Source of the DNA: a bacterium
GTDB taxonomy: Bacteria > JAHJDO01
Assembly: GCA_030652805.1 (NCBI GenBank)
Contig: JAUSPT010000056.1
Span: forward strand, 1-61,040
Direction: 5' to 3'
Length of the DNA stretch: 61,040 bases
Below are positions 1 through 61,040 of the stretch, in pieces. A program made the position numbers and the translations under genes. The notes under the pieces were generated by a model. That model made no database searches. It was not told the origin of the DNA and saw only the letters and a list, made by a program, of their open reading frames with translations. Each line of letters opens with the position of its first letter. Positions within the stretch are counted from its first letter, which is position 1.

Positions 1-3000
1 TGGTACAATATTTCTAAAGACGCCGGGTTTCCCGGAATTATGACCATCAAACCGTCGGGCGCCAACTTCACGGACATGCCATTGATGCTGTTCGTGAGGA
101 ATGACGAGAAGGTTTTCGCCTATGTGTCCGACCGCAAGAAAGCCCAATGTGTCGCCGCAGATGCAATTCGGGACAGGTGGGCGCATTTTGCAGTCACCTG
201 GGATGGCGCGCGTATCAGAGGTTACGGGAACGGGGTGTTGACTTCGGATAATCCTTGTGCTTTTGATCCCGCACTCAACGGATTGCCCTTGTGGATAGGC
301 CGAACCGTCGGCGTCGGCAGTCCTGCCTATTTCAAGGGGGAGCTGGATGATCTGTCGCTTTACAACAAGGCCCTGGATGCCGGCACCGTGAGGAAACACT
401 ATGAGGCCCGTGCGGGCGTTTCGGCGCAAACGCAGCCAACGCAGAAGCGTGGAATTATTGCCGATTACACGTTCAGCAGCAGTGGCGGCGGCGAAACGGT
501 TTTAATGGACGAGTCCGGCAACGACAATCACGGAACGATCCACGGAGCCCAGTGGGTCAGGGGAAAGCAGGGATTCTGTCTCAAATTCGACGGGGAGGAC
601 GATTACGTTGACTGCGGCGACAAAGCCATTCTCAATATTCGCGATTCCGTCACTGTTGACGCTTGGGTGTGTCCTGACAGGACGGCGCCCGTAGACACCG
701 GCATTGCCGGCAACAGTTGGGGTTTTCTCCTGACTTTCTACAAAAACGGGTGCTGGTGGTACATCTCCGGCGGCGGCAACAATGTCAAAGCCGGGTTGAA
801 ACTTGGAATATGGCAGCACGTGGCGGGAACTTTCGACGGCGATATCATGAATCTATACGTCAACGGTAAACTGACGGCTACAAAGAAATCCGAAGCAAAG
901 CTGATTGGTAAAGCCGGGAATCTTACCATCGGATGTCTCATGAGTGATCCGGCAGCTAAAGACCCCGCAATGCGCAACAATAACTTCTTCAGCGGAATGA
1001 TCGGGCGGGTGCGCGTCTACAATAAGGCGTTGTCTCTTGAAGAGATTCAAAAATTATATAAGACCGAGGCGGGTTATTACCTTGACAGCAGCCAGTTTAA
1101 CAAACTGCGCATTATGACCTATCCCTATTTTGAACAGGGCCGCGTGGCAGCCGAGGTTGACTACAGCAGCTTCATTTCGGTTCCCCAAAACGCTTCGATT
1201 AATCTGCGGCTCAGCGCCGCGAATAGCAATCAACACTTGCAGGAACGGGTGGTGACAAAACTACCGGAATGGGGCCGAGTCGAAAGTATATTTTCCCTTG
1301 CGGGTCTGCCGCCTGGTGACTACCTTATTCGCGCTTCGCTGGAAGGAGAACAGAAAACGCTCTATCAGGTCGAATCGGCTTTCCATTATGCGCCGTCCGT
1401 ACCGGTGAAAGCGCCCTCGCCCATGGAAAAAACCGTTCCCCCCATGCCGCCTCCTTTACAACCCGTGGCGTATAAGTTTGAATTGTCAAATGCCGGCGGT
1501 TTCCTGGTAAGCGTGAATGGAGAAACCTATCCGTTTGAGTCCTGGTACTCTTATCCCCATGGCGGAGAGAACAAACTCCTTGTTTCTCAAAAACCGGACA
1601 GCCACAGTGAAGATGTATTGCGGGTTACAACGCGAAAAATTAACAAAGATCAATATTCCGTCATTGCGAAAGGGAAATACTACAGCATCAACAGGCAGAT
1701 ACGGCTGTTCTCCGGCCGAATTGCGGTCAAAGACACTATTAGCAACACCACCTCGAAAGACTTGGGCATTATTATTCACAACCATCTCAATGCCGCAGGA
1801 AAGGCGTTTGAGGACTCCTACCTGGCCGGTTCCAAGTCCATCGGCAGAAAGCAGAACGCATACTCTCCGAGTGTTTTTTTACGCAAGAACGGTCTGGGCA
1901 TAGGTATTATTCCTGTTGATGATGTTTACATTGTTCAATGCGCTGTCTATTACAAAGACGGCCTCGCGGGAGTTTCCACCGATAAGTTCGGACTGGCCCC
2001 CAATGCCTCCTACACACTTGAATGGTCGGTCTATCTTAACGGATCAGGCGATTACTTCGATTTCACCAATGCCTTCAGGAAGGATGAGGGCCGCATTGGA
2101 AGGATTGAAGGCGGCTTTATGTTTGTTAACCACTCCATGCAAAACCGCACACTCAAACTCTCCCCGGACCTCGTCCGGCGGACGAACCTGAAGTACGCGG
2201 CTCTGGGCTGCCTCTCAGCTGCAACCGATGACCCGGCCGTGTCTATTGAAGGCATTGAGTTCATGGATTTCCCCAAAGAGATTAACGTGCTCAAAGAAAA
2301 GATGACCGAGATGTGTGCGTCCTATCCCGACCTCATGGGCATGTTCCATGTTGCGCACAGTCTGTACGTGACCAATAAGCCCGATGAGAAGTTTCCCGAC
2401 TCTAAAGTGGTTGACAGAGACGGCAATCAGGCGATATGGCCTGATACAGATTATCGTTACATCACCAAGGAACGGCAGGCCGAAGGCTGGAGATGGTGGA
2501 TCTTCTACCCCACGCCGGGGAACAGTTTCCACAACGCGTTAATGAGGAGCGTCGACGTAATGATGGACCAGATCGGCTGCCGCGGGGTCTTTGAAGACGG
2601 TCTGCTGGCCGGCTACATGGGACAGTACACGTACGACAGATGGGATGGCCATACGGTTAACATTGACCCGGAAACCAAGACTATCCAGCAGAAAATCGGC
2701 TCCGTAATCCTGCTTTCTCAGCCATCCATCGTGGAGTACATCCGAAAGATTAACGCGAAAGGCGGTACGGTTGTTGCCAGCAACTCGGTCATAACCCGAA
2801 CCATCGCTGGGGAAAAACTCATTATTATGCGCGAGTCTCCTTGCTCCGATGCTCACCTGTCGCAAACACCCGCTGTTCTGGGATTACCCCAGGCATGTCT
2901 CAAGAATGAAACGGACCTTTATCGTGATGTCCTCTCGGTCTTGAGTTCAGGGAATCTTTACTTCTATTGCAACACATACCAGATGGTCGAACATGCGTCG

Positions 3001-3516
3001 CTTCCCGCTCAGATGTATCCGATTACCTGCGAAGAAGTCCGCAGCGGATATGCCCAAGGCCCGGAGCGTATCATCACGGCACATTCCGGAGTTTTCGGGT
3101 GGCCTGGAAGCGCGGACCTTCATTTCGCTTACCACTACGACGGCAGGGGTGTTCCGGTTCCCCATGCCTTTCTCACGACCGCCGATTCTTCCGGTGTTCG
3201 AACGCAGGTAGACCTGGTGGAGAATGAATCCGCGGTTCTCAAGAGGATTCCGGTATCCGTCAGGACAAATCAACCCGTGAATATCATCGTCGCCCGGTAT
3301 GATAATGAGGGAATTCGAATTTCTCTGAACAGCCGTGGAAAGGTTGATATCATGGTCGCTAATGGTGAGTTTGCCATAGAGCCGAACACAGCATATGCGG
3401 TAAAGATGAATGACGTCGGTAAAGAGGTAATCAGCAGTACCAAAGGGATACTCTCTTTAGCCCTTGAGTTAGAAGGCGAACTCGATGTTATAGTTGAGGA
3501 GCGTGATAGCCAGTGA
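1..3516 (+). CDS. LamG-domain protein with C-terminal glycosidase-like region (5' partial)
   Basis: The reading frame is open from base 1, so the true start lies upstream; the ATG at 40 is internal. Visible are two concanavalin-A-like LamG jellyroll domains. The first, truncated, covers about residues 1-125 after that ATG. The second covers about 140-345 and has the family pattern of a buried Trp-bearing strand and a closing 'GxIGRVRVYNKALS' strand. A proline-rich linker (about 450-475) follows, then a long C-terminal region (about 480-1158) with many aromatics and acidic residues that resembles uncharacterised TIM-barrel glycosidase-like proteins. LamG domains typically bind carbohydrate, so a secreted or surface glycan-degrading protein is inferred. 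The export signal would be in the missing N-terminus. Base composition is GC-rich relative to most of the window. The catalytic residues could not be assigned. Confidence 0.8.
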   Translation, partial: WYNISKDAGFPGIMTIKPSGANFTDMPLMLFVRNDEKVFAYVSDRKKAQCVAADAIRDRWAHFAVTWDGARIRGYGNGVLTSDNPCAFDPALNGLPLWIGRTVGVGSPAYFKGELDDLSLYNKALDAGTVRKHYEARAGVSAQTQPTQKRGIIADYTFSSSGGGETVLMDESGNDNHGTIHGAQWVRGKQGFCLKFDGEDDYVDCGDKAILNIRDSVTVDAWVCPDRTAPVDTGIAGNSWGFLLTFYKNGCWWYISGGGNNVKAGLKLGIWQHVAGTFDGDIMNLYVNGKLTATKKSEAKLIGKAGNLTIGCLMSDPAAKDPAMRNNNFFSGMIGRVRVYNKALSLEEIQKLYKTEAGYYLDSSQFNKLRIMTYPYFEQGRVAAEVDYSSFISVPQNASINLRLSAANSNQHLQERVVTKLPEWGRVESIFSLAGLPPGDYLIRASLEGEQKTLYQVESAFHYAPSVPVKAPSPMEKTVPPMPPPLQPVAYKFELSNAGGFLVSVNGETYPFESWYSYPHGGENKLLVSQKPDSHSEDVLRVTTRKINKDQYSVIAKGKYYSINRQIRLFSGRIAVKDTISNTTSKDLGIIIHNHLNAAGKAFEDSYLAGSKSIGRKQNAYSPSVFLRKNGLGIGIIPVDDVYIVQCAVYYKDGLAGVSTDKFGLAPNASYTLEWSVYLNGSGDYFDFTNAFRKDEGRIGRIEGGFMFVNHSMQNRTLKLSPDLVRRTNLKYAALGCLSAATDDPAVSIEGIEFMDFPKEINVLKEKMTEMCASYPDLMGMFHVAHSLYVTNKPDEKFPDSKVVDRDGNQAIWPDTDYRYITKERQAEGWRWWIFYPTPGNSFHNALMRSVDVMMDQIGCRGVFEDGLLAGYMGQYTYDRWDGHTVNIDPETKTIQQKIGSVILLSQPSIVEYIRKINAKGGTVVASNSVITRTIAGEKLIIMRESPCSDAHLSQTPAVLGLPQACLKNETDLYRDVLSVLSSGNLYFYCNTYQMVEHASLPAQMYPITCEEVRSGYAQGPERIITAHSGVFGWPGSADLHFAYHYDGRGVPVPHAFLTTADSSGVRTQVDLVENESAVLKRIPVSVRTNQPVNIIVARYDNEGIRISLNSRGKVDIMVANGEFAIEPNTAYAVKMNDVGKEVISSTKGILSLALELEGELDVIVEERDSQ

Positions 3517-3562
3517 GTCCCAAAAAATATAAACCATGCATAAAAATTTTGAGGAGAAAAGC

Positions 3563-4438
3563 ATGTTTATTGACATTCATGCACATGCATATCGTCGTCC
3601 CTGGCCCGGAAAGAATGGGAATCCTTTCTTTTCCACTTCCGAGCAAATCCTAAAGCGTTATAATGAAATTGGGATTGCTCAAGGCTGTCTTTTGCCGGTG
3701 GTTAATCCGGAAGTTTACCTTCCGCAATCAAACGAAGAAATACTGGAAATAGCAGAACAATTTCCCGGCAGGTTCATTCCATTCTGCAATATCGATCCGC
3801 GGGCAGTAAGCAATTCTTATGATGCCCCGCTGGATTATCTCCTGCGGTACTACCGTGATCAGGGTTGCAAGGGAATCGGGGAAGTAATGCCGAACCTGCC
3901 ATTTTTGCATCCGTTGGTCCAAAACCTCTTCAAACATGTACAGAATGTTGGTTTTCCGCTGATCTTTGATATCTCGGATCGGATAGGCGGAGATTACGGT
4001 TTATATGACGAGGTTGGCCTGCCGCAGTTTGAGCATTGCCTGAAACGATTTCCTCGTCTAAAGATTTTGGGGCATGGTCCGGCCTATTGGGCAGAGATTG
4101 GACAATTGGAGACGCCTGCCGACCGGGCGGGATATCCCGGTTATCCAGTTAAAGAAGAAGGGGTAGTGCCTAAGTTGATGCGGCGCTATCCTAATCTTTA
4201 CGGAGATATCTCAGCCGTCAGTGGTTATAACGCCCTGGCCAGAGATCCTGAATACGCGGTTCGGTTCCTTAACGAATTCCAGGACAGGCTACTGTTCGGA
4301 ACCGACATCTGTGCGCCGGATCAAGAACTGCCACTGGCGTCCTTTTTGATCGATCTGAAGGCAAAAGACAAGATCAGCAAAACGGTTTTCAAGAAGATTG
4401 CAAAAGGAAACGCGTTCAAATTATTAGCGTTGAAATAA
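3563..4438 (+). CDS. amidohydrolase, COG2159-type
   Basis: About 291 residues. The preferred start is the ATG at 3563, which has GAGGAG eight bases upstream, rather than the ATG 27 bases earlier. The N-terminal 'DIHAHAY' gives the HxH metal ligands of the amidohydrolase superfamily. A central HGP segment and the late 'LFGTDICAP' provide the remaining metal His and Asp. The fold is expected to be a TIM barrel close to amidohydrolase_2 hydrolases and decarboxylases. Its substrate cannot be read from the sequence. It sits between a glycan-binding protein and an Asp-box protein on the same strand, which suggests a role in processing a released sugar or carboxylate, but that is inference. Confidence 0.8.
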   Translation: MFIDIHAHAYRRPWPGKNGNPFFSTSEQILKRYNEIGIAQGCLLPVVNPEVYLPQSNEEILEIAEQFPGRFIPFCNIDPRAVSNSYDAPLDYLLRYYRDQGCKGIGEVMPNLPFLHPLVQNLFKHVQNVGFPLIFDISDRIGGDYGLYDEVGLPQFEHCLKRFPRLKILGHGPAYWAEIGQLETPADRAGYPGYPVKEEGVVPKLMRRYPNLYGDISAVSGYNALARDPEYAVRFLNEFQDRLLFGTDICAPDQELPLASFLIDLKAKDKISKTVFKKIAKGNAFKLLALK

Positions 4439-4504
4439 TGGCCGCCACGACTAAATATGAAGAAGAAAATGTTAGAGTTGAGTAAAAAGAGAGGTTGATA
4501 AATC

Positions 4505-5830
4505 ATGAGGATTGATAAAAAAGTACAAAGAAATGCGAACCATGCGATTGTGAAAGTCAGACGCGAAGTGTATGTCCCCTGGAAGGAAGGGCATGGCGCA
4601 CCGGGAGTCTCGGTGTGCTACCTGGGCAAGGGGTTGCGACGCCAGGAATCGCGGGCCACCGAAGTGGCTAGCGACTGGAGTTCGGAGTATTGCCGTGTGC
4701 GGACCTCCGAGGACAACGGCAGAACCTGGTCCGGCTGGACCCACGTGCGCCTGAACTGGCCCGCCAGGGAAGGGTTCGTAAAGGAGGAGGCTCCTTCGGC
4801 CTACTGCTATGACCCGGTCAGCAAGAAGATTGTCCGCTCCGTCTTTCAGCGTTTTCTCATCGGCGAGGATGGCGCGGAAACGATCCAGAAGCTCTGGCGG
4901 ACGGGCGAACGGTCCTTTTTCGATCATGCCTTTTGGCAAGTCTCGGACGACGAAGGCCGCACGTGGAGCGGTCCCAGACAACTCCGCTATGAAGATGGCC
5001 CTTGCCTGGCGCCGGATGAATTGCCCACCGAGGAATTCCTGAGCGCCAACCAGATGTACGCCGGCTACACGGCGACCGCCACGCGCGAGGGGACGATCGT
5101 CTTCCCGGTCGCGGAATCGCCGGTTGAGATCACGGACCGCGGTCGGGCGGAAACGGTCCATGGCGTCAGGTGCTTCATCGGTAAATGGGACCCGGCGGCG
5201 GGCGACTATGCCTGGGAGGTTTCACAGCCGATTGCCGTACCGCACCGGATCTCCGGACGCGGACTCATGGAGCCGGACATCGCCGAACTGAAAGACGGTC
5301 GCCTGTTGCTGGAGATGCGTGGCTCAACGTTGGCCGTCCAGAAGGGATGGAAGGGAAAAACAGAAAGTCCCGGGCGAAGGTGGATCAGCCTCTCGGAGGA
5401 TGGCGGCCGGACATGGTCTGCTGTTACCGATCTGCGCTATGACACAGGCGAACAATTCTACTCGCCTTCCACTTATTCAATGCTGTTACGTCACCGCCGT
5501 ACCGGAAAACTATACTGGTTCGGGAATATCACGCCCACTCCGCCTGAGGGCAACCTGCCCCGCTACCCCCTGTACATCGCTGAAGTGGAGGAGACGATTC
5601 CCGCGCTGAAGAAGGACACGTTGACCGTGATTGACGATTATGACCCCGAGAACGACTCGCCGAAAATCCAGTTCAGCAACTTCAAGCTGCTGGAAAACCG
5701 CGAGACCGGCGAGATAGAACTCTACATGACGCGGCTGGGTGAAAGTACTAGTCATTGGCTCAATGCGAGTGTGTACAAATACACAATTACGCTTGATATT
5801 CTCAACCAACAGAAAGAGAGAAAAAAATGA
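4505..5830 (+). CDS. Asp-box (BNR) sialidase-fold protein
   Basis: 441 residues with three clear Asp-box motifs of the form S-x-D-x-G-x-T-W at about 68-75, 147-154 and 297-304, spaced as in a six-bladed sialidase propeller. No N-terminal signal peptide is visible, so it is probably cytoplasmic unless exported by another route. The FRIP-type arginine motif of true exo-sialidases is not evident, so 'sialidase-like' is safer than 'sialidase'. The last four bases overlap the next gene (ATGA), implying translational coupling to the lyase-family gene that follows. A neuraminidase-like protein coupled to a pyruvate-lyase-like enzyme recalls sialic acid catabolism, but the substrate is unproven. Confidence 0.8.
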   Translation: MRIDKKVQRNANHAIVKVRREVYVPWKEGHGAPGVSVCYLGKGLRRQESRATEVASDWSSEYCRVRTSEDNGRTWSGWTHVRLNWPAREGFVKEEAPSAYCYDPVSKKIVRSVFQRFLIGEDGAETIQKLWRTGERSFFDHAFWQVSDDEGRTWSGPRQLRYEDGPCLAPDELPTEEFLSANQMYAGYTATATREGTIVFPVAESPVEITDRGRAETVHGVRCFIGKWDPAAGDYAWEVSQPIAVPHRISGRGLMEPDIAELKDGRLLLEMRGSTLAVQKGWKGKTESPGRRWISLSEDGGRTWSAVTDLRYDTGEQFYSPSTYSMLLRHRRTGKLYWFGNITPTPPEGNLPRYPLYIAEVEETIPALKKDTLTVIDDYDPENDSPKIQFSNFKLLENRETGEIELYMTRLGESTSHWLNASVYKYTITLDILNQQKERKK

Positions 5831-6738
5831 ATGGAGATGAGATACGACAAGCCCTAACCGGTCCCTTTGCCTCGCTGAGGACGCCGTTTTGCAAGGATGG
5901 GAGCATCGATTTTGGAGCTTTACGTAATTACATAGATTTTTGCATATCCGCCGGCAGCAAAACGCTCATGCTCACCTATGGCGACAGCCTGTTCAGTGTC
6001 TTGACTGACAAAGAAGTCGCTGAAGTTACGAAGATCGTTTCGGAGCATAATGCGGGCCGGGCAATGGTTGTGGCCGCCGACAGGGCCTGGTGGACCGGCA
6101 AGGCGGTTGACTTTGCTGAATATGTCCGTAAGATAGGCGCAGATATGTTGATGGTTATGCCCCCGGATTGGGCTGGCTCCTGCACCCCGGAGACCCTGGC
6201 AGAACACTACGCGGTGGTCGCGGGGCATATTCCTGTCATGATCGTTACCAATGTCTTCATTTCACGAGGGAAGGAATTCGGACTGAAAACGCTAAAACGC
6301 ATATTGGAAATCAGCGGGAACGTCCTCGCTGTCAAGGATGATATGTGCGGCGAGTTCGCAAGAAAGATGTCTTTGCTCGTTTACGACCGATTGGCGGTTG
6401 TCAGCGGAGGTCAAAAGCAGAATCACCTGGACTTGTTGCCATACGGCTGTGATGGCTATTTATCCACGTTTACCACCTTTAAACCGGAAGTTACACGCGC
6501 TTACTGGAAAGCGATTCAGTCGCATGATCTAAATGCGGCCAGGAACATAATAAGTAAATTTGATATCCCGTATTTCGACTTTGTCATGAAACTTCGGGGT
6601 GGATTTGACGCCGGCCTGCATGGCGCTCTCGAATTGTTCGGGATTGCGAAGCGCTGGAGGCGCGCGCCGTATTACAGCCTGAACGATGAAGAAATGGAAC
6701 AGCTGGCTGATTTTTTCAGAGGTTTGTCCTTGTTATAA
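5827..6738 (+). CDS. dihydrodipicolinate synthase/N-acetylneuraminate lyase family protein
   Basis: 303 residues, the usual length for the DapA/NanA class I aldolase family. The Schiff-base lysine is recognisable as K170 in 'NVLAVKDD'. Two family motifs are altered. The YNxP segment, whose Tyr is catalytic in DapA and NanA, reads 'VTNVF' with Thr141 in the Tyr position. The GTTGE-type carboxylate-binding loop reads 'LTYGDS' at about 49-54. It could therefore be a lyase with an unusual substrate or an altered mechanism. It overlaps the upstream Asp-box gene by four bases and is followed 32 bases later by a second Asp-box gene, so the three look like one operon. Confidence 0.82.
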   Translation: MNGDEIRQALTGPFASLRTPFCKDGSIDFGALRNYIDFCISAGSKTLMLTYGDSLFSVLTDKEVAEVTKIVSEHNAGRAMVVAADRAWWTGKAVDFAEYVRKIGADMLMVMPPDWAGSCTPETLAEHYAVVAGHIPVMIVTNVFISRGKEFGLKTLKRILEISGNVLAVKDDMCGEFARKMSLLVYDRLAVVSGGQKQNHLDLLPYGCDGYLSTFTTFKPEVTRAYWKAIQSHDLNAARNIISKFDIPYFDFVMKLRGGFDAGLHGALELFGIAKRWRRAPYYSLNDEEMEQLADFFRGLSLL

Positions 6739-6770
6739 TTTCAGGAGAAACTTTAACACATAGGAGAAAA

Positions 6771-7874
6771 ATGGAAATCAAGAATATGGGAATCATATAT
6801 CGAAATCAAAAACCGCACGTGAGAAGCAGACACGCCTATTTCCCCTCAGTAGTACTAATGGATAATGGAGAAATGCTAGCTTCTGTAGTTTTAGGAGAAG
6901 CTTTTGAATCCGTCAATTGCCATACTTATGTTGCCCGATCCAAAGACAACGGTGAAACATGGCATATGGATGGACTCATTTATCCAGGAACAACGAACAG
7001 AATAACTTCTGACAGTTGTAGATTGACTGCTTTCCCAAAAGGTGAAGTCGTTGCATTTATGGTCAGAAGTGATCGGACTATACATCCGGATGAAGGATTC
7101 ACTAATCACGAAAATCTGGGATTCGTGCCTACAGAACTTCTGCTGTTACGCTCATTAGATTATGGACATACATGGACTAAACCAAGTTCTCTGATTCCGC
7201 CTTTAGTCGGACCCTGCTTTGAGCTGTGCTGTCCAATAATTCCGCTTAAGGATGGTCGGTGGATATTACCTACTCAAACCTGGCCTGATTGGGACGGCAA
7301 CTGTCCTAATGGAATCAGAATGGTAGCTTTTGTTTCGCATGATCGGGGTAGAACCTGGCCTGAATACATGGATGTGATGAGTGAACCGGAAGGACGTGTC
7401 TTCTTTTGGGAATCTAAAATAGTAGAACTGCCTGATGATAGACTACTTGCGATTGCTTGGGTATATGATGATATAGTTTCCTCAGACAGAACCAATCAAT
7501 ACGCTCTGAGTGAAGATGGCGGGAAAACATGGTCAACACCGCTTTCAACAGGACTGCATGGACAGACACTGACGCCGTTTTTGTGCGATGATGGGCGGAT
7601 TTTGTGTATATATCGGAGAATGGATAAATCTGGATTGTGGGCAAATATTTCTCGTTTGGAGAAGAATGTCTGGGTTAACGAAGCTTGTGAGCCCCTGTGG
7701 GGCGAACAGACGACCGGTCTGACTACAACAGAAAAAGACATGGCTCATAATTTCAATGTATTAAAATTTGGGGCTCCATGTATTACCCGGCTTTCAGACG
7801 GCACAATATTCGTTGCTTTCTGGTGTTATGAAGATTGCATATCTGTTATTCGTTGGTTCAAGCTTGTCGTTTGA
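6771..7874 (+). CDS. Asp-box (BNR) sialidase-fold protein, second copy
   Basis: 367 residues with four Asp boxes at about 57-64, 128-135, 189-196 and 247-254 (for example 'SEDGGKTW'). This predicts a beta-propeller of the sialidase superfamily. The start has a good AGGAG seven bases upstream. There is no signal peptide. It is only distantly similar to the upstream Asp-box protein, and its codons are clearly more AT-rich than those of the genes before it, so the pair is not a recent tandem duplication. The gene ends just where a remnant of a different gene begins, so its last few residues may come from a recombination junction. Confidence 0.78.
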   Translation: MEIKNMGIIYRNQKPHVRSRHAYFPSVVLMDNGEMLASVVLGEAFESVNCHTYVARSKDNGETWHMDGLIYPGTTNRITSDSCRLTAFPKGEVVAFMVRSDRTIHPDEGFTNHENLGFVPTELLLLRSLDYGHTWTKPSSLIPPLVGPCFELCCPIIPLKDGRWILPTQTWPDWDGNCPNGIRMVAFVSHDRGRTWPEYMDVMSEPEGRVFFWESKIVELPDDRLLAIAWVYDDIVSSDRTNQYALSEDGGKTWSTPLSTGLHGQTLTPFLCDDGRILCIYRRMDKSGLWANISRLEKNVWVNEACEPLWGEQTTGLTTTEKDMAHNFNVLKFGAPCITRLSDGTIFVAFWCYEDCISVIRWFKLVV

Positions 7875-7985
7875 AGAAATAGAGGATTTTTTAAAAGCGA
7901 AGATTAACCTAATTCAATTGTTGATGCGAATGACGCTTTTGAAACTTTAAAAACTGTGTATTTGCTAATTAATTCTTTGAGATAA
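7871..7985 (+). pseudogene. C-terminal remnant of a Gfo/Idh/MocA oxidoreductase gene
   Basis: Immediately after the second Asp-box gene the DNA encodes EEIEDFLKA. After a frameshift near 7910-7917 it continues as IVDANDAFETLKTVYLLINS and then a stop at 7983-7985. This reads as the tail of an oxidoreductase of the same family as the next intact gene. The first 28 bases (7871-7898) are identical to 8886-8913 inside that gene. There is no start codon or ribosome site of its own. I read it as a deletion or recombination scar; it could also be an assembly join. Confidence 0.6.
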
Positions 7986-8020
7986 ATTGCGTTTTAATAA
8001 ATATAAAAAAGGATGGAAAT

Positions 8021-9031
8021 ATGAAATTTTTAGTAATAGGACTCGGTTCCATGGGAAAGAGGAGAATAAGATGTTTACAATATTTGAAAGAAAAGGATAT
8101 TATCGGTTTTGATTTAAGAGAGGATAGACGTAAAGAGGTAAAAGAGAAATATGGGGTAGAAACGTTTGCAAGATTCGAAGATGCAATGGCTAAAAATCCT
8201 GATGTTTTCATTATCTCTGTTCCAAGCAATCTTCATCATCATTATGCAATGATAGCTGTTAAAGAAAAGAAGCATTTTTTTACTGAATCAAATTTTCTTT
8301 CTGAAGGCATAGATGATTTAGTGGCTATTGAGGAAAAAGGAGAAGTTATTGCTGTGCCGAGTCTTACCCCCTCTCATCATCCTTCATTGAAGTTGATGAA
8401 GAAGTTTGTAAAAGAGAAAAAAGCAGGAAAAAATCTATCATTTATTTATCATCTTGGTGCTTACTTGCCTGATTGGCATTCATGGGAAGACTATCGCCAT
8501 GTGTATTATTCTAAGAAAGAAACTTCGGGGTGTAAGGAGATGGTTGCTTTTGAATTAACATGGATAACGTGGATGTTTGGAAAGGTGAAAAAGGTAAGCG
8601 CTTTTAAGTCAAAGGTATCTGATTTAGAAACAGATATTGACGATGTTTATCAAATTATTCTGGAACTTGAAAACGGGATTTTGGGGAATATGATGATAGA
8701 TGTAATCTCCCGTAAATCGGGAAGGGAAATGAAGCTTGTAGGTGAAGAAGGGAATATTGTCTGGAATTCAGAAGAAAGCAAGCTGAAGGTTTATCTTGCT
8801 GAGAAAAAAGAATGGGAAGAATATCCTGAAGATGACATGCTAATAGAGCAAGGATACTCGGTAAAAATAAATGAAAGGATGTATATTGAAGAAATAGAGG
8901 ATTTTTTAAAAGCTTTAAGAGGAGAAAAATCTTATCCCTATACTTTTAGAGAAGAAAAAGGGATAATCAATGTTTTAGAGGCAATTGACCAGAGTGCTAG
9001 AACAGGAAAAACAATGGAGGTAAAGTTATGA
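8021..9031 (+). CDS. Gfo/Idh/MocA family oxidoreductase
   Basis: 336 residues. A Rossmann motif 'GLGSMG' at about 7-12 starts an NAD(P)-binding domain, and the C-terminal half is the usual alpha/beta substrate domain. The conserved EKP motif, whose Lys acts in many family members, is replaced by E89-S90-N91. The start is supported by AAGGA upstream. It overlaps the next gene by four bases (ATGA) and lies in a tight three-gene unit with an aminotransferase and an SDR. Similar trios occur in surface-sugar pathways where a hydroxyl is oxidised, aminated and a precursor reduced, so a role in sugar modification is inferred. Confidence 0.85.
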   Translation: MKFLVIGLGSMGKRRIRCLQYLKEKDIIGFDLREDRRKEVKEKYGVETFARFEDAMAKNPDVFIISVPSNLHHHYAMIAVKEKKHFFTESNFLSEGIDDLVAIEEKGEVIAVPSLTPSHHPSLKLMKKFVKEKKAGKNLSFIYHLGAYLPDWHSWEDYRHVYYSKKETSGCKEMVAFELTWITWMFGKVKKVSAFKSKVSDLETDIDDVYQIILELENGILGNMMIDVISRKSGREMKLVGEEGNIVWNSEESKLKVYLAEKKEWEEYPEDDMLIEQGYSVKINERMYIEEIEDFLKALRGEKSYPYTFREEKGIINVLEAIDQSARTGKTMEVKL

Positions 9032-10338
9032 ACGGTAAAGGGCAGAAGCTTTGGAACAGGGCAAAGAAGATTATTCCTGGTGGAAATCAACTGTTATCAA
9101 AACGAAGTGAGCGGTTTTTACCTGACCAATGGCCAGCTTATTATAAAAAAGCAAAAGGTGTGGAAATCTGGGATTTGGATGGAAACAAATATATTGATAT
9201 GAGTATAATGGGAGTATCCTCCTGTATTCTAGGATATGCAGATAAGGATGTGAATGAAGCAGTAAAGAATGTGATAGATAATGGCTCAATGTCAACATTG
9301 AATTCTCCTGAGGGAGTTGAATTAACAGAATTATTGTTAAAACTTCATCCATGGGCAGGAATGGTTAGATTTGCCAGAACAGGTGGGGAATCAATGGCTA
9401 TAGCAGTAAGGATTGCCCGTGCATATACCAAGAAAGATAAAGTAGCTTTCTGTGGTTATCACGGCTGGCATGATTGGTATCTTGCGGCGAATTTAGCTGA
9501 TAATAAAAACTTAGATGGACAGCTTCTTCCTGGGTTAGAACCATTAGGCGTTCCAAGATGTCTAAAAGGAACAGCAATTCCCTTTACCTATAACAAGATA
9601 GATGAATTAAAGAATATTGTATCTAAAAATAAAGACATTGGCGTGATTGTGGTGGAGCCGGTAAGACATCATGAGCCTGAAGATAATTTTCTGGGAAAGA
9701 TAAAAGAGATAGCTAAGGATATTAAAGCAGTATTAATATTTGATGAGATAACATCTGGCTGGCGAATGAATATTGGCGGAGCTTATAAGTTATATAATGT
9801 TCATCCTGATATAGCGGTTTATGCAAAGGCCATAAGCAATGGTTTCCCGATGGCGGCAATTGTTGGAAAAGGGGAAATTATGGATGTGGCTCAGGACAGT
9901 TTTATCAGCAGTACCTACTGGACAGAAAGAATAGGCCCTGCTGCAGCCATAGCCACAATCAATAAATTAAAGAAAAACAATGTTCCTTCCCATTTAATCA
10001 AAATAGGGGATTTAATTAAAAAAGGATGGAAGAAACTGGCAGATTCTCATAATTTAAAGATAAAGATTATAGGAATTCCACCATTGCCTGCATTTGTGTT
10101 TGATTATAAAGACTCTCAGGCGCTTATTACTTTATTTACGCAGGAAATGCTAAAGAGAGGATTTTTGGCTTCTGGTGGTGTTTCCTGTTCTTACAGCCAT
10201 AAGGAAGAGCACATCAAAAGATATCTTAATAGTGCAGATGAAGTGTTCGGTATAATAAAGAAAGCTATCAAAAAGAATAATGTTCGCAATTTACTCAAAG
10301 GACCAGTTGCTCATACTGGATTTAAAAGATTAACTTGA
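9028..10338 (+). CDS. class III PLP-dependent aminotransferase (glutamate-1-semialdehyde aminomutase-like)
   Basis: 436 residues of the fold-type I class III aminotransferase family. The PLP lysine is K267 in 'YAKAISNGFP'. The cofactor Asp is D239 in 'IFDEI', and the 'YHGWHDW' segment at about 144-150 is the aromatic region typical of HemL-like enzymes. GGAGGT lies upstream of the ATG, which overlaps the oxidoreductase stop codon. A true HemL for haem synthesis would normally sit with other hem genes. The neighbours here are a sugar-type dehydrogenase and an SDR, which points to amination of a keto sugar or related metabolite. Confidence 0.85.
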   Translation: MNGKGQKLWNRAKKIIPGGNQLLSKRSERFLPDQWPAYYKKAKGVEIWDLDGNKYIDMSIMGVSSCILGYADKDVNEAVKNVIDNGSMSTLNSPEGVELTELLLKLHPWAGMVRFARTGGESMAIAVRIARAYTKKDKVAFCGYHGWHDWYLAANLADNKNLDGQLLPGLEPLGVPRCLKGTAIPFTYNKIDELKNIVSKNKDIGVIVVEPVRHHEPEDNFLGKIKEIAKDIKAVLIFDEITSGWRMNIGGAYKLYNVHPDIAVYAKAISNGFPMAAIVGKGEIMDVAQDSFISSTYWTERIGPAAAIATINKLKKNNVPSHLIKIGDLIKKGWKKLADSHNLKIKIIGIPPLPAFVFDYKDSQALITLFTQEMLKRGFLASGGVSCSYSHKEEHIKRYLNSADEVFGIIKKAIKKNNVRNLLKGPVAHTGFKRLT

Positions 10339-10351
10339 GGAGAGAGAAAAT

Positions 10352-11137
10352 ATGAATATCAAAGAACTTTTTGATTTAACAGGCAAAGTTGCAGTAGTTA
10401 CAGGTGGGGCAGGATTATATGGCAGGCAGATTGTGGCTGCTCTGGCTGAGGCAAAAGCAAAAGTATATATGGCATCTCGGAATTTAGAAGCTTTAGAAGA
10501 AGTAGTCTCTGGACATAGAGCAGATGGATATGATGTAGCTGCTTTGAAGTTGGATTTATCCGATGAGAAATCTATTCTAAGTCTGAGAGATAAAATCTTA
10601 AAACAAAATAAGAGGATAGATATTTTAGTTAATAATGCAGTTCTTCGTCCAATGAAAAAAGGCTATCACGATGATGCCTCATTATTTGCCGAGAGTATGA
10701 AGGTAAATGCAACAGGTTTATTCATTATAACACGGGCAATCGGCGATGTCATGGGAGAACAGCAGAGAGGATCTATTATTAATATTGGCTCTATTCAGGG
10801 CATGATTGGTCCGGATGCGACTATATATAAAAATACAAACATGAGCGGATGGTATCCTGATTATTTTTTCCATAAAGGAGGAATGATTAACTTTACAAGA
10901 TTTATTGCCAGTTATTACGGTAGTAAGGGTGTTAGATGCAATTGCATAGCTCCCGGCGGATTTTTAACTGACAAAATGCCGGAAGCTTTTGTTAAACAGT
11001 ATAGTAACAGAACTTTTTTGGGTCGTTTGGCTAATGATACAGATCTAAAGGGAATTATTGCTTTTCTTGCATCTAATGCCTCGCAGTATATTACAGGAAC
11101 GAATATTCCTGTGGATGGGGGATATACAGCAAAATAA
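10352..11137 (+). CDS. SDR family oxidoreductase
   Basis: 261 residues, a classical short-chain dehydrogenase. The cofactor motif is 'TGGAGLYG' (about 17-24), NNA lies at 94-96, the catalytic Ser is at about 147 and the Y-x-x-x-K pair is Y171/K175. The C-terminus ends with the usual 'ITGTNIPVDGGYT'. A GAGGAGAG ribosome site precedes the ATG, 13 bases after the aminotransferase stop. It closes the three-gene unit; the gene on its 3' side is convergent. The closing residues match SDRs that reduce keto sugars or acyl groups, but the substrate is unknown. Confidence 0.87.
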   Translation: MNIKELFDLTGKVAVVTGGAGLYGRQIVAALAEAKAKVYMASRNLEALEEVVSGHRADGYDVAALKLDLSDEKSILSLRDKILKQNKRIDILVNNAVLRPMKKGYHDDASLFAESMKVNATGLFIITRAIGDVMGEQQRGSIINIGSIQGMIGPDATIYKNTNMSGWYPDYFFHKGGMINFTRFIASYYGSKGVRCNCIAPGGFLTDKMPEAFVKQYSNRTFLGRLANDTDLKGIIAFLASNASQYITGTNIPVDGGYTAK

Positions 11138-11149
11138 TGATATGGGAGA

Positions 11150-12031
11150 TTAGTTTCTCCACTCTCTTTGATAATAGGCTATGCCGCTATTGTTAGAAGG
11201 ATCAGATAGTTTGGGATTATTACTGACAGCAAATTTCATTTGAGCTATGGCTTGTTCCGGTTTTGCCTGTTTTAGATAAACCAGTCCCAGATTGTAATAA
11301 GCGTAGTAAAATTCCGGGTCGTATTTTATAGCAAGTTTCAATTGTTTTTCGGCTTGTTCCAGCTTATCCTCCTGCAAATATACAGCGCCTAAATTATTAT
11401 AAGAAGCAACATGTTTAGGATCATGCTCAATAGCGAGTTTATATTGCTCTTCAGCTTTCTCTAATTTACCCTGTTTCCAATAAATAACTCCAAGATTGTT
11501 GTAACTGTCAGAATATTGAGGACTATGCTTTACGGCAAGCTTCAGGTTTTTTATGGCATCTGGAGTATTATTTATATCAAAATAGAGCCCGGCGAGATTA
11601 AAATATGCCCAGCTATATTTGGGGTCATAAGAGATGGCAAACTTGTAATGCCCTGCCATTTGTTCAATTTGCCCAAGTTTTTTATAAATCTCTATTAAAC
11701 AATTATAAGCCTTGGTATATTTAGGATTATACTTAAGAGCAAGCGCGTATTGAGATATCGCCTTATCCGGTTTATTCTGTTTATCATATATTCTTCCTAG
11801 ATTATAGTAGGCCTCAGCATATACAGGATTATATTTTAAGGCGAGTTTATAGCATTTGATAGCTTTTTTAATTTTTTTACTATCAACGTGTTTTTCTGCA
11901 AGGACGAAGTGCTTCTCAGCCTTTTTCCTATTTGTATCCGAGAGCTGAAAAAGCTCTGTGTCTGATTGAGAATAAGAATACGCGGAAGAGGAAAACAGAA
12001 AAAATATTGCAAATATGGTGATTGCTTTCAT
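11150..12031 (-). CDS. secreted or periplasmic tetratricopeptide-repeat protein
   Basis: 293 residues. A signal peptide occupies about 1-20 (Lys at 2, hydrophobic run, small residues before YSQ). About seven TPR units of 34 residues fill the rest, each with the 'A..NLG..Y....' pattern and prolines at the turns. TPR arrays are scaffolds for protein contacts. Its ATG directly abuts the stop codon of the phosphofructokinase gene, so it is the last gene of the transketolase operon. Why an exported TPR protein is co-transcribed with glycolytic enzymes is unclear; it may simply be a passenger. Confidence 0.85.
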   Translation of the reverse strand: MKAITIFAIFFLFSSSAYSYSQSDTELFQLSDTNRKKAEKHFVLAEKHVDSKKIKKAIKCYKLALKYNPVYAEAYYNLGRIYDKQNKPDKAISQYALALKYNPKYTKAYNCLIEIYKKLGQIEQMAGHYKFAISYDPKYSWAYFNLAGLYFDINNTPDAIKNLKLAVKHSPQYSDSYNNLGVIYWKQGKLEKAEEQYKLAIEHDPKHVASYNNLGAVYLQEDKLEQAEKQLKLAIKYDPEFYYAYYNLGLVYLKQAKPEQAIAQMKFAVSNNPKLSDPSNNSGIAYYQREWRN

Positions 12032-13204
12032 CTATGTTTTTAACCTTCCCAATTCAGGTAATTTACCTACTAAAGGTCTTGCATATGCAAGAAACTTTTC
12101 TGTTACATTATTGCCCTGCTCGTTCATATAATCTCTGGGCATGCCTCGTGTATTTTTAGCAACAGAATGAAGGGGCGTTATGAAAAGTCCGCTTGCTTTT
12201 ATTGCAACGCTTCCATCTTTGAGATCGCTTTCCACAGCGCTCTTTACTGCGAATTCTCCAACACGTCTTGCTTCTTCTGCGTCCGATTCAGAAACGATAC
12301 AGGGAAAACATCTTTGTAAATAACCAAATGTATCGGCTCTAGCTCTAAGCTTGCCGGGAATGTTTTGTTTAATAAGCTCTATCAGCATATCTCCAAGTCC
12401 TCCGGAACCGCTCAATTGTACATTTCCGTGAGCGTCCTTAACTCCGGATTGAAAAATCGAGTTGCCTTTGTCATCACTTATTCCTTCAGAAACCGCTATC
12501 TGGCATCGTCCCAACCTGTTGTAAACATCTTTAACATCCTTGATAAACTTCTCCTTTGAAAATGGAATTTCAGGCACATAGATCAGATGCGGGCCATCAT
12601 TCTCATGTTGTCTGCCAAGAGCAGAAGCGGCAGTTAAAAACCCTGCATGTCTCCCCATAATAATGTTAACTTTAATTCCAGGGATAGCACCGTTATCAAG
12701 ATTATCACCCATTATTGCCATTGCAACAAATTTTGCCGCAGAACCATAGCCCGGACAGTGGTCAGTAACAAGCAAGTCATTATCAATAGTCTTTGGTATA
12801 TGGTAAGACGTTAAATCATAGCCTGATTTGTTTGCAAGTTGATTTATAATATCTGCTGTTTCTGCTGAATCATTACCTCCAATATAAAAGAAATATCTGA
12901 TATTATTCTTCTTGAATATCTTAAATATTTTTTCACATTCCTCTTCAGTAGGTTTTTTCCTTACGGATCCCAGTGCAGCAGATGGTGTGTTAGCTACTTT
13001 TTCAAGAACTGAGGAGTTCTGTGCTCCTAAATCAATAAAATTCTCATCAAGTATTCCTTTTATGCCATGCAATGCACCATAAAATTTTTGAATTTCCGGA
13101 TGTTTGCCTGCTTCTATTATTGCGCCAACTAAGCTCTGATTAATAACACACGTTGGTCCACCTGATTGCCCTATAACAGCATTTCCACATGCTTTAGTAC
13201 TCAT
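12032..13204 (-). CDS. pfp: 6-phosphofructokinase, probably pyrophosphate-dependent
   Basis: 390 residues of the PfkA superfamily. It phosphorylates fructose 6-phosphate, and the reverse step is possible if PPi-linked. Motifs are 'GQSGGPT' near the N-terminus, 'GGNDS' (109-113), 'PKTIDND' (137-143) and 'MGRHAGF' (183-189). The Lys in PKTIDND and the Asp in GGNDS are the residues that usually mark PPi-dependent rather than ATP-dependent enzymes. It lies 11 bases downstream of transketolase and abuts the TPR gene, so the three form an operon read from the transketolase promoter. Confidence 0.88.
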   Translation of the reverse strand: MSTKACGNAVIGQSGGPTCVINQSLVGAIIEAGKHPEIQKFYGALHGIKGILDENFIDLGAQNSSVLEKVANTPSAALGSVRKKPTEEECEKIFKIFKKNNIRYFFYIGGNDSAETADIINQLANKSGYDLTSYHIPKTIDNDLLVTDHCPGYGSAAKFVAMAIMGDNLDNGAIPGIKVNIIMGRHAGFLTAASALGRQHENDGPHLIYVPEIPFSKEKFIKDVKDVYNRLGRCQIAVSEGISDDKGNSIFQSGVKDAHGNVQLSGSGGLGDMLIELIKQNIPGKLRARADTFGYLQRCFPCIVSESDAEEARRVGEFAVKSAVESDLKDGSVAIKASGLFITPLHSVAKNTRGMPRDYMNEQGNNVTEKFLAYARPLVGKLPELGRLKT

Positions 13205-13215
13205 TTAAAATCCTA

Positions 13216-15216
13216 CTATCTTTCTATTATTTCCAATGCTTTCTTATACACATTATCAGCAGTAAAACCAAACTTTTCTGCTAATATTTCATACGGTGCA
13301 GAAGCTCCAAATTCATCAATTCCCAGCACTTTTCCGTCTAATCCTGCATATTTATACCATCCTGCAGTTGAGCCGGCTTCAACTACCAATCTCTTCCTGC
13401 ATAATGATGGAATAACTTTTTCAATATATGATCCAGACTGTGCTTCAAATATTTCGACACTTGGTATGTTCACAAGTCTCACATTACGTCCTTCCTTATT
13501 CAGACGCTCTGTTGCTTCCATACAAATGCTGACTTCGGAGCCAGAGGCAATAATAACAAGTTCTGGTACTCTGGACTTGCTATCTATTAGCACATACGCC
13601 CCTTTAGAAAGGTTTTTTGCTGATGGATATTTATTCCTGTCAATTACAGGAACTTTTTGCCTTGTTAGGAGAATAGCAGTTGGCCCAGTTTTGTTTTTAA
13701 GAGCCTCTATCCACGCAGCAGGTGTTTCAGAGGCGTCAGATGGCCTTATTACTGTTAAGTTGGGTATCAAACGAAGTGAAGCTGCTTGCTCAACAGGTTC
13801 ATGAGTTGGACCGTCTTCTCCAACAAAAATACTGTCATGTGTAAAAACATAGATTACCTGTTGCTTCATAATAGCTGCAAGCCGTATAGAAGGTCTCATA
13901 TAGTCTGAGAACACAAAGAAAGTAGAACCATAAGGAATAATGCCCCCAAAAAGAGCCATGCCATTCAATACTCCACCCATGCAGTGTTCCCTTATACCAA
14001 AATGCATGTTGCGTCCACTGAATTTCCCTCTGTTTATAGATTCGTATTTTTTAAGGATTGTCTTTGTAGACGGAGAAAGATCTGCTGAACCGCCGATAAG
14101 AAAAGGAACTTTTTCTGCAACGGCCTGCATTACTTCACCAGCAGCATTTCGTGTGGCAACAGGTTCGTTTCCAAAGCTGGGTAAAGTGTCTGCTATATTT
14201 TCTGGGATTTCTTTATTCAGCCAGTTATTCAGTGCCTCTGCTTTTTGTGGGCATTTTGTTTTGTATTCTTCCAGCTTGTTTTTCCAGTCTTTATGGATTA
14301 AAAGATTTTTTTTATTACATTTTTCAAAGACTTCCTTTGTTTCCTCTGGTATATAAAATGCAGGTTCAAGAGGCCAGCCAATGTTTTGCTTTGTCAGTTT
14401 TACTTCTTCTTCTCCTAAAGGCTCGCCGTGTGCAGATGCTGAGTCCTGCTTATTAGGAGATCCTTTTGCTATATTGGTTCTGCCTATAATTAAGGTTGGC
14501 TTGTTTTTTTCTTTTTGCCCTGATTCAATGGCTTTTACAATTTCCCGAAGATTATACGGATTAATCTTTATTACTTGCCATTCATATGCTTCAAAGCGTT
14601 TACCTACATCTTCACTAAAGGTAAGAGAAGTATCTCCTTCAATAGTAATGTGATTGTCATCATAGAAGTATATAATATTTCCGAGTCCAAGATGTCCTGC
14701 AAAAGACGCTGCTTCTGCGCTAATACCTTCCATTAGATCCCCATCGGTTACTATGCCGTAAACATAGGAATCAAAGAGTTTAATATGGTCTGTATTAAAC
14801 CTGTTTTCAAAGATTTTTGCCGATATTGCCATACCAACTCCATTCGCAAATCCCTGCCCAAGAGGACCGGTTGTTGTCTCAACTCCTGGTGTCATCCCAT
14901 ATTCAGGATGTCCCGGAGTCTTACTATCCCACTGCCTGAAATTTTTAAGTTCTTCAAGTGATAAGTTAAATCCGCCCAAATGGAGCAATGAGTAAAGAAG
15001 CATTGAGCCATGTCCTCCGGAAAGAACAAATCTATCTCTATTTATCCACGTAATATCTTTAGGGTTGTATCTCAAGAATCTGGTCCAGACTACATACGCA
15101 TAGTCCGCAACTCCCATTGGAAGCCCAGGGTGCCCGGAATTGGCTTTTTGCACAGCATCTACTGAGAGCATTTTTATTGTATTTATTGCGAGAGTATCCT
15201 TGTTATCAAATTGCAT
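13216..15216 (-). CDS. tkt: transketolase
   Basis: 666 residues, full length for the family. It moves two-carbon ketol units between sugar phosphates in the pentose phosphate pathway using thiamine diphosphate. Visible are 'GHPGLPMG' for substrate and cofactor contact, the ThDP/Mg motif around 'TDGDLMEG', and the pyrimidine-binding region with 'FGIREHCMGG'. AAGGAG precedes the ATG. It is the first gene of a tkt-pfp-TPR operon and has a near-consensus promoter about 50-80 bases upstream. Confidence 0.95.
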   Translation of the reverse strand: MQFDNKDTLAINTIKMLSVDAVQKANSGHPGLPMGVADYAYVVWTRFLRYNPKDITWINRDRFVLSGGHGSMLLYSLLHLGGFNLSLEELKNFRQWDSKTPGHPEYGMTPGVETTTGPLGQGFANGVGMAISAKIFENRFNTDHIKLFDSYVYGIVTDGDLMEGISAEAASFAGHLGLGNIIYFYDDNHITIEGDTSLTFSEDVGKRFEAYEWQVIKINPYNLREIVKAIESGQKEKNKPTLIIGRTNIAKGSPNKQDSASAHGEPLGEEEVKLTKQNIGWPLEPAFYIPEETKEVFEKCNKKNLLIHKDWKNKLEEYKTKCPQKAEALNNWLNKEIPENIADTLPSFGNEPVATRNAAGEVMQAVAEKVPFLIGGSADLSPSTKTILKKYESINRGKFSGRNMHFGIREHCMGGVLNGMALFGGIIPYGSTFFVFSDYMRPSIRLAAIMKQQVIYVFTHDSIFVGEDGPTHEPVEQAASLRLIPNLTVIRPSDASETPAAWIEALKNKTGPTAILLTRQKVPVIDRNKYPSAKNLSKGAYVLIDSKSRVPELVIIASGSEVSICMEATERLNKEGRNVRLVNIPSVEIFEAQSGSYIEKVIPSLCRKRLVVEAGSTAGWYKYAGLDGKVLGIDEFGASAPYEILAEKFGFTADNVYKKALEIIER

Positions 15217-15266
15217 TTCTGTCTCCTTGATTTTTGTGTCTAATTTTCTAATTTACAGTGTGTGGT

Positions 15267-15295
15267 TTTCTATCATAAAAAAAATTTCATGTCAA
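15267..15295 (-). promoter_or_regulatory. sigma70-type promoter of the transketolase operon
   Basis: On the minus strand TTGACA (15290-15295) and TAGAAA (15267-15272) are separated by 17 bases, about 50 bases upstream of the transketolase start. The spacer is T-rich. Confidence 0.65.
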
Positions 15296-15313
15296 GAAAA
15301 GCGTATGTAGACT

Positions 15314-15862
15314 CTAGATTTTTTTGGATCCGTAACCGCTGCCAATGGCAGAGAAGGGGAGGTCTAGTTCCAGTTTCGGCACCAGCTTGGCGATCCAGGC
15401 GGTAAAGGTGTTGCTGTTGGGACCTGGAAAGGCCTTGTATTTCGTTTTCCATGGGTAAGCACGGGCAGCCTTGTCGACGGCATCAATCAGTTCGTCTACT
15501 CCCGTTCCTCTATGCTCTTTGAGAATCCGTGGTTTCTCGCCATACCAGTAGCGGTCGGGGACGTCCTGGGTAATCCTCAGGACCGGCTGGCCGTGATAAC
15601 CGCGCCAACCGACCACGTCATACACCGTGTAAGAGGCTTCGCCGGTCCGCTTGGCTGCGATCCAGGTGTGAATGGCAAACCAGCCACGCCAGCCCCAGGC
15701 CTTGGCACCGTAGACGTGAAGAACCGCTTCTTTTGTCACGGCAGGGTCGGGTGCGATCCCAGCAGGTTCGCGGCTGGCGGTGCGCCAGTCTTTACCAGAA
15801 GAACAGTTCGACAACATCAATCCCATCAGGACAAAAGCCGGCAGTAGTTTCAAGATTTTCAT
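15314..15862 (-). CDS. DUF3750-family lipoprotein
   Basis: About 182 residues from the ATG at 15862, which is preferred over a TTG ten codons earlier because it places the signal sequence at the N-terminus. A lipobox 'LMLSNC' near residue 20 predicts a lipoprotein. The mature part contains 'GWRGWFAIHTWIA' and 'YDVVGWRGYHG', with a late 'NSNTFTAWI'; this pattern matches the DUF3750 family of unknown function. The gene is strikingly GC-rich compared with the AT-rich genes on both sides and resembles the composition of bases 1-6740, which suggests separate acquisition. It has no close operon partner. Confidence 0.75.
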   Translation of the reverse strand: MKILKLLPAFVLMGLMLSNCSSGKDWRTASREPAGIAPDPAVTKEAVLHVYGAKAWGWRGWFAIHTWIAAKRTGEASYTVYDVVGWRGYHGQPVLRITQDVPDRYWYGEKPRILKEHRGTGVDELIDAVDKAARAYPWKTKYKAFPGPNSNTFTAWIAKLVPKLELDLPFSAIGSGYGSKKI

Positions 15863-15873
15863 AAATATATGCT

Positions 15874-16929
15874 TCACGAAATCACCGTGCAAATCTTAGC
15901 AATAAGCAGCTCCAAAGCCAGCTTTTGGGGAACTTTACCTGTTTTTATAGACACCTCTGTTTCAAACAAATTCTTAATATCTGCTATTAGCTCTTCTTTT
16001 TGAAATTTCAGACTTTGCTGGGCTATTCTGAATATTACATAAGGATGCTGTCCTGAGAGTTTTTGGGAAGCAGAGCTATATGTTTTCTGATCATAGTATC
16101 CTCTTTTAACTATATCAAGAGGAATGTCTCCTTTTTCAATAAATATCTTAATCTGCAACAACAGCCTGATTCTTTTTGTCAGCATAGGCACAACACTATA
16201 GCCAGTGTTTTGGGTACGAGAGAATTCCTCAAGAAGTTTTAAGGCTCTTGGAAGGTTTTTCTCCGCAACTGCCTCAGACATAGCAAACGGCGCATATTCT
16301 ATTGATTCGGGGACAAGTGTATTTATATCTTCCTCTGTAATATTATCTTTGCCATTGCAATAAAGCTCTAATTTATCTAGTTCATTTATTATTTGTCTGA
16401 GATTTACTCCGGTAAAAGACAGCAGATATTCAAAGGCAATTGGAGAGAGCTGTTTGCCTCTCTTCTTTAGTTTTAGCTGTGCAAATTCATATAGTTGATT
16501 TCTGTCTGTTTTTTTGTTTTCCTTGAAAGAAGAAAATTCAATTATTTCTCCAATTTTTTTATCCGCTTGTTCAGCAGTTAAAATTACATAGGTATTAGCG
16601 GGTATGTCATGTTCTATCGTTTCATCAAATCCTTCAGAATTATTCCCGAGTAGATTTTCACAATCTTTAATCCAGACAACGCGTTTAAGCCCGAGTAAAG
16701 AAGGAGTTTTTATTGCAGACATAATGCTCTTTATATCTGTGTCGTTGGCATGTATTATCTCCAGTCCGAACTCTTTTTTATCTTCAGGTAAGACCATGTT
16801 GATAATCTTCTTAGCAGTATCCTCTACCAGATAATTCTCTCCGCCAAAAATCAGGAATAACTTAGGGATATCCCCGTTTTTTATTTTTTTGATCAGATTG
16901 GATTGTTTACTTAGTCTATTTTCTAACAC
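15874..16929 (-). CDS. holA: DNA polymerase III delta subunit
   Basis: About 351 residues. HolA opens the sliding clamp within the clamp-loader complex. The N-terminal 'LFLIFGGENYLVEDTAKKI' is the family's degenerate P-loop region, and the rest matches the three-domain AAA+ fold, including 'NLRQIINELDKLELY'. The frame stays open 16 codons further upstream. I prefer the GTG at 16929 because AAGG lies six bases before it and it then overlaps the oppF stop by only 14 bases. The gene is translationally coupled to oppF and is the last gene of that array. Confidence 0.88.
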   Translation of the reverse strand: MLENRLSKQSNLIKKIKNGDIPKLFLIFGGENYLVEDTAKKIINMVLPEDKKEFGLEIIHANDTDIKSIMSAIKTPSLLGLKRVVWIKDCENLLGNNSEGFDETIEHDIPANTYVILTAEQADKKIGEIIEFSSFKENKKTDRNQLYEFAQLKLKKRGKQLSPIAFEYLLSFTGVNLRQIINELDKLELYCNGKDNITEEDINTLVPESIEYAPFAMSEAVAEKNLPRALKLLEEFSRTQNTGYSVVPMLTKRIRLLLQIKIFIEKGDIPLDIVKRGYYDQKTYSSASQKLSGQHPYVIFRIAQQSLKFQKEELIADIKNLFETEVSIKTGKVPQKLALELLIAKICTVIS

Positions 16930-17899
16930 TTTCAACCTTTCTGGTATATCCAGTGCCTCTTGAGGAGAAAATTTCACACATCACATGACATGCAAGATAA
17001 TGCTCTTTACCTATCTGTTTTAACTCAGGAACCTGGCTTTCACATCTATTTTTGGCAATTTTGCATCTTGGATAAAAACTGCATCCTGAAGAGGGGAGTG
17101 ATGAAGATGAGATTTTAGGGATAGTCGCTGTGCGAAGCAAAACATTTGTATAAGGATGCAGCGGCCTTTTGAATATTTCATCACATGGACCTTGTTCTAC
17201 TATTTTACCAAGATACATTACGCACACACGATGGCTTATATACTTGATTATGTTTAAGTCATGTGAAATAAAGAGCATAGAAAGGCTGAAGTCAGACTGT
17301 AGTTGACTCAGCAGATTTAGTATTTGTGCCTGTATTGAGACATCCAGAGAGGAAGTTGGCTCATCAGCGATTATAAGTTCAGAGTTTACTGCTAGAGCTC
17401 TGGCTATGCCGACACGCTGTTTTTGCCCTCCGCTTAGTTGATGTGGGTATTTATCTAATATTTTTCTGTCTAATCCAACCGTCTTTATAAGTCTTTTAAT
17501 TTCAGACAATATATTTTTTTTATTTAAAGAGCTGTTTACCCCGTTAGAAAAATCCTTTCTAACGGGGTTTATTAGTAATGGCTCGCGAAGTGTCTGGTTT
17601 ATGTTCATTCTTGGATTTAGAGAGTTTGCAGGGTCCTGAAATATCAACTGTGGATTAATGCTTTTATCCCCAAGATAATCTATAGTTCCCTTATCAGGCG
17701 GAATAAGCCCTGTTATCAGCTTTCCAACGGTGCTTTTGCCACACCCGCTTTCTCCAACAAGTCCAAGTATTTCTCCTCGCCCAATATGAAAGCTCACACC
17801 ATCAACAGCTTTTACTGTATATGAATGTTTAGACCATAAACTTGTTTTCCGCGAGAAATATTTCTCTACATTCTTTATAACTAAAATTTCTTGTTTCAT
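16916..17899 (-). CDS. oppF: oligopeptide/dipeptide ABC transporter ATPase, OppF/DppF type
   Basis: 327 residues. Walker A 'GESGCGKST' lies at 49-57, the ABC signature 'LSGGQKQR' at 155-162 and Walker B 'LIIADEP' at 175-181; the cysteine-bearing oligo_HPY tail is present. Residues 111-121 (NPVRKDFSNGV) are an in-frame insertion relative to family members and are encoded exactly by a 31-base palindrome at 17538-17568. The partner ATPase oppD lies about 2.9 kb upstream, separated by accessory genes. No permease or substrate-binding genes are nearby. The ribosome site before the ATG is weak, as expected if its original upstream context was lost. Confidence 0.9.
   Translation of the reverse strand: MKQEILVIKNVEKYFSRKTSLWSKHSYTVKAVDGVSFHIGRGEILGLVGESGCGKSTVGKLITGLIPPDKGTIDYLGDKSINPQLIFQDPANSLNPRMNINQTLREPLLINPVRKDFSNGVNSSLNKKNILSEIKRLIKTVGLDRKILDKYPHQLSGGQKQRVGIARALAVNSELIIADEPTSSLDVSIQAQILNLLSQLQSDFSLSMLFISHDLNIIKYISHRVCVMYLGKIVEQGPCDEIFKRPLHPYTNVLLRTATIPKISSSSLPSSGCSFYPRCKIAKNRCESQVPELKQIGKEHYLACHVMCEIFSSRGTGYTRKVESVRK
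17538..17568. repeat. palindromic element inserted in frame within oppF
   Basis: Perfect 13-base arms (17538-17550 and 17556-17568, beginning ACCCCGTTAG) flank a 5-base loop. On the minus strand it encodes exactly residues 111-121 of OppF, between the Q-loop region and the ABC signature, where related ATPases have fewer residues. This resembles protein-coding palindromic elements such as those described in Rickettsia. Confidence 0.7.
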
Positions 17900-18331
17900 C
17901 TTATAAATTTTTTCATCATATTGACATATTCTTTATGGTTTGGTATCGTTTCGACGTGAAGAAATGCGTTTTTAAAAATATTGGAATTGCCTTTTTAATT
18001 CCCATAGGAATTTATCTCCTTTTTATTTCTGGCATACTTAATTTTATTTTGCGTATATTAACCATTTTGGGGCATATTCTTGAACAAATGACTTGGTAAT
18101 TTTAGTTTTCATAATTTAAATGGATTTCTTTTTTCTTTTCTGCTTTGTCAAAATGTACCGTTGTTAATTTTTTTATTGCTGTTTTATCTTCAGCAATTCC
18201 ACTTTTCCGTCTTTTTTTTGTGAGCCAAAGGCGTGGCAATCTCATAGACTGCTTCGTTTCTTACACTCCTCGCAATGACGTTGTGTTGTTTCTTTTATTA
18301 AATAAAAATGTGTTGATGATAAACTGCAACT
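17900..18331. other. 432-base intergenic stretch between oppF and the HEPN gene
   Basis: No long gene is present. It is very AT-rich with many T-runs. On the minus strand it holds two small open frames. One spans 18044-18112 (22 codons, reading SFVQEYAPKWLIYAK near its end). The other spans 17916-18005 (29 codons) and has AAGGAG ten bases before its ATG. One copy of the interspersed repeat lies at 18243-18279. Either small frame could be a gene remnant, a leader peptide or chance. Confidence 0.4.
18243..18279. repeat. short interspersed repeat, copy A
   Basis: 37 bases matching copy B (19230-19266) at 33 positions in the same orientation, sharing the core CTCCTCGCAATGAC. The 'GTCATTGCGAGGAGCG...' type sequence (minus strand) recurs as a dispersed repeat in many environmental bacterial genomes. 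The copies sit on either side of the HEPN gene. Confidence 0.75.
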
Positions 18332-19162
18332 TCACTTGACATCCTTTATCGCTTTTAGGCAAGATCTATTGTGTAACATTGCAAATACTGAGAAGGAATC
18401 TTTAGCAAGTTGAAAAGCTATATTTGCGTGTCTTTCACCTATCACGTATGGGTTGCCATGTATAAGTTTATTTCGAGCCTTTCTTAGCTCTTCCCAATTT
18501 CCACAGAAATTTTCAGCATCGATTTTATTTAAGACAGAGCTAAACTTACTGCCATTCAATCTTTTGAAAATTTTGAATTTGGCTGGTATGCTTCCTGCTT
18601 CGTTTAGCACAATGTCTATTACTTCAGAAGATGTCTCTCTGCATTCTAACATCTCGTATAGAAATTCGTTAAGTAAATTCTCAAGAAGGGTGCATGTCAG
18701 AATAACCGCAGAGATATACTCGTCAACTCTTTTTGGATATGTTTGGAGTAGAATTGTATAGATTTCTTTTGCTTGCTTGTTTGAAACAGTAAATTCCCTA
18801 CAAATTATATTCAACATTTTCTCATAAGAGTTAACACTCAATTCTTTATGAATGTCATTAAGCTGATGTTTATTTATTTTAATTTTTGTTTTATTCCGTA
18901 TTTCCTTAAGCGTATTCTCAATGTTGTTATTAGACGCTTGGTATCCTTTGCGACAAAAGCCTTGTACTATTTCAAAAAGCGTAATTGCATTCAGATTTGG
19001 AAACATTTCTGGAGAAGTCCCTTTGCAACCACAATGAGAGCATAGTGTATTTGTATTTGTAATACTATCATCTTGAAGAAATCCGCACTTTGAACATTTG
19101 CAATAACAAAGAGTAATTGCAAGATCATCAAAAGAAACCAATTCTCTATTATCTAAGCTCAT
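18332..19162 (-). CDS. zinc-ribbon plus HEPN-like domain protein, putative defence ribonuclease
   Basis: 276 residues. The N-terminus has cysteines at 19, 21, 23 and 26 and again at 41, 44 and 46, consistent with one or two zinc-binding knuckles. The middle is helical. The C-terminal helix carries R230-NKLI-H235, fitting the R-x4-H motif of HEPN domains, many of which are RNases in toxin-antitoxin, abortive infection and CRISPR systems. I do not recognise a named family for the whole protein. It lies next to an AbiE toxin-antitoxin pair and between two interspersed repeats, supporting a defence role by context. A non-catalytic nucleic-acid-binding role is also possible. Confidence 0.6.
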   Translation of the reverse strand: MSLDNRELVSFDDLAITLCYCKCSKCGFLQDDSITNTNTLCSHCGCKGTSPEMFPNLNAITLFEIVQGFCRKGYQASNNNIENTLKEIRNKTKIKINKHQLNDIHKELSVNSYEKMLNIICREFTVSNKQAKEIYTILLQTYPKRVDEYISAVILTCTLLENLLNEFLYEMLECRETSSEVIDIVLNEAGSIPAKFKIFKRLNGSKFSSVLNKIDAENFCGNWEELRKARNKLIHGNPYVIGERHANIAFQLAKDSFSVFAMLHNRSCLKAIKDVK

Positions 19163-19229
19163 AACAGATTTTTTTCTATTTTAGCGTTGATAAACTTAAA
19201 TTTTTCTTGTCTATTTTCTAACACGATTA

Positions 19230-19266
19230 CATAGATTGCTTCGTCGCTTACGCTCCTCGCAATGAC
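19230..19266. repeat. short interspersed repeat, copy B
   Basis: Second copy of the 37-base repeat, same orientation as copy A about 990 bases away, with four mismatches. It lies between the HEPN gene and the AbiEii gene. Confidence 0.75.
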
Positions 19267-19289
19267 TTTCTTTCATCTTAATTCTTCCA

Positions 19290-20123
19290 TTATCCTGAAA
19301 CAGTTAAATGTTTCTTAATCATTTCTTTGTAGTTTTGGCAGTAGTTCTCTATAAAACGGCTGTCTTCAAAAAGAGGCAGAAGGTCTTCTTTTAGATAGGA
19401 TGGGGTTATTTTTTCGGTTTTTTCCAGCAGCATTAGATGTATTTTACTCATATCGTCAGTATTTAAAACATCTTTTAACCTTTCTAAATCAGGTTTGATC
19501 CCTTTTTGAAGAAACCAGAGAATGTCATAATAATCTCTGCCTTTAAAAGTTATTTTATCTCCTTTCCCTTTTTTGAAAGTTCTTTTCAGGATAGCAATGA
19601 TTTTTGAAGACATGAGGGTTTCCAGAGAGTAGGTTCGCATTAAAAAATTAAGATTAAATTTTGCTATAGGAATAAACTCGGTTTGATAATATCTTGAAAT
19701 ATTTTGAGCAATCTCTACTTTTACATAAAGCTTATTGCTCTCAGGCTTTTTGGCTGCTCCAAGCGTATAAAGAATAGGAAACTTCAGGTAAATCTTTTTT
19801 TGCTTTCCACGGATACTGGCTTCTATTTTTGGAAAACGCCGGCTCTTTCTGAAGTAATCAAGAATATCTTCGGTCAAATTTTCTTTGTCAATTTCCTTTC
19901 CCCATTCCAAATCTAAATCCAAGTCCTCAGAAAGACGATTTAGGCTATAACCAATCCTTAAAGCGCTACCTCCTGTAAAAGCTAAGTCTTTGCCGTAAGA
20001 AGAATTAAAAATAAAATCCAGTACATAAAATTGAAGGACCTCTTTTAAAAAATTGCGAATAATATCATTAGACAATCCCTGTCTTTTTTTTTCTTCAACT
20101 AAATTTTTAAGAATTTCTTCCAT
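19290..20123 (-). CDS. AbiEii/AbiGii-type nucleotidyltransferase toxin
   Basis: 277 residues. 'FTGGSALRIGY' followed by 'SEDLDLDLEW' (GGS at 51-53, acidic motif at 65-72) is the nucleotidyltransferase signature of the AbiEii toxin family. Members studied elsewhere transfer nucleotides to tRNA or similar targets and halt growth. The gene overlaps the upstream AbiEi-like antitoxin gene by 17 bases, the normal order for this type IV toxin-antitoxin system. The conserved acidic residues look intact, so an active toxin is expected. Confidence 0.87.
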   Translation of the reverse strand: MEEILKNLVEEKKRQGLSNDIIRNFLKEVLQFYVLDFIFNSSYGKDLAFTGGSALRIGYSLNRLSEDLDLDLEWGKEIDKENLTEDILDYFRKSRRFPKIEASIRGKQKKIYLKFPILYTLGAAKKPESNKLYVKVEIAQNISRYYQTEFIPIAKFNLNFLMRTYSLETLMSSKIIAILKRTFKKGKGDKITFKGRDYYDILWFLQKGIKPDLERLKDVLNTDDMSKIHLMLLEKTEKITPSYLKEDLLPLFEDSRFIENYCQNYKEMIKKHLTVSG

Positions 20124-20757
20124 TATAAATATTCCTTTCTAATATCTTAGATATTTTTTCCATTTTCTTTGACATGGATTTTGAGACATATTTCTTAAAT
20201 AATAAGAAATCGCTAAAAGAAAAATTTTCCCAATTAATTCTTAAGCTCTCTAAAATTTCAGTGTTAAGATCTCCCAGATTTCTTTTTAAATAAAGAAAAT
20301 CAAAAAGGGCTTTAGCTTTGGTAGCTACAAAGTATATATTCTGATAAAAAGAAACTTCTTTAAATCCAAAATAAAGAGCCTCTTTAATGTTTGAATATTT
20401 ATATGTTCCCAATGAATTCTGATAGGAGCGGCCTGTTTTTAACGTAATAGATGTCAAAGGATAGGTGGCTTCAGTTAAAAGGTTATATTTTGACAGAACA
20501 TATTCTAAACTTAAGTAAGAGGGAAATTTTAATTTTGAAGCGATAAACTCTTTAAATCCCGTTTTGTTCGGTTCTTTAAGATAGTATACATCAGTGGTAT
20601 ATAATCCCTTTTTTAGTTTAGCGATCCGCTCATTTTCCAAAGAGCGTTTTATTCTCTCGTTAAGAGCAAATTCTAAACCCTTAAAATAAATTCTAATATT
20701 TTTTTTGCTAAAACATGGCATTTCTTCAAATGGTTCAAAAATATCCGCTTTTGTCAT
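20107..20757 (-). CDS. AbiEi-family antitoxin/transcriptional regulator
   Basis: 216 residues. The segment 'LKKGLYT' followed by 'PSYLSLEYVLSKYNLL' and 'TEATYPLTSITLKTGR' matches AbiEi-type antitoxins, which bind their own promoter and neutralise AbiEii without direct contact. The N-terminal 60 residues are consistent with a divergent winged-helix region. A palindrome just upstream of the start is a plausible operator. The toxin gene overlaps its 3' end, which indicates coupled translation. Confidence 0.82.
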   Translation of the reverse strand: MTKADIFEPFEEMPCFSKKNIRIYFKGLEFALNERIKRSLENERIAKLKKGLYTTDVYYLKEPNKTGFKEFIASKLKFPSYLSLEYVLSKYNLLTEATYPLTSITLKTGRSYQNSLGTYKYSNIKEALYFGFKEVSFYQNIYFVATKAKALFDFLYLKRNLGDLNTEILESLRINWENFSFSDFLLFKKYVSKSMSKKMEKISKILERNIYNGRNS

Positions 20758-20769
20758 TTTGTTTCACTT

Positions 20770-20790
20770 TTAGTATGTATTATGTACTAA
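20770..20790 (-). promoter_or_regulatory. palindromic candidate operator of the AbiE pair
   Basis: The inverted repeat TTAGTA...TACTAA (arms 20770-20775 and 20785-20790, 9-base centre) lies 13 bases upstream of the AbiEi-like start. The AT-rich DNA around it includes TACATAAT, which could serve as a -10 element. AbiEi antitoxins are known to autorepress, so an operator is a reasonable reading. Confidence 0.45.
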
Positions 20791-20836
20791 TTCTAAAATA
20801 AAAACACAATAAAAACAAGTTATTATTATGTAATTT

Positions 20837-21796
20837 TTACCTCTTCAAACATCTAACTGAATGTTGTTTTTTGACTTCAAACAATCCTGGTTTGACTTTC
20901 TTGCATATTCTAGCGGCTTCCCTGCATCTTGGATGAAACCTGCACCCTGTGGGAAATTCTGCTGGATTTGGCACAGAGCCCGGAATAACTTCCAGCTTGC
21001 CTTTTTCTTTTTTTAAGTTTGGCGCAGACTTTAGAAGAGCTTCTGTATAAGGATGTAGCGGACTGGCAAAAACTTGTTTTACATCTGCCTCTTCTACAAT
21101 TTCTCCTCCATACATTACTATAACTCGCTGAGCAACTTGGGCGACTATACTTAAATCGTGAGTTATTAATAGAATTGACATATTGAGTTTCCTCTGCAGA
21201 CTTTTTAGCAGGGAAAGTATTTGCGCCTGAATAGTAACATCCAGAGCAGTTGTTGGTTCGTCTGCAATCAGGAGCTGTGGCTTTGTAATTAGAGCCATAG
21301 CAATCATTGCTCTCTGCTGCATACCTCCGCTGAGCTGATGCGGATATGTATTAAATATTCTTTGCTGATCCTGCAGACCAACCGTTTTTAAGATATCAAT
21401 TGTGTCTCTGTATGCCTGAGCTTTCGAAGTAGATTTGTGTGTGAAGATAGCTTCCAGAATTTGATTTCCGATAGTGAGAGTTGGATTAAGGCATGAGAGA
21501 GGTTCTTGAAATATCATGGATATATTATTGCCTCTTATTTTTCTCAACTGCTTATTCCCTAATTCCAGAAGATCTGTATCCTTGAAATTTATCTTTCCTC
21601 CCACAATCTTTCCTTGGGGAGAGATGAGCTTTAGTATTGAGAGAGCAGCTGTACTCTTGCCGCATCCACTCTCACCAACAATCGCTACAATCTCTTTGGG
21701 CCGAATAGAAAAGCTTGCATCATCAACAGCTTTAAGTACTTGTTCTCCCAGATAAAAATAGGTCTTTAGATTTTGAATATCCAATAAGTTATCCAT
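20837..21796 (-). CDS. oppD: oligopeptide/dipeptide ABC transporter ATPase, OppD/DppD type
   Basis: 319 residues. Walker A 'GESGCGKST' is at 41-49. The ABC signature 'LSGGMQQR' and Walker B 'LLIADEPTTALD' are intact, and the C-terminal cysteine-rich oligo_HPY region ('GCRFHPRCREA') is present. It powers uptake of peptides or similar solutes together with OppF. Its start overlaps the ispH stop region by eight bases, so it is read from the ispH promoter. The expected partner oppF no longer follows directly. Membrane subunits are not in the window. Confidence 0.92.
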   Translation of the reverse strand: MDNLLDIQNLKTYFYLGEQVLKAVDDASFSIRPKEIVAIVGESGCGKSTAALSILKLISPQGKIVGGKINFKDTDLLELGNKQLRKIRGNNISMIFQEPLSCLNPTLTIGNQILEAIFTHKSTSKAQAYRDTIDILKTVGLQDQQRIFNTYPHQLSGGMQQRAMIAMALITKPQLLIADEPTTALDVTIQAQILSLLKSLQRKLNMSILLITHDLSIVAQVAQRVIVMYGGEIVEEADVKQVFASPLHPYTEALLKSAPNLKKEKGKLEVIPGSVPNPAEFPTGCRFHPRCREAARICKKVKPGLFEVKKQHSVRCLKR

Positions 21797-22631
21797 GCAT
21801 GTCTCGTATTTTGCTAACTACATTTTTTATAATTTCAGGTGATGTTGAGGCTCCGGCGCTTATTCCAATCTTCTCCTTATCCTTCAGCCATATAAAGTTT
21901 ATATCCTGGGCTGTTTCTATGTGATAGGTTTTTACACCTGTCTCTTTACTGACTTCAACTAATCGTTTTGTGTTTGCGCTGTTATAGCCTCCAATCACTA
22001 TCATTATATCAGAGCGTTTTGCCAGCTTCTTGGCAGCGTTTTGTTTTCTTATGGTGGTTTCACATATCGTATTGTATATTCTTAACTCATTGGAGTAGGG
22101 AAGCATAGCTAAAGATATTTCTCTAAGGTTCCATATACCCTGAGTTGTCTGCGAAACTATACCGATTTTTTTCTCCCTCTCGAGTCTTTTAATATCAATT
22201 TCAGCTTTGTTCTCAACAACCTGAAAGTTAGTTCCACAGAAGCCTACGATGCCTTTTGTTTCAGCATGATTTTTATCTCCTATAATGACGATATGGTATT
22301 TATCTTTCTTTAGCTGTTCAGCATATTTCTGCGCCTTCTTTACTAACGGGCATGTAGCATCAATAATTTTCAGGTCTTTTTTATAGGCTTCTTCAATCAG
22401 TGCTGGTTCAAGTCCGTGCGCAGGGATGACTAAAATTCCCTCTTTTATGATTGAGATATCTTTAACTATTTTTAGCCCTCTAGCCGTGAGATTCTTTACT
22501 ACCTGCGGGTTATGAATTATTGGGCCCATGCAGTAAATATTCTTTTCTTTCTTAAGGGTCTGTTCAACTATTTTAATGGCTCTTTTTACGCCAAAACAGA
22601 ATCCAGAATGGTTTGCTACTTCAATTTTCAT
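21789..22631 (-). CDS. ispH: 4-hydroxy-3-methylbut-2-enyl diphosphate reductase
   Basis: 280 residues. IspH (LytB) carries out the last step of the MEP isoprenoid pathway, producing IPP and DMAPP with a 4Fe-4S cluster. The three cluster cysteines are visible: C12 in 'SGFCFGV', C94 in 'DATCPLV' and C190 in 'NTICETT'. The substrate His residues in 'IIHNP' and 'PAHG' are also present. It is the first gene of the array leading to oppD and has a good promoter in the divergent intergenic region. Confidence 0.95.
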   Translation of the reverse strand: MKIEVANHSGFCFGVKRAIKIVEQTLKKEKNIYCMGPIIHNPQVVKNLTARGLKIVKDISIIKEGILVIPAHGLEPALIEEAYKKDLKIIDATCPLVKKAQKYAEQLKKDKYHIVIIGDKNHAETKGIVGFCGTNFQVVENKAEIDIKRLEREKKIGIVSQTTQGIWNLREISLAMLPYSNELRIYNTICETTIRKQNAAKKLAKRSDIMIVIGGYNSANTKRLVEVSKETGVKTYHIETAQDINFIWLKDKEKIGISAGASTSPEIIKNVVSKIRDMHG

Positions 22632-22655
22632 TTTAATATCTTCTAAATAAACTGT

Positions 22656-22685
22656 ATTATATCAGAATAAGTTCTAAAGTGTAAA
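22656..22685 (-). promoter_or_regulatory. sigma70-type promoter of ispH
   Basis: On the minus strand TTTACA (22680-22685) and TATAAT (22656-22661) are separated by 18 bases, about 25 bases upstream of the ispH start, in the region divergent to the thioesterase gene. Confidence 0.6.
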
Positions 22686-22703
22686 ATTTGGAGGGATTAA
22701 ATT

Positions 22704-23093
22704 ATGAAGCTTGAGGATAATCATAAGTGTTTTGTATGCGGCAAGAAAAATCCAGATGGATTAAAGATTGATTTTAAAGTTTCAGATAATAGGATTCAGG
22801 CAGAGTTTGTCCCCCGCAGTTCTCTTCAAGGTTATGCAAACATAGTGCATGGCGGTATTATAAGCACTCTTCTGGATGAGGCAATGGGGAAGCTGGCTTT
22901 TGAACTCGGAATTAATTGTCTTACAGCTGAAATCAATGTGAGATTTAAAAATCCGGCTTATGTAGGCAAGAAGTACGTTCTAACAGGCGAACTTCTGAAA
23001 AAAACTCATAGGATTGTATTTGCAAAAGCAAAAGTACAGTCTGAGTCAGACTTGCTTATCGCTGAAGCAACAGGCAAGCTTATGGTTGTTTAG
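22704..23093 (+). CDS. hotdog-fold thioesterase, PaaI-like
   Basis: 129 residues, a single hotdog domain. The central 'NIVHGGIISTLLDEAMG' is the PaaI/thioesterase motif in which the HGG and Asp/Glu helix bind the acyl-CoA thioester. The N-terminal 'CFVCGKKNPDGL' is the short Cys-bearing segment often seen in 4HBT proteins of this type. GGAGGG precedes the ATG. It stands alone between the divergent ispH gene and a tRNA gene; its acyl substrate cannot be inferred. Confidence 0.85.
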   Translation: MKLEDNHKCFVCGKKNPDGLKIDFKVSDNRIQAEFVPRSSLQGYANIVHGGIISTLLDEAMGKLAFELGINCLTAEINVRFKNPAYVGKKYVLTGELLKKTHRIVFAKAKVQSESDLLIAEATGKLMVV

Positions 23094-23108
23094 GAATCAG
23101 AAAATTTC

Positions 23109-23136
23109 TTGCCATCAATATAAAATTTTGTATAAT
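23109..23136 (+). promoter_or_regulatory. promoter of the CAU tRNA gene
   Basis: TTGCCA (23109-23114) and TATAAT (23131-23136) are 16 bases apart and end 27 bases before the tRNA. The second tRNA unit in the window has the same boxes and spacing. Confidence 0.75.
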
Positions 23137-23163
23137 ACACACTGTTCTGTTTTAAACTGAACA

Positions 23164-23241
<78 letters not shown>

Positions 23242-23257
23242 CCTGTTTTACCGGGGT

Positions 23258-23764
23258 TTATCTAAGTGCAATCGGTTTTCTGAGAATTTCTGACATTATA
23301 ATGCCTGTTCTAGCGTCAGATATCCCCAATGATAATGCAGATATCTCCTCTTCTGATTCCCAGAAATTGTCTTCAAAATTAACCGCAGGAACTTTTTCTA
23401 CTTTCTCCTCAACAGGCTTTTTAAATTCTTCTTCAGGAATTTCTTTAACCTCATCTTCAACAAACTCAGGTTGAAGATAGTCCTCGGATTCTTGAGTTTC
23501 CTCTTCTTTTACAAGATTGAGTTCCTTGAGAAATCCTCTAACTGCATCCTGATCTGCCTCGTAAACAGGTTCCTCATCCTCTTGTTTTTTCTCAAAATCA
23601 AGTTCTGGAAAGGAGTCAGCAGGTTGAGGAAGATTCTCCTTTCTTTGAGGGCTATAAGATGTGCGGCTCTGGGTATTTTTCATCTCAGAGAATTTCTTTG
23701 CGATCTTTATAACCCAAACGCCAAAGAATATTACAAAGAATAGTATCTTGATTATTGAACCCAT
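23258..23764 (-). CDS. small membrane-anchored acidic protein, function unknown
   Basis: 168 residues. One N-terminal membrane segment (about 4-22) is followed by a basic stretch and then a long, very acidic, low-complexity region rich in Glu and Asp that is probably disordered. I do not recognise a family. It lies ten bases downstream of floA on the same strand and is probably the last gene of the nfeD-nfeD-floA operon, so an accessory role at the flotillin-type membrane assemblies is possible but unproven. Confidence 0.6.
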   Translation of the reverse strand: MGSIIKILFFVIFFGVWVIKIAKKFSEMKNTQSRTSYSPQRKENLPQPADSFPELDFEKKQEDEEPVYEADQDAVRGFLKELNLVKEEETQESEDYLQPEFVEDEVKEIPEEEFKKPVEEKVEKVPAVNFEDNFWESEEEISALSLGISDARTGIIMSEILRKPIALR

Positions 23765-23773
23765 GTTATCACC

Positions 23774-24808
23774 TTATTCTTTTTTGGATTTTGTTTCCTT
23801 TGTACCGTCTGCGATCGAATCTCTCATCCCGGTATCTGCCTGAATATTCTTCATCTTGTAGTAGTCCATAATACCAAGATTTCCCTTTCTGAAAGCGTCT
23901 GCCATTGCTTTTGGTACTTCTGCTTCAGCTTCTGTAACCTTTGCTCTCATTTCCACAACTTTAGCTTTCATCTCCTGTTCCAAAGCAACAGCCATAGCAC
24001 GGCGGCTTTCTGCCTTAGCCTGAGCTATCTGTTTATCTGCCTCAGCCTGTTTTGTCTGAAGTATTGCACCAATGTTATCTCCTACATCAACATCCGCAAT
24101 ATCTATTGAGAGTATTTCAAATGCAGTACCTGAATCAAGACCTTTCTCCAATACCTTTTTAGATATCATATCTGGATTTTCCAGCACTTTTTTATGTGTT
24201 TGTGCAGAACCAATTGTGGTTACGATTCCTTCTCCAACACGTGCAATAATCGTTTCTTCAGTTGCTCCTCCAACAAGCTGCTGGATATTGGTCTTAACGG
24301 TAACCCTGGCTTTTGCTCTTAGCTGAATTCCATCCATTGCTACTGCAGCTACAGTTGAAGCGCCTTTAGTGGGATCAGGGCAGTCAATTACCTTTGGCAT
24401 TACACTTGTCTGTACAGCTTCAAGAACATTCCTGCCTGCAAGGTCAATTGCAGTTGCCTTTTTGAAATCAAGCGCTATTTCTGCCTTACTGGCTGATATT
24501 AAAGCCTTGACAACACTTTCCACATGGTATGTACCGCTTGCAGGTTTTCCCATTATTGGCTGACCGTCTGAAGCCAGATAATGCGCTTCAAGCTCATCCG
24601 AGGATATATCCAGGCCTGCTTTTACAGCCATAATTCTGGTATTCACTATAATGCTGGCTGGAACTCCTCTAAGTCTCATAATAACAAGTTTTATCATACT
24701 TACCGGTGCGCCTGATACCATTGCTCTAAGCCATAAGCTAAAGAATTTGGCAATAGTTATTACAAGCAAAACAGCTACTGCTATGAGTATAAACATTAAT
24801 ACTTTCAT
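23774..24808 (-). CDS. floA: flotillin-like protein FloA
   Basis: 344 residues. An N-terminal membrane hairpin or segment (about 4-32) is followed by an SPFH/band-7 region ('[20 protein letters not shown]') and a long Ala/Glu/Lys-rich coiled coil with '[20 protein letters not shown]'. This is the UPF0365/FloA family, which organises functional membrane microdomains. It is preceded by two nfeD genes, the classic partner arrangement. The usual family length is about 330 residues, so it appears complete. Confidence 0.93.
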
Positions 24809-24836
24809 CTCTTTTTCTCCTTTTCGGTTATTGATT

Positions 24837-25304
24837 TTAGATTTTTCTTACAACAATTTTCTTTCCGCTGACCATCATCACCTTTACTTTTTCATTTTTT
24901 CGGACATAACCTCCTTCCGTTACGACATCAAACTTCTGCCCATTGATTTCAGCCTTTCCTGCAGGTCTCAGGAGGGTCAGAGCAATTCCTTCCTTATCTT
25001 TTATATCCTCCAAGCTGTCATGAGAGACGAATCCTTCATTTTTACTCTCTTTTTTAGAGAGAATAACATATTGTCCGAACTTTGTCTTTGGCAAAAACTT
25101 TAATGCAAGTATTATTGCTATACCTGCAAAAACCAGTTCCAGAAGCAGGGCATAAAAGCCTAATGAGGGATAATTTTTAAAGCATAGGAATATACTGCCA
25201 AATATTGCCAGACATCCGCCAAGGCCAAATATACCTCCAGGCACAAAGATTTCAATAAAGATGAATGTTATTCCTGCAATGAATAAAAGAATTATAGTCC
25301 ACAT
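24837..25304 (-). CDS. NfeD-like short protein (membrane plus OB-fold)
   Basis: 155 residues. Two membrane segments in the first 70 residues are followed by an OB-fold NfeD C-terminal domain ending '[19 protein letters not shown]...[11 protein letters not shown]'. It lacks the ClpP-class protease domain. It directly abuts the longer nfeD gene upstream and precedes floA by 28 bases. Short NfeD proteins pair with SPFH proteins such as flotillins. Confidence 0.87.
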
Positions 25305-26684
25305 TTAGTCAGCCTGCCTCCAAGTTTTTACTAAGATTCTGTTTCCCTCAACCTTCTCAACAACAATCTCGGCTCCTTCTTCAATAAAATCTCCGTCAGT
25401 CATTACGCTCCATAGTTTATCGTCTATCATTGCCTTGCCTGCCGGTCTGAGGTTTGTATGAGCAACCCCTCTCTTTCCAACCAGAGTATGCATCTCAGTA
25501 GATGAAGCGTTAAATCCGTTTTTCTGTTTTTCTGAGGCAGACAGAGCAAGCTGGCTCCATAATCCTTTATTCTTGGGAAGATATTTTAACAGCAGAGCAA
25601 ATACTGTTCCTGAGGCTAAAATTGCACCACTGATTGTATAAAGAGCATTGTTTAATAAATTAAATTCCCATGAGAATTTGGGTATGGGCTGTTTTACAAG
25701 CGCGAGATATATTCCTGCCAGAATACAGAACAGTCCGCCTGATCCAACAAATCCAAATCCAGGTGTTATAAATAATTCAGTAAATAACAGCACAACCCCT
25801 ATAATGAATAAAACTATATCCATAATATTTGCAAGTCCCACAATATAATGCCCCCAGAAAAATAGAGCCAAAAATATTACACTAATAGTTCCCCCAACTC
25901 CCCATCCAGGCGTTTTTATTTCAAACAGTAGTCCTAAGAATCCAAGTGTTAAAAGTAATGAGCTCACAATAGGATGTGTTAGAAATCTGACAACATGTTC
26001 TGCCCAGTTAGTACGAGTTTTTTTGATACTAAATTTATCCAGATTAAATAACCTCAATATCTCTTTAATGGACTTTGCCTCGTTTTTTGCAAGACCTATC
26101 TTTACAGCTTCAGATCCTGTGAGTGTAAGTAATTTGCCTTTTTTAATTATCTTTTTAACTTCAATGTCCTGATCAACCATTGCCTCTGCTAATTCTGTGG
26201 AATGATTGTTCTGTTCCGCTGCTGCTCTGAATGCTGAGCGCACAAAGGATATTTCTTTCTCACCTGTTTTTTCCTGACTCATACCAGCAAAACCAATTTT
26301 AACAGGAGAGGCTGCACCTATCATACTGCCCGGGGCAACAATTATGTGTTTACACGATAGAGCAATAAGCGCACCTGCGGATATGGCTCTTGGATTCACA
26401 TACGCTATAGTAAGCATTTTTAGATTTGAAAGAGCGTCTTTTATATCTACTGCTGCATCAACCCTGCCGCCGTATGTTTTAATATCCAGAATCACTGCCT
26501 TAGCATTTGCCTTTTCTGCTTCCTGAACTGAACGTTTAACAAAGCTTGCAAGTCCCAGATCAATTATTCCATGAACAGGAATAATATATACATCTCCGTC
26601 TTCAGCATGTAAAAATTGACGATATGGGCATATTAAAGTAAGAAATAGCAATAATAAGATAAAACTTGTTTTAACTTTTCTCAT
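25305..26684 (-). CDS. NfeD membrane-bound serine protease
   Basis: 459 residues. A signal segment (about 1-27) is followed by a ClpP-class protease domain and then four or five membrane helices and an NfeD OB-fold at the C-terminus. The catalytic Ser is S102 in 'PRAISAGA'; K143 is a plausible general base in the Ser-Lys dyad known from archaeal homologues. Such proteases cleave hydrophobic segments, including those of SPFH proteins. It is followed directly by the short nfeD gene, then floA, and is itself only one base from the upstream membrane protein gene. Confidence 0.92.
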   Translation of the reverse strand: MRKVKTSFILLLLFLTLICPYRQFLHAEDGDVYIIPVHGIIDLGLASFVKRSVQEAEKANAKAVILDIKTYGGRVDAAVDIKDALSNLKMLTIAYVNPRAISAGALIALSCKHIIVAPGSMIGAASPVKIGFAGMSQEKTGEKEISFVRSAFRAAAEQNNHSTELAEAMVDQDIEVKKIIKKGKLLTLTGSEAVKIGLAKNEAKSIKEILRLFNLDKFSIKKTRTNWAEHVVRFLTHPIVSSLLLTLGFLGLLFEIKTPGWGVGGTISVIFLALFFWGHYIVGLANIMDIVLFIIGVVLLFTELFITPGFGFVGSGGLFCILAGIYLALVKQPIPKFSWEFNLLNNALYTISGAILASGTVFALLLKYLPKNKGLWSQLALSASEKQKNGFNASSTEMHTLVGKRGVAHTNLRPAGKAMIDDKLWSVMTDGDFIEEGAEIVVEKVEGNRILVKTWRQAD

Positions 26685-26685
26685 T

Positions 26686-27372
26686 CTATCCTTTAATGTC
26701 TCTCAGATTTCTAAACATCAGGACATAAACCGCTGTTGAGGCTATCATTGCTAAACCTCCTGCTATTCTTAGAACTTGGACTTTCAAAGCAGAGCCCAGT
26801 ATGGCATACAGAAGACCAAATGGTATACATATGCATATTCCATACACAATTGCGCATACAAGCAACGCCTTAAGTACATACCACCAGTTACCTTTTACGA
26901 GCTGTTTACTCCTTTTGAGAGCGCCAGTACTTCCAATCTCTTCAATTATACATACATAGGGAGCAAAACCGAACCAGATAAAAAATATAATACCAGGGAT
27001 AATTAACAGTAAAAACCCTCCAAATGTTGACAGAAACACAAGAATGCTTACCCATGCATATGGGAAAATTTTTTCAAGACCCGCTTTGTAGGATTCTTTA
27101 ATATTTGCAGTCCTACCTTCGAGAATATTATTTATCGCAAAAGTCAATCCTATGGAAGTAACCCAGTCGATGATAATTACAGGAAATGTGAATGCTTTGG
27201 AAATAGCTGTTAAACATCCTACTAGATAAAGTGCAGCAATTCCAAGAAGAATTACTATATTGTTCTTTATTACTGACCAGCTTATTTTCAGCAGTTCTCC
27301 AATTCCCATGAGCTCTTTTGTCTGTGGAGTTTCTTGAGGCTCTGAAGACGCAGATAAAGATTCATTATTCAT
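26686..27372 (-). CDS. multi-pass membrane protein, function unknown
   Basis: About 228 residues from the ATG at 27372, chosen because AAGGGAGG lies close upstream; an open frame continues ten codons further. After a polar 35-residue start there are five or six hydrophobic segments. The spacing and the 'FIWFGFAPYVCIIEE' and 'ALKRSKQLVKGNWWYVL' stretches resemble the glycerophosphodiester-phosphodiesterase membrane-domain/DUF975-type proteins. No catalytic motif is evident. It appears to lead the nfeD-floA operon. Confidence 0.7.
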   Translation of the reverse strand: MNNESLSASSEPQETPQTKELMGIGELLKISWSVIKNNIVILLGIAALYLVGCLTAISKAFTFPVIIIDWVTSIGLTFAINNILEGRTANIKESYKAGLEKIFPYAWVSILVFLSTFGGFLLLIIPGIIFFIWFGFAPYVCIIEEIGSTGALKRSKQLVKGNWWYVLKALLVCAIVYGICICIPFGLLYAILGSALKVQVLRIAGGLAMIASTAVYVLMFRNLRDIKG

Positions 27373-27403
27373 AATATTTCCTCCCTTATTTTCCAAAGTC
27401 AAG

Positions 27404-27431
27404 CATATACCATAGGCCTCATAATTTACAA
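27404..27431 (-). promoter_or_regulatory. possible promoter of the membrane protein/nfeD/floA operon
   Basis: On the minus strand TTGTAA (27426-27431), a 16-base spacer and TATATG (27404-27409) preceded by TGG (an extended -10) lie 32 bases upstream of the preferred start. The match is moderate. Confidence 0.4.
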
Positions 27432-27485
27432 GACAAAAACCATTTCAAAACATCAAATCTCCATTCAAAATAATGCTAAATATTA

Positions 27486-28610
27486 TTACCCCTTTATAAT
27501 AACCGCCTTCTTTTTAAAATAAGCAAAAAGACCGCCAAAAATGAAACCTCCAATGTGTGCAAACCAAGCAATATTTGATACGCCTGTTGTCTTAAATGTA
27601 AAACCAAACATTAACTGGAATAAAACCCAAACTCCTAAATATAAAAATGCAGGCACACGCAATATTTTATAAATAACGAAAATATTAATCCTGGCTTTAG
27701 GATAAAAGATAAAATAAGCACCCATAATCCCAGATATTGCACCACTAGCACCCATCGTAGGTATTGACAAGTTCCAATTTAAAAAGCTATGTAATATGTT
27801 TGCAGATAACCCGCAACAAAGATAAAAAACAAGAAATCCAAAACGGCTAAATCTATCCTCAACATTACTCACAAAAAGCCATAGAAAGAACATATTTCCT
27901 ATTAAATGAAGCAACCCTCCATGTAAAAACATGGAAGAAATTAAACCTATGCCTAAAAAATGTGCTGGGATTAAACCAAACTTCTGGACAAACGCAAATG
28001 GATCTCTAATAAAAAATACCTGACCTATAAAAATCAGCACACATAAAATCATTATGAAAATTGTTACTAAGGGTACCCTTTGTCTCGGAGTATCGTCTGA
28101 AAGAGGAATAATCATTTTGGGTATAGATAAAACAACGGGATTTGCTGATCTTGTTAAAGTTCTACTAATTTTTGCTAAATCTTGTGAATCTTGCATAGCT
28201 CGATCTTTTTTAATAAAACTTTTAGCAATTGACGTAATTCTTGGATCTTCTTTAAGATATCTGGCAAGTTTTTTAGCTTCTCCTTCATCAGCCCACATAC
28301 CTTGGCAATGCGGACATTTGTCCAAAAAGACGTTAGAATCATAGGCATAATTAAATACTTTAAGTTTCTGATTACATCTGGGACAAACTTTATCTTTGTT
28401 CTCTTTAACGCTATTCAAGGTTTTTACTATACGTTCATTAAACAACTGTGGTATTTGCGGAGAAATTTCTTCGCTCTCTGTTAAAGTCCTGACAAAATCT
28501 ACTAATTCGTCTGAATCAAACCATGTACCCTTACAACGAGGGCAAATATCTACAAATGCTGATTTAAATTTTATCTCTACTAAATTACTTGAACAAACTG
28601 GGCATTTCAT
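27486..28610 (-). CDS. rhomboid intramembrane protease with two N-terminal zinc ribbons
   Basis: 374 residues. Two TFIIB-type zinc ribbons open the protein (Cys 3, 6, 23, 26 and Cys 76, 79, 99, 102). A linker to about 178 leads into a six-helix rhomboid domain with H235/N239 in 'HLIGNM', catalytic S289 in 'GASG' and H352 in 'AHIGG'. The serine-histidine dyad is therefore intact. Rhomboids cut membrane-embedded substrates; the ribbons may recruit substrate or partners. It follows a DUF2007 gene on the same strand. The duplicated ribbon is the less common feature. Confidence 0.9.
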   Translation of the reverse strand: MKCPVCSSNLVEIKFKSAFVDICPRCKGTWFDSDELVDFVRTLTESEEISPQIPQLFNERIVKTLNSVKENKDKVCPRCNQKLKVFNYAYDSNVFLDKCPHCQGMWADEGEAKKLARYLKEDPRITSIAKSFIKKDRAMQDSQDLAKISRTLTRSANPVVLSIPKMIIPLSDDTPRQRVPLVTIFIMILCVLIFIGQVFFIRDPFAFVQKFGLIPAHFLGIGLISSMFLHGGLLHLIGNMFFLWLFVSNVEDRFSRFGFLVFYLCCGLSANILHSFLNWNLSIPTMGASGAISGIMGAYFIFYPKARINIFVIYKILRVPAFLYLGVWVLFQLMFGFTFKTTGVSNIAWFAHIGGFIFGGLFAYFKKKAVIIKG

Positions 28611-28633
28611 TTTCTAAAATTCTCAACGTTTTT

Positions 28634-28852
28634 TCAAAACATCAAATTTTCCAAAACCTCAAGTGCTTTTTGGGCATCTTCTTCTTTAACTAATAATCGC
28701 GTTCCACCAGTGACCAGTGATAAACTAGGGTAAATACCGCCACAATCATCAGTAGAAACAATAGCTTCAATATCACTGTCTTCAAGGAAACTCTTTGCAA
28801 GCTCAGCTTCTATTCTATTATTATAATTTTTAATACAAATTAAATCAGGCAT
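28634..28852 (-). CDS. DUF2007 small protein
   Basis: 72 residues. The pattern 'NRIEAELAKSFLEDSDIEAIVSTD' followed by 'TRLLVKEEDAQKALEVL' matches the DUF2007 (putative signal-transducing) family, a small ferredoxin-like fold. It lies between pgpA and the rhomboid gene with gaps of 2 and 23 bases, so it is co-transcribed with both. No biochemical role is established. Confidence 0.8.
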   Translation of the reverse strand: MPDLICIKNYNNRIEAELAKSFLEDSDIEAIVSTDDCGGIYPSLSLVTGGTRLLVKEEDAQKALEVLENLMF

Positions 28853-28854
28853 TG

Positions 28855-29322
28855 CTAGCCAGTATGCAGGAATTTATTTCCCAACACTACTATCTGCAGG
28901 ATTAGATTAGTATAGATTCCTGCAACTGCATCATCAAGCATTACTCCCCAGCCATGAGGGAGTTTCTCTGCCATCTTAGCAGGGAATGGTTTAAGAATGT
29001 CGAATATACGGAATAGTATGAAGCCTGTTATAATATAAAATGGACGAAAAGGTACCATTGTCAATGCTATGAGAATTCCAAAGACCTCATCAAGAACAAA
29101 TTTCCTGCAGTCTTTTTTTCCAAATACTTCTTCTGCTTTTTTGCCAATAAGGATTCCTACAATAAATAATAGACCAAGTATCAGAAAATATAATCCTGAA
29201 GAATAATGGTGGGATAGAATCCAATACAATCCCAATCCTGCTAAACTGCCAACAGTTCCGGGAGCGTATGGAGAATATCCAATAAGGAGAAAAGAGGATA
29301 TTAGTCTAATTAAATTTTTCAT
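28855..29322 (-). CDS. pgpA: phosphatidylglycerophosphatase A
   Basis: 155 residues. It removes the phosphate from phosphatidylglycerol phosphate. The N-terminal 'APGTVGSLAGL' and the later 'FVLDEVFGI' and 'MLDDAVAGI' segments are PgpA signature motifs with the acidic metal ligands; several membrane segments are visible. Its start overlaps the stop of pgsA, the preceding pathway step, by four bases (ATGA), so both enzymes are made together. Confidence 0.92.
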   Translation of the reverse strand: MKNLIRLISSFLLIGYSPYAPGTVGSLAGLGLYWILSHHYSSGLYFLILGLLFIVGILIGKKAEEVFGKKDCRKFVLDEVFGILIALTMVPFRPFYIITGFILFRIFDILKPFPAKMAEKLPHGWGVMLDDAVAGIYTNLILQIVVLGNKFLHTG

Positions 29323-29948
29323 TGATGAGCAGCTTCTCTAATGAGGTCCTTGTGCTCAATCATATAGCCAATACCAGAGATGACAGAGAAAATTACCACA
29401 ACACTCATGACCCATGTTAGGAGGGAGTGCATCCATATATCCAGTGGCTTAGCATGCCATAGGACATTTTCCCATGAATTAAACACTATCATAGTATCTC
29501 TGATGCAAAGAGCAATAAGTGTTATTATTATAGCTGTAATCTGAGAGATAGTTTTATGCTTACCAAGCAGACCTGCGGTTATTATCACACCTTTGGTAGC
29601 CGCTAGATTACGAAGGCCTGTAATGATAAATTCTCTGCTTATTATTATGACAACCATCCATGAGGGAAAAAGCCCCATGCCAATGAACACAATAAGGGCA
29701 GACGCTACAAGTAATTTATCAGCAACTGGGTCCATCAATTTGCCAAAATTGGTTATCTTCTTTTCCCTGCGAGCGATAACCCCATCAAAAAAATCAGTAA
29801 GGGATGCCAGAATAAAGATAAGTAATGCCATATATTTACCAATCGCAATGTAAACTAAGTTATTAGAAACATGGTTTACCAACAAGGCAATAATAAGAAA
29901 AGGAATAGCCAGTATACGTATAAATGTTAATTTATTGGGCATGTTCAT
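29319..29948 (-). CDS. pgsA: CDP-diacylglycerol-glycerol-3-phosphate 3-phosphatidyltransferase
   Basis: 209 residues with five or six membrane helices. The CDP-alcohol phosphotransferase motif D-G-x2-A-R-x8-G-x3-D-x3-D is visible in two parts, 'FFDGVIARR' and 'GKLMDPVADKL'. It makes phosphatidylglycerol phosphate, which PgpA dephosphorylates next. It shares its start region with the end of the rodZ-like gene (one-base overlap), so rodZ, pgsA and pgpA are one operon. Confidence 0.93.
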   Translation of the reverse strand: MNMPNKLTFIRILAIPFLIIALLVNHVSNNLVYIAIGKYMALLIFILASLTDFFDGVIARREKKITNFGKLMDPVADKLLVASALIVFIGMGLFPSWMVVIIISREFIITGLRNLAATKGVIITAGLLGKHKTISQITAIIITLIALCIRDTMIVFNSWENVLWHAKPLDIWMHSLLTWVMSVVVIFSVISGIGYMIEHKDLIREAAHQ

Positions 29949-30778
29949 TATGGAATTTTTATCCCCTCTTTTGTTACAATAACCTTTTTAAAAACCTCTC
30001 CTTTTTTACCAAGAATGGGCATTTTTTTGCCATTTAACTCTATTACAACACCCCCAGCATTTCCTATTCTGAAATGAAATTTCTCTTTAGCATACCACAC
30101 TTTCTCGTCTCCCTTATGCAATGTACCGCCAAATAATTTTTTGTCATCAGCAAAGATTCTAACCCATGTTTTATCTATTGCTGTGAATTTTAATTCCAGC
30201 AGCTCGCTTTCGCTTTTAACATATTTATCAAGAGCAGATTGATTTTTTAAGGGGAAAATATCTTTTTCATCGGATATGCCAGTATTTACAGAAGCAGGTT
30301 TTTTATTTATGGTTTTCTCACTAATTATAAGGCTGGTATCATCTGTTACTAATGGTGAATCTGCTATATCTGGAGCAGAATAATCACGTGTTTCTTCAAG
30401 CGTAATTCTGTCAACAGTATTAACAAAATGTCTAACTGTAGAAATGATTGCTATGAATAATGCTAAAATTAATGCTACAGCGGAGAGAAACAATAGCTTC
30501 TTTTTTGTTTTCCCGTCCGGACTTTTTTCTCTATAACTTTGAGAAGGTTTGGAGCATTGCTCATACTGCGTCAGGAGTTTTTCTGTATCTAAGCCAAGAA
30601 AGCTTGTATATCCTCTTAAAAATATTCTTGCATATTCAGGGGATGGCAGACTGTCAGCAGTGTCATTCTCCAATGCTTTAAGGTATGAAGGACTTATTTT
30701 TATTTGTGTATATACATCCTGAAGCCTTAATTTTTTTTCAAGCCTTGCTTTTTTTAAGACTTTGCCAATAGATTCCAT
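29948..30778 (-). CDS. RodZ-like helix-turn-helix membrane protein
   Basis: 276 residues. An N-terminal helix-turn-helix (about 5-70, 'LQDVYTQIKISPSYLKALE') is typical of the cytoplasmic domain that binds MreB. One membrane segment (about 93-113) and a periplasmic DUF4115 domain (about 195-276) follow. RodZ links the MreB cytoskeleton to the wall machinery. It precedes pgsA/pgpA, a common bacterial order. mreB itself is not in the window. Confidence 0.85.
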   Translation of the reverse strand: MESIGKVLKKARLEKKLRLQDVYTQIKISPSYLKALENDTADSLPSPEYARIFLRGYTSFLGLDTEKLLTQYEQCSKPSQSYREKSPDGKTKKKLLFLSAVALILALFIAIISTVRHFVNTVDRITLEETRDYSAPDIADSPLVTDDTSLIISEKTINKKPASVNTGISDEKDIFPLKNQSALDKYVKSESELLELKFTAIDKTWVRIFADDKKLFGGTLHKGDEKVWYAKEKFHFRIGNAGGVVIELNGKKMPILGKKGEVFKKVIVTKEGIKIP

Positions 30779-30784
30779 GATTTC

Positions 30785-31054
30785 TTAAAATTTCCTTAGT
30801 TGTTTTAATAATTTGTTTATTTTAGACTTAATAAGCACTCTATCATCCTTAAATATTCTGTATTGTTCTTTAATATAATCTGATATTTTACTTGATTCTT
30901 CCAATTTCTTATATCTCTTATCCAACTCAAAAAGTTGCACCTGAAGAGAATTAACACTTTCCCTCAGAGTATCTCTTTCGCTTTTTATCTCCTGTATCTT
31001 TTGAAGTCTTTCCTGGATTTTTTGGTCTAAAACTTCTAATTTCTCGTCCAGCAT
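30785..31054 (-). CDS. small coiled-coil protein, ZapB-like
   Basis: 89 residues, almost entirely heptad-patterned and charged, so a coiled coil running its full length is expected. It lies four bases after pheT and six before the rodZ-like gene. The slot after pheT often holds the division factor zapA in other bacteria. This protein lacks a recognisable ZapA domain and is closer in character to ZapB or similar division coiled coils. That assignment is by shape and position only. Confidence 0.6.
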   Translation of the reverse strand: MLDEKLEVLDQKIQERLQKIQEIKSERDTLRESVNSLQVQLFELDKRYKKLEESSKISDYIKEQYRIFKDDRVLIKSKINKLLKQLRKF

Positions 31055-31058
31055 TTTC

Positions 31059-33077
31059 CTACTTTCTTAAAGTAATATCTAATTGTGATATAAGCTTACG
31101 CCCTATCCTTGAATGCGCCTGATTTACTTCCTCGTCAGTAAGCGTTTTCTTATTGGAACGATAGCAAATCGAATAGGCCATACTTTTATGTCCAGAGAGA
31201 ATTTGTTTGCCGCGATATATATCAAATAATTTTACGTCTTCAACAATCTCTCCACCAGCTTTCCACATTATGTTCATAATATCAGCATTAGATACGTTTT
31301 CTTTAATAGTAAAAGCTATGTCGCGCTCACTGGCCGGGTATTTGGGAACTGCCTTAAAAACAGGGGATAGGTTTATGTATTTTGATAAATTAGAGAACCC
31401 AATCTCAAGAAGAAACACCTTTTCATCAATGTTGTATTTCTCTAATACATTACTGCTAATTTCTCCTATTATGCCTATATTGCGTCCCTGAATATCTATG
31501 CTTGCTGAGCAATCAGAAGTAAATACCTGGTGCTTTTTATAGTATAGGCAATGGTCTTCAATCCCAAGTCTATACAAGATTGTTTCTAATATGCCCTTGA
31601 TATCAAAGAAAGAAACGTTTCCCACAATCCCACAGCATAGGTATGTTTTCTCATGATATGAAGAATTATTTTCAAAGAATACCTGCCCAAGTTCATATAA
31701 TTTAATTTCAGAAAGAGACCTGTTTAAGTTTCTCTTAATTACACTCAGCATCTCAGGTATTAGGCTTGTTCTCATTATATTTTGGTCATCTCCCAGAGGA
31801 TTAGTAATTTTTACTCCATCAGAAGACAGACCAGTTTTATCTAGGTTTTCTGAGTTGGTAAAACTTGATGTGTATATCTCGGCCATGCCACATGAAGACA
31901 ATATGTTCTTCAGAGCATCTGTTTGCTTTTCAAACTCTCCTTTGCCACATGAACTGGTTTGTCCTCGAGGCATTGTAGTATCAATGTTATTGTATCCATA
32001 GATGCGGGCAATTTCTTCAATCAGGTCTATTTCTCGCCTAATATCCTGACGATATGTAGGAACCAGTACCTTGATATTATTTAAACTATCCTGTTTGATT
32101 TCAAAACCCAGGTTTAGCATTATATGCTTTAACTTGTTTTTGGGTATGTCAATACCTAAAATTCGTTTTATTTGCTGGATTCTAAGTTGTATGTTTTGCT
32201 TATTGAATTTCTTTGGATAGATATCTACAATCCCTTTTACTGATTTTCCATGTGCGGTCTTTTCTATGAGATAGGCTGCTCTATTAAGTGCAGACACAAC
32301 TCCATTCGGATCCACGCCTCTTTCAAAACGATACGATGATTCTGAAGATAACTCTAATGTTTTAGACGTCTTTCTTATGCACCCGGCATGAAAACAAGCA
32401 CTTTCTAGAAATATATCTGTTGTTTGCTTATCTATCTCGGAACCAATACCTCCCATGATACCTGCAATAGCAATAGGAACTTTTTTATCTGCTATGACCA
32501 GCATATCCCGAGAGAGCTGTCTTTTACTCTCATCCAGAGCAACTATAGACTCATTTTGTCTTGCCCTTCTTATAGTAATTTGTTTACCTGATATTTTGTT
32601 GTAATCAAATGCATGAAGAGGCTGCCCTGTTTCCATCAAAACATAGTTCGTTATGTCAACAATATTATTTATAGGACGGATATTAACTGCTTTTAACCTA
32701 TTTGCAAGCCATGATGGAGAAGGCTCTATTTTAACGTTGCGAATTATTCTCCCAGCATACCTGGAGCAGAGAGAAGTATCCTTTATTGATATGTCTATTA
32801 ATTTTTCGATTTCTTTATTCGCACTGCATTTTTTTAGTGCCTGAGGATATTTAACATGTTTGTTTGTCAGTGTCTCAATCTCTCTTGCTATACCAATTAT
32901 GCTTAAACAGTCTCCTCTATTTGCTGTAACTTCTATATCTAAAACAGGTTCATCAAGATTTGACAGCCTTTGTATGTCAGCAACTTCCAATCCTGACATG
33001 GTTAATTTTTCTGCAATTTCTTCAAGGGATAATTTTATGTCTATATATTCCTTCAACCAATTATAAGGGACCTTCAT
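31059..33077 (-). CDS. pheT: phenylalanine-tRNA ligase beta subunit, short form
   Basis: 672 residues against about 790-800 in well-studied bacteria. The N-terminal 'YNWLKEYIDI' start, the B3/B4 editing region, B5 ('IKRILGIDIPKNKL') and C-terminal FDX-ACB ('KYPASERDIAFTI') are present. The EMAP/OB-fold tRNA-binding domain normally inserted at about residues 40-150 is absent: the text runs directly from 'GLEVADIQ' to 'LDIEVTANRGDC'. It is 10 bases after pheS and co-transcribed with it. Confidence 0.92.
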   Translation of the reverse strand: MKVPYNWLKEYIDIKLSLEEIAEKLTMSGLEVADIQRLSNLDEPVLDIEVTANRGDCLSIIGIAREIETLTNKHVKYPQALKKCSANKEIEKLIDISIKDTSLCSRYAGRIIRNVKIEPSPSWLANRLKAVNIRPINNIVDITNYVLMETGQPLHAFDYNKISGKQITIRRARQNESIVALDESKRQLSRDMLVIADKKVPIAIAGIMGGIGSEIDKQTTDIFLESACFHAGCIRKTSKTLELSSESSYRFERGVDPNGVVSALNRAAYLIEKTAHGKSVKGIVDIYPKKFNKQNIQLRIQQIKRILGIDIPKNKLKHIMLNLGFEIKQDSLNNIKVLVPTYRQDIRREIDLIEEIARIYGYNNIDTTMPRGQTSSCGKGEFEKQTDALKNILSSCGMAEIYTSSFTNSENLDKTGLSSDGVKITNPLGDDQNIMRTSLIPEMLSVIKRNLNRSLSEIKLYELGQVFFENNSSYHEKTYLCCGIVGNVSFFDIKGILETILYRLGIEDHCLYYKKHQVFTSDCSASIDIQGRNIGIIGEISSNVLEKYNIDEKVFLLEIGFSNLSKYINLSPVFKAVPKYPASERDIAFTIKENVSNADIMNIMWKAGGEIVEDVKLFDIYRGKQILSGHKSMAYSICYRSNKKTLTDEEVNQAHSRIGRKLISQLDITLRK

Positions 33078-33087
33078 TACGCCTCCG

Positions 33088-34095
33088 CTAAAACTGTCTT
33101 AAAAATCTTAGATCATTTTCAAAAAACATTCGTATATCATGAATGTGGTATTTTATCATGGCAATTCTCTCAATACCCATGCCAAATGCAAATCCGCTAT
33201 ACTTTTCTGCATCGTAGTGCACCATTTTGAATACTTCTGGATCCACCATACCCGCGCCTCCTATTTCAAGCCATCCTGTATTTTTGCATATTCTGCACCC
33301 TTTGCCTTTGCAATTGACACAGGAGAACGCATACTCTGCGCTTGGTTCAGTAAAAGGAAAAAAGTCAGGTCTAAATCTGATTTTTGTCTGCCTGCCAAAT
33401 AGCTGTCTTGCAAATACTTCCAGAACGCCCTTCAAGTCTCCAAACGTGATATTTGTATCTACAGCCAATCCTTCCACTTGATGAAATATTGGAGAGTGTG
33501 TAGCATCAGTTGCGTCTCTTCTGAAGCATCTGCCAGGAGCAATTACTCTTACAGGAGGTTTTTGTTTTTCCATAACGCGAATCTGAACCGGGGATGTATG
33601 TGTGCGCAGTAAGATTTTGTCTGTTATATAAAATGAATCATGTCCATCTCTGGCTGGATGATCTTCCGGTGTATTAAGTGCTTCGAAATTGTAGTATTCT
33701 GTTTCTATTTCAGGACCTGTTACTGTCTCAAAACCCAAGCCAAAGAATATCTCTTTGATTTCTTGAGTGATAAGTGTAAGGGGATGTTTAGTGCCAATTG
33801 AAGGACTGATTCCTGGAAGGGATATGTCTAATTTTGCCTCAGTTCTTTTTACTGATTTAATACTGGCAAGCTCCTCGCTAATCCTAGCACTTATATTAGT
33901 TTTTAAATTATTTAACAATCTGCCAAATACTGGTTTTTCATCATTTGATAATGCTGAAACTTGTTTTAACAGAGATGTGAGAACCCCTTTCCTTCCGAGG
34001 TATTTTACTCTTATTTCCTCCAAATGCTCAGGAAGAGAAATGTTTTTAATTTCAGAATCGAACTTTTCTTCTATTTCTTTAATCTTTGCTTTCAA
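33088..34095 (-). CDS. pheS: phenylalanine-tRNA ligase alpha subunit
   Basis: About 335 residues from the TTG at 34095, chosen because GGAG lies seven bases upstream; another in-frame TTG occurs 21 bases earlier. The N-terminal coiled coil is followed by the class II catalytic core with motif 2 'RCFRRDATDATHSPIFHQ' and motif 3 'GFAFGMGIERIAMI'. An unusual 'CVNCKGKGCRIC' cysteine cluster sits between them. It forms the alpha2beta2 enzyme with PheT, encoded next. Confidence 0.93.
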   Translation of the reverse strand: MKAKIKEIEEKFDSEIKNISLPEHLEEIRVKYLGRKGVLTSLLKQVSALSNDEKPVFGRLLNNLKTNISARISEELASIKSVKRTEAKLDISLPGISPSIGTKHPLTLITQEIKEIFFGLGFETVTGPEIETEYYNFEALNTPEDHPARDGHDSFYITDKILLRTHTSPVQIRVMEKQKPPVRVIAPGRCFRRDATDATHSPIFHQVEGLAVDTNITFGDLKGVLEVFARQLFGRQTKIRFRPDFFPFTEPSAEYAFSCVNCKGKGCRICKNTGWLEIGGAGMVDPEVFKMVHYDAEKYSGFAFGMGIERIAMIKYHIHDIRMFFENDLRFLRQF

Positions 34096-34128
34096 TATTC
34101 GTCTCCATACACGCAAAAGTACCTGCTA

Positions 34129-34156
34129 ATTCTAGCACCTCAAGAGATTTTGTCAA
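34129..34156 (-). promoter_or_regulatory. sigma70-type promoter of pheST
   Basis: On the minus strand TTGACA (34151-34156) and TAGAAT (34129-34134) lie 16 bases apart and end about 33 bases upstream of the preferred pheS start, downstream of the M55 peptidase gene. It is among the best matches in the window. Confidence 0.75.
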
Positions 34157-34205
34157 CGGTCTGCGCAACCAATGTTTGGTTTTTCGCTGTAGGCAGTATA
34201 TGATC

Positions 34206-35066
34206 TTATAAATGAATGTTAAAACGAGCGTTATGAATTCCAGGTGCCCAGCCAACTCTTTGTGCCCACAGATCCATGAAATCCTTACTTTCAATAAGAA
34301 CAGTCTGATGGTCAAGTCGTTTTGCGCCTTTTTTTTCATAGGCATCTGCTTGATTAGGACACATCAATTCTATCTTTAATCTATAAGGATGTTTTATGTT
34401 TTTAATTGGAAATGAATTTCTATTTTCTAATGCTTGTTTGGCTGTTTGACGCAATTCTTCTCTCACTTTTACCGGATTTTTATTAATAACAGAATAGCGG
34501 CTTAGCCCTATTTTTGTTTCCACAGTTTCAACTTTCCCAAGAAATTCTTTGGCCTCTCTACAAGCGGCTCTATCACCAGAGACAAGAATTGTCGGGACAC
34601 CAAAGTATGAACATAAAAGTGCAAAGATGGCAATCTCGCCTACAGGCATGTCATTAAGCCACATATTGCTGCATGAATGGCTGTTAAAGGTATGATTCAT
34701 AAAGCCATCCTTGACCCCTATCATGGAATGCGCTCCAATATGCAAAGCGGCATCATAACTTGCATCAACGCAAGTAATTGGAGTAACTCCTCCTCCGTAT
34801 ATCTTAAGCTCAGCTTTTGGATGAAGGTTTTCTATATGAATAGAATTGCTTCCGCCATGACCATCAATCACAATAATCTCTTTTGCACCAGCATTGGACA
34901 ATCCTTCAACTACAGCATTGACTTCTTCTGTTAATAGACGACACGCAGTCTCTTCATTAATAATTTTGTTCCCAATCCCTGTATCAGCACAGCGACCATT
35001 TACACCGCTTGGTCCTTCCAAGTCTGTCATAACATATACTTTTTTTGTCTTTTGTCTGGCAGCCAT
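34206..35066 (-). CDS. M55 family D-aminopeptidase
   Basis: 286 residues. The N-terminal 'YVMTDLEGPSG' provides the Asp and Glu (D15, E17) of the DppA/M55 binuclear zinc site; 'DGHGGSNS' and 'HIGAHSM' provide the histidines. Members release D-amino acids from short peptides and form ring-shaped decamers. It lies 30 bases after the sugar isomerase-like gene on the same strand. Homologues are frequent in peptide-scavenging and sugar-handling clusters. The physiological substrate is unknown. Confidence 0.88.
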   Translation of the reverse strand: MAARQKTKKVYVMTDLEGPSGVNGRCADTGIGNKIINEETACRLLTEEVNAVVEGLSNAGAKEIIVIDGHGGSNSIHIENLHPKAELKIYGGGVTPITCVDASYDAALHIGAHSMIGVKDGFMNHTFNSHSCSNMWLNDMPVGEIAIFALLCSYFGVPTILVSGDRAACREAKEFLGKVETVETKIGLSRYSVINKNPVKVREELRQTAKQALENRNSFPIKNIKHPYRLKIELMCPNQADAYEKKGAKRLDHQTVLIESKDFMDLWAQRVGWAPGIHNARFNIHL

Positions 35067-35096
35067 TTTTACTCCTTATGATTTTATTTTTTATCT

Positions 35097-35966
35097 TTAC
35101 CCTAAGTCTTCTAACAACATTCGAATATAAGCGATGTCCTGCTTTGCAAACAATTCTCGATCGCCTTGTCTTGGAGCTTCAATACAAATTGGACCCTGAT
35201 ATTCCTTTTCCTTGAGAATACGCAGAAATTCACGGTTATTGACAATCCCGTCTCCAAGACCACAGGCTATAAAACTGTTGTACGGTGTGTTTCGAAGACG
35301 AAATATGTTTTTTAGATGCACATAATATAGTCTGTTAGCACATATGTTAACGGTTTCGGAAAGCGAAACAGGTTTTGGAAAGCAGGCAATATTTGCGTAA
35401 TCCAGATTAATTCCCACACTTTTCCTATCAATCATATCAACAAGTTTTTTTGCAGATTCAGGAATGTCGTGAATATAATTCATATGTGTTTCAAAGGCGA
35501 ATCGAAATCCCAGCTCTGAAGCAAGATCGCCAAGCGTTTTAAATCTTTCTGCTGCCCATTTCCACTGGTCAGGAGTGGCAATTGCAGAACCTTGCTTGTC
35601 GTACTTGTAGCTTGGTTCAGCTTTTGTAGAGAGTGGGCCAGCCATTGTATTACAAACAGTAAGCTCAAACCGCTCGGCAGCCATTCTGTAAAACACAATG
35701 CACTCATTAATTTCTTTCTTTCGCATTTCGTCATCATCTGACATAAGATTTGCCCCAGGAGCACCAAAAAGAACATATTTGAGCCCTGTTTTCTGAACAG
35801 CTTCAGCAATTGAGTTTAAATATTGTTCAGGCGTTTCGTCAACTTCTGAACGCTTTTGACGGAACTCGATGCCGTCGTATTCCCATTCAACTGCCTTTTT
35901 ACACATTTCAGAGATGGACTGTCCCTGCTCAACATAATTGACATGCAGAATTATTGGATTTTTCAT
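35097..35966 (-). CDS. sugar phosphate isomerase/epimerase (xylose isomerase-like TIM barrel)
   Basis: 289 residues. The pattern of an AP-endonuclease-2-type TIM barrel is visible: 'EWEYDGIEFR' early, 'FAFETHMNYI' in the middle with the metal Glu, 'GINLDYANIACF' with Asp, 'YVHLKNI' with His and 'ICIEAPR' with Glu near the end. These are the usual metal ligands. Substrates range over keto sugars and inositols, so none is assigned. It leads a two-gene unit with the M55 peptidase and is divergent from tilS. Confidence 0.83.
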   Translation of the reverse strand: MKNPIILHVNYVEQGQSISEMCKKAVEWEYDGIEFRQKRSEVDETPEQYLNSIAEAVQKTGLKYVLFGAPGANLMSDDDEMRKKEINECIVFYRMAAERFELTVCNTMAGPLSTKAEPSYKYDKQGSAIATPDQWKWAAERFKTLGDLASELGFRFAFETHMNYIHDIPESAKKLVDMIDRKSVGINLDYANIACFPKPVSLSETVNICANRLYYVHLKNIFRLRNTPYNSFIACGLGDGIVNNREFLRILKEKEYQGPICIEAPRQGDRELFAKQDIAYIRMLLEDLG

Positions 35967-36024
35967 TTTGCCCCTTTCATGTTTTTTCTATATTATTTTC
36001 TTTTTTAGATGATAATATAACAAT

Positions 36025-37461
36025 ATGAAAAATATGTCTAAACAAAAGGTATTAAGAACTATTCAGAATTACAGAATGATTTCCAAGGGAGATAGTTTAC
36101 TTGTTGGCGTTTCTGGAGGCCCAGATTCTGTAGCTCTTTTGTATCTTCTCATGGGACTCAGGGATAACTACAATCTTCAGCTTTATGTAGTTCACTTAAA
36201 TCATATGCTTAGAGGAAATGAATCCGATAAAGATGCTGGATATGTGAGAAGGTTGTCAAAAAAATTGAAACTTCCTGTTTTTATTGGAAAGAAGGATGTA
36301 AGAAAATTTGCAAAAGCAAACAAGCTATCCTTGGAAGAAGCTGCCAGAATTCAGAGATATGAATTTTATAAACAAATAGCAGATAAATTAAATATAAGAA
36401 AAATCGCTCTAGGCCACACTGCAGATGACAATGCTGAAACTGTGCTCATGAGACTGCTAAGAGGAGCAGGAGAACAGGGGCTAATAGGTATTTATCCTGT
36501 TAGATACATTGGTAACCTAAAAGTTATTCGTCCATTACTGAATATTTATAGAAGAGAAATTGAATCGTTTCTGAAAGAGAAAAAAATCAGTGCGCGTACT
36601 GATTCCTCTAATGCTGATAATAAATTTCTCAGGAATAAAGTCAGATTAGAACTAATTCCCCTTTTAGAAGAAAACTATAACAAGGACATAAAGCGAGTTT
36701 TAGTCAATACTGCTGATATTTTAAAAGAAGACAATGAATATCTAGAAGAGGTTACAAAGAAATTTTATAGTCAGGCTGTCTTGAAGCAGAGAAAAAAGGG
36801 GGAATTCAGCGATGCAAATGATGAAAGTATACATTTAAGCGTTAAAAAAATCGAAGATTTCCCTTTAGCAATTCAAAGAAGAGTTCTTAGATATGGGATT
36901 AAAGAGCTGACTGGAACTCTAAGGCAGATTACATATCAACATTGGAATGAAGTATTAAAGCTGCTAAACAGCAATTTAGCTTATGGGCATATAGATCTGC
37001 CTAATGGATTAATAGTAGAACGGCTGCGCAGGGAGTTAGTTATTCGCAGAGGCAAGGGACAGAATATATGTAGCATAATCTATCCTGTTAAGATTCCTGG
37101 GGAAACTCTTGTTCCTGAGTTTGGAGTAAAACTAATCTGCGCAATTTCCAAGCGAAAAACTAATCTCGAATTCTCCATGCAGAATCCATATCAAGGGAGT
37201 TTTGATTATAATAAGATTAAGAAACCTGTTTTTATAAGAACTCGGAAAGAGGGAGACACATTTCAACCATTGGGAATGAAGGGGAAAAAGAAGATAAAGG
37301 ATTTTCTTATAGACCAAAAGATTCCCCAGCCTGAAAAAAGCAAGGTACTGTTTCTAACTGATAAAACTGATATTATCTGGTTGATAGGCTTAAGAATTAG
37401 CGAGAGGTTTAAGGTGACTGCAAAGACAAAACAAGTTTTGAAAGTGAGATTTTCTAAGTAG
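36025..37461 (+). CDS. tilS: tRNA(Ile)-lysidine synthase
   Basis: 478 residues. The ATP-PP-loop motif 'SGGPDS' is at 30-35, followed by the catalytic core with 'HTADDNAETVLMRLLRG' and the C-terminal substrate-recognition domain ('KPVFIRTRKEGDTFQPLGMKG' region, broken here). It converts C34 of the CAU tRNA to lysidine so that it reads AUA as isoleucine. A matching CAU tRNA is encoded at 23164-23241. It lies 75 bases upstream of ftsH, the common tilS-ftsH order. Confidence 0.93.
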   Translation: MKNMSKQKVLRTIQNYRMISKGDSLLVGVSGGPDSVALLYLLMGLRDNYNLQLYVVHLNHMLRGNESDKDAGYVRRLSKKLKLPVFIGKKDVRKFAKANKLSLEEAARIQRYEFYKQIADKLNIRKIALGHTADDNAETVLMRLLRGAGEQGLIGIYPVRYIGNLKVIRPLLNIYRREIESFLKEKKISARTDSSNADNKFLRNKVRLELIPLLEENYNKDIKRVLVNTADILKEDNEYLEEVTKKFYSQAVLKQRKKGEFSDANDESIHLSVKKIEDFPLAIQRRVLRYGIKELTGTLRQITYQHWNEVLKLLNSNLAYGHIDLPNGLIVERLRRELVIRRGKGQNICSIIYPVKIPGETLVPEFGVKLICAISKRKTNLEFSMQNPYQGSFDYNKIKKPVFIRTRKEGDTFQPLGMKGKKKIKDFLIDQKIPQPEKSKVLFLTDKTDIIWLIGLRISERFKVTAKTKQVLKVRFSK

Positions 37462-37502
37462 GATTCTCTGTTGTCTTTTCATAACGTGTGTGCTAATATT
37501 CG

Positions 37503-37511
37503 TGGTATAAT
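37503..37511 (+). promoter_or_regulatory. extended -10 promoter of ftsH
   Basis: TGGTATAAT (TG-n-TATAAT) ends 25 bases before the TTG start of ftsH. No good -35 box stands at the usual distance, which extended -10 promoters tolerate. Confidence 0.5.
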
Positions 37512-37536
37512 TTGAATAGGTATAAGGAGCTCATAA

Positions 37537-39396
37537 TTGAACAAACCCAAGTTGAACAAACCCAAATTAAACAAATTTAATAAAACATTAGCTATCTGGC
37601 TTGTGCTTGGAATAATAGTAATTTTCTTTGTCCAATTTTCGCAAATGCAGGGAAAGAGTACAAAAAAGATTGTATACAGTCAATTCATAGCAGATATTAA
37701 TGCTAGCAGTGTGAAAAACGTTGAAATAGCAGGTAAGAATATTTCAGGACAATATGTTACTGGAGATAAATTCACAACATATGCAATAGAAAATCCAGAT
37801 TTATGGAAATTTCTAAAGGAGCATAATGTTGAGGTAAAAGGGAAACCAGAGACAAGTATATGGCAGCAACTAGTAGTAGGCACGATTCCATTTTTATTAT
37901 TTATAGGCTTTCTGTGGTTCTTTGTATATAGACAGATGCAGTCTGGTGGCAAACAAGCATTTTCCTTTGGTAAAAGCAGAGCCAAGATGATAAAGGAAGA
38001 TAGACCTAAAATAACTTTTAAAGATGTAGCAGGTATAGATGAAGCAAAAGAGGAGCTACAGGAGATAATAGAATTTCTAAAGACCCCAGAGAAATTTCAG
38101 AAATTAGGCGGCAAGTTACCAAAAGGGGTATTATTGATGGGGCATCCAGGCACAGGAAAGACGCTCTTGGCAAAAGCAGTTGCTGGAGAGGCAAAATGCG
38201 CTTTTTTCAGTATAAGCGGTTCTGATTTTGTAGAGATGTTTGTAGGAGTGGGGGCATCGCGTGTGCGGGACTTATTTGAGCAGGGAAAAAGGAATAGTCC
38301 GTGTTTGATTTTCATAGATGAGATTGACGCAGTAGGCAGGCAGCGCTTTGCTGGTCTTGGCGGTGGACATGATGAAAGAGAACAGACCCTAAATGCTTTA
38401 CTTGTGGAAATGGACGGATTTAATACAAAAGAGGGTGTAATTTTAATTGCTGCAACAAATCGGCCAGATGTGCTGGATCCAGCACTTCTGAGACCAGGTA
38501 GATTCGATAGAACTATTATGGTTGAGATGCCAGATATCAAAGGCAGAATGGGTATATTGAAAGTTCATACAAAGAACCTTACGCTTGGCAAAGATGTTGC
38601 TCTTAATGTTGTTGCAAGAGGGACTCCTGGTATGTCAGGTGCAGATCTGGAGAACCTATGTAATGAAGCTGCAATTGTTGCATCAAGAAAGAATAAAAGC
38701 AAGATTGAAATGTCTGATTTTGAGGAAGCCAGAGATAAAGTAATGATGGGAATAGAGCGAAAAAGTCTTGTTATTAGTGATGAAGAGAAGAAAATTATTG
38801 CCTATCATGAAGCTGGGCATACATTGGTTCAGTATTACTTGCCCGATGCAGATCCCATTCATAAAGTTTCAATTATTCCAAGAGGAAGAGCTCTGGGCTT
38901 GACTCACATATTACCTGAGAAGGATAAGTATATTGAGAGCAAATCCCATTATATGAGTAATCTAGTAAGTTTGATGGGAGGAAGAGCTGCAGAGATATTA
39001 GTGTTTAATAATACATATACAGGCGCCAAGAATGATATAAGGGTCGCTACGGAGCTTGCCAGACAAATGGTATGTGAATGGGGAATGAGCGAGAAGCTTG
39101 GTCCTCTTTCATTTGGCCGCAGGCATAATCAGGTTTTTCTTGGAAGAGATATAACAGAAGAAAGGGAATATAGCGAGGACACAGCAAAGAAGATAGATAT
39201 AGAAGTTCGCAATCTGGTTGAAAATGCATATAAACAGGCAGAAAATACTATTAAGAAGAATCGGGACAAATTGGATAAAATTGTAAAAGAATTATTGGAG
39301 AAAGAAGTAATTGATAGAAAGGATGTAGAGGCTATTCTTGAAGGCAAATCTGCAAAGAAGAAACCAACAAATAAATCTCGTAAAAAGGAATCTTGA
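37537..39396 (+). CDS. ftsH: ATP-dependent zinc metalloprotease FtsH
   Basis: 619 residues. The TTG start has AAGGAG seven bases upstream. Two membrane segments (about 17-35 and 112-131) enclose a periplasmic domain. The AAA module follows with Walker A at 202-209, reading GHPGTGKT where most family members have GPPGTGKT, and Walker B 'CLIFIDEID' (256-264). The zinc site HEAGH is at 424-428, with the third ligand in '[10 protein letters not shown]'. It degrades misfolded membrane and regulatory proteins. The short tail is Lys-rich. Confidence 0.95.
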
Positions 39397-39411
39397 TTCA
39401 GATAATTTCCC

Positions 39412-40257
39412 ATGCATAGTAAATTCATATTAAGATGTGGTAAACACACAATAGATTTGAGGAAAAAACCAGCATTAATGGGTATATTGAATGTGACCCC
39501 AGATTCTTTTTCTGACGGAGGATTGTACAATACACGTCAAAAGGCAATAAATCGGGTTGATGAGATGGTCGCAGAGGGGGCGGATATTATAGATATAGGA
39601 GGTGAGTCAACGCGTCCGAGCGCAGAACCAGTCAGTGAAAAAGAAGAAAGCGCCAGAGTTATCTCTTTGATAAAGGAGATAGTTAAGAAATTTAATCTGC
39701 CTGTTTCAATTGATACAAGAAAAACAGAAGTTGCGAAGAAAGCTCTGGACGCAGGTGCTTGTATGGTAAATAATGTAGGCGGATTGAAAGGGAACAGGGG
39801 ACTTGGTAAAATCGTAGCGCATTATGACGTTCCTATTATTCTTATGCATATGAGAGGAAACCCGCAAACTATGCAAAGGGAGGGTAAGTACAGGTCGGTC
39901 GTCTCAGATATTATAGAGGAATTAAAAAGCAGTATAGCCCTGGCACAGGATGCTGGAATAAGAGAAGATAATATCTTGGTAGATCCAGGAATTGGGTTTG
40001 GCAAAACTACAGAGGATAATTTAAAAATTATTAATAGAATTAGTGAATTCAAGATACTGGGAAAGCCAGTTGTCTTAGGCCCATCAAGAAAATCGTTTAT
40101 AGGAAATGTGCTTAATTTAGATGTTAAGGAACGACTTGAAGGTACATTAGCTGCAGTGGCATATGCTGTCTTAAAGGATGTAAGCATTATTCGCGTTCAT
40201 GATGTTGTAGAGACAAGAAGAGTTATTGATATGATAAAAGCTATAAAGGATGTTTAG
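39412..40257 (+). CDS. folP: dihydropteroate synthase
   Basis: 281 residues. It condenses 4-aminobenzoate with the pterin diphosphate in folate synthesis. The signature 'MGILNVTPDSFSDGG' and 'GADIIDIGGESTRP' are intact, as are 'SIDTRK' and 'GPSRKSFIG'. It lies 15 bases after ftsH and its stop codon overlaps the GTG start of cdaA by one base. folP next to cdaA is a recurring bacterial neighbourhood. Confidence 0.95.
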   Translation: MHSKFILRCGKHTIDLRKKPALMGILNVTPDSFSDGGLYNTRQKAINRVDEMVAEGADIIDIGGESTRPSAEPVSEKEESARVISLIKEIVKKFNLPVSIDTRKTEVAKKALDAGACMVNNVGGLKGNRGLGKIVAHYDVPIILMHMRGNPQTMQREGKYRSVVSDIIEELKSSIALAQDAGIREDNILVDPGIGFGKTTEDNLKIINRISEFKILGKPVVLGPSRKSFIGNVLNLDVKERLEGTLAAVAYAVLKDVSIIRVHDVVETRRVIDMIKAIKDV

Positions 40258-41069
40258 TGTTTTCAGACTTTCTTAATAATACTATAAGGTTTTTTTCGGT
40301 TTTAGGCTGGCGAGATTTTGTAGAAATTCTTGTATTGGCTGTTATTTTCTATAGAGTCTTTTTGTTTATTAAAGGCACCAGAACTATCCAGGTTATGAAG
40401 GGACTCTTTATCATTGTGCTTGTTGCGCTTTTGGCAAAGATTATGAATTTATACACGATAAGCTGGATACTTGAGAAAGTATTAGCTATAGGCGTAATAG
40501 CCATCTTAATTGTTTTTCAACCTGAATTAAGGCGTGCTCTTTCAAGAATAGGACAGAATCCACTTAATATATCCTTGCAAGAAGATGAGTTAATAGACGA
40601 AATAGTAAAATCTGTAAATATGCTTTCCAGAAAGAATATTGGTGCACTTATTGTAATTGGTCGTGAAATTGGTCTGAAAGATTATATGGAAACAGGTGTT
40701 CGTATAAATGCTAAAGTTACAAGTGAACTGTTAAGCAGTATTTTTACTCCTAATTCACCGCTTCACGATGGCGCAGTCATAATTGAGCGAGGAGAACTTG
40801 TCGCTGCAAGCTGTATTCTGCCTCTTGTAGAACTGCCTAATATCGGGAGAGTGCTGGGAACCAGACATAGAGCTGCCTTGAGTTTAACAAAAGAGACCGA
40901 TGCAACAGTAATTGTAGTATCAGAAGAAACTGGAGGTATCTCTGTTGCAATAAGGAGAAAGCTGACACGTGATATAGATGGTATTACTTTGAGAAAAATA
41001 TTGCATAACTTATATGCTCCTAGTGAGAAAAGTAAAAAAGCTTTCTGGATATGGAAGAGAAATAAGTAA
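40257..41069 (+). CDS. cdaA: diadenylate cyclase CdaA
   Basis: 270 residues from a GTG with AAGGA upstream. Three membrane segments occupy the first 100 residues, followed by a DisA_N domain with 'SPLHDGAVII' and 'GTRHRAALSLTKETDA'; the DGA and RHR motifs are the catalytic ones. It makes cyclic di-AMP from two ATP. The next gene encodes a small CdaR-like partner and overlaps its stop codon by one base. Confidence 0.94.
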   Translation: MFSDFLNNTIRFFSVLGWRDFVEILVLAVIFYRVFLFIKGTRTIQVMKGLFIIVLVALLAKIMNLYTISWILEKVLAIGVIAILIVFQPELRRALSRIGQNPLNISLQEDELIDEIVKSVNMLSRKNIGALIVIGREIGLKDYMETGVRINAKVTSELLSSIFTPNSPLHDGAVIIERGELVAASCILPLVELPNIGRVLGTRHRAALSLTKETDATVIVVSEETGGISVAIRRKLTRDIDGITLRKILHNLYAPSEKSKKAFWIWKRNK

Positions 41070-41488
41070 TGTTCAAAAATTGGGGATTTAAAATATTGTC
41101 ATTTTTTATTGCCTGTATGATTTGGTTTTATATATCAGGGGAGGAGGGGGCAGATGTTGCAAAAAGAAGAGAAAAAGATAAAGTGTTAAGGAATGTTGTT
41201 GTAAAGGTAGTACATCCATTTTCTTTTATCTTGCAAGCGGAACTAAATCCAAAGTATGTAAGTGTGCAAATAAGAGGCGCATCTCATGTTGTAGATAAAC
41301 TAACTTCTGAAAGCATTCTTGTTTTTGTAGATGTAAGTGCTTTAAACAAGGGGAAATATGTTTTGCCAGTACAAATTAAACTACCTGCAGATGTAAAACT
41401 TGTTCAAATTACTCCTCTTACAGTAAAGGTACTGCTTAAAGACATAATTGGAATATCTGTCCCTTCTCTTGTGCAAGAAAAGGGGTAA
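41069..41488 (+). CDS. CdaR/YbbR-like protein, single-domain
   Basis: 139 residues. One N-terminal membrane segment (about 8-23) is followed by what looks like a single YbbR domain ('LNPKYVSVQIRGASHVVDKL' region). Firmicute CdaR proteins carry several YbbR repeats and run to over 400 residues, so this is a minimal version. Its immediate coupling to cdaA supports a role in controlling the cyclase from the outer face of the membrane. Confidence 0.8.
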   Translation: MFKNWGFKILSFFIACMIWFYISGEEGADVAKRREKDKVLRNVVVKVVHPFSFILQAELNPKYVSVQIRGASHVVDKLTSESILVFVDVSALNKGKYVLPVQIKLPADVKLVQITPLTVKVLLKDIIGISVPSLVQEKG

Positions 41489-41533
41489 TAAGGGGATAAG
41501 TTAACTCACTCTATCCATCAAAAGAGATATGCA

Positions 41534-42259
41534 ATGTCAAAATTAGGTGTAAATATAGACCATATTGCAACAGTTAGACAAGCTAGAAAAACCTTTGAAC
41601 CTGATCCTGTTAAAGCAGTTCATTTATGCGAAACCGCAGGTGCTGATAGCATTGTTTCTCATTTAAGAGAGGATAGAAGACACATCAATGATAGAGATAT
41701 AAGATTAATAAAAGAAATCGTAAACATAAGGTTCAATCTTGAAATGTCAATTGCAGCTGAAATCGTTGATATTGCTCTGAAACTTGAACCTGATCAGGTA
41801 AGTTTAGTTCCTGAAAAGAGAGAAGAAGTGACAACAGAAGGCGGGCTGGATGTAGTTTTGAAAAGGAATGAATTAAAGGAGATAATCCAGCGTTTCAAGG
41901 ATAAGGGTATTGTTGTGAATCTTTTTATAGATCCTGAAATATCCCAAATAGATGCGTCTTTAGAGGTCAACTCAGACGCTATTGAACTGCATACGGGGAG
42001 TTATGCAAATGCAACCAGTCAGTCAGCTATGGAATATGAATTCAAGAAGATTGTAGGCGCTACAGGTTATGCCAGAAAACATGGGCTTATTGTGCATGCA
42101 GGGCATGGGTTGACATATTTCAATGTGAGAAGAATAGCCGACATCAAGGAAATAGAAGAACTAAATATCGGACATTCAATTATATCACGCGCCGTATTTG
42201 TCGGGCTGGAAAGGGCTGTAAAGGATATGATAGATATTATAAAAGGTAATTCCAAATAA
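41534..42259 (+). CDS. pdxJ: pyridoxine 5'-phosphate synthase
   Basis: 241 residues. PdxJ joins 1-deoxyxylulose 5-phosphate and 3-amino-2-oxopropyl phosphate to form vitamin B6 phosphate. The start 'LGVNIDHIATVRQAR', 'CEXAGAD.I..HLREDRRHI' region, 'VSLVPEKREEVTTEGG' and 'VHAGHGL' motifs are typical and carry the catalytic His and Glu. It lies 45 bases after the CdaR-like gene. pdxA is not in the window. Confidence 0.95.
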   Translation: MSKLGVNIDHIATVRQARKTFEPDPVKAVHLCETAGADSIVSHLREDRRHINDRDIRLIKEIVNIRFNLEMSIAAEIVDIALKLEPDQVSLVPEKREEVTTEGGLDVVLKRNELKEIIQRFKDKGIVVNLFIDPEISQIDASLEVNSDAIELHTGSYANATSQSAMEYEFKKIVGATGYARKHGLIVHAGHGLTYFNVRRIADIKEIEELNIGHSIISRAVFVGLERAVKDMIDIIKGNSK

Positions 42260-42278
42260 AATAAAAGGAACATAAACT

Positions 42279-43352
42279 ATGTCTCAAGAAAAAATGAGCT
42301 CTCAAGAGAGAGTAAAAACAGCAATTTCAAGAAAAATTCCAGACCGTGTGCCTATTCATGACAGTCCATGGGGTGCAACAATAAAGAAATGGCATGAGCA
42401 GGGATTACCTGAGAGAAAAAGCCCTCGAAAGTATTTTGGATATGATATTGTCAACATTAGTGCGAATCTCACACCGCGATTGACAACAAAGATTATTGAA
42501 GAAAATGAAGAGTATATTGTTGAGACAACGTCCACAGGTGGAATCAGAAGAAACCATAGGGACTATTCAACCACTCCAGAAATAATAGAGTGTCCGGTTA
42601 AGAAAAAGAACGATTGGCCGTTTATAAAAGAGCGACTAAAACCAGACTTTAAACGTATAGACTGGGCATCTGCATGGGGGTACTACCAGAAAGCTAGAGA
42701 AGATGGATTATATATAGTCTTTGGCGCAGCAAGCGGTTACGATCTTCTGCAGTCTTATATTAAAAGTGAAGAACTGCTTATTTTTATGGCTACTGATCCC
42801 GAATGGATCAAGGAAATGGTTGATACGACATCTGATTTAATTCTTGAGACAGTAAAGATGATGTACAAAGAAGGATTTCGCTTTGATGGGGTATGGGTTT
42901 ATAACGATATGGGATACAGGAACAGCTCCCTGTTCTCACCTAGCATGTATGAGAGAATTATAGCTCCATCAGACAAGAAACGCAATGACTGGTTTCATGA
43001 GCATAAGATGCAAACTATTCTTCACTCTTGTGGATGTGTGAAAGGATTAATTCCATCCTTAATCAAGCATGGTTTTGACTGTCTTCAGCCATTAGAGGTA
43101 AAAGCAGGAATGGATTTAAGGGAACTTAAACCAGAATACGGGGATAAAATCGCACTCTTTGGGGGAATTAATGTAATGTTGATGGAGGATCCTGATGATT
43201 CAAAAATTGAAAAGGAAATTCAGGAAAAATTTGAAATTGCCAAAAAAGGCGGAGGTTATCTTTTCCATTCAGACCATTCTATACCTCTGGACGTGAGTTT
43301 CAGAAAATACCAGTTTGTAATGGATTGTGTAAAGAAATATGGAAGGTATTAG
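42279..43352 (+). CDS. uroporphyrinogen decarboxylase family (corrinoid methyltransferase-like) protein
   Basis: 357 residues of the URO-D superfamily TIM barrel. It begins 'ERVKTAISRKIPDRVPI', typical of the methyltransferase-like branch (MtaA/CmuA type) rather than HemE. Conserved 'GVWVYNDMGY', 'LHSCGCVKGLIPSLI' and 'LFGGINVMLMEDP' are visible; the Cys-His segment may hold zinc. No haem genes or corrinoid proteins are adjacent, so the substrate is unknown. It has 19 bases to pdxJ and 5 to nnrD/E. Confidence 0.85.
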   Translation: MSQEKMSSQERVKTAISRKIPDRVPIHDSPWGATIKKWHEQGLPERKSPRKYFGYDIVNISANLTPRLTTKIIEENEEYIVETTSTGGIRRNHRDYSTTPEIIECPVKKKNDWPFIKERLKPDFKRIDWASAWGYYQKAREDGLYIVFGAASGYDLLQSYIKSEELLIFMATDPEWIKEMVDTTSDLILETVKMMYKEGFRFDGVWVYNDMGYRNSSLFSPSMYERIIAPSDKKRNDWFHEHKMQTILHSCGCVKGLIPSLIKHGFDCLQPLEVKAGMDLRELKPEYGDKIALFGGINVMLMEDPDDSKIEKEIQEKFEIAKKGGGYLFHSDHSIPLDVSFRKYQFVMDCVKKYGRY

Positions 43353-43357
43353 GACTC

Positions 43358-44938
43358 ATGAAAGTAGCTAGTTTCGACCAGATGAGGGAGATAGACAGAA
43401 TTGCTATGGAGAAGTATGGCATCAATGGTCTAGATCTTATGGAAAATGCAGGATGCGCAGTGAGCAAGAATGCAGAACAAATGCTGGCTGAAATAAAAAA
43501 TACGCGGGTTCTTGTAGTCTGCGGGAAAGGCAATAATGGGGGAGACGGCTTTGTAGCAGTACGTCATCTTCTGAATTCAAAATGTGTTAAAGACATAGAT
43601 GTTAAAATAGCGTTTCTTGGCAATATTAAAGACATAAAAGGTGATGCAAAAACAAATTTTGATATTACAAAGGAGATGGGTGCTGATATATTTGAAATCG
43701 TTGAATTAAAGCAGCTACAAAAAGTGAAACATGTTTTTTCTCATGCAGGTTTAGTAATAGATGCAATCTTTGGTATTGGATTAAAAGGTGCAGTAAGAGG
43801 CGTAATGTTTGAGGTAATTAGGTTCATAAACATGCTGAAATCAAATAAGGTTCTTTCTGTTGATTTACCTTCAGGACTTTATGAGGGTTTTGATGAAAAG
43901 AAAGACGTTTGTATTCAAGCTGATAGGACAGTTACTTTTGGCCTGCCAAAAAAAGAGTTATTGATTTATCCTGGTATTGGATTTACAGGTAAACTTATTA
44001 CTCAGGACATAGGTCTTCCTAAAAAACTTTTGACAGATCCAAAATTAAAACTAAATTTGATGACCCATAGTGAGTTATCTTTTCTTATTCCTAAGCGATC
44101 GATTAATTCACATAAAGGTACCTTCGGACATGTGTTTATTATAGCTGGCTCCAGAGGATTAACAGGTGCGGCGGCTCTAGCTAGTCTTGGAGCTCTTTAT
44201 TCTGGCACAGGTCTTGTCACACTTGGAATCCCTGAGAGTTTGAATTCTACTATGGAAATGAAGCTGACAGAAGTTATGACAAAACCTCTGGCTGAAACCA
44301 CGGATGGAAGCTTGAGTAAAAAGGCAAGAAAAGAAATACTGGATTTTTCATCAAAGGTTGATGCTGTTGCCATAGGCCCAGGAATTTCTAGAAATTCCGA
44401 AACAAGTTCTTTAATTCGCGAATTAATAGAATCATTAGAAAAACCAGTTGTAATTGACGCAGATGGAATTAATGCACTTGCTGGGCATGTATCAATGCTT
44501 AAAAAGAGAAAGTATCCAACAATTTTAACTCCTCATCCTGGTGAAATGGCGGGACTTATTGAAAGGCACGTGTCTGAAGTTACTTCAGATAGAATAAACA
44601 TAGCAGAAAAGTTTGCAATTACATATAAAACTATTACATTGCTAAAAGGAGCAGGAACGATTATTGCCGATGAAAGAGGCAATGTTTATATAAATCCCAC
44701 AGGTAATCCTGCTTTAGCCATAGGGGGAATGGGAGATGTTCTTACCGGGCTTATCTCAGGATTGATTGCGCAAGGTCTTTCTGGATTAGACGGGGCAAAG
44801 CTCGGAGCATATTTACATGGTCTGGCAGCAGATATGTGGAAAGACGAAAACAAGCTGGATAGATGTTTGACTGCTACAGAATTAGTAAACTACATACCAA
44901 AGGCTTTCGCAAGGATATATAATGAAAACTTTTTTTAA
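43358..44938 (+). CDS. nnr: bifunctional NAD(P)H-hydrate epimerase / ADP-dependent dehydratase
   Basis: About 526 residues from the ATG at 43358, preferred over a frame extension that overlaps the preceding gene. The N-terminal YjeF_N epimerase domain has 'VVCGKGNNGGDGFVAVRHL'. The C-terminal ribokinase-like dehydratase has 'VIIAGSRGLTGAAAL'-type and 'LTPHPGEMAGL' motifs and 'GTGDV'-like 'GGMGDVLTGLI'. The enzyme repairs hydrated NADH and NADPH. Its last 17 bases overlap the permease gene. Confidence 0.93.
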   Translation: MKVASFDQMREIDRIAMEKYGINGLDLMENAGCAVSKNAEQMLAEIKNTRVLVVCGKGNNGGDGFVAVRHLLNSKCVKDIDVKIAFLGNIKDIKGDAKTNFDITKEMGADIFEIVELKQLQKVKHVFSHAGLVIDAIFGIGLKGAVRGVMFEVIRFINMLKSNKVLSVDLPSGLYEGFDEKKDVCIQADRTVTFGLPKKELLIYPGIGFTGKLITQDIGLPKKLLTDPKLKLNLMTHSELSFLIPKRSINSHKGTFGHVFIIAGSRGLTGAAALASLGALYSGTGLVTLGIPESLNSTMEMKLTEVMTKPLAETTDGSLSKKARKEILDFSSKVDAVAIGPGISRNSETSSLIRELIESLEKPVVIDADGINALAGHVSMLKKRKYPTILTPHPGEMAGLIERHVSEVTSDRINIAEKFAITYKTITLLKGAGTIIADERGNVYINPTGNPALAIGGMGDVLTGLISGLIAQGLSGLDGAKLGAYLHGLAADMWKDENKLDRCLTATELVNYIPKAFARIYNENFF

Positions 44939-46220
44939 ACTGGATGAATTAGGAACTAATGTCAGACAAGAGGTAATTGCTGGAGTAACAACATTTGCCA
45001 CTATGGCGTACATAATTATTGTTAATCCAAAGATTCTGGAAGCAGCAGGTATGCCTTTTGGCGCATCTATGACAGCTACCATATTAAGCGCTTTCTTTGG
45101 AACACTGCTAATGGGTATTTATGCAAAACGGCCATTTGCAATTGCTCCTTATATGGGCGAAAATGCATTTATTGCTTTTACAGTTGTTAAAGTGCTTGGA
45201 TATAGTTGGCAAACTGCTCTGGGTGCTATATTTATTGGCGGTGTTCTGTTTACACTGCTTACTATTTTTAAGATACGCAGCTGGCTGGCCAATTCAATAC
45301 CGGAAGGGCTTAAAATAGCTTTCGTAGTGGGCATCGGACTGTTCTTAACATTCATTGGTCTTAATGAAACAGGAATTATAAAATTGGGAGTGCCTGGAGC
45401 CCCAGTATGTGTCGGAAATTTTAAGAATGTCCCTGTTTTGTTATCTATACTTGGATTTTTATTGATAGGTTTTTTGATGATAAAGAGAATAAAAGGAGCA
45501 ATTCTATTTGGAATTCTGGCAATCACTTTTCTTGCTTTTTGTATGGGAGTAACACCAGCTCCAGATAAATGGGTCAGTATGCCACCCAGTATAGTACCTA
45601 TTTTTCTTAAACTGGATATATTGGGTGCATTAAAGTGGGGATTCTTTTCGGTTATTTTAACCGTGTTTGTAATGGACTTTGTGGATACTCTGGGGACACT
45701 AATCGGGGTGTCATACAAAGCCGGTTTTTTAGATAAGAATGGGAACCTGCCAGAGATTGAAAAACCGATGTTATGCGATTCTTTAGCAACAGTTGTTGGT
45801 GCTTTACTAGGCACAACTACAACAGGCACATATATTGAGTCAGCAGCAGGAATTGAATCAGGGGGCAGGTCTGGGTTAACCTCTGTAGTAACAGCATTTT
45901 TATTTCTGTTGGCGCTGTTTTTTAGCCCTTTCTTTAGAATAGTTCCTTCATGTGCTTATGGCCCAGCTTTGATCATTGTTGGCATGCTTATGCTTTCTCC
46001 AATTGCCAAGGTAAAATTTAATGATTTTACTGAGGTCATTCCTGTTTTTTCTGTTATTATTTTGATGAGTTTTACATATAATTTGGGTATTGGGATGACT
46101 GCCGGCTTTGTGATTTATCCTCTTATGAAGGCATTGTCGGGAAGATTCAGAGAAGTTCCTCTTGGGTTGTGGATATTAGGGGTATTATCCCTTGTTTTCT
46201 TTGTTTTCTATCCATATTAA
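44922..46220 (+). CDS. NCS2 family purine permease, AzgA/PbuG-like
   Basis: 432 residues with about 12-14 membrane segments. The family features 'TFATMAYIIIVNPKIL', 'YMGENAFIAF', 'VMDFVDTLGTLIG' and 'GTTTTGTYIESAAGIESGGRSGL' are those of the AzgA/PbuG branch, which takes up adenine, guanine or hypoxanthine with protons. It overlaps nnr by 17 bases. No purine riboswitch was seen, as it sits within an operon. Confidence 0.9.
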   Translation: MKTFFKLDELGTNVRQEVIAGVTTFATMAYIIIVNPKILEAAGMPFGASMTATILSAFFGTLLMGIYAKRPFAIAPYMGENAFIAFTVVKVLGYSWQTALGAIFIGGVLFTLLTIFKIRSWLANSIPEGLKIAFVVGIGLFLTFIGLNETGIIKLGVPGAPVCVGNFKNVPVLLSILGFLLIGFLMIKRIKGAILFGILAITFLAFCMGVTPAPDKWVSMPPSIVPIFLKLDILGALKWGFFSVILTVFVMDFVDTLGTLIGVSYKAGFLDKNGNLPEIEKPMLCDSLATVVGALLGTTTTGTYIESAAGIESGGRSGLTSVVTAFLFLLALFFSPFFRIVPSCAYGPALIIVGMLMLSPIAKVKFNDFTEVIPVFSVIILMSFTYNLGIGMTAGFVIYPLMKALSGRFREVPLGLWILGVLSLVFFVFYPY

Positions 46221-46267
46221 ATATAAAATACGCTCTCAACTGACAAAAAACAAAAGGAGAAAACACA

Positions 46268-46810
46268 GTGAAACTAGATTTAAATAACTGGTACAAAGTC
46301 TTAGCACCCAGACCTACAGTATTAGTAGCAACGGTTAATGAGAAGGGGATTTCAAATGCTGCACCGTTTAGTTTTGTCATGCCAGTCTCAATGAAGCCGG
46401 CTTTAGTTGCCTTTAGCTCTGCACATAAACGGCATACATTGGCTAATATCCGTCTAGTCAGAGATTTTACAATCAATATCCCTGGGAAAGAACTGCTGAA
46501 TCAGGTCTGGAAGTGTGCGGAGAGTCTTTCTGAAGGAGTAAGTGAAATAAAAGAGTCTAACTTGACAGAAGTTAAGCTGGACGGAATAAAATCTCCTGGA
46601 ATAAAAGAGTGCTATGCAATATTTAGCTGTAAACTTTTTAAAGAAATTTCAGCTGGTGACCATGTACTGGTAATCGGAGAAGTAATCGGAGCAGAGATAA
46701 GGGCAGATGTCTTTGAAAACAAAAAGTTCGATTCCCATGCAGCAAGTCCACTCATGCATATCGGAGCAGATGAATTTTCACTGCCCGGAGAAAAACTCAT
46801 AGCTGGATAA
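46268..46810 (+). CDS. flavin reductase family protein (flavoredoxin-like)
   Basis: 180 residues from a GTG with AAGGAG upstream. The split-barrel FMN-binding fold is indicated by 'RPTVLVATVNEKGISNAAPFSFVMPVS' (broken), 'HTLANIRLVRDFTIN' and 'GEVIGAEI'. Members transfer electrons or reduce flavin. It lies 47 bases after the permease and is followed by the tRNA cluster promoter. Its physiological partner is not evident. Confidence 0.85.
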   Translation: MKLDLNNWYKVLAPRPTVLVATVNEKGISNAAPFSFVMPVSMKPALVAFSSAHKRHTLANIRLVRDFTINIPGKELLNQVWKCAESLSEGVSEIKESNLTEVKLDGIKSPGIKECYAIFSCKLFKEISAGDHVLVIGEVIGAEIRADVFENKKFDSHAASPLMHIGADEFSLPGEKLIAG

Positions 46811-46826
46811 AGCTCATACGGAAATC

Positions 46827-46854
46827 TTGCCATTTAAATTAAAGCATGTATAAT
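46827..46854 (+). promoter_or_regulatory. promoter of the Thr-Tyr-Gly tRNA cluster
   Basis: TTGCCA (46827-46832) and TATAAT (46849-46854) are 16 bases apart and end 22 bases before tRNA-Thr. Both boxes and the spacing are identical to those before the CAU tRNA. Confidence 0.78.
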
Positions 46855-46876
46855 AGCAGGGTTCTAAGATTGCGTT

Positions 46877-46949
46877 GCCGGTGTAGCTCAGTTGGTAGAG
46901 CAGCTGATTTGTAATCAGCGGGTCGGGGGTTCAAGTCCCTTCGCCGGCT
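46877..46949 (+). tRNA. tRNA-Thr (TGT)
   Basis: The full cloverleaf has acceptor GCCGGTG against CGCCGGC, anticodon stem GCTGA/TCAGC around TTTGTAA and T loop TTCAAGT. The anticodon is TGT. CCA is not encoded. It is the first of three tRNAs in the cluster. Confidence 0.95.
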
Positions 46950-46957
46950 CTAAAAAT

Positions 46958-47042
46958 GGGGAGATTCCCAAGTGGCCAAAGGGATCAGACTGTAAATCTG
47001 ACGGCGATGCCTTCGGAGGTTCGAATCCTCCTCTCCCCACCA
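46958..47042 (+). tRNA. tRNA-Tyr (GTA)
   Basis: Acceptor GGGGAGA pairs with TCTCCCC. The anticodon loop is CTGTAAA (GTA) and a long variable arm typical of bacterial tRNA-Tyr follows. The T loop is TTCGAAT and CCA is encoded. It is 8 bases after tRNA-Thr. Confidence 0.96.
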
Positions 47043-47043
47043 T

Positions 47044-47114
47044 GCGGGTGTAGTTCAGTGGTAGAACACAAGCTTCCCAAGCTTGATACGAGGGTTCGAT
47101 TCCCTTCACCCGCT
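47044..47114 (+). tRNA. tRNA-Gly (CCC)
   Basis: Acceptor GCGGGTG pairs with CACCCGC. The anticodon stem CAAGC/GCTTG encloses TTCCCAA, so the anticodon is CCC. The T loop is TTCGATT. CCA is not encoded. It is one base after tRNA-Tyr. The Thr-Tyr-Gly order is the one that precedes tuf in many bacteria, but tuf is absent here. Confidence 0.94.
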
Positions 47115-47155
47115 CTTCGCAATATACATATCGCAAGTAATGATGGAGTTTTTAC

Positions 47156-47713
47156 ATGAAAGTATTAGGGATAAATGGAAGCCCAAGGAGAGGTGGGAAC
47201 ACAGATATTCTTCTTGATAATGTATTGAAGGGCGCCCAAAATAAGGGTGCTGAGGTGGAGAAAATTGTCTTAAATGATCTTGAATTTTCTCCCTGTCAGG
47301 AGTGTGAGAACATGCCCAATGACGGATTCTGCATAATTGAAGACAATATGCAAACTATTTATAGAAAGGTGGAAGAAGCAGATGTTATAATTTTGGCTTC
47401 TCCAATATTCTTTGGAAGTCTTAGTGCGCAGACCAAAATGATGATAGACAGGTTTCAATGTGTCTGGAGAGCTAAGTATATATTTAAAAAACAAGTTTTT
47501 GGAAAAAGGAAGATAGGAGTTTTTATTTCTGTAGAGGGATCAAAGAGGAAAGATTTCTTTGATAACGCAAGATCAATTGTAAAGAATTTTTTTGTTACTA
47601 TTAATGCAGATTACAAAGAAGATCTTTTCTGTTTCGGAATTGGTGAAAAGGGTGCTATATTAAAGCATCCAGAATTACTAAAAAAAGCCTTCAGGCTAGG
47701 AGAAAAACTATGA
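47156..47713 (+). CDS. NADPH-dependent FMN reductase / flavodoxin-like protein
   Basis: 185 residues. The 'GINGSPRRGGNTDILL' phosphate loop binds FMN, and 'ASPIFFGSLSAQTKMMIDRF' is the second flavin loop. Cysteines in 'FSPCQECENM' and 'GFCIIEDNM' match the iron-sulfur flavoprotein-like branch, although the full cluster motif is not certain. It lies 41 bases after tRNA-Gly with no terminator seen between them, and overlaps the next gene by four bases. Confidence 0.85.
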   Translation: MKVLGINGSPRRGGNTDILLDNVLKGAQNKGAEVEKIVLNDLEFSPCQECENMPNDGFCIIEDNMQTIYRKVEEADVIILASPIFFGSLSAQTKMMIDRFQCVWRAKYIFKKQVFGKRKIGVFISVEGSKRKDFFDNARSIVKNFFVTINADYKEDLFCFGIGEKGAILKHPELLKKAFRLGEKL

Positions 47714-49065
47714 ATACGCAGATTTTCAGGGAATATGATATTCGAGGGTTAGTGAAAGAGGATCTAACAGAAGAGGTTGTTACAAACATCGGTAAAGCAG
47801 TTGGCACGCATATGTCAGGAAACAAGAAGATTGCGGTAGGACATGACAACAGATTAAGTTCTAAAAGTTTGAATAATTGGCTGATAAGCGGACTTATTTC
47901 AACTGGCTGCAATGTTATTGATGTTGGGGAAGGACCAACGCCTATGCTTTACTTTTCAATTCTGCATTATAAGGCAGACGCAGGAATAATGATAACAGGC
48001 AGTCACAATCCAATCGAATATAATGGATTTAAAATATCTAAAGGTATTGCTTCAATATATGGCGAGGAAATTCAGAAACTAAGGGAAACTATAGAGTCCA
48101 ATGATTTTTTAACCGGAGAGGGGACTGTCGAAGAAGAAGATCCTAGACAGACATATTTCCAAACGCTTAAATCAAAGATAGAGATAAAGAAGAAACTTAA
48201 GGTGGTTATTGATGCAGGAAACGGAACAGCCAGTGACATTGCACCAAGATTGTTTAGAGATCTGGGATGTAAAATTATTCCTCTTTATTGTGAATCTAAC
48301 GGCAGTTTTCCAAACCATCTTCCTGACCCTACTGTAGATAAATATGTGGCTGATTTGATAGCAAAGGTAAAAGAGACAAAAGCAGATGTTGGAATTGCCT
48401 ATGATGGGGATGCAGACAGGGTTGGCGCAATTGATAATGAAGGGAATATAATCAGAGGGGACAAGTTACTTGCTCTTTACGCGCGGGACATACTCTCAAA
48501 AGGAAAAGCAAAGATAATATTTGATGTTAAATGCTCTCAGGCATTAATAGAAGACATTCGGGAACATGGCGGAGAACCTATAATGTGGAAGACAGGACAT
48601 TCACTTATTAAGCAAAAAATGAGAGAAGAACAAGCTCCTCTGGCAGGAGAAATGAGCGGGCACATGTTTTTTGCGGATAATTATTTTGGATATGACGATG
48701 GTATATATGCATCAGGAAGACTGCTCCAGTTTCTATCCGCGAAGGACAAATCGTTGGCAGATATAGTTAGAGAGATACCGCATTATTTTTCCACGCCTGA
48801 AATAAGGGTAAATTGTGCATCTGAAGAAGAGAAATTTAAGGTGATGGATAGTGTTGAAAAATATTTCAAATCAAAATATGACACAATTGATATTGATGGA
48901 GTAAGGATTTTGTTTAAAGATGGCTGGGGACTGGTAAGAGCATCAAATACACAGCCATTATTGGTATTAAGATTTGAAGCTAAAACTCAAGAAAGGCTTG
49001 AAGAGATAAAGAAAATAGTACATAAAAAACTGGATGAATTCTCGTCAATAGACAAAAATTGGTAA
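47710..49065 (+). CDS. phosphomannomutase/phosphoglucomutase
   Basis: 451 residues of the alpha-D-phosphohexomutase family. The phosphoserine loop 'TGSHNP' is at 96-101 (S98), the metal loop 'DGDADRVG' near 238, the sugar-binding 'GEMSGHMFF' at about 312 and the phosphate-binding 'RASNTQP' near 418. It interconverts hexose 1- and 6-phosphates for polysaccharide or LPS precursors. The 'ACxASHNP' of GlmM is not present. It starts within the end of the flavoprotein gene (ATGA). Confidence 0.92.
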   Translation: MNTQIFREYDIRGLVKEDLTEEVVTNIGKAVGTHMSGNKKIAVGHDNRLSSKSLNNWLISGLISTGCNVIDVGEGPTPMLYFSILHYKADAGIMITGSHNPIEYNGFKISKGIASIYGEEIQKLRETIESNDFLTGEGTVEEEDPRQTYFQTLKSKIEIKKKLKVVIDAGNGTASDIAPRLFRDLGCKIIPLYCESNGSFPNHLPDPTVDKYVADLIAKVKETKADVGIAYDGDADRVGAIDNEGNIIRGDKLLALYARDILSKGKAKIIFDVKCSQALIEDIREHGGEPIMWKTGHSLIKQKMREEQAPLAGEMSGHMFFADNYFGYDDGIYASGRLLQFLSAKDKSLADIVREIPHYFSTPEIRVNCASEEEKFKVMDSVEKYFKSKYDTIDIDGVRILFKDGWGLVRASNTQPLLVLRFEAKTQERLEEIKKIVHKKLDEFSSIDKNW

Positions 49066-49071
49066 AGAAAG

Positions 49072-49668
49072 ATGATGATGAATGTATATGACGCAATTGT
49101 TAAGAGACGTTCTATCAGACGATTTAATCAAAAACCTGTTTCCTCTGACATATTGAAAAAACTTGTTAATGCAGGTCGTCTTGCTCCATCAGGTGCCAAT
49201 CTCCAGCCGTGCGAGTATATAATTATTCAGGATGAAGAACTAGTTAATAAGGTTTTTGGTACGCTTAAATGGGCAGGATATATTGCGCCTGAAGGGAATC
49301 CAAAGGAGGGGGAACAACCTGTAGCTTATATTGTTGTTCTTCTCAACAGCGAGAAGAGAGCAACTGGCGGTGAACACGATGCATCAGCGGCTATAGAAAA
49401 CATTATCCTTACTGCTATGGAAGAGAATATTGGGACATGCTGGATAGGATCAATTGACAGAACCAGTTTAAGAAAAACATTAAATATACCGGGTAAATGC
49501 GAGATAGACTCTGTACTTGCTCTCGGATATCCCAATGAAAGTCCGAAAGCTGTAGAGATGCAAGATTCCATTAAGTATTGGAAGGACGGGGAGGGGGTAT
49601 TAAACGTCCCAAAAAGAAGTCTTAATGATGTATGTTTCTTTGATGAGTATGGGAAGGATAAATTGTAA
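49072..49668 (+). CDS. nitroreductase family protein
   Basis: 198 residues. 'AIVKRRSIRRFNQKPVS' at the N-terminus is the FMN-phosphate-binding signature. 'LAPSGANLQPCEYIII' and 'AIENIILTAMEENIGTCWIG' complete the flavin site of the NfsB/FRase-type fold. It uses NAD(P)H to reduce an unidentified substrate. It follows the hexomutase by six bases, with several possible ATGs in a row at the start. Confidence 0.87.
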   Translation: MMMNVYDAIVKRRSIRRFNQKPVSSDILKKLVNAGRLAPSGANLQPCEYIIIQDEELVNKVFGTLKWAGYIAPEGNPKEGEQPVAYIVVLLNSEKRATGGEHDASAAIENIILTAMEENIGTCWIGSIDRTSLRKTLNIPGKCEIDSVLALGYPNESPKAVEMQDSIKYWKDGEGVLNVPKRSLNDVCFFDEYGKDKL

Positions 49669-49727
49669 ATTGCCTTCTCATATGCTATATTCACTCCGTT
49701 ATACTTAGCCATGGAAGGGGACGATGT

Positions 49728-50678
49728 ATGGATGATGGACACATTCTTGTAACAGGTGGTGCAGGTTTTATTGGGTCTAATCTTGTAAAAAGATTATTAG
49801 ATGATAACAGGGCTATCATTTGCGTAGATGATTTTAATGATTATTATTCTCCTTTAATAAAGGAAAATAATATTAAACAGTTTCTTAGCCAGAAAAATTT
49901 CAAACTATATAGAATTGACATTCGGGATTTCAATTCTCTAAAGGGAATCTTCTCATCTAATAGAATAAGCAGAGTTGTTCATCTGGCTGCAAGGGCAGGA
50001 GTTAGGCCTTCGCTTGAAAACCCGCTACTTTACGAAGAGGTCAATTTGAGAGGAACAATGCACTTATTGGAATTAAGCAAGAATGTCAAAAACTTTATTT
50101 TTGCTTCATCTTCTTCTGTATATGGTAATAATAAAAAAATTCCCTTTTCAGAACATGACAATGTGGATAAAGCAATTTCTCCATATGCAGCTACTAAGAA
50201 GGCTGGAGAAGTTATGTGTCATGTATATCACCATCTTTATAACATACCAATCTCTTGCCTGAGATTTTTTACTGTATATGGTCCATCAGGAAGACCTGAC
50301 ATGGCAACCTATAAATTTACAAAATGGATTGATGAAGAAAAAGAACTTCTAAGATTCGGAGATGGACATTCTAAAAGAGATTACACCTATGTTGATGATA
50401 TTATTGATGGAGTAATATCTGCTCTGGATAAGCAATTTGAATATGAAATTTTCAACCTCGGCAATTCTCATCCAATAGAATTAAATTATTTCATCAACGT
50501 GATAGAAGAAGAACTTGGCAAAAGAGCAAAGATAACAAAACTTCCTACTCAGCCCGGTGATGTGAGTATTACGTACGCAGACATCAGCAAATCCAAGAAG
50601 ATGCTAAATTTCCAGCCCAAGGTTTCCATAGAGGATGGAATCGCTGAATTTGTCAGGTGGTATAAAAGCAGTAAATAA
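49728..50678 (+). CDS. NAD-dependent sugar epimerase/dehydratase, UDP-glucuronate 4-epimerase-like
   Basis: 316 residues, an extended SDR. The cofactor motif is 'TGGAGFIGSN' (about 8-17). 'DDFNDYYSPLIKENN' is typical of UDP-glucuronate epimerases, and the catalytic pair is the Y and K of 'YAATKKAGE' with 'SSSSVYG' before it. 'TVYGPSGRPDMATYKFTKWI' and 'RDYTYVDDIIDG' match the same branch. It probably supplies an activated uronic acid for surface polysaccharide. AAGGGG lies upstream. Confidence 0.88.
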   Translation: MDDGHILVTGGAGFIGSNLVKRLLDDNRAIICVDDFNDYYSPLIKENNIKQFLSQKNFKLYRIDIRDFNSLKGIFSSNRISRVVHLAARAGVRPSLENPLLYEEVNLRGTMHLLELSKNVKNFIFASSSSVYGNNKKIPFSEHDNVDKAISPYAATKKAGEVMCHVYHHLYNIPISCLRFFTVYGPSGRPDMATYKFTKWIDEEKELLRFGDGHSKRDYTYVDDIIDGVISALDKQFEYEIFNLGNSHPIELNYFINVIEEELGKRAKITKLPTQPGDVSITYADISKSKKMLNFQPKVSIEDGIAEFVRWYKSSK

Positions 50679-50691
50679 ATAGGCAATATCC

Positions 50692-51660
50692 ATGAAAAAG
50701 ACCCTGTTTTGGATTCTAAAATTATGTATTAGTATAGGAATTCTCTGGTATGTCTTCTCAAGACCGGATATTAGCCTTCATAAAATAGTAGAACATATCA
50801 AAAGCATAGAATTATCACGCCTTCTTATGGCAATTGGATTGTATATTGTTGTTGTTTTTATAGCCTGTTTAAGATGGCAGAAACTTCTCAAAGGACAGGG
50901 CATATATCTTCCATTTTTCAAAACGTTAGAACTGAATTTTATTGGACTATTTTTTAATACCTTTATGCCAAGTCTGACGGGTGGAGACGTTGTAAAGGCA
51001 TATTATGTGTCAAAACACACTGACCAAAGACTTGAAGCAGCGACAACAGTGCTTATTGACAGAATTGTTGGCATGCTGGCTCTTCTTGCGATAGGCGCAG
51101 TGGCAAGTCTCTATGCTATATCAGATCCTCAGATTAGAAAACCTGCAATAAGTATAGTTGTGGTTTTTTTGATAATAACTATTTTATGTATTGCTTTTTT
51201 TAACAAGCGCCTTATGAAAAAATTCTCTTTTGATGTAAAAAAAGAAAGGTGGCAAAAAGCTGTTGTTTCTTTAAAGCGTGTGTACTCAGCATTCTATATT
51301 TACAGGTCCAAAAAAGCCTTGCTTGCTGAAGTTTTCCTAATGTCTATCGTTATACAGATTATGTCCATATTGATAAATTACCAGATAGCATTGGGTCTGG
51401 GGTTAAATGTTTCAATGAAATATTTCTTTTTGTTTATTCCAATTATTGCAGTTATAAGCACGATTCCAATCACATTCGCAGGATGGGGACTTGGAGAGAG
51501 TATGTATAAATATTTTTTTGGACTTGTTACCGAAGCTTGCGGTTTAGCTCTAACCATGTCAATAATTGTGAGACTTATCGTACTCATTTTAAATCTTTTC
51601 GGTGGCATATTCTATATATTTCATAAGCCTCCAAAACTTTCTCAAGATGAACAAACCTGA
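50692..51660 (+). CDS. flippase-like membrane protein (LPG synthase TM / UPF0104)
   Basis: 322 residues with eight or so membrane segments. 'LRWQKLLKGQGI', 'NTFMPSLTGGDVVKAYYVSKH' and 'VLIDRIVGMLAL' are hallmarks of the AglD/MprF-like membrane domain family. 'PITFAGWGLGESMY' near the end is also conserved. Members take part in lipid-linked sugar or aminoacyl-lipid handling. It has no cytosolic synthase domain. It is 13 bases after the epimerase gene, which supports an envelope-glycan role. Confidence 0.87.
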   Translation: MKKTLFWILKLCISIGILWYVFSRPDISLHKIVEHIKSIELSRLLMAIGLYIVVVFIACLRWQKLLKGQGIYLPFFKTLELNFIGLFFNTFMPSLTGGDVVKAYYVSKHTDQRLEAATTVLIDRIVGMLALLAIGAVASLYAISDPQIRKPAISIVVVFLIITILCIAFFNKRLMKKFSFDVKKERWQKAVVSLKRVYSAFYIYRSKKALLAEVFLMSIVIQIMSILINYQIALGLGLNVSMKYFFLFIPIIAVISTIPITFAGWGLGESMYKYFFGLVTEACGLALTMSIIVRLIVLILNLFGGIFYIFHKPPKLSQDEQT

Positions 51661-51686
51661 GCTCATTGATTATAAAGGCGCTAAAA

Positions 51687-51715
51687 TTGACTTTGTCTCT
51701 AAAAAAGCATAAAAT
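51687..51715 (+). promoter_or_regulatory. sigma70-type promoter of valS
   Basis: TTGACT (51687-51692) and TAAAAT (51710-51715), 17 bases apart, end 33 bases before the valS ATG. Confidence 0.6.
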
Positions 51716-51748
51716 CATGTTACTTGGCATTATTAAGGAATATTTAAA

Positions 51749-54424
51749 ATGGTCTTAGTTGAGACTGAGATATCGAAAAAATATGACTCGAGACAAGTAG
51801 AAGACAAGTGGTATTCTTTCTGGGAAAAGAATGGATTCTTTCATGCAAAAGTAACTTCTGGTAAGAAATCGTTCTGTATTGTTATTCCTCCGCCAAATGT
51901 AACTGGAGTTCTGCACATGGGGCATGCATTAGACGAGACTCTTCAGGATATTCTGGTCAGATGGAAGAGAATGCAGGGGGTTAATGCTCTATGGATACCA
52001 GGAACTGACCATGCGGGAATTGCTACACAAAATGTAATAGAGAAAAGACTCTCTCAGGAAGGGCTAACGCGAGACAGTCTTGGCAGAGAAAAATTTCTTA
52101 AATATGCATGGAAATGGAAGGAAGAGTATCGCAGTAGAATAATAAGTCAATTGAAAAGATTGGGGACATCATGTGACTGGTCAAGAGAAAGATTTACGAT
52201 GGACGATGATTATGCAAGGTCTGTAAAAGAAGCCTTTATTAGGTTGTATAAAAATAAATTGCTATATAGGGATAATTATATTGTTAATTGGTGCCCCCGT
52301 TGTCAGACCGCGATTTCAGATATAGAGGTAGAGAGAAAGGAATTGAAAGGCAGTCTGTACTACCTTAATTATCCTTTAGAGCAAAGCAATGACCAAATAG
52401 TAATTGCTACCACTAGACCAGAAACAATGCTTGGAGATACCGCAATTGCTGTTCACCCTCAGGACAAACGATACAAAAGGTTTATAAAGAAGGTAGTTAT
52501 ATTGCCTATTATTGGAAGAAAAATTCCTGTTATTTCTGATGAGAGAGTGGATAGCTCATTTGGAACAGGTGCAGTTAAAGTAACACCAGCTCATGATCCG
52601 GTTGATTATGAAATCGGACTTGCGCATAATCTGAAACAAGTTGTTGTCATAGATGAAAAAGGCAGAATGAATAAAAATGCTGGTGTTTATAATGGAATGG
52701 ATAGATATTCCTGCAGAGAAAAATTAGTGGAAGATCTAAAAAAAGAAGGGTACCTCTTGAAGATAGAAAGTCATCTTCACAATGTAGGGCATTGCTCAAG
52801 ATGTCATACTGTTGTGGAGCCATTAGTTTCCAAGCAATGGTTTGTTAGTATGAAATCATTAGCTCAACCTGCGATAAAGGCTGTAACCAGCGGTAAAATA
52901 AAGTTTTCACCGCCTAGATGGGAAAAGGTTTACTTAAACTGGATGGAGAACATTAAGGACTGGTGTATTTCAAGGCAGATCTGGTGGGGACACGAAATAC
53001 CAGTTTGGTATTGCAGTAATTGTGGAGAAATAATAGTAGACATAGAAAAACCTTTGAAATGTGGGAGATGTGAAAGCATGGGTCTGGAGAAGGATTCTGA
53101 TGTGCTTGATACATGGTTTAGCTCTGCCTTGTGGCCTTTTGCTACAATGGGATGGCCTAACCAGACAAAAGAGTTAGGTTATTTCTATCCTACAACAGTA
53201 TTAGTTACTGGATATGACATAATATATTTTTGGGTTGCACGTATGATTATGATGGGATTGCAGTTTATGGATAAGATTCCTTTTGAGAGAGTTTATCTTC
53301 ATGGGATTGTCAGAGATTCTTCAGGAAAGAAAATGAGCAAATCCGCTGGGAATGTAATTGATCCCATAGATCTTGTTAACCAATACGGCGCCGATACATT
53401 GCGATTGGCTCTTGCAGACCTCTCAACCTTGGGAGGGCAGGATATTCTGTTGACAACTACAAGAATAGAAGGAGCAAGAAATTTCTGTAATAAATTGTGG
53501 AATGCTGGACGTTTTTCGATAACAAATTTAGCGGGGTATAAGAACTTAAATATTGACTTGACTTCTCATAATCTGGCATCGGATGATTGGTTCATCTTAA
53601 CTAAATTAAATCAAACCATTGTATCTCTAACTGAAAGTCTGGAAAGGTACAAGTTCAATGAAGCTGCAAGTAAAATCTATAACTTCTTCTGGCATGAATT
53701 CTGTGACTGGTATCTGGAAATAATAAAGCATAGAATGTCTGAGGGAACAGGTTGTGCTGCAGCCCGAGCAGTGCTATTTTACGTGTTGAAGCAAAGTCTT
53801 AAATTGTTACATCCTTTTATACCGTTTATCACAGAAGAAATATGGCAGAATCTAAGAAAGACTGTAGCTCCGGACTTAGATAAAAGTATTATGATATCAT
53901 CCTGGCCGGAAGCAGATTCTAGATATGTTAATTTGGAAGAGACCAACAAAGCAATGCTTAAATATGAGGTTATTAATGTTGGTAGAAATTTGAGAGGGGA
54001 TTGGAATATTCCTCTATCAGAAAATCTCAATTATATAGTCAAGACGACCAGTATAGAGGAGGGAAAAGCACTGAGTTCAGATAGAATAGGAATGCAAAGA
54101 TTATTACACGCTACAGATGTGAAAATAGGTTACAATATAAAGGTTAGTTCTCCATTTCCTTCAGATCTTACTAAATCTGGGATAGAGGTATTTTTGTGCT
54201 TAGGCGATAAATTCGATTTTGCTTCAGAGAAAAACCGCCTTGAAAAAAAGATTGCTAAATTAGAAGAGGAATTTGAGAAGATAGGCAGAAAGATTGATAA
54301 TCAAGATTTCTTAGGTAAAGCACCAAAAGATGTCATAAAAAATCAACACAAAAAAAGGGAAATGATTAGTAAAAACAGGATAAAATTAATAGAAAACCTG
54401 GATAAGGTTAAAAGTTTTTTATAA
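51749..54424 (+). CDS. valS: valine-tRNA ligase
   Basis: 891 residues, complete. The class I motifs are 'PNVTGVLHMGHALDET' (HIGH) and 'KKMSKSAGNVIDP' (KMSKS). The editing domain contains 'ATTRPETMLGDTA'. Paired cysteines in 'NWCPRCQTA', 'GHCSRCHTV' and 'YCSNCG...CGRC' form the zinc sites of the family. The C-terminal arm is the usual ValS coiled coil (about 820-891). AAGGA precedes the ATG. It leads the group valS-rpoZ-coaBC. Confidence 0.96.
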   Translation: MVLVETEISKKYDSRQVEDKWYSFWEKNGFFHAKVTSGKKSFCIVIPPPNVTGVLHMGHALDETLQDILVRWKRMQGVNALWIPGTDHAGIATQNVIEKRLSQEGLTRDSLGREKFLKYAWKWKEEYRSRIISQLKRLGTSCDWSRERFTMDDDYARSVKEAFIRLYKNKLLYRDNYIVNWCPRCQTAISDIEVERKELKGSLYYLNYPLEQSNDQIVIATTRPETMLGDTAIAVHPQDKRYKRFIKKVVILPIIGRKIPVISDERVDSSFGTGAVKVTPAHDPVDYEIGLAHNLKQVVVIDEKGRMNKNAGVYNGMDRYSCREKLVEDLKKEGYLLKIESHLHNVGHCSRCHTVVEPLVSKQWFVSMKSLAQPAIKAVTSGKIKFSPPRWEKVYLNWMENIKDWCISRQIWWGHEIPVWYCSNCGEIIVDIEKPLKCGRCESMGLEKDSDVLDTWFSSALWPFATMGWPNQTKELGYFYPTTVLVTGYDIIYFWVARMIMMGLQFMDKIPFERVYLHGIVRDSSGKKMSKSAGNVIDPIDLVNQYGADTLRLALADLSTLGGQDILLTTTRIEGARNFCNKLWNAGRFSITNLAGYKNLNIDLTSHNLASDDWFILTKLNQTIVSLTESLERYKFNEAASKIYNFFWHEFCDWYLEIIKHRMSEGTGCAAARAVLFYVLKQSLKLLHPFIPFITEEIWQNLRKTVAPDLDKSIMISSWPEADSRYVNLEETNKAMLKYEVINVGRNLRGDWNIPLSENLNYIVKTTSIEEGKALSSDRIGMQRLLHATDVKIGYNIKVSSPFPSDLTKSGIEVFLCLGDKFDFASEKNRLEKKIAKLEEEFEKIGRKIDNQDFLGKAPKDVIKNQHKKREMISKNRIKLIENLDKVKSFL

Positions 54425-54438
54425 TAAGGGAGAAAAAC

Positions 54439-54693
54439 ATGGTAGATTCAAATAGGGAAGAACTTTTAGGGAAGGCAGATAATATATTCATTCTGCTAAA
54501 TATGGCTGCAAAGAGAGCAAGACAGCTTAATGCAGGATCGCCAAAACTTGTAGATATCAAAGATACACCAATAAATATTGCCCTAGAGGAAATCAGAACA
54601 GGAATGATAGGTTGGGAACCTGTAAAGAATGAAAAGACAGAGCCTGAAGCAATGGAAAAGGGTAAAGAGAAAAAAGAAAAAAAGAAAAAGTAA
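54439..54693 (+). CDS. rpoZ: RNA polymerase omega subunit
   Basis: 84 residues. The core 'NIFILLNMAAKRARQLNAG' and 'NIALEEIRTGMI' match omega, where the family has 'RYELVLLAAKRARQL'. Omega helps assemble the beta' subunit. The tail is a Lys/Glu-rich low-complexity run. GGGAG precedes the ATG. It is 14 bases after valS and one base before coaBC; rpoZ-coaBC is a widespread arrangement. Confidence 0.9.
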   Translation: MVDSNREELLGKADNIFILLNMAAKRARQLNAGSPKLVDIKDTPINIALEEIRTGMIGWEPVKNEKTEPEAMEKGKEKKEKKKK

Positions 54694-54694
54694 G

Positions 54695-55924
54695 ATGCTA
54701 ACAGGAAAAACAATAATTTTTGGTGTTACGGGTAGCATTGCAGCATACAAAGCAGCGGAAATAGTAAGAAGATTAAAGGACTTAAATGCAAATGTCAGGG
54801 TTGTCATGACCGTGAATGCTGTTAACTTCATTGGAGAGACAACATTACGGACACTCTCCAATAATCCTGTGTATATTAATATGTTCCCTCCCTCAGGCGG
54901 GCTTGAAGACCCACTAACTCATATAGCTATAAGTGATAGTGCTGACTTGTTCCTTGTAGCACCGGCAACTGCCAATATTATAGGAAAAGTAGCAAGTGGT
55001 ATTGCAGATGACCTTCTCTCTACAACATTACTGTCTGCTGGGAATAAACCCGTTTTGATGGCTCCTGCTATGAATGAGAGGATGTATAAAAGTCATATAT
55101 ACAAACATAATGAGAAAAAGCTGCAGATAGCTGGTGTCAAATTTATTAATCCTGATTACGGAAAGTTGGCATGTGGAAAAGAAGGAGAGGGGAGACTGGC
55201 ATCAGTGGACTCAATTATTCAGCATGTTGTTGACGTCTTAATTGAAAGGGATCTTTTTGATACATATGACCTGAAAGGGAAAAGAGTTCTTGTAACAGCA
55301 GGTGGCACAAGAGAGTATATAGACCCTGTAAGATTTATTGGAAATCCAGCTACAGGGAAAATGGGATTTGCCTTAGCACATACTGCACGAGTAAGAGGGG
55401 CAAATGTAACATTAATAAGTGGAAAAACACTTTTAGCTCCTCCTGAGAGTGTAAAATACATCTCAGTGGAAACTGCAGATCAAATGGGCAAAGCTGTCCT
55501 GGATAGTTTTGAACAAGCTGATATTTTAGTAATGGCTGCTGCTGTTGGTGATTTTAAACCCCAAAAAACAGAAAAAAACAAAATAAAAAGAAAAGGTATG
55601 TTAAAAATAGATTTGGAGCCTACGGATGATATATTAGAAAAACTGGGCAAAATAAAAAATGGTAGAATTATTGTCGGCTTTGCAGCGGAAACTAATAATC
55701 TTATAAAAAACGCCAGGACAAAATTAAAGAAAAAAAACCTGGATTTAATAGTAGTTAATGACGTAACTCAGCCTGATGCTGGCTTTGAAAGCGAGACTAA
55801 TATTGTAAAAATAATCGATAGAAGCAATAATGTAGAAGAATTACCAAAGTGGACTAAAGAAGAAGTAGCCCATAGAATCTGGGATAGAATTGTGGAACTC
55901 ATTAATAAAAATAAAAGAGCATAA
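54695..55924 (+). CDS. coaBC: bifunctional phosphopantothenoylcysteine decarboxylase / phosphopantothenate-cysteine ligase
   Basis: About 409 residues from the ATG at 54695; the frame continues upstream through the rpoZ tail but without sense. The flavin-dependent CoaC half begins 'IIFGVTGSIAAYKA' and has 'APAMNERMYK' as the substrate clamp. The CoaB half has 'VLVTAGGTREYIDPVRFIGN' and 'AAAVGDFKP'. The two steps convert phosphopantothenate to phosphopantetheine for coenzyme A. Confidence 0.95.
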   Translation: MLTGKTIIFGVTGSIAAYKAAEIVRRLKDLNANVRVVMTVNAVNFIGETTLRTLSNNPVYINMFPPSGGLEDPLTHIAISDSADLFLVAPATANIIGKVASGIADDLLSTTLLSAGNKPVLMAPAMNERMYKSHIYKHNEKKLQIAGVKFINPDYGKLACGKEGEGRLASVDSIIQHVVDVLIERDLFDTYDLKGKRVLVTAGGTREYIDPVRFIGNPATGKMGFALAHTARVRGANVTLISGKTLLAPPESVKYISVETADQMGKAVLDSFEQADILVMAAAVGDFKPQKTEKNKIKRKGMLKIDLEPTDDILEKLGKIKNGRIIVGFAAETNNLIKNARTKLKKKNLDLIVVNDVTQPDAGFESETNIVKIIDRSNNVEELPKWTKEEVAHRIWDRIVELINKNKRA

Positions 55925-55929
55925 GTCAT

Positions 55930-56886
55930 ATGAACCTGAAAGAACTCTATAGAAAAGCAATTAAAATTGGGATTAAAAATGATCCGAGAAGCGAAAAAAC
56001 CGTTTTGGGGGAACTTAAGAAAAACAAGAATAAATATGAGGAATTAAAGAAAAAAGAGAAAGAATTTTTTGATAAAGAATCTCTTGAAAATCCATACTCT
56101 GACTCAAGAATATTAAATGGCAGCGGTGATGAGACGATTAAAACTGTGCTTGTCGGTATAGATATTGAAGTTGGCGAGCTCATTCTGGCAGATATCCTAA
56201 GAAATAGAGGCAAACAGATAGATGCAGTTATAGCTCATCATCCTGAAGGATTGCCATATGCGATGCTGTATGATGTAATGAAAATGCAGGCAAACATTCT
56301 CAGTTTGCACGGTGTACCAATTAATGTAGCAGAAAGCCTGATGGAACATAGAGTTAAGGAAGTTCAGAGAAGACTTATGCCGATAAATCATACAAGAGCA
56401 GTTGACGCAGCCAGATTAATCGGACTGCCTTTTATGAACCTTCATACACCTGCCGATAATATGGTGGCGACATACTTGCAGAGGCTTTTTGATAAAGAAG
56501 AACCTTGTACAATGAACGAAGTTGTAAGCATGCTGTTGGAAATAGAGGAGTATAAGCAAGCTGCGATGAATGGTGCAGGCCCTAATATTCTTATTGGATC
56601 AAAAGAGAGAAGCGCTGGCAAAATATTTATAGATATGACAGGCGGAACGGAAGGCTCAAAGGATATATTCAAAATGCTTCTTGCTAGTGATATAAACACA
56701 ATTGTGTGTATGCATTTAAGTGAGGATCATAGAAAAGAGGCTGAAAAGAATCACTTGAACGTCATAATCGCAGGGCATATAGCAAGTGATAATCTAGGTT
56801 TAAATCTCATGTTTGATCGTTTGCTACTAGATCCGAAGATTAATGTGATTGAATGCTCTGGATTCAGGCGGGTTAAGAGAAAGTAA
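55930..56886 (+). CDS. NIF3-like protein (dinuclear metal-centre family)
   Basis: 318 residues. 'DAVIAHHPEGLPYAML' supplies a metal-binding His pair like that of the NIF3/YbgI family, and a second region near the end ('VIIAGHIASDNLGLNL') supplies a further His. The N-terminal 70 residues are an added charged helical segment. The biochemical role of NIF3 proteins is not settled; GTP cyclohydrolase-like activity was proposed early and is disputed. It starts 5 bases after coaBC and ends 8 before gmhA. Confidence 0.75.
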   Translation: MNLKELYRKAIKIGIKNDPRSEKTVLGELKKNKNKYEELKKKEKEFFDKESLENPYSDSRILNGSGDETIKTVLVGIDIEVGELILADILRNRGKQIDAVIAHHPEGLPYAMLYDVMKMQANILSLHGVPINVAESLMEHRVKEVQRRLMPINHTRAVDAARLIGLPFMNLHTPADNMVATYLQRLFDKEEPCTMNEVVSMLLEIEEYKQAAMNGAGPNILIGSKERSAGKIFIDMTGGTEGSKDIFKMLLASDINTIVCMHLSEDHRKEAEKNHLNVIIAGHIASDNLGLNLMFDRLLLDPKINVIECSGFRRVKRK

Positions 56887-56894
56887 ATAGAACT

Positions 56895-57479
56895 ATGGAC
56901 AAACACATAGTAGAAATACTCGAGGAGAGCATCGCAGTAAAGCAGGATATTATAGCTAATCAGATTGACGTTATAGTTAAGATGGTAAACAGCATTGCTG
57001 ATGTGTTGAGCGGGGGAGGGAAGCTGCTTGTTTTTGGGAATGGAGGCAGTGCTGCTGACGCACAGCATATTGCTGGAGAACTGGTTGGCAGGTTTGAACT
57101 GGAACGAAGCGCACTACCGGCAATTGCCTTAACTACAGATAGCTCTGTAATAACCTCAATATCCAATGATTACAGCTTTAATGAGATTTTTTCGCGTCAG
57201 ATAGAGGCATTAGGAACTCAGAAAGATATGGCTTTGGGTATATCAACAAGTGGAAGTTCCGAGAATGTATTAGCTGGTATCCGTAAGGCAAAAAACATGA
57301 AACTTGCAACTATTGGATTTTCAGGCAAAGAAGGTGGAACACTTGCAAAAATAACAGATTTGTGCTTCATTGCCCCTTCCTCAAGTACACCACGTATTCA
57401 GGAAGCTCACATTACAGTAATTCACATAATCTGTAAACTTGTGGAAGAAAGATTATATTGTGAGCAAAGACAAAGTTAA
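56895..57479 (+). CDS. gmhA: sedoheptulose 7-phosphate isomerase (phosphoheptose isomerase)
   Basis: 194 residues, a SIS-domain protein. 'KLLVFGNGGSAADAQHIAGELVGRF' and 'LGISTSGSSENVLAGI' are the GmhA sugar-phosphate-binding motifs, and 'EAHITVIHIICKLVEE' is its C-terminal helix. It makes D-glycero-D-manno-heptose 7-phosphate, the first step to ADP-heptose for LPS core. Its 3' end overlaps rfaE2 by 20 bases, the gene for a later step in the same pathway. Confidence 0.94.
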   Translation: MDKHIVEILEESIAVKQDIIANQIDVIVKMVNSIADVLSGGGKLLVFGNGGSAADAQHIAGELVGRFELERSALPAIALTTDSSVITSISNDYSFNEIFSRQIEALGTQKDMALGISTSGSSENVLAGIRKAKNMKLATIGFSGKEGGTLAKITDLCFIAPSSSTPRIQEAHITVIHIICKLVEERLYCEQRQS

Positions 57480-57930
57480 ATCTCTTTCCGCATTAAAGGA
57501 AATAATAGACTCTTTTAAAAAGCAAGGGAAGAAGATAGGTTTTACGAATGGTTGTTTTGATCTCATACATGTTGGACACATAAAATATTTAAGAGCTGCA
57601 AAAAAGCTTTGCGATATACTCATAGTTGCTATAAACAGTGACAAATCCGTAAAGGGCTTAAAGGGCAATAAAAGGCCTCTATTCCCTCAGGATGAACGCG
57701 CTGAGATACTCTCTGCTTTTGAATTTGTTGATTACGTTGTAATTTTTGATGAACCGGACCCTGATAAAACTATATCAGCATTACTCCCTGATATTCTGGT
57801 AAAGGGAGGAGATTATAAGATAGATCAGATTATTGGCAGAAACACTGTAACCTCGCACGGCGGAAAGGTTATAACCATTCCGGAAGTGAAGGGGAAGTCA
57901 ACTTCAGAGATTATTAAAAAGATTAAGTAA
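57460..57930 (+). CDS. rfaE2: D-glycero-beta-D-manno-heptose 1-phosphate adenylyltransferase
   Basis: About 156 residues from the GTG at 57460, which gives a normal N-terminus; the open frame extends seven codons upstream. The nucleotidyltransferase motif 'TNGCFDLIHVGHIKYL' (HxGH) and 'KGGDYKIDQIIGR' are those of the HldE C-terminal domain found as a separate protein. It transfers AMP to heptose 1-phosphate to give ADP-heptose. The kinase half (HldE-N/RfaE1) is not in the window. Confidence 0.92.
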   Translation: MSKDKVKSLSALKEIIDSFKKQGKKIGFTNGCFDLIHVGHIKYLRAAKKLCDILIVAINSDKSVKGLKGNKRPLFPQDERAEILSAFEFVDYVVIFDEPDPDKTISALLPDILVKGGDYKIDQIIGRNTVTSHGGKVITIPEVKGKSTSEIIKKIK

Positions 57931-58973
57931 TGCCTGTTGAAACAATCCAGTGGCACAAAGGAAGAATTAAGCTGGTAGATCAGACTTTGCTTCCAAACAA
58001 GTTTAAGCACATATATTGCGATACCGTAAAGAGTATATGGGAGGCTATTAAAAATTTGAGGGTTCGAGGGGCTCCTGCCATAGGTATTGCCGGGGCATTG
58101 GGTGTAGTTCTTGGCATGCAGAATTCAAAGGCAAAAGGTTATGCTCAGTTTAAAAAACGACTGGAACAAGTTATATCATATCTATCATCCTCAAGACCTA
58201 CTGCCGTTAACCTTTTCTGGGCGCTGGATAGAATGCGCGTATGTTGCGAACAACATAGAAATCTCTCAGTTAATACAATAAAATCCAAATTGTTAAATGA
58301 AGCAAAAAAAATCATAGATGAAGATAAAAATATTTGCAGGAACATTGGTAGGAACGGTGCAAAGCTTATAAAAGATGGAGATGTGGTTTTAACTCATTGT
58401 AATGCTGGAGGATTGGCAACCGCTGATTATGGAACAGCCCTAGGTGTAATTTTTTTTGCAAATGAGCAAGGCAAGAAGATAAGAGTTTATGCAGACGAAA
58501 CTCGGCCATTACTGCAAGGAGCAAGGCTTACAACATGGGAGCTAATGCGTGCAGGGATTGATGTTACATTAATCTGCGATAATATGGCAGGTTCATTGAT
58601 GAGACAAGGGAAAATAAGTTGCGTAATAGTCGGAGCTGATAGAATCGCCTCTAATGGAGACACTGCAAATAAAATAGGAACTTATAGTCTGGCAGTGCTT
58701 GCAAAGGCGCATAATATTCCTTTTTATGTAGCTGCTCCTATTTCCACATTTGATATGAAAATAAAATCAGGGAAACAGATTCCAATTGAGCAAAGGTCTC
58801 CTGAAGAAATAACAAATCTATATGGGAAAAGAATTGCGCCTAAAAATATAAATGTATATAATCCTGCCTTTGATGTAACCCCTGCAAGACTTATATCTGC
58901 AATAATAACAGAATGTGGTATAATTAAAAAACCTGATAAGAAAAAAATAATAGAAAGGAAGGTGAAATCATGA
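57930..58973 (+). CDS. mtnA: S-methyl-5-thioribose-1-phosphate isomerase
   Basis: 347 residues. 'IWEAIKNLRVRGAPAIGIAGA', 'LTHCNAGGLATADYGTALG' and 'CVIVGADRIASNGDTANKIGTY' (each conserved in MtnA) identify this methionine-salvage isomerase of the eIF2B-like fold. The catalytic Cys lies in THCNAGG and the Asp in GADRIA. The ATG overlaps the rfaE2 stop codon by one base, and its stop overlaps the phasin-like gene start (ATGA). Confidence 0.94.
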   Translation: MPVETIQWHKGRIKLVDQTLLPNKFKHIYCDTVKSIWEAIKNLRVRGAPAIGIAGALGVVLGMQNSKAKGYAQFKKRLEQVISYLSSSRPTAVNLFWALDRMRVCCEQHRNLSVNTIKSKLLNEAKKIIDEDKNICRNIGRNGAKLIKDGDVVLTHCNAGGLATADYGTALGVIFFANEQGKKIRVYADETRPLLQGARLTTWELMRAGIDVTLICDNMAGSLMRQGKISCVIVGADRIASNGDTANKIGTYSLAVLAKAHNIPFYVAAPISTFDMKIKSGKQIPIEQRSPEEITNLYGKRIAPKNINVYNPAFDVTPARLISAIITECGIIKKPDKKKIIERKVKS

Positions 58974-59293
58974 AGGATTTTATAAAAAAAGCAACAGAGT
59001 TTGCAGCACAAACAGAAGAGAAAGCTAATGAGCTCATTTATGAACTTTATAAAAAAGGGAAAATAGGCAGCAAAGAAGCTAAAAAAATGACTATTGAATG
59101 GGCAAAAAGAATAAAGAAAAATGCATCTACTCTTCAAAAGAAGCTTGACGGACAGATACATCAGGCAATCCACAAATTAAATATTCCTACAAGAAAAGAG
59201 ATAGAAGATATTGAGAAAAGGCTCAATGCATTAGAAAAAACAAAGAAGCTTTCTGTTAAGCCGAGGAAATCCAAGACTCGTGCTAAAAAATAA
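58970..59293 (+). CDS. phasin-like coiled-coil protein
   Basis: 107 residues, mainly helical. The ending 'NIPTRKEIEDIEKRLNALE' is the short motif common to poly(3-hydroxyalkanoate) granule-associated phasin-like proteins, followed by a basic tail. GGAAGG precedes the ATG. No PHA synthase or other PHA genes are in the window, so the relation to storage granules is only by family. It overlaps the next gene by 14 bases. Confidence 0.75.
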   Translation: MKDFIKKATEFAAQTEEKANELIYELYKKGKIGSKEAKKMTIEWAKRIKKNASTLQKKLDGQIHQAIHKLNIPTRKEIEDIEKRLNALEKTKKLSVKPRKSKTRAKK

Positions 59294-60977
59294 AAAACTC
59301 AGAATCATTATTCCACTCACAATCTTTATTTTTGCCTTATCCATAAGATTCGTTTACCTCTATCAAATGAGGGATAATCCTATGTTTTTTAATATCCCAG
59401 CGGGACTGGATCAGGAAAGATTTGATAAATTTTCTCTTCAAATTTCACATGGAGATATTCTGGGAGGGAAAGGCATTTATTCGCAATCCCCTCTTTATCC
59501 ATACTTTCTTGCCTTAATATACAGCTTATTTGGGCATAGTTCTGTCATGGCAAGAATATTCCAAATGATCATGGGAGCTGGAACATGTGTTTTATTGTAC
59601 TTAATAGGAAGTAGAATCTTTAATAGAACGGTTGGCGTAATATCAGGAATCATTTGCAGCTTATACGGAGTATTGATATTCTATGAAGGAGAATTATTGC
59701 GTGTAACAGTCACAGTCTTCTTAACTGTACTTTTAGTTTTCTCAATTGTATGTCTCTCAAAGAGCAAAAAAGCTGTCATATGGTTAATTCCGGGGATTGT
59801 ACTCGGCTTGTTGATACTATGCAGGCCAAATAATATCATATTGGTTCTATTTATTCTGATATGGTTGGTTTATGTGACGCTAAAGAATAAAAAACTATTA
59901 ATTAAGCGATTTATGTGTTTTTTCTTTGGTGTTTTATTTGCGCTTACACCTCTTTTTATTCGCAATCACATTGTTGGAGTTAATTTGTTCTCCATGTCTT
60001 CTCAGGGAGTAACTGCATTTGTGTGCGGTCACGATGCTAGATCTCCCGGCAGTGGATTCTATTACATCAAAGACGATACATATTCCGGGAAAAATCAGAT
60101 ACAAACATGTTTTAATGTTTTAAAAACAGCATTCAAAACGCCTTCTATATGGTTCCGCCAGCAGATAAAAAAGTCTATTGCTTTCTGGAACGGATACGAG
60201 ATACCAAATAATTCCAATTTTTATTTATCGAGAAAATTCTCCAGTCTCCTGAGCCTTCCTCTTCCCGGTTTTGTATTTATAGCTTCAATGGGAATAATAG
60301 GTATTATTATATCTATTCGAAATTGGCAAAGGTATTTACTTGTATATTTAATAATTATTGGCTGCTTTTGCTCTGTAATGGCCTTTTATATCCTGTCAAG
60401 ATTTCGACAGCCTATAGTGCCGTTCTTAATATTGTTTACAGGGTTTTTTATTGATTGGTTATGGAAGAAAGCCAGGGACAAAGATTTCAAGAAACTAGTT
60501 TTTTTTCTTCTATGTGCTGCTTTTTTATCTTTTGCAATGTGGCCGAGACCGCAGCAATTTATATTACCGCAGGACCATTACAATATGGGTCTTTCCTATG
60601 TCATGGGCGAAAAGTATAGCAACGCAATCATGCAGTTTGATAACGCGATAAAATTAAGAGCGAATTATATTAAGCCTATTTATATGAAGGGATTTTGCCT
60701 TCTTCGACAGAGAAAGCCGAGACTAGCTATAAGAGAATTTGAAGAGGTTCTGAAACTTGATCCTTATTATGCAAAGGCATTGAAAAGCACGGCAATAGCT
60801 TACGGTACTTATGTTAGAGACAAATCTAAGGCGGTTTATTACCTTGATAGATATCTCAAGTTGTGTCCTGATGATATAGAGATGTTGAAACTCCGTTCTA
60901 AGGTAATGCAAGAAGTTTTATGCAAATTCATACTATCCATCTCTCCTAAGGACTATAAATTATCAGTCACATCCTAA
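59280..60977 (+). CDS. GT-C membrane glycosyltransferase with C-terminal TPR
   Basis: 565 residues. About ten or eleven hydrophobic segments fill residues 10-430. The first loop contains 'DQERFDKFSLQ' and 'YSQSPLYPYFLALIY', the pattern of the dolichyl-phosphate-mannose/ArnT-type (PMT_2) GT-C family, with the usual early acidic residues. The last 125 residues form about three TPR units ('HYNMGLSYVMGEKYSNAI' and so on). It probably transfers a lipid-linked sugar to protein or lipid outside the membrane. The start is a GTG within the phasin-like gene. Confidence 0.83.
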   Translation: MLKNKKLRIIIPLTIFIFALSIRFVYLYQMRDNPMFFNIPAGLDQERFDKFSLQISHGDILGGKGIYSQSPLYPYFLALIYSLFGHSSVMARIFQMIMGAGTCVLLYLIGSRIFNRTVGVISGIICSLYGVLIFYEGELLRVTVTVFLTVLLVFSIVCLSKSKKAVIWLIPGIVLGLLILCRPNNIILVLFILIWLVYVTLKNKKLLIKRFMCFFFGVLFALTPLFIRNHIVGVNLFSMSSQGVTAFVCGHDARSPGSGFYYIKDDTYSGKNQIQTCFNVLKTAFKTPSIWFRQQIKKSIAFWNGYEIPNNSNFYLSRKFSSLLSLPLPGFVFIASMGIIGIIISIRNWQRYLLVYLIIIGCFCSVMAFYILSRFRQPIVPFLILFTGFFIDWLWKKARDKDFKKLVFFLLCAAFLSFAMWPRPQQFILPQDHYNMGLSYVMGEKYSNAIMQFDNAIKLRANYIKPIYMKGFCLLRQRKPRLAIREFEEVLKLDPYYAKALKSTAIAYGTYVRDKSKAVYYLDRYLKLCPDDIEMLKLRSKVMQEVLCKFILSISPKDYKLSVTS

Positions 60978-61040
60978 ATTGTTTATGTTTCTTCTCTTCA
61001 CCTTGTGGATACTACCGTTCTGTGAATAACTTTCCAAGTT

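Follow-up and report, generated by a model that had tools for sequence, protein, structure and literature searches.

Gene content of the insertion between oppF and oppD

The window, that is, the whole stretch of 61,040 nucleotides analyzed here (contig JAUSPT010000056.1 of assembly GCA_030652805.1, from a bacterium of the GTDB lineage JAHJDO01), carries an insertion between oppF and oppD that contains a gene for a predicted zinc-ribbon and HEPN protein together with an abiEi-abiEii pair (Table 1). The open reading frame of the former was intact, with 276 codons and an ATG start. The neighboring genes had been described as a type IV toxin-antitoxin pair in an earlier note made from the letters of this DNA, and profile matches to AbiEii in Pfam and to AbiEi in PADLOC confirmed that identification. 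In three sister genomes (G001, G002, and G004), oppD and oppF were nearly adjacent, such that the site is empty, and GC content was 0.31 in the insertion versus 0.39 in the window. The insertion carrying the zinc-ribbon HEPN gene is very probably recent.

The gene was also bracketed by two 40-nt direct repeats that were 88% identical, as expected from its reported position between repeats. One further copy was present in the 232 kb of genome examined, and the repeat was rare elsewhere in that sample; a hairpin in the flanking repeat was no better than in shuffles. Within the reading frame, both features that had been proposed for the protein were present, namely two cysteine clusters (residues 19, 21, 23, and 26, and residues 41, 44, and 46) and an R-x4-H motif at residues 230-235, which formed part of RNKLIHG (residues 230-236). 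Because 21% of shuffled versions of the protein contained a bare R-x4-H, that pattern is weak evidence; the longer RN-x3-HG occurred in 0.06% of the shuffles.

Table 1. Features of the insertion and of the predicted zinc-ribbon HEPN gene, in window coordinates.
Feature	Position	Strand	Basis
2.93-kb insertion between oppF and oppD with zinc-ribbon HEPN gene, abiEi, and abiEii	17903..20836		Empty site in sisters; GC
Dispersed repeat, copy downstream of gene	18243..18282	+	GATTGCTTCGTCGCTTACGCTCCTCGCAATGAC type
Predicted zinc-ribbon and HEPN protein, 276 aa	18332..19162	-	Open reading frame; full-length homologue E=3e-27
Predicted C-terminal HEPN domain, residues 146-267	18362..18727	-	Consensus match to PF18735, E=1.9e-5; helical bundle
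R230-N-K-L-I-H235, predicted RNase active site	18458..18475	-	R/N/H invariant in 4/4 members; also in truncated fifth copy
Predicted N-terminal zinc ribbon, residues 19-53, CxxC (23/26) ... CxxC (41/44)	19004..19108	-	Four Cys invariant in 4/4 members
Dispersed repeat, copy upstream of gene	19230..19269	+	GATTGCTTCGTCGCTTACGCTCCTCGCAATGAC type
AbiEii-type nucleotidyltransferase toxin gene	19290..20123	-	Pfam AbiEii, E=8.4e-25
AbiEi-type antitoxin gene	20107..20757	-	PADLOC AbiEi, E=2.5e-40

Homologues and distribution

The window protein had no significant match in Pfam, NCBIfam, PADLOC, PHROGs, or PDB sequences, with the best PADLOC matches being unconvincing (E=0.014 for the window protein and 0.001 for the homologue L003). 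Three divergent homologues with 24-26% identity to the window protein were nonetheless recovered from scattered bacterial genomes, alongside one truncated copy. When 385 genomes sampled across the domain were searched in all six frames, a full-length homologue of 280 aa turned up in genome G218 (26% identity, E=3e-27), as did a shorter protein of 191 aa in G119 (E=2.9e-6). The third, of 204 aa (L017), came from a search of a collection of 84,980 genomes with a degenerate DNA pattern derived from the protein motif F-[YCF]-x-[DNEK]-W-x2-[hydrophobic]-x3-R-N-x2-[hydrophobic]-H, which also returned JAUVLC010000097.1 (9,078 bases), the contig carrying the G119 protein. The truncated fifth copy, at a contig end in G256, had the R-N-x3-H motif and was kept separate from the conservation counts, which refer to four members: the window, G218, G119, and L017 proteins. 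Matches at L004 and L005, and the pattern matches L014, L016, and L018, were rejected as unrelated, and L006, as weak a match as the rejected L004 and L005, was left out of the reading.

Among five genomes of the window's phylum, the gene was present in the window's own genome only. It was not found in approximately 795 genomes of two large phyla, in searches run without a positive control, and the viral, phage, and plasmid collections searched contained no true relatives. The zinc-ribbon HEPN family is very probably rare and recognized by no database model.

Conserved residues, profiles, and predicted structure

Fifteen residues were invariant in all four members: C23, C26, C41, C44, E148, C157, E161, K197, F219, W223, R230, N231, H235, F260, and N265. 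The earlier note had staked its HEPN assignment on conservation of R230 and H235, and both were retained throughout, in the motif versions RNKLIH, RNEFIH, RNKIVH, and RNNFIH. The published HEPN active site consists of an arginine followed by a polar residue, a histidine, and often an upstream acid, a description with which N231 (after R230) and the conserved upstream acid agree.

Since C23, C26, C41, and C44 were the only clustered cysteines conserved, the N-terminal region would form a single CxxC...CxxC ribbon, with two conserved knuckles (C23/C26 and C41/C44) that could supply four cysteine ligands. C19, C21, and C46, which were not conserved in the homologues, were ruled out as zinc ligands. 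The N-terminal family consensus had weak matches to several zinc-ribbon models in Pfam (best, Zn_ribbon_8, E=0.0016), and strands were predicted by AlphaFold at residues 19-23 and 49-53 of the ribbon region. Both short members lack all or part of the middle region (approximately residues 60-140) but keep the ribbon and the C-terminal motif.

Pfam PF18735 (HEPN_RiboL-PSP) was matched by L003 (E=2.8e-4) and by a family HEPN consensus, hand-built from the alignment, that covered profile positions 34-182 of 191; these scores (21.3-25.1 bits) lay below the gathering cut-off of 28.4 bits. The window protein alone matched no HEPN model in Pfam, and L003 had further weak matches to Csx1 and CARF-HEPN models. 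The AlphaFold model from a single sequence was unusable (pLDDT 37), whereas adding the three homologues raised pLDDT to 67 and gave a fairly confident helical bundle at residues 146-267, in which 10-residue mean pLDDT was mostly 73-90. Foldseek searches with the four-sequence model, including its low-confidence middle region, returned chance helical matches, none of them significant, so that assignment of the HEPN fold rests on sequence. Conservation among divergent homologues and the Pfam matches support the zinc ribbon and the HEPN domain with its conserved catalytic motif, and the window gene very probably encodes a HEPN-type RNase with an N-terminal zinc ribbon.

Genomic neighborhoods and mobility

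The gene lies directly downstream of the abiE pair, on the same strand and in the same insertion, and no terminator-like site was found between it and abiEii. This arrangement would fit a third component acting with AbiE, as the earlier note suggested; in such an extended system, the gene would be cotranscribed with the abiE pair, and its product would modulate or carry out the AbiEii response. However, the gene lies 127 bp from abiEii, with a dispersed repeat in between, and no AbiE gene was present at any other homologue locus that was read. Moreover, AbiE has been described as a complete bicistronic system, comprising a winged helix-turn-helix antitoxin and a nucleotidyltransferase toxin (PMC3985639), neither of which the window protein detectably matches; what they share is the insertion. 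We consider a third AbiE component very unlikely, and the adjacency here indicates coinsertion, not a three-gene system.

Defense neighbors were present at two of the four loci, with one of the remaining two at a contig end. At the G218 locus (contig C6), a SIR2_2 gene and a second HEPN-motif gene (L010 5943-8092), the latter with the motif RHKIVH and a match to PF18735 (E=1.5e-5), adjoin each other and lie beside the homologue, a possible small defense cluster. In L017 (2421-3683), the homologue lies together with a RAYT-like (Y1_Tnp) gene inside an rnf operon, splitting rnfC from rnfD; these rnf genes were named by reading of their translations. The G119 homologue was downstream of enolase, near the contig end.

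Two homologues thus sit in or beside housekeeping genes (rnf, and beyond enolase), as might be seen if this were a non-defense HEPN protein that processes or binds RNA. Against such a function stand the location of the window gene on a low-GC insertion and the patchy distribution, with absence from the phylum's other four genomes and the failure to detect the gene in the two large phyla searched, and we regard it as improbable.

The G218 homologue was also bracketed, in this case by copies of another dispersed repeat, in direct orientation and approximately 1.18 kb apart. The copies of this repeat, of approximately 160 bp, are at L010 4456-4581 and 5632-5761, and it occurs in at least six other sampled contigs; since it is frequent in that genome, bracketing by chance is possible there. 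In L017, the RAYT-type transposase gene was 3′ of the homologue, between palindromic repeats. Together these arrangements suggest mobility by repeat-mediated exchange, although bracketed cases number only two. If the bracketing holds, it is a pointer to how solo HEPN effectors move.

Proposed role

We favor, as the probable explanation, a stand-alone zinc-ribbon HEPN endoribonuclease, probably a defense effector, that would stop growth upon infection or stress and is encoded by an accessory gene unrelated to the coinserted AbiE. The predicted C-terminal four-helix HEPN domain would most likely dimerize, bringing two R230-N231-x3-H235 motifs together in a site that would cut RNA without metal ions. 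Together with the variable helical middle region in long members, the zinc ribbon would restrain the enzyme or place it at its RNA or trigger, until infection or another stress led to RNA cleavage and growth arrest. The gene itself would travel independently, here on an insertion that also bears an unrelated AbiE pair. The proposal that the protein is an RNA-targeting immune effector is plausible, and the ribbon may sense or position RNA.

An addiction function would also fit the absence of the insertion from sister genomes: the protein would act as toxin in a toxin-antitoxin or self-inhibited unit, restrained by its ribbon or by an unseen small partner, and the main role of the unit would be to stabilize the insertion rather than to defend against phage. 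HEPN toxins are known in such a role (HEPN/MNT, PMC7641770), but no consistent partner gene was present at the four loci, which makes this unlikely. Extending the favored reading, that of a stand-alone endoribonuclease, the members might constitute a distinct and rare family of single-gene zinc-ribbon HEPN immune nucleases in little-studied phyla, with the ribbon as sensor or RNA dock and the gene moving, independently of AbiE, as cargo flanked by or near short dispersed REP-like repeats; we put this forward tentatively, as a rather doubtful possibility.

These sequences add an unmodeled HEPN family that annotation pipelines have missed, and the conserved ribbon provides a specific, testable hypothesis of sensing or RNA docking.

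Comparison with known HEPN proteins

The nearest profile is that of the RiboL-PSP-HEPN family (PF18735), which is distantly related to AbiF/AbiD (Anantharaman et al. 2013, PMC3710099). The consensus of the family described here aligns over most of that domain, including the R-N-x3-H motif, but falls below the cut-off, lacks the L-PSP domain, and has an N-terminal zinc ribbon instead. The same survey listed zinc ribbons among HEPN fusions (DUF4145, Npun_R5629, and Plim_2023), so the combination is of a known kind. The earlier view that the full architecture matched no known named family is borne out for curated profiles, but fusions of this sort were already on record in 2013. Npun_R5629 (by description alone) and Plim_2023, of the Abi2/Swt1 group, resemble the window protein in combining a zinc ribbon with HEPN in a single chain (PMC3710099). 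In the Planctomyces type of fusion, however, the HEPN domain comes first, followed by two transmembrane helices and then the ribbon, whereas the ribbon of the window protein is N-terminal.

E. coli defense systems have been obtained by functional selection (PMC9519451). In Staphylococcus aureus phage 80alpha, Tha, a single protein of 301 aa, has been demonstrated to be an anti-phage RNase, whose direct or indirect trigger is the tail protein of the infecting phage (PMC11087260). Like the window protein, Tha is approximately 300 aa long with a C-terminal HEPN domain (motif RNSIMH), yet it has no zinc ribbon and no sequence similarity to the window protein beyond the motif. Because Tha is complete as an anti-phage RNase, a single HEPN protein of such size can suffice for this function.
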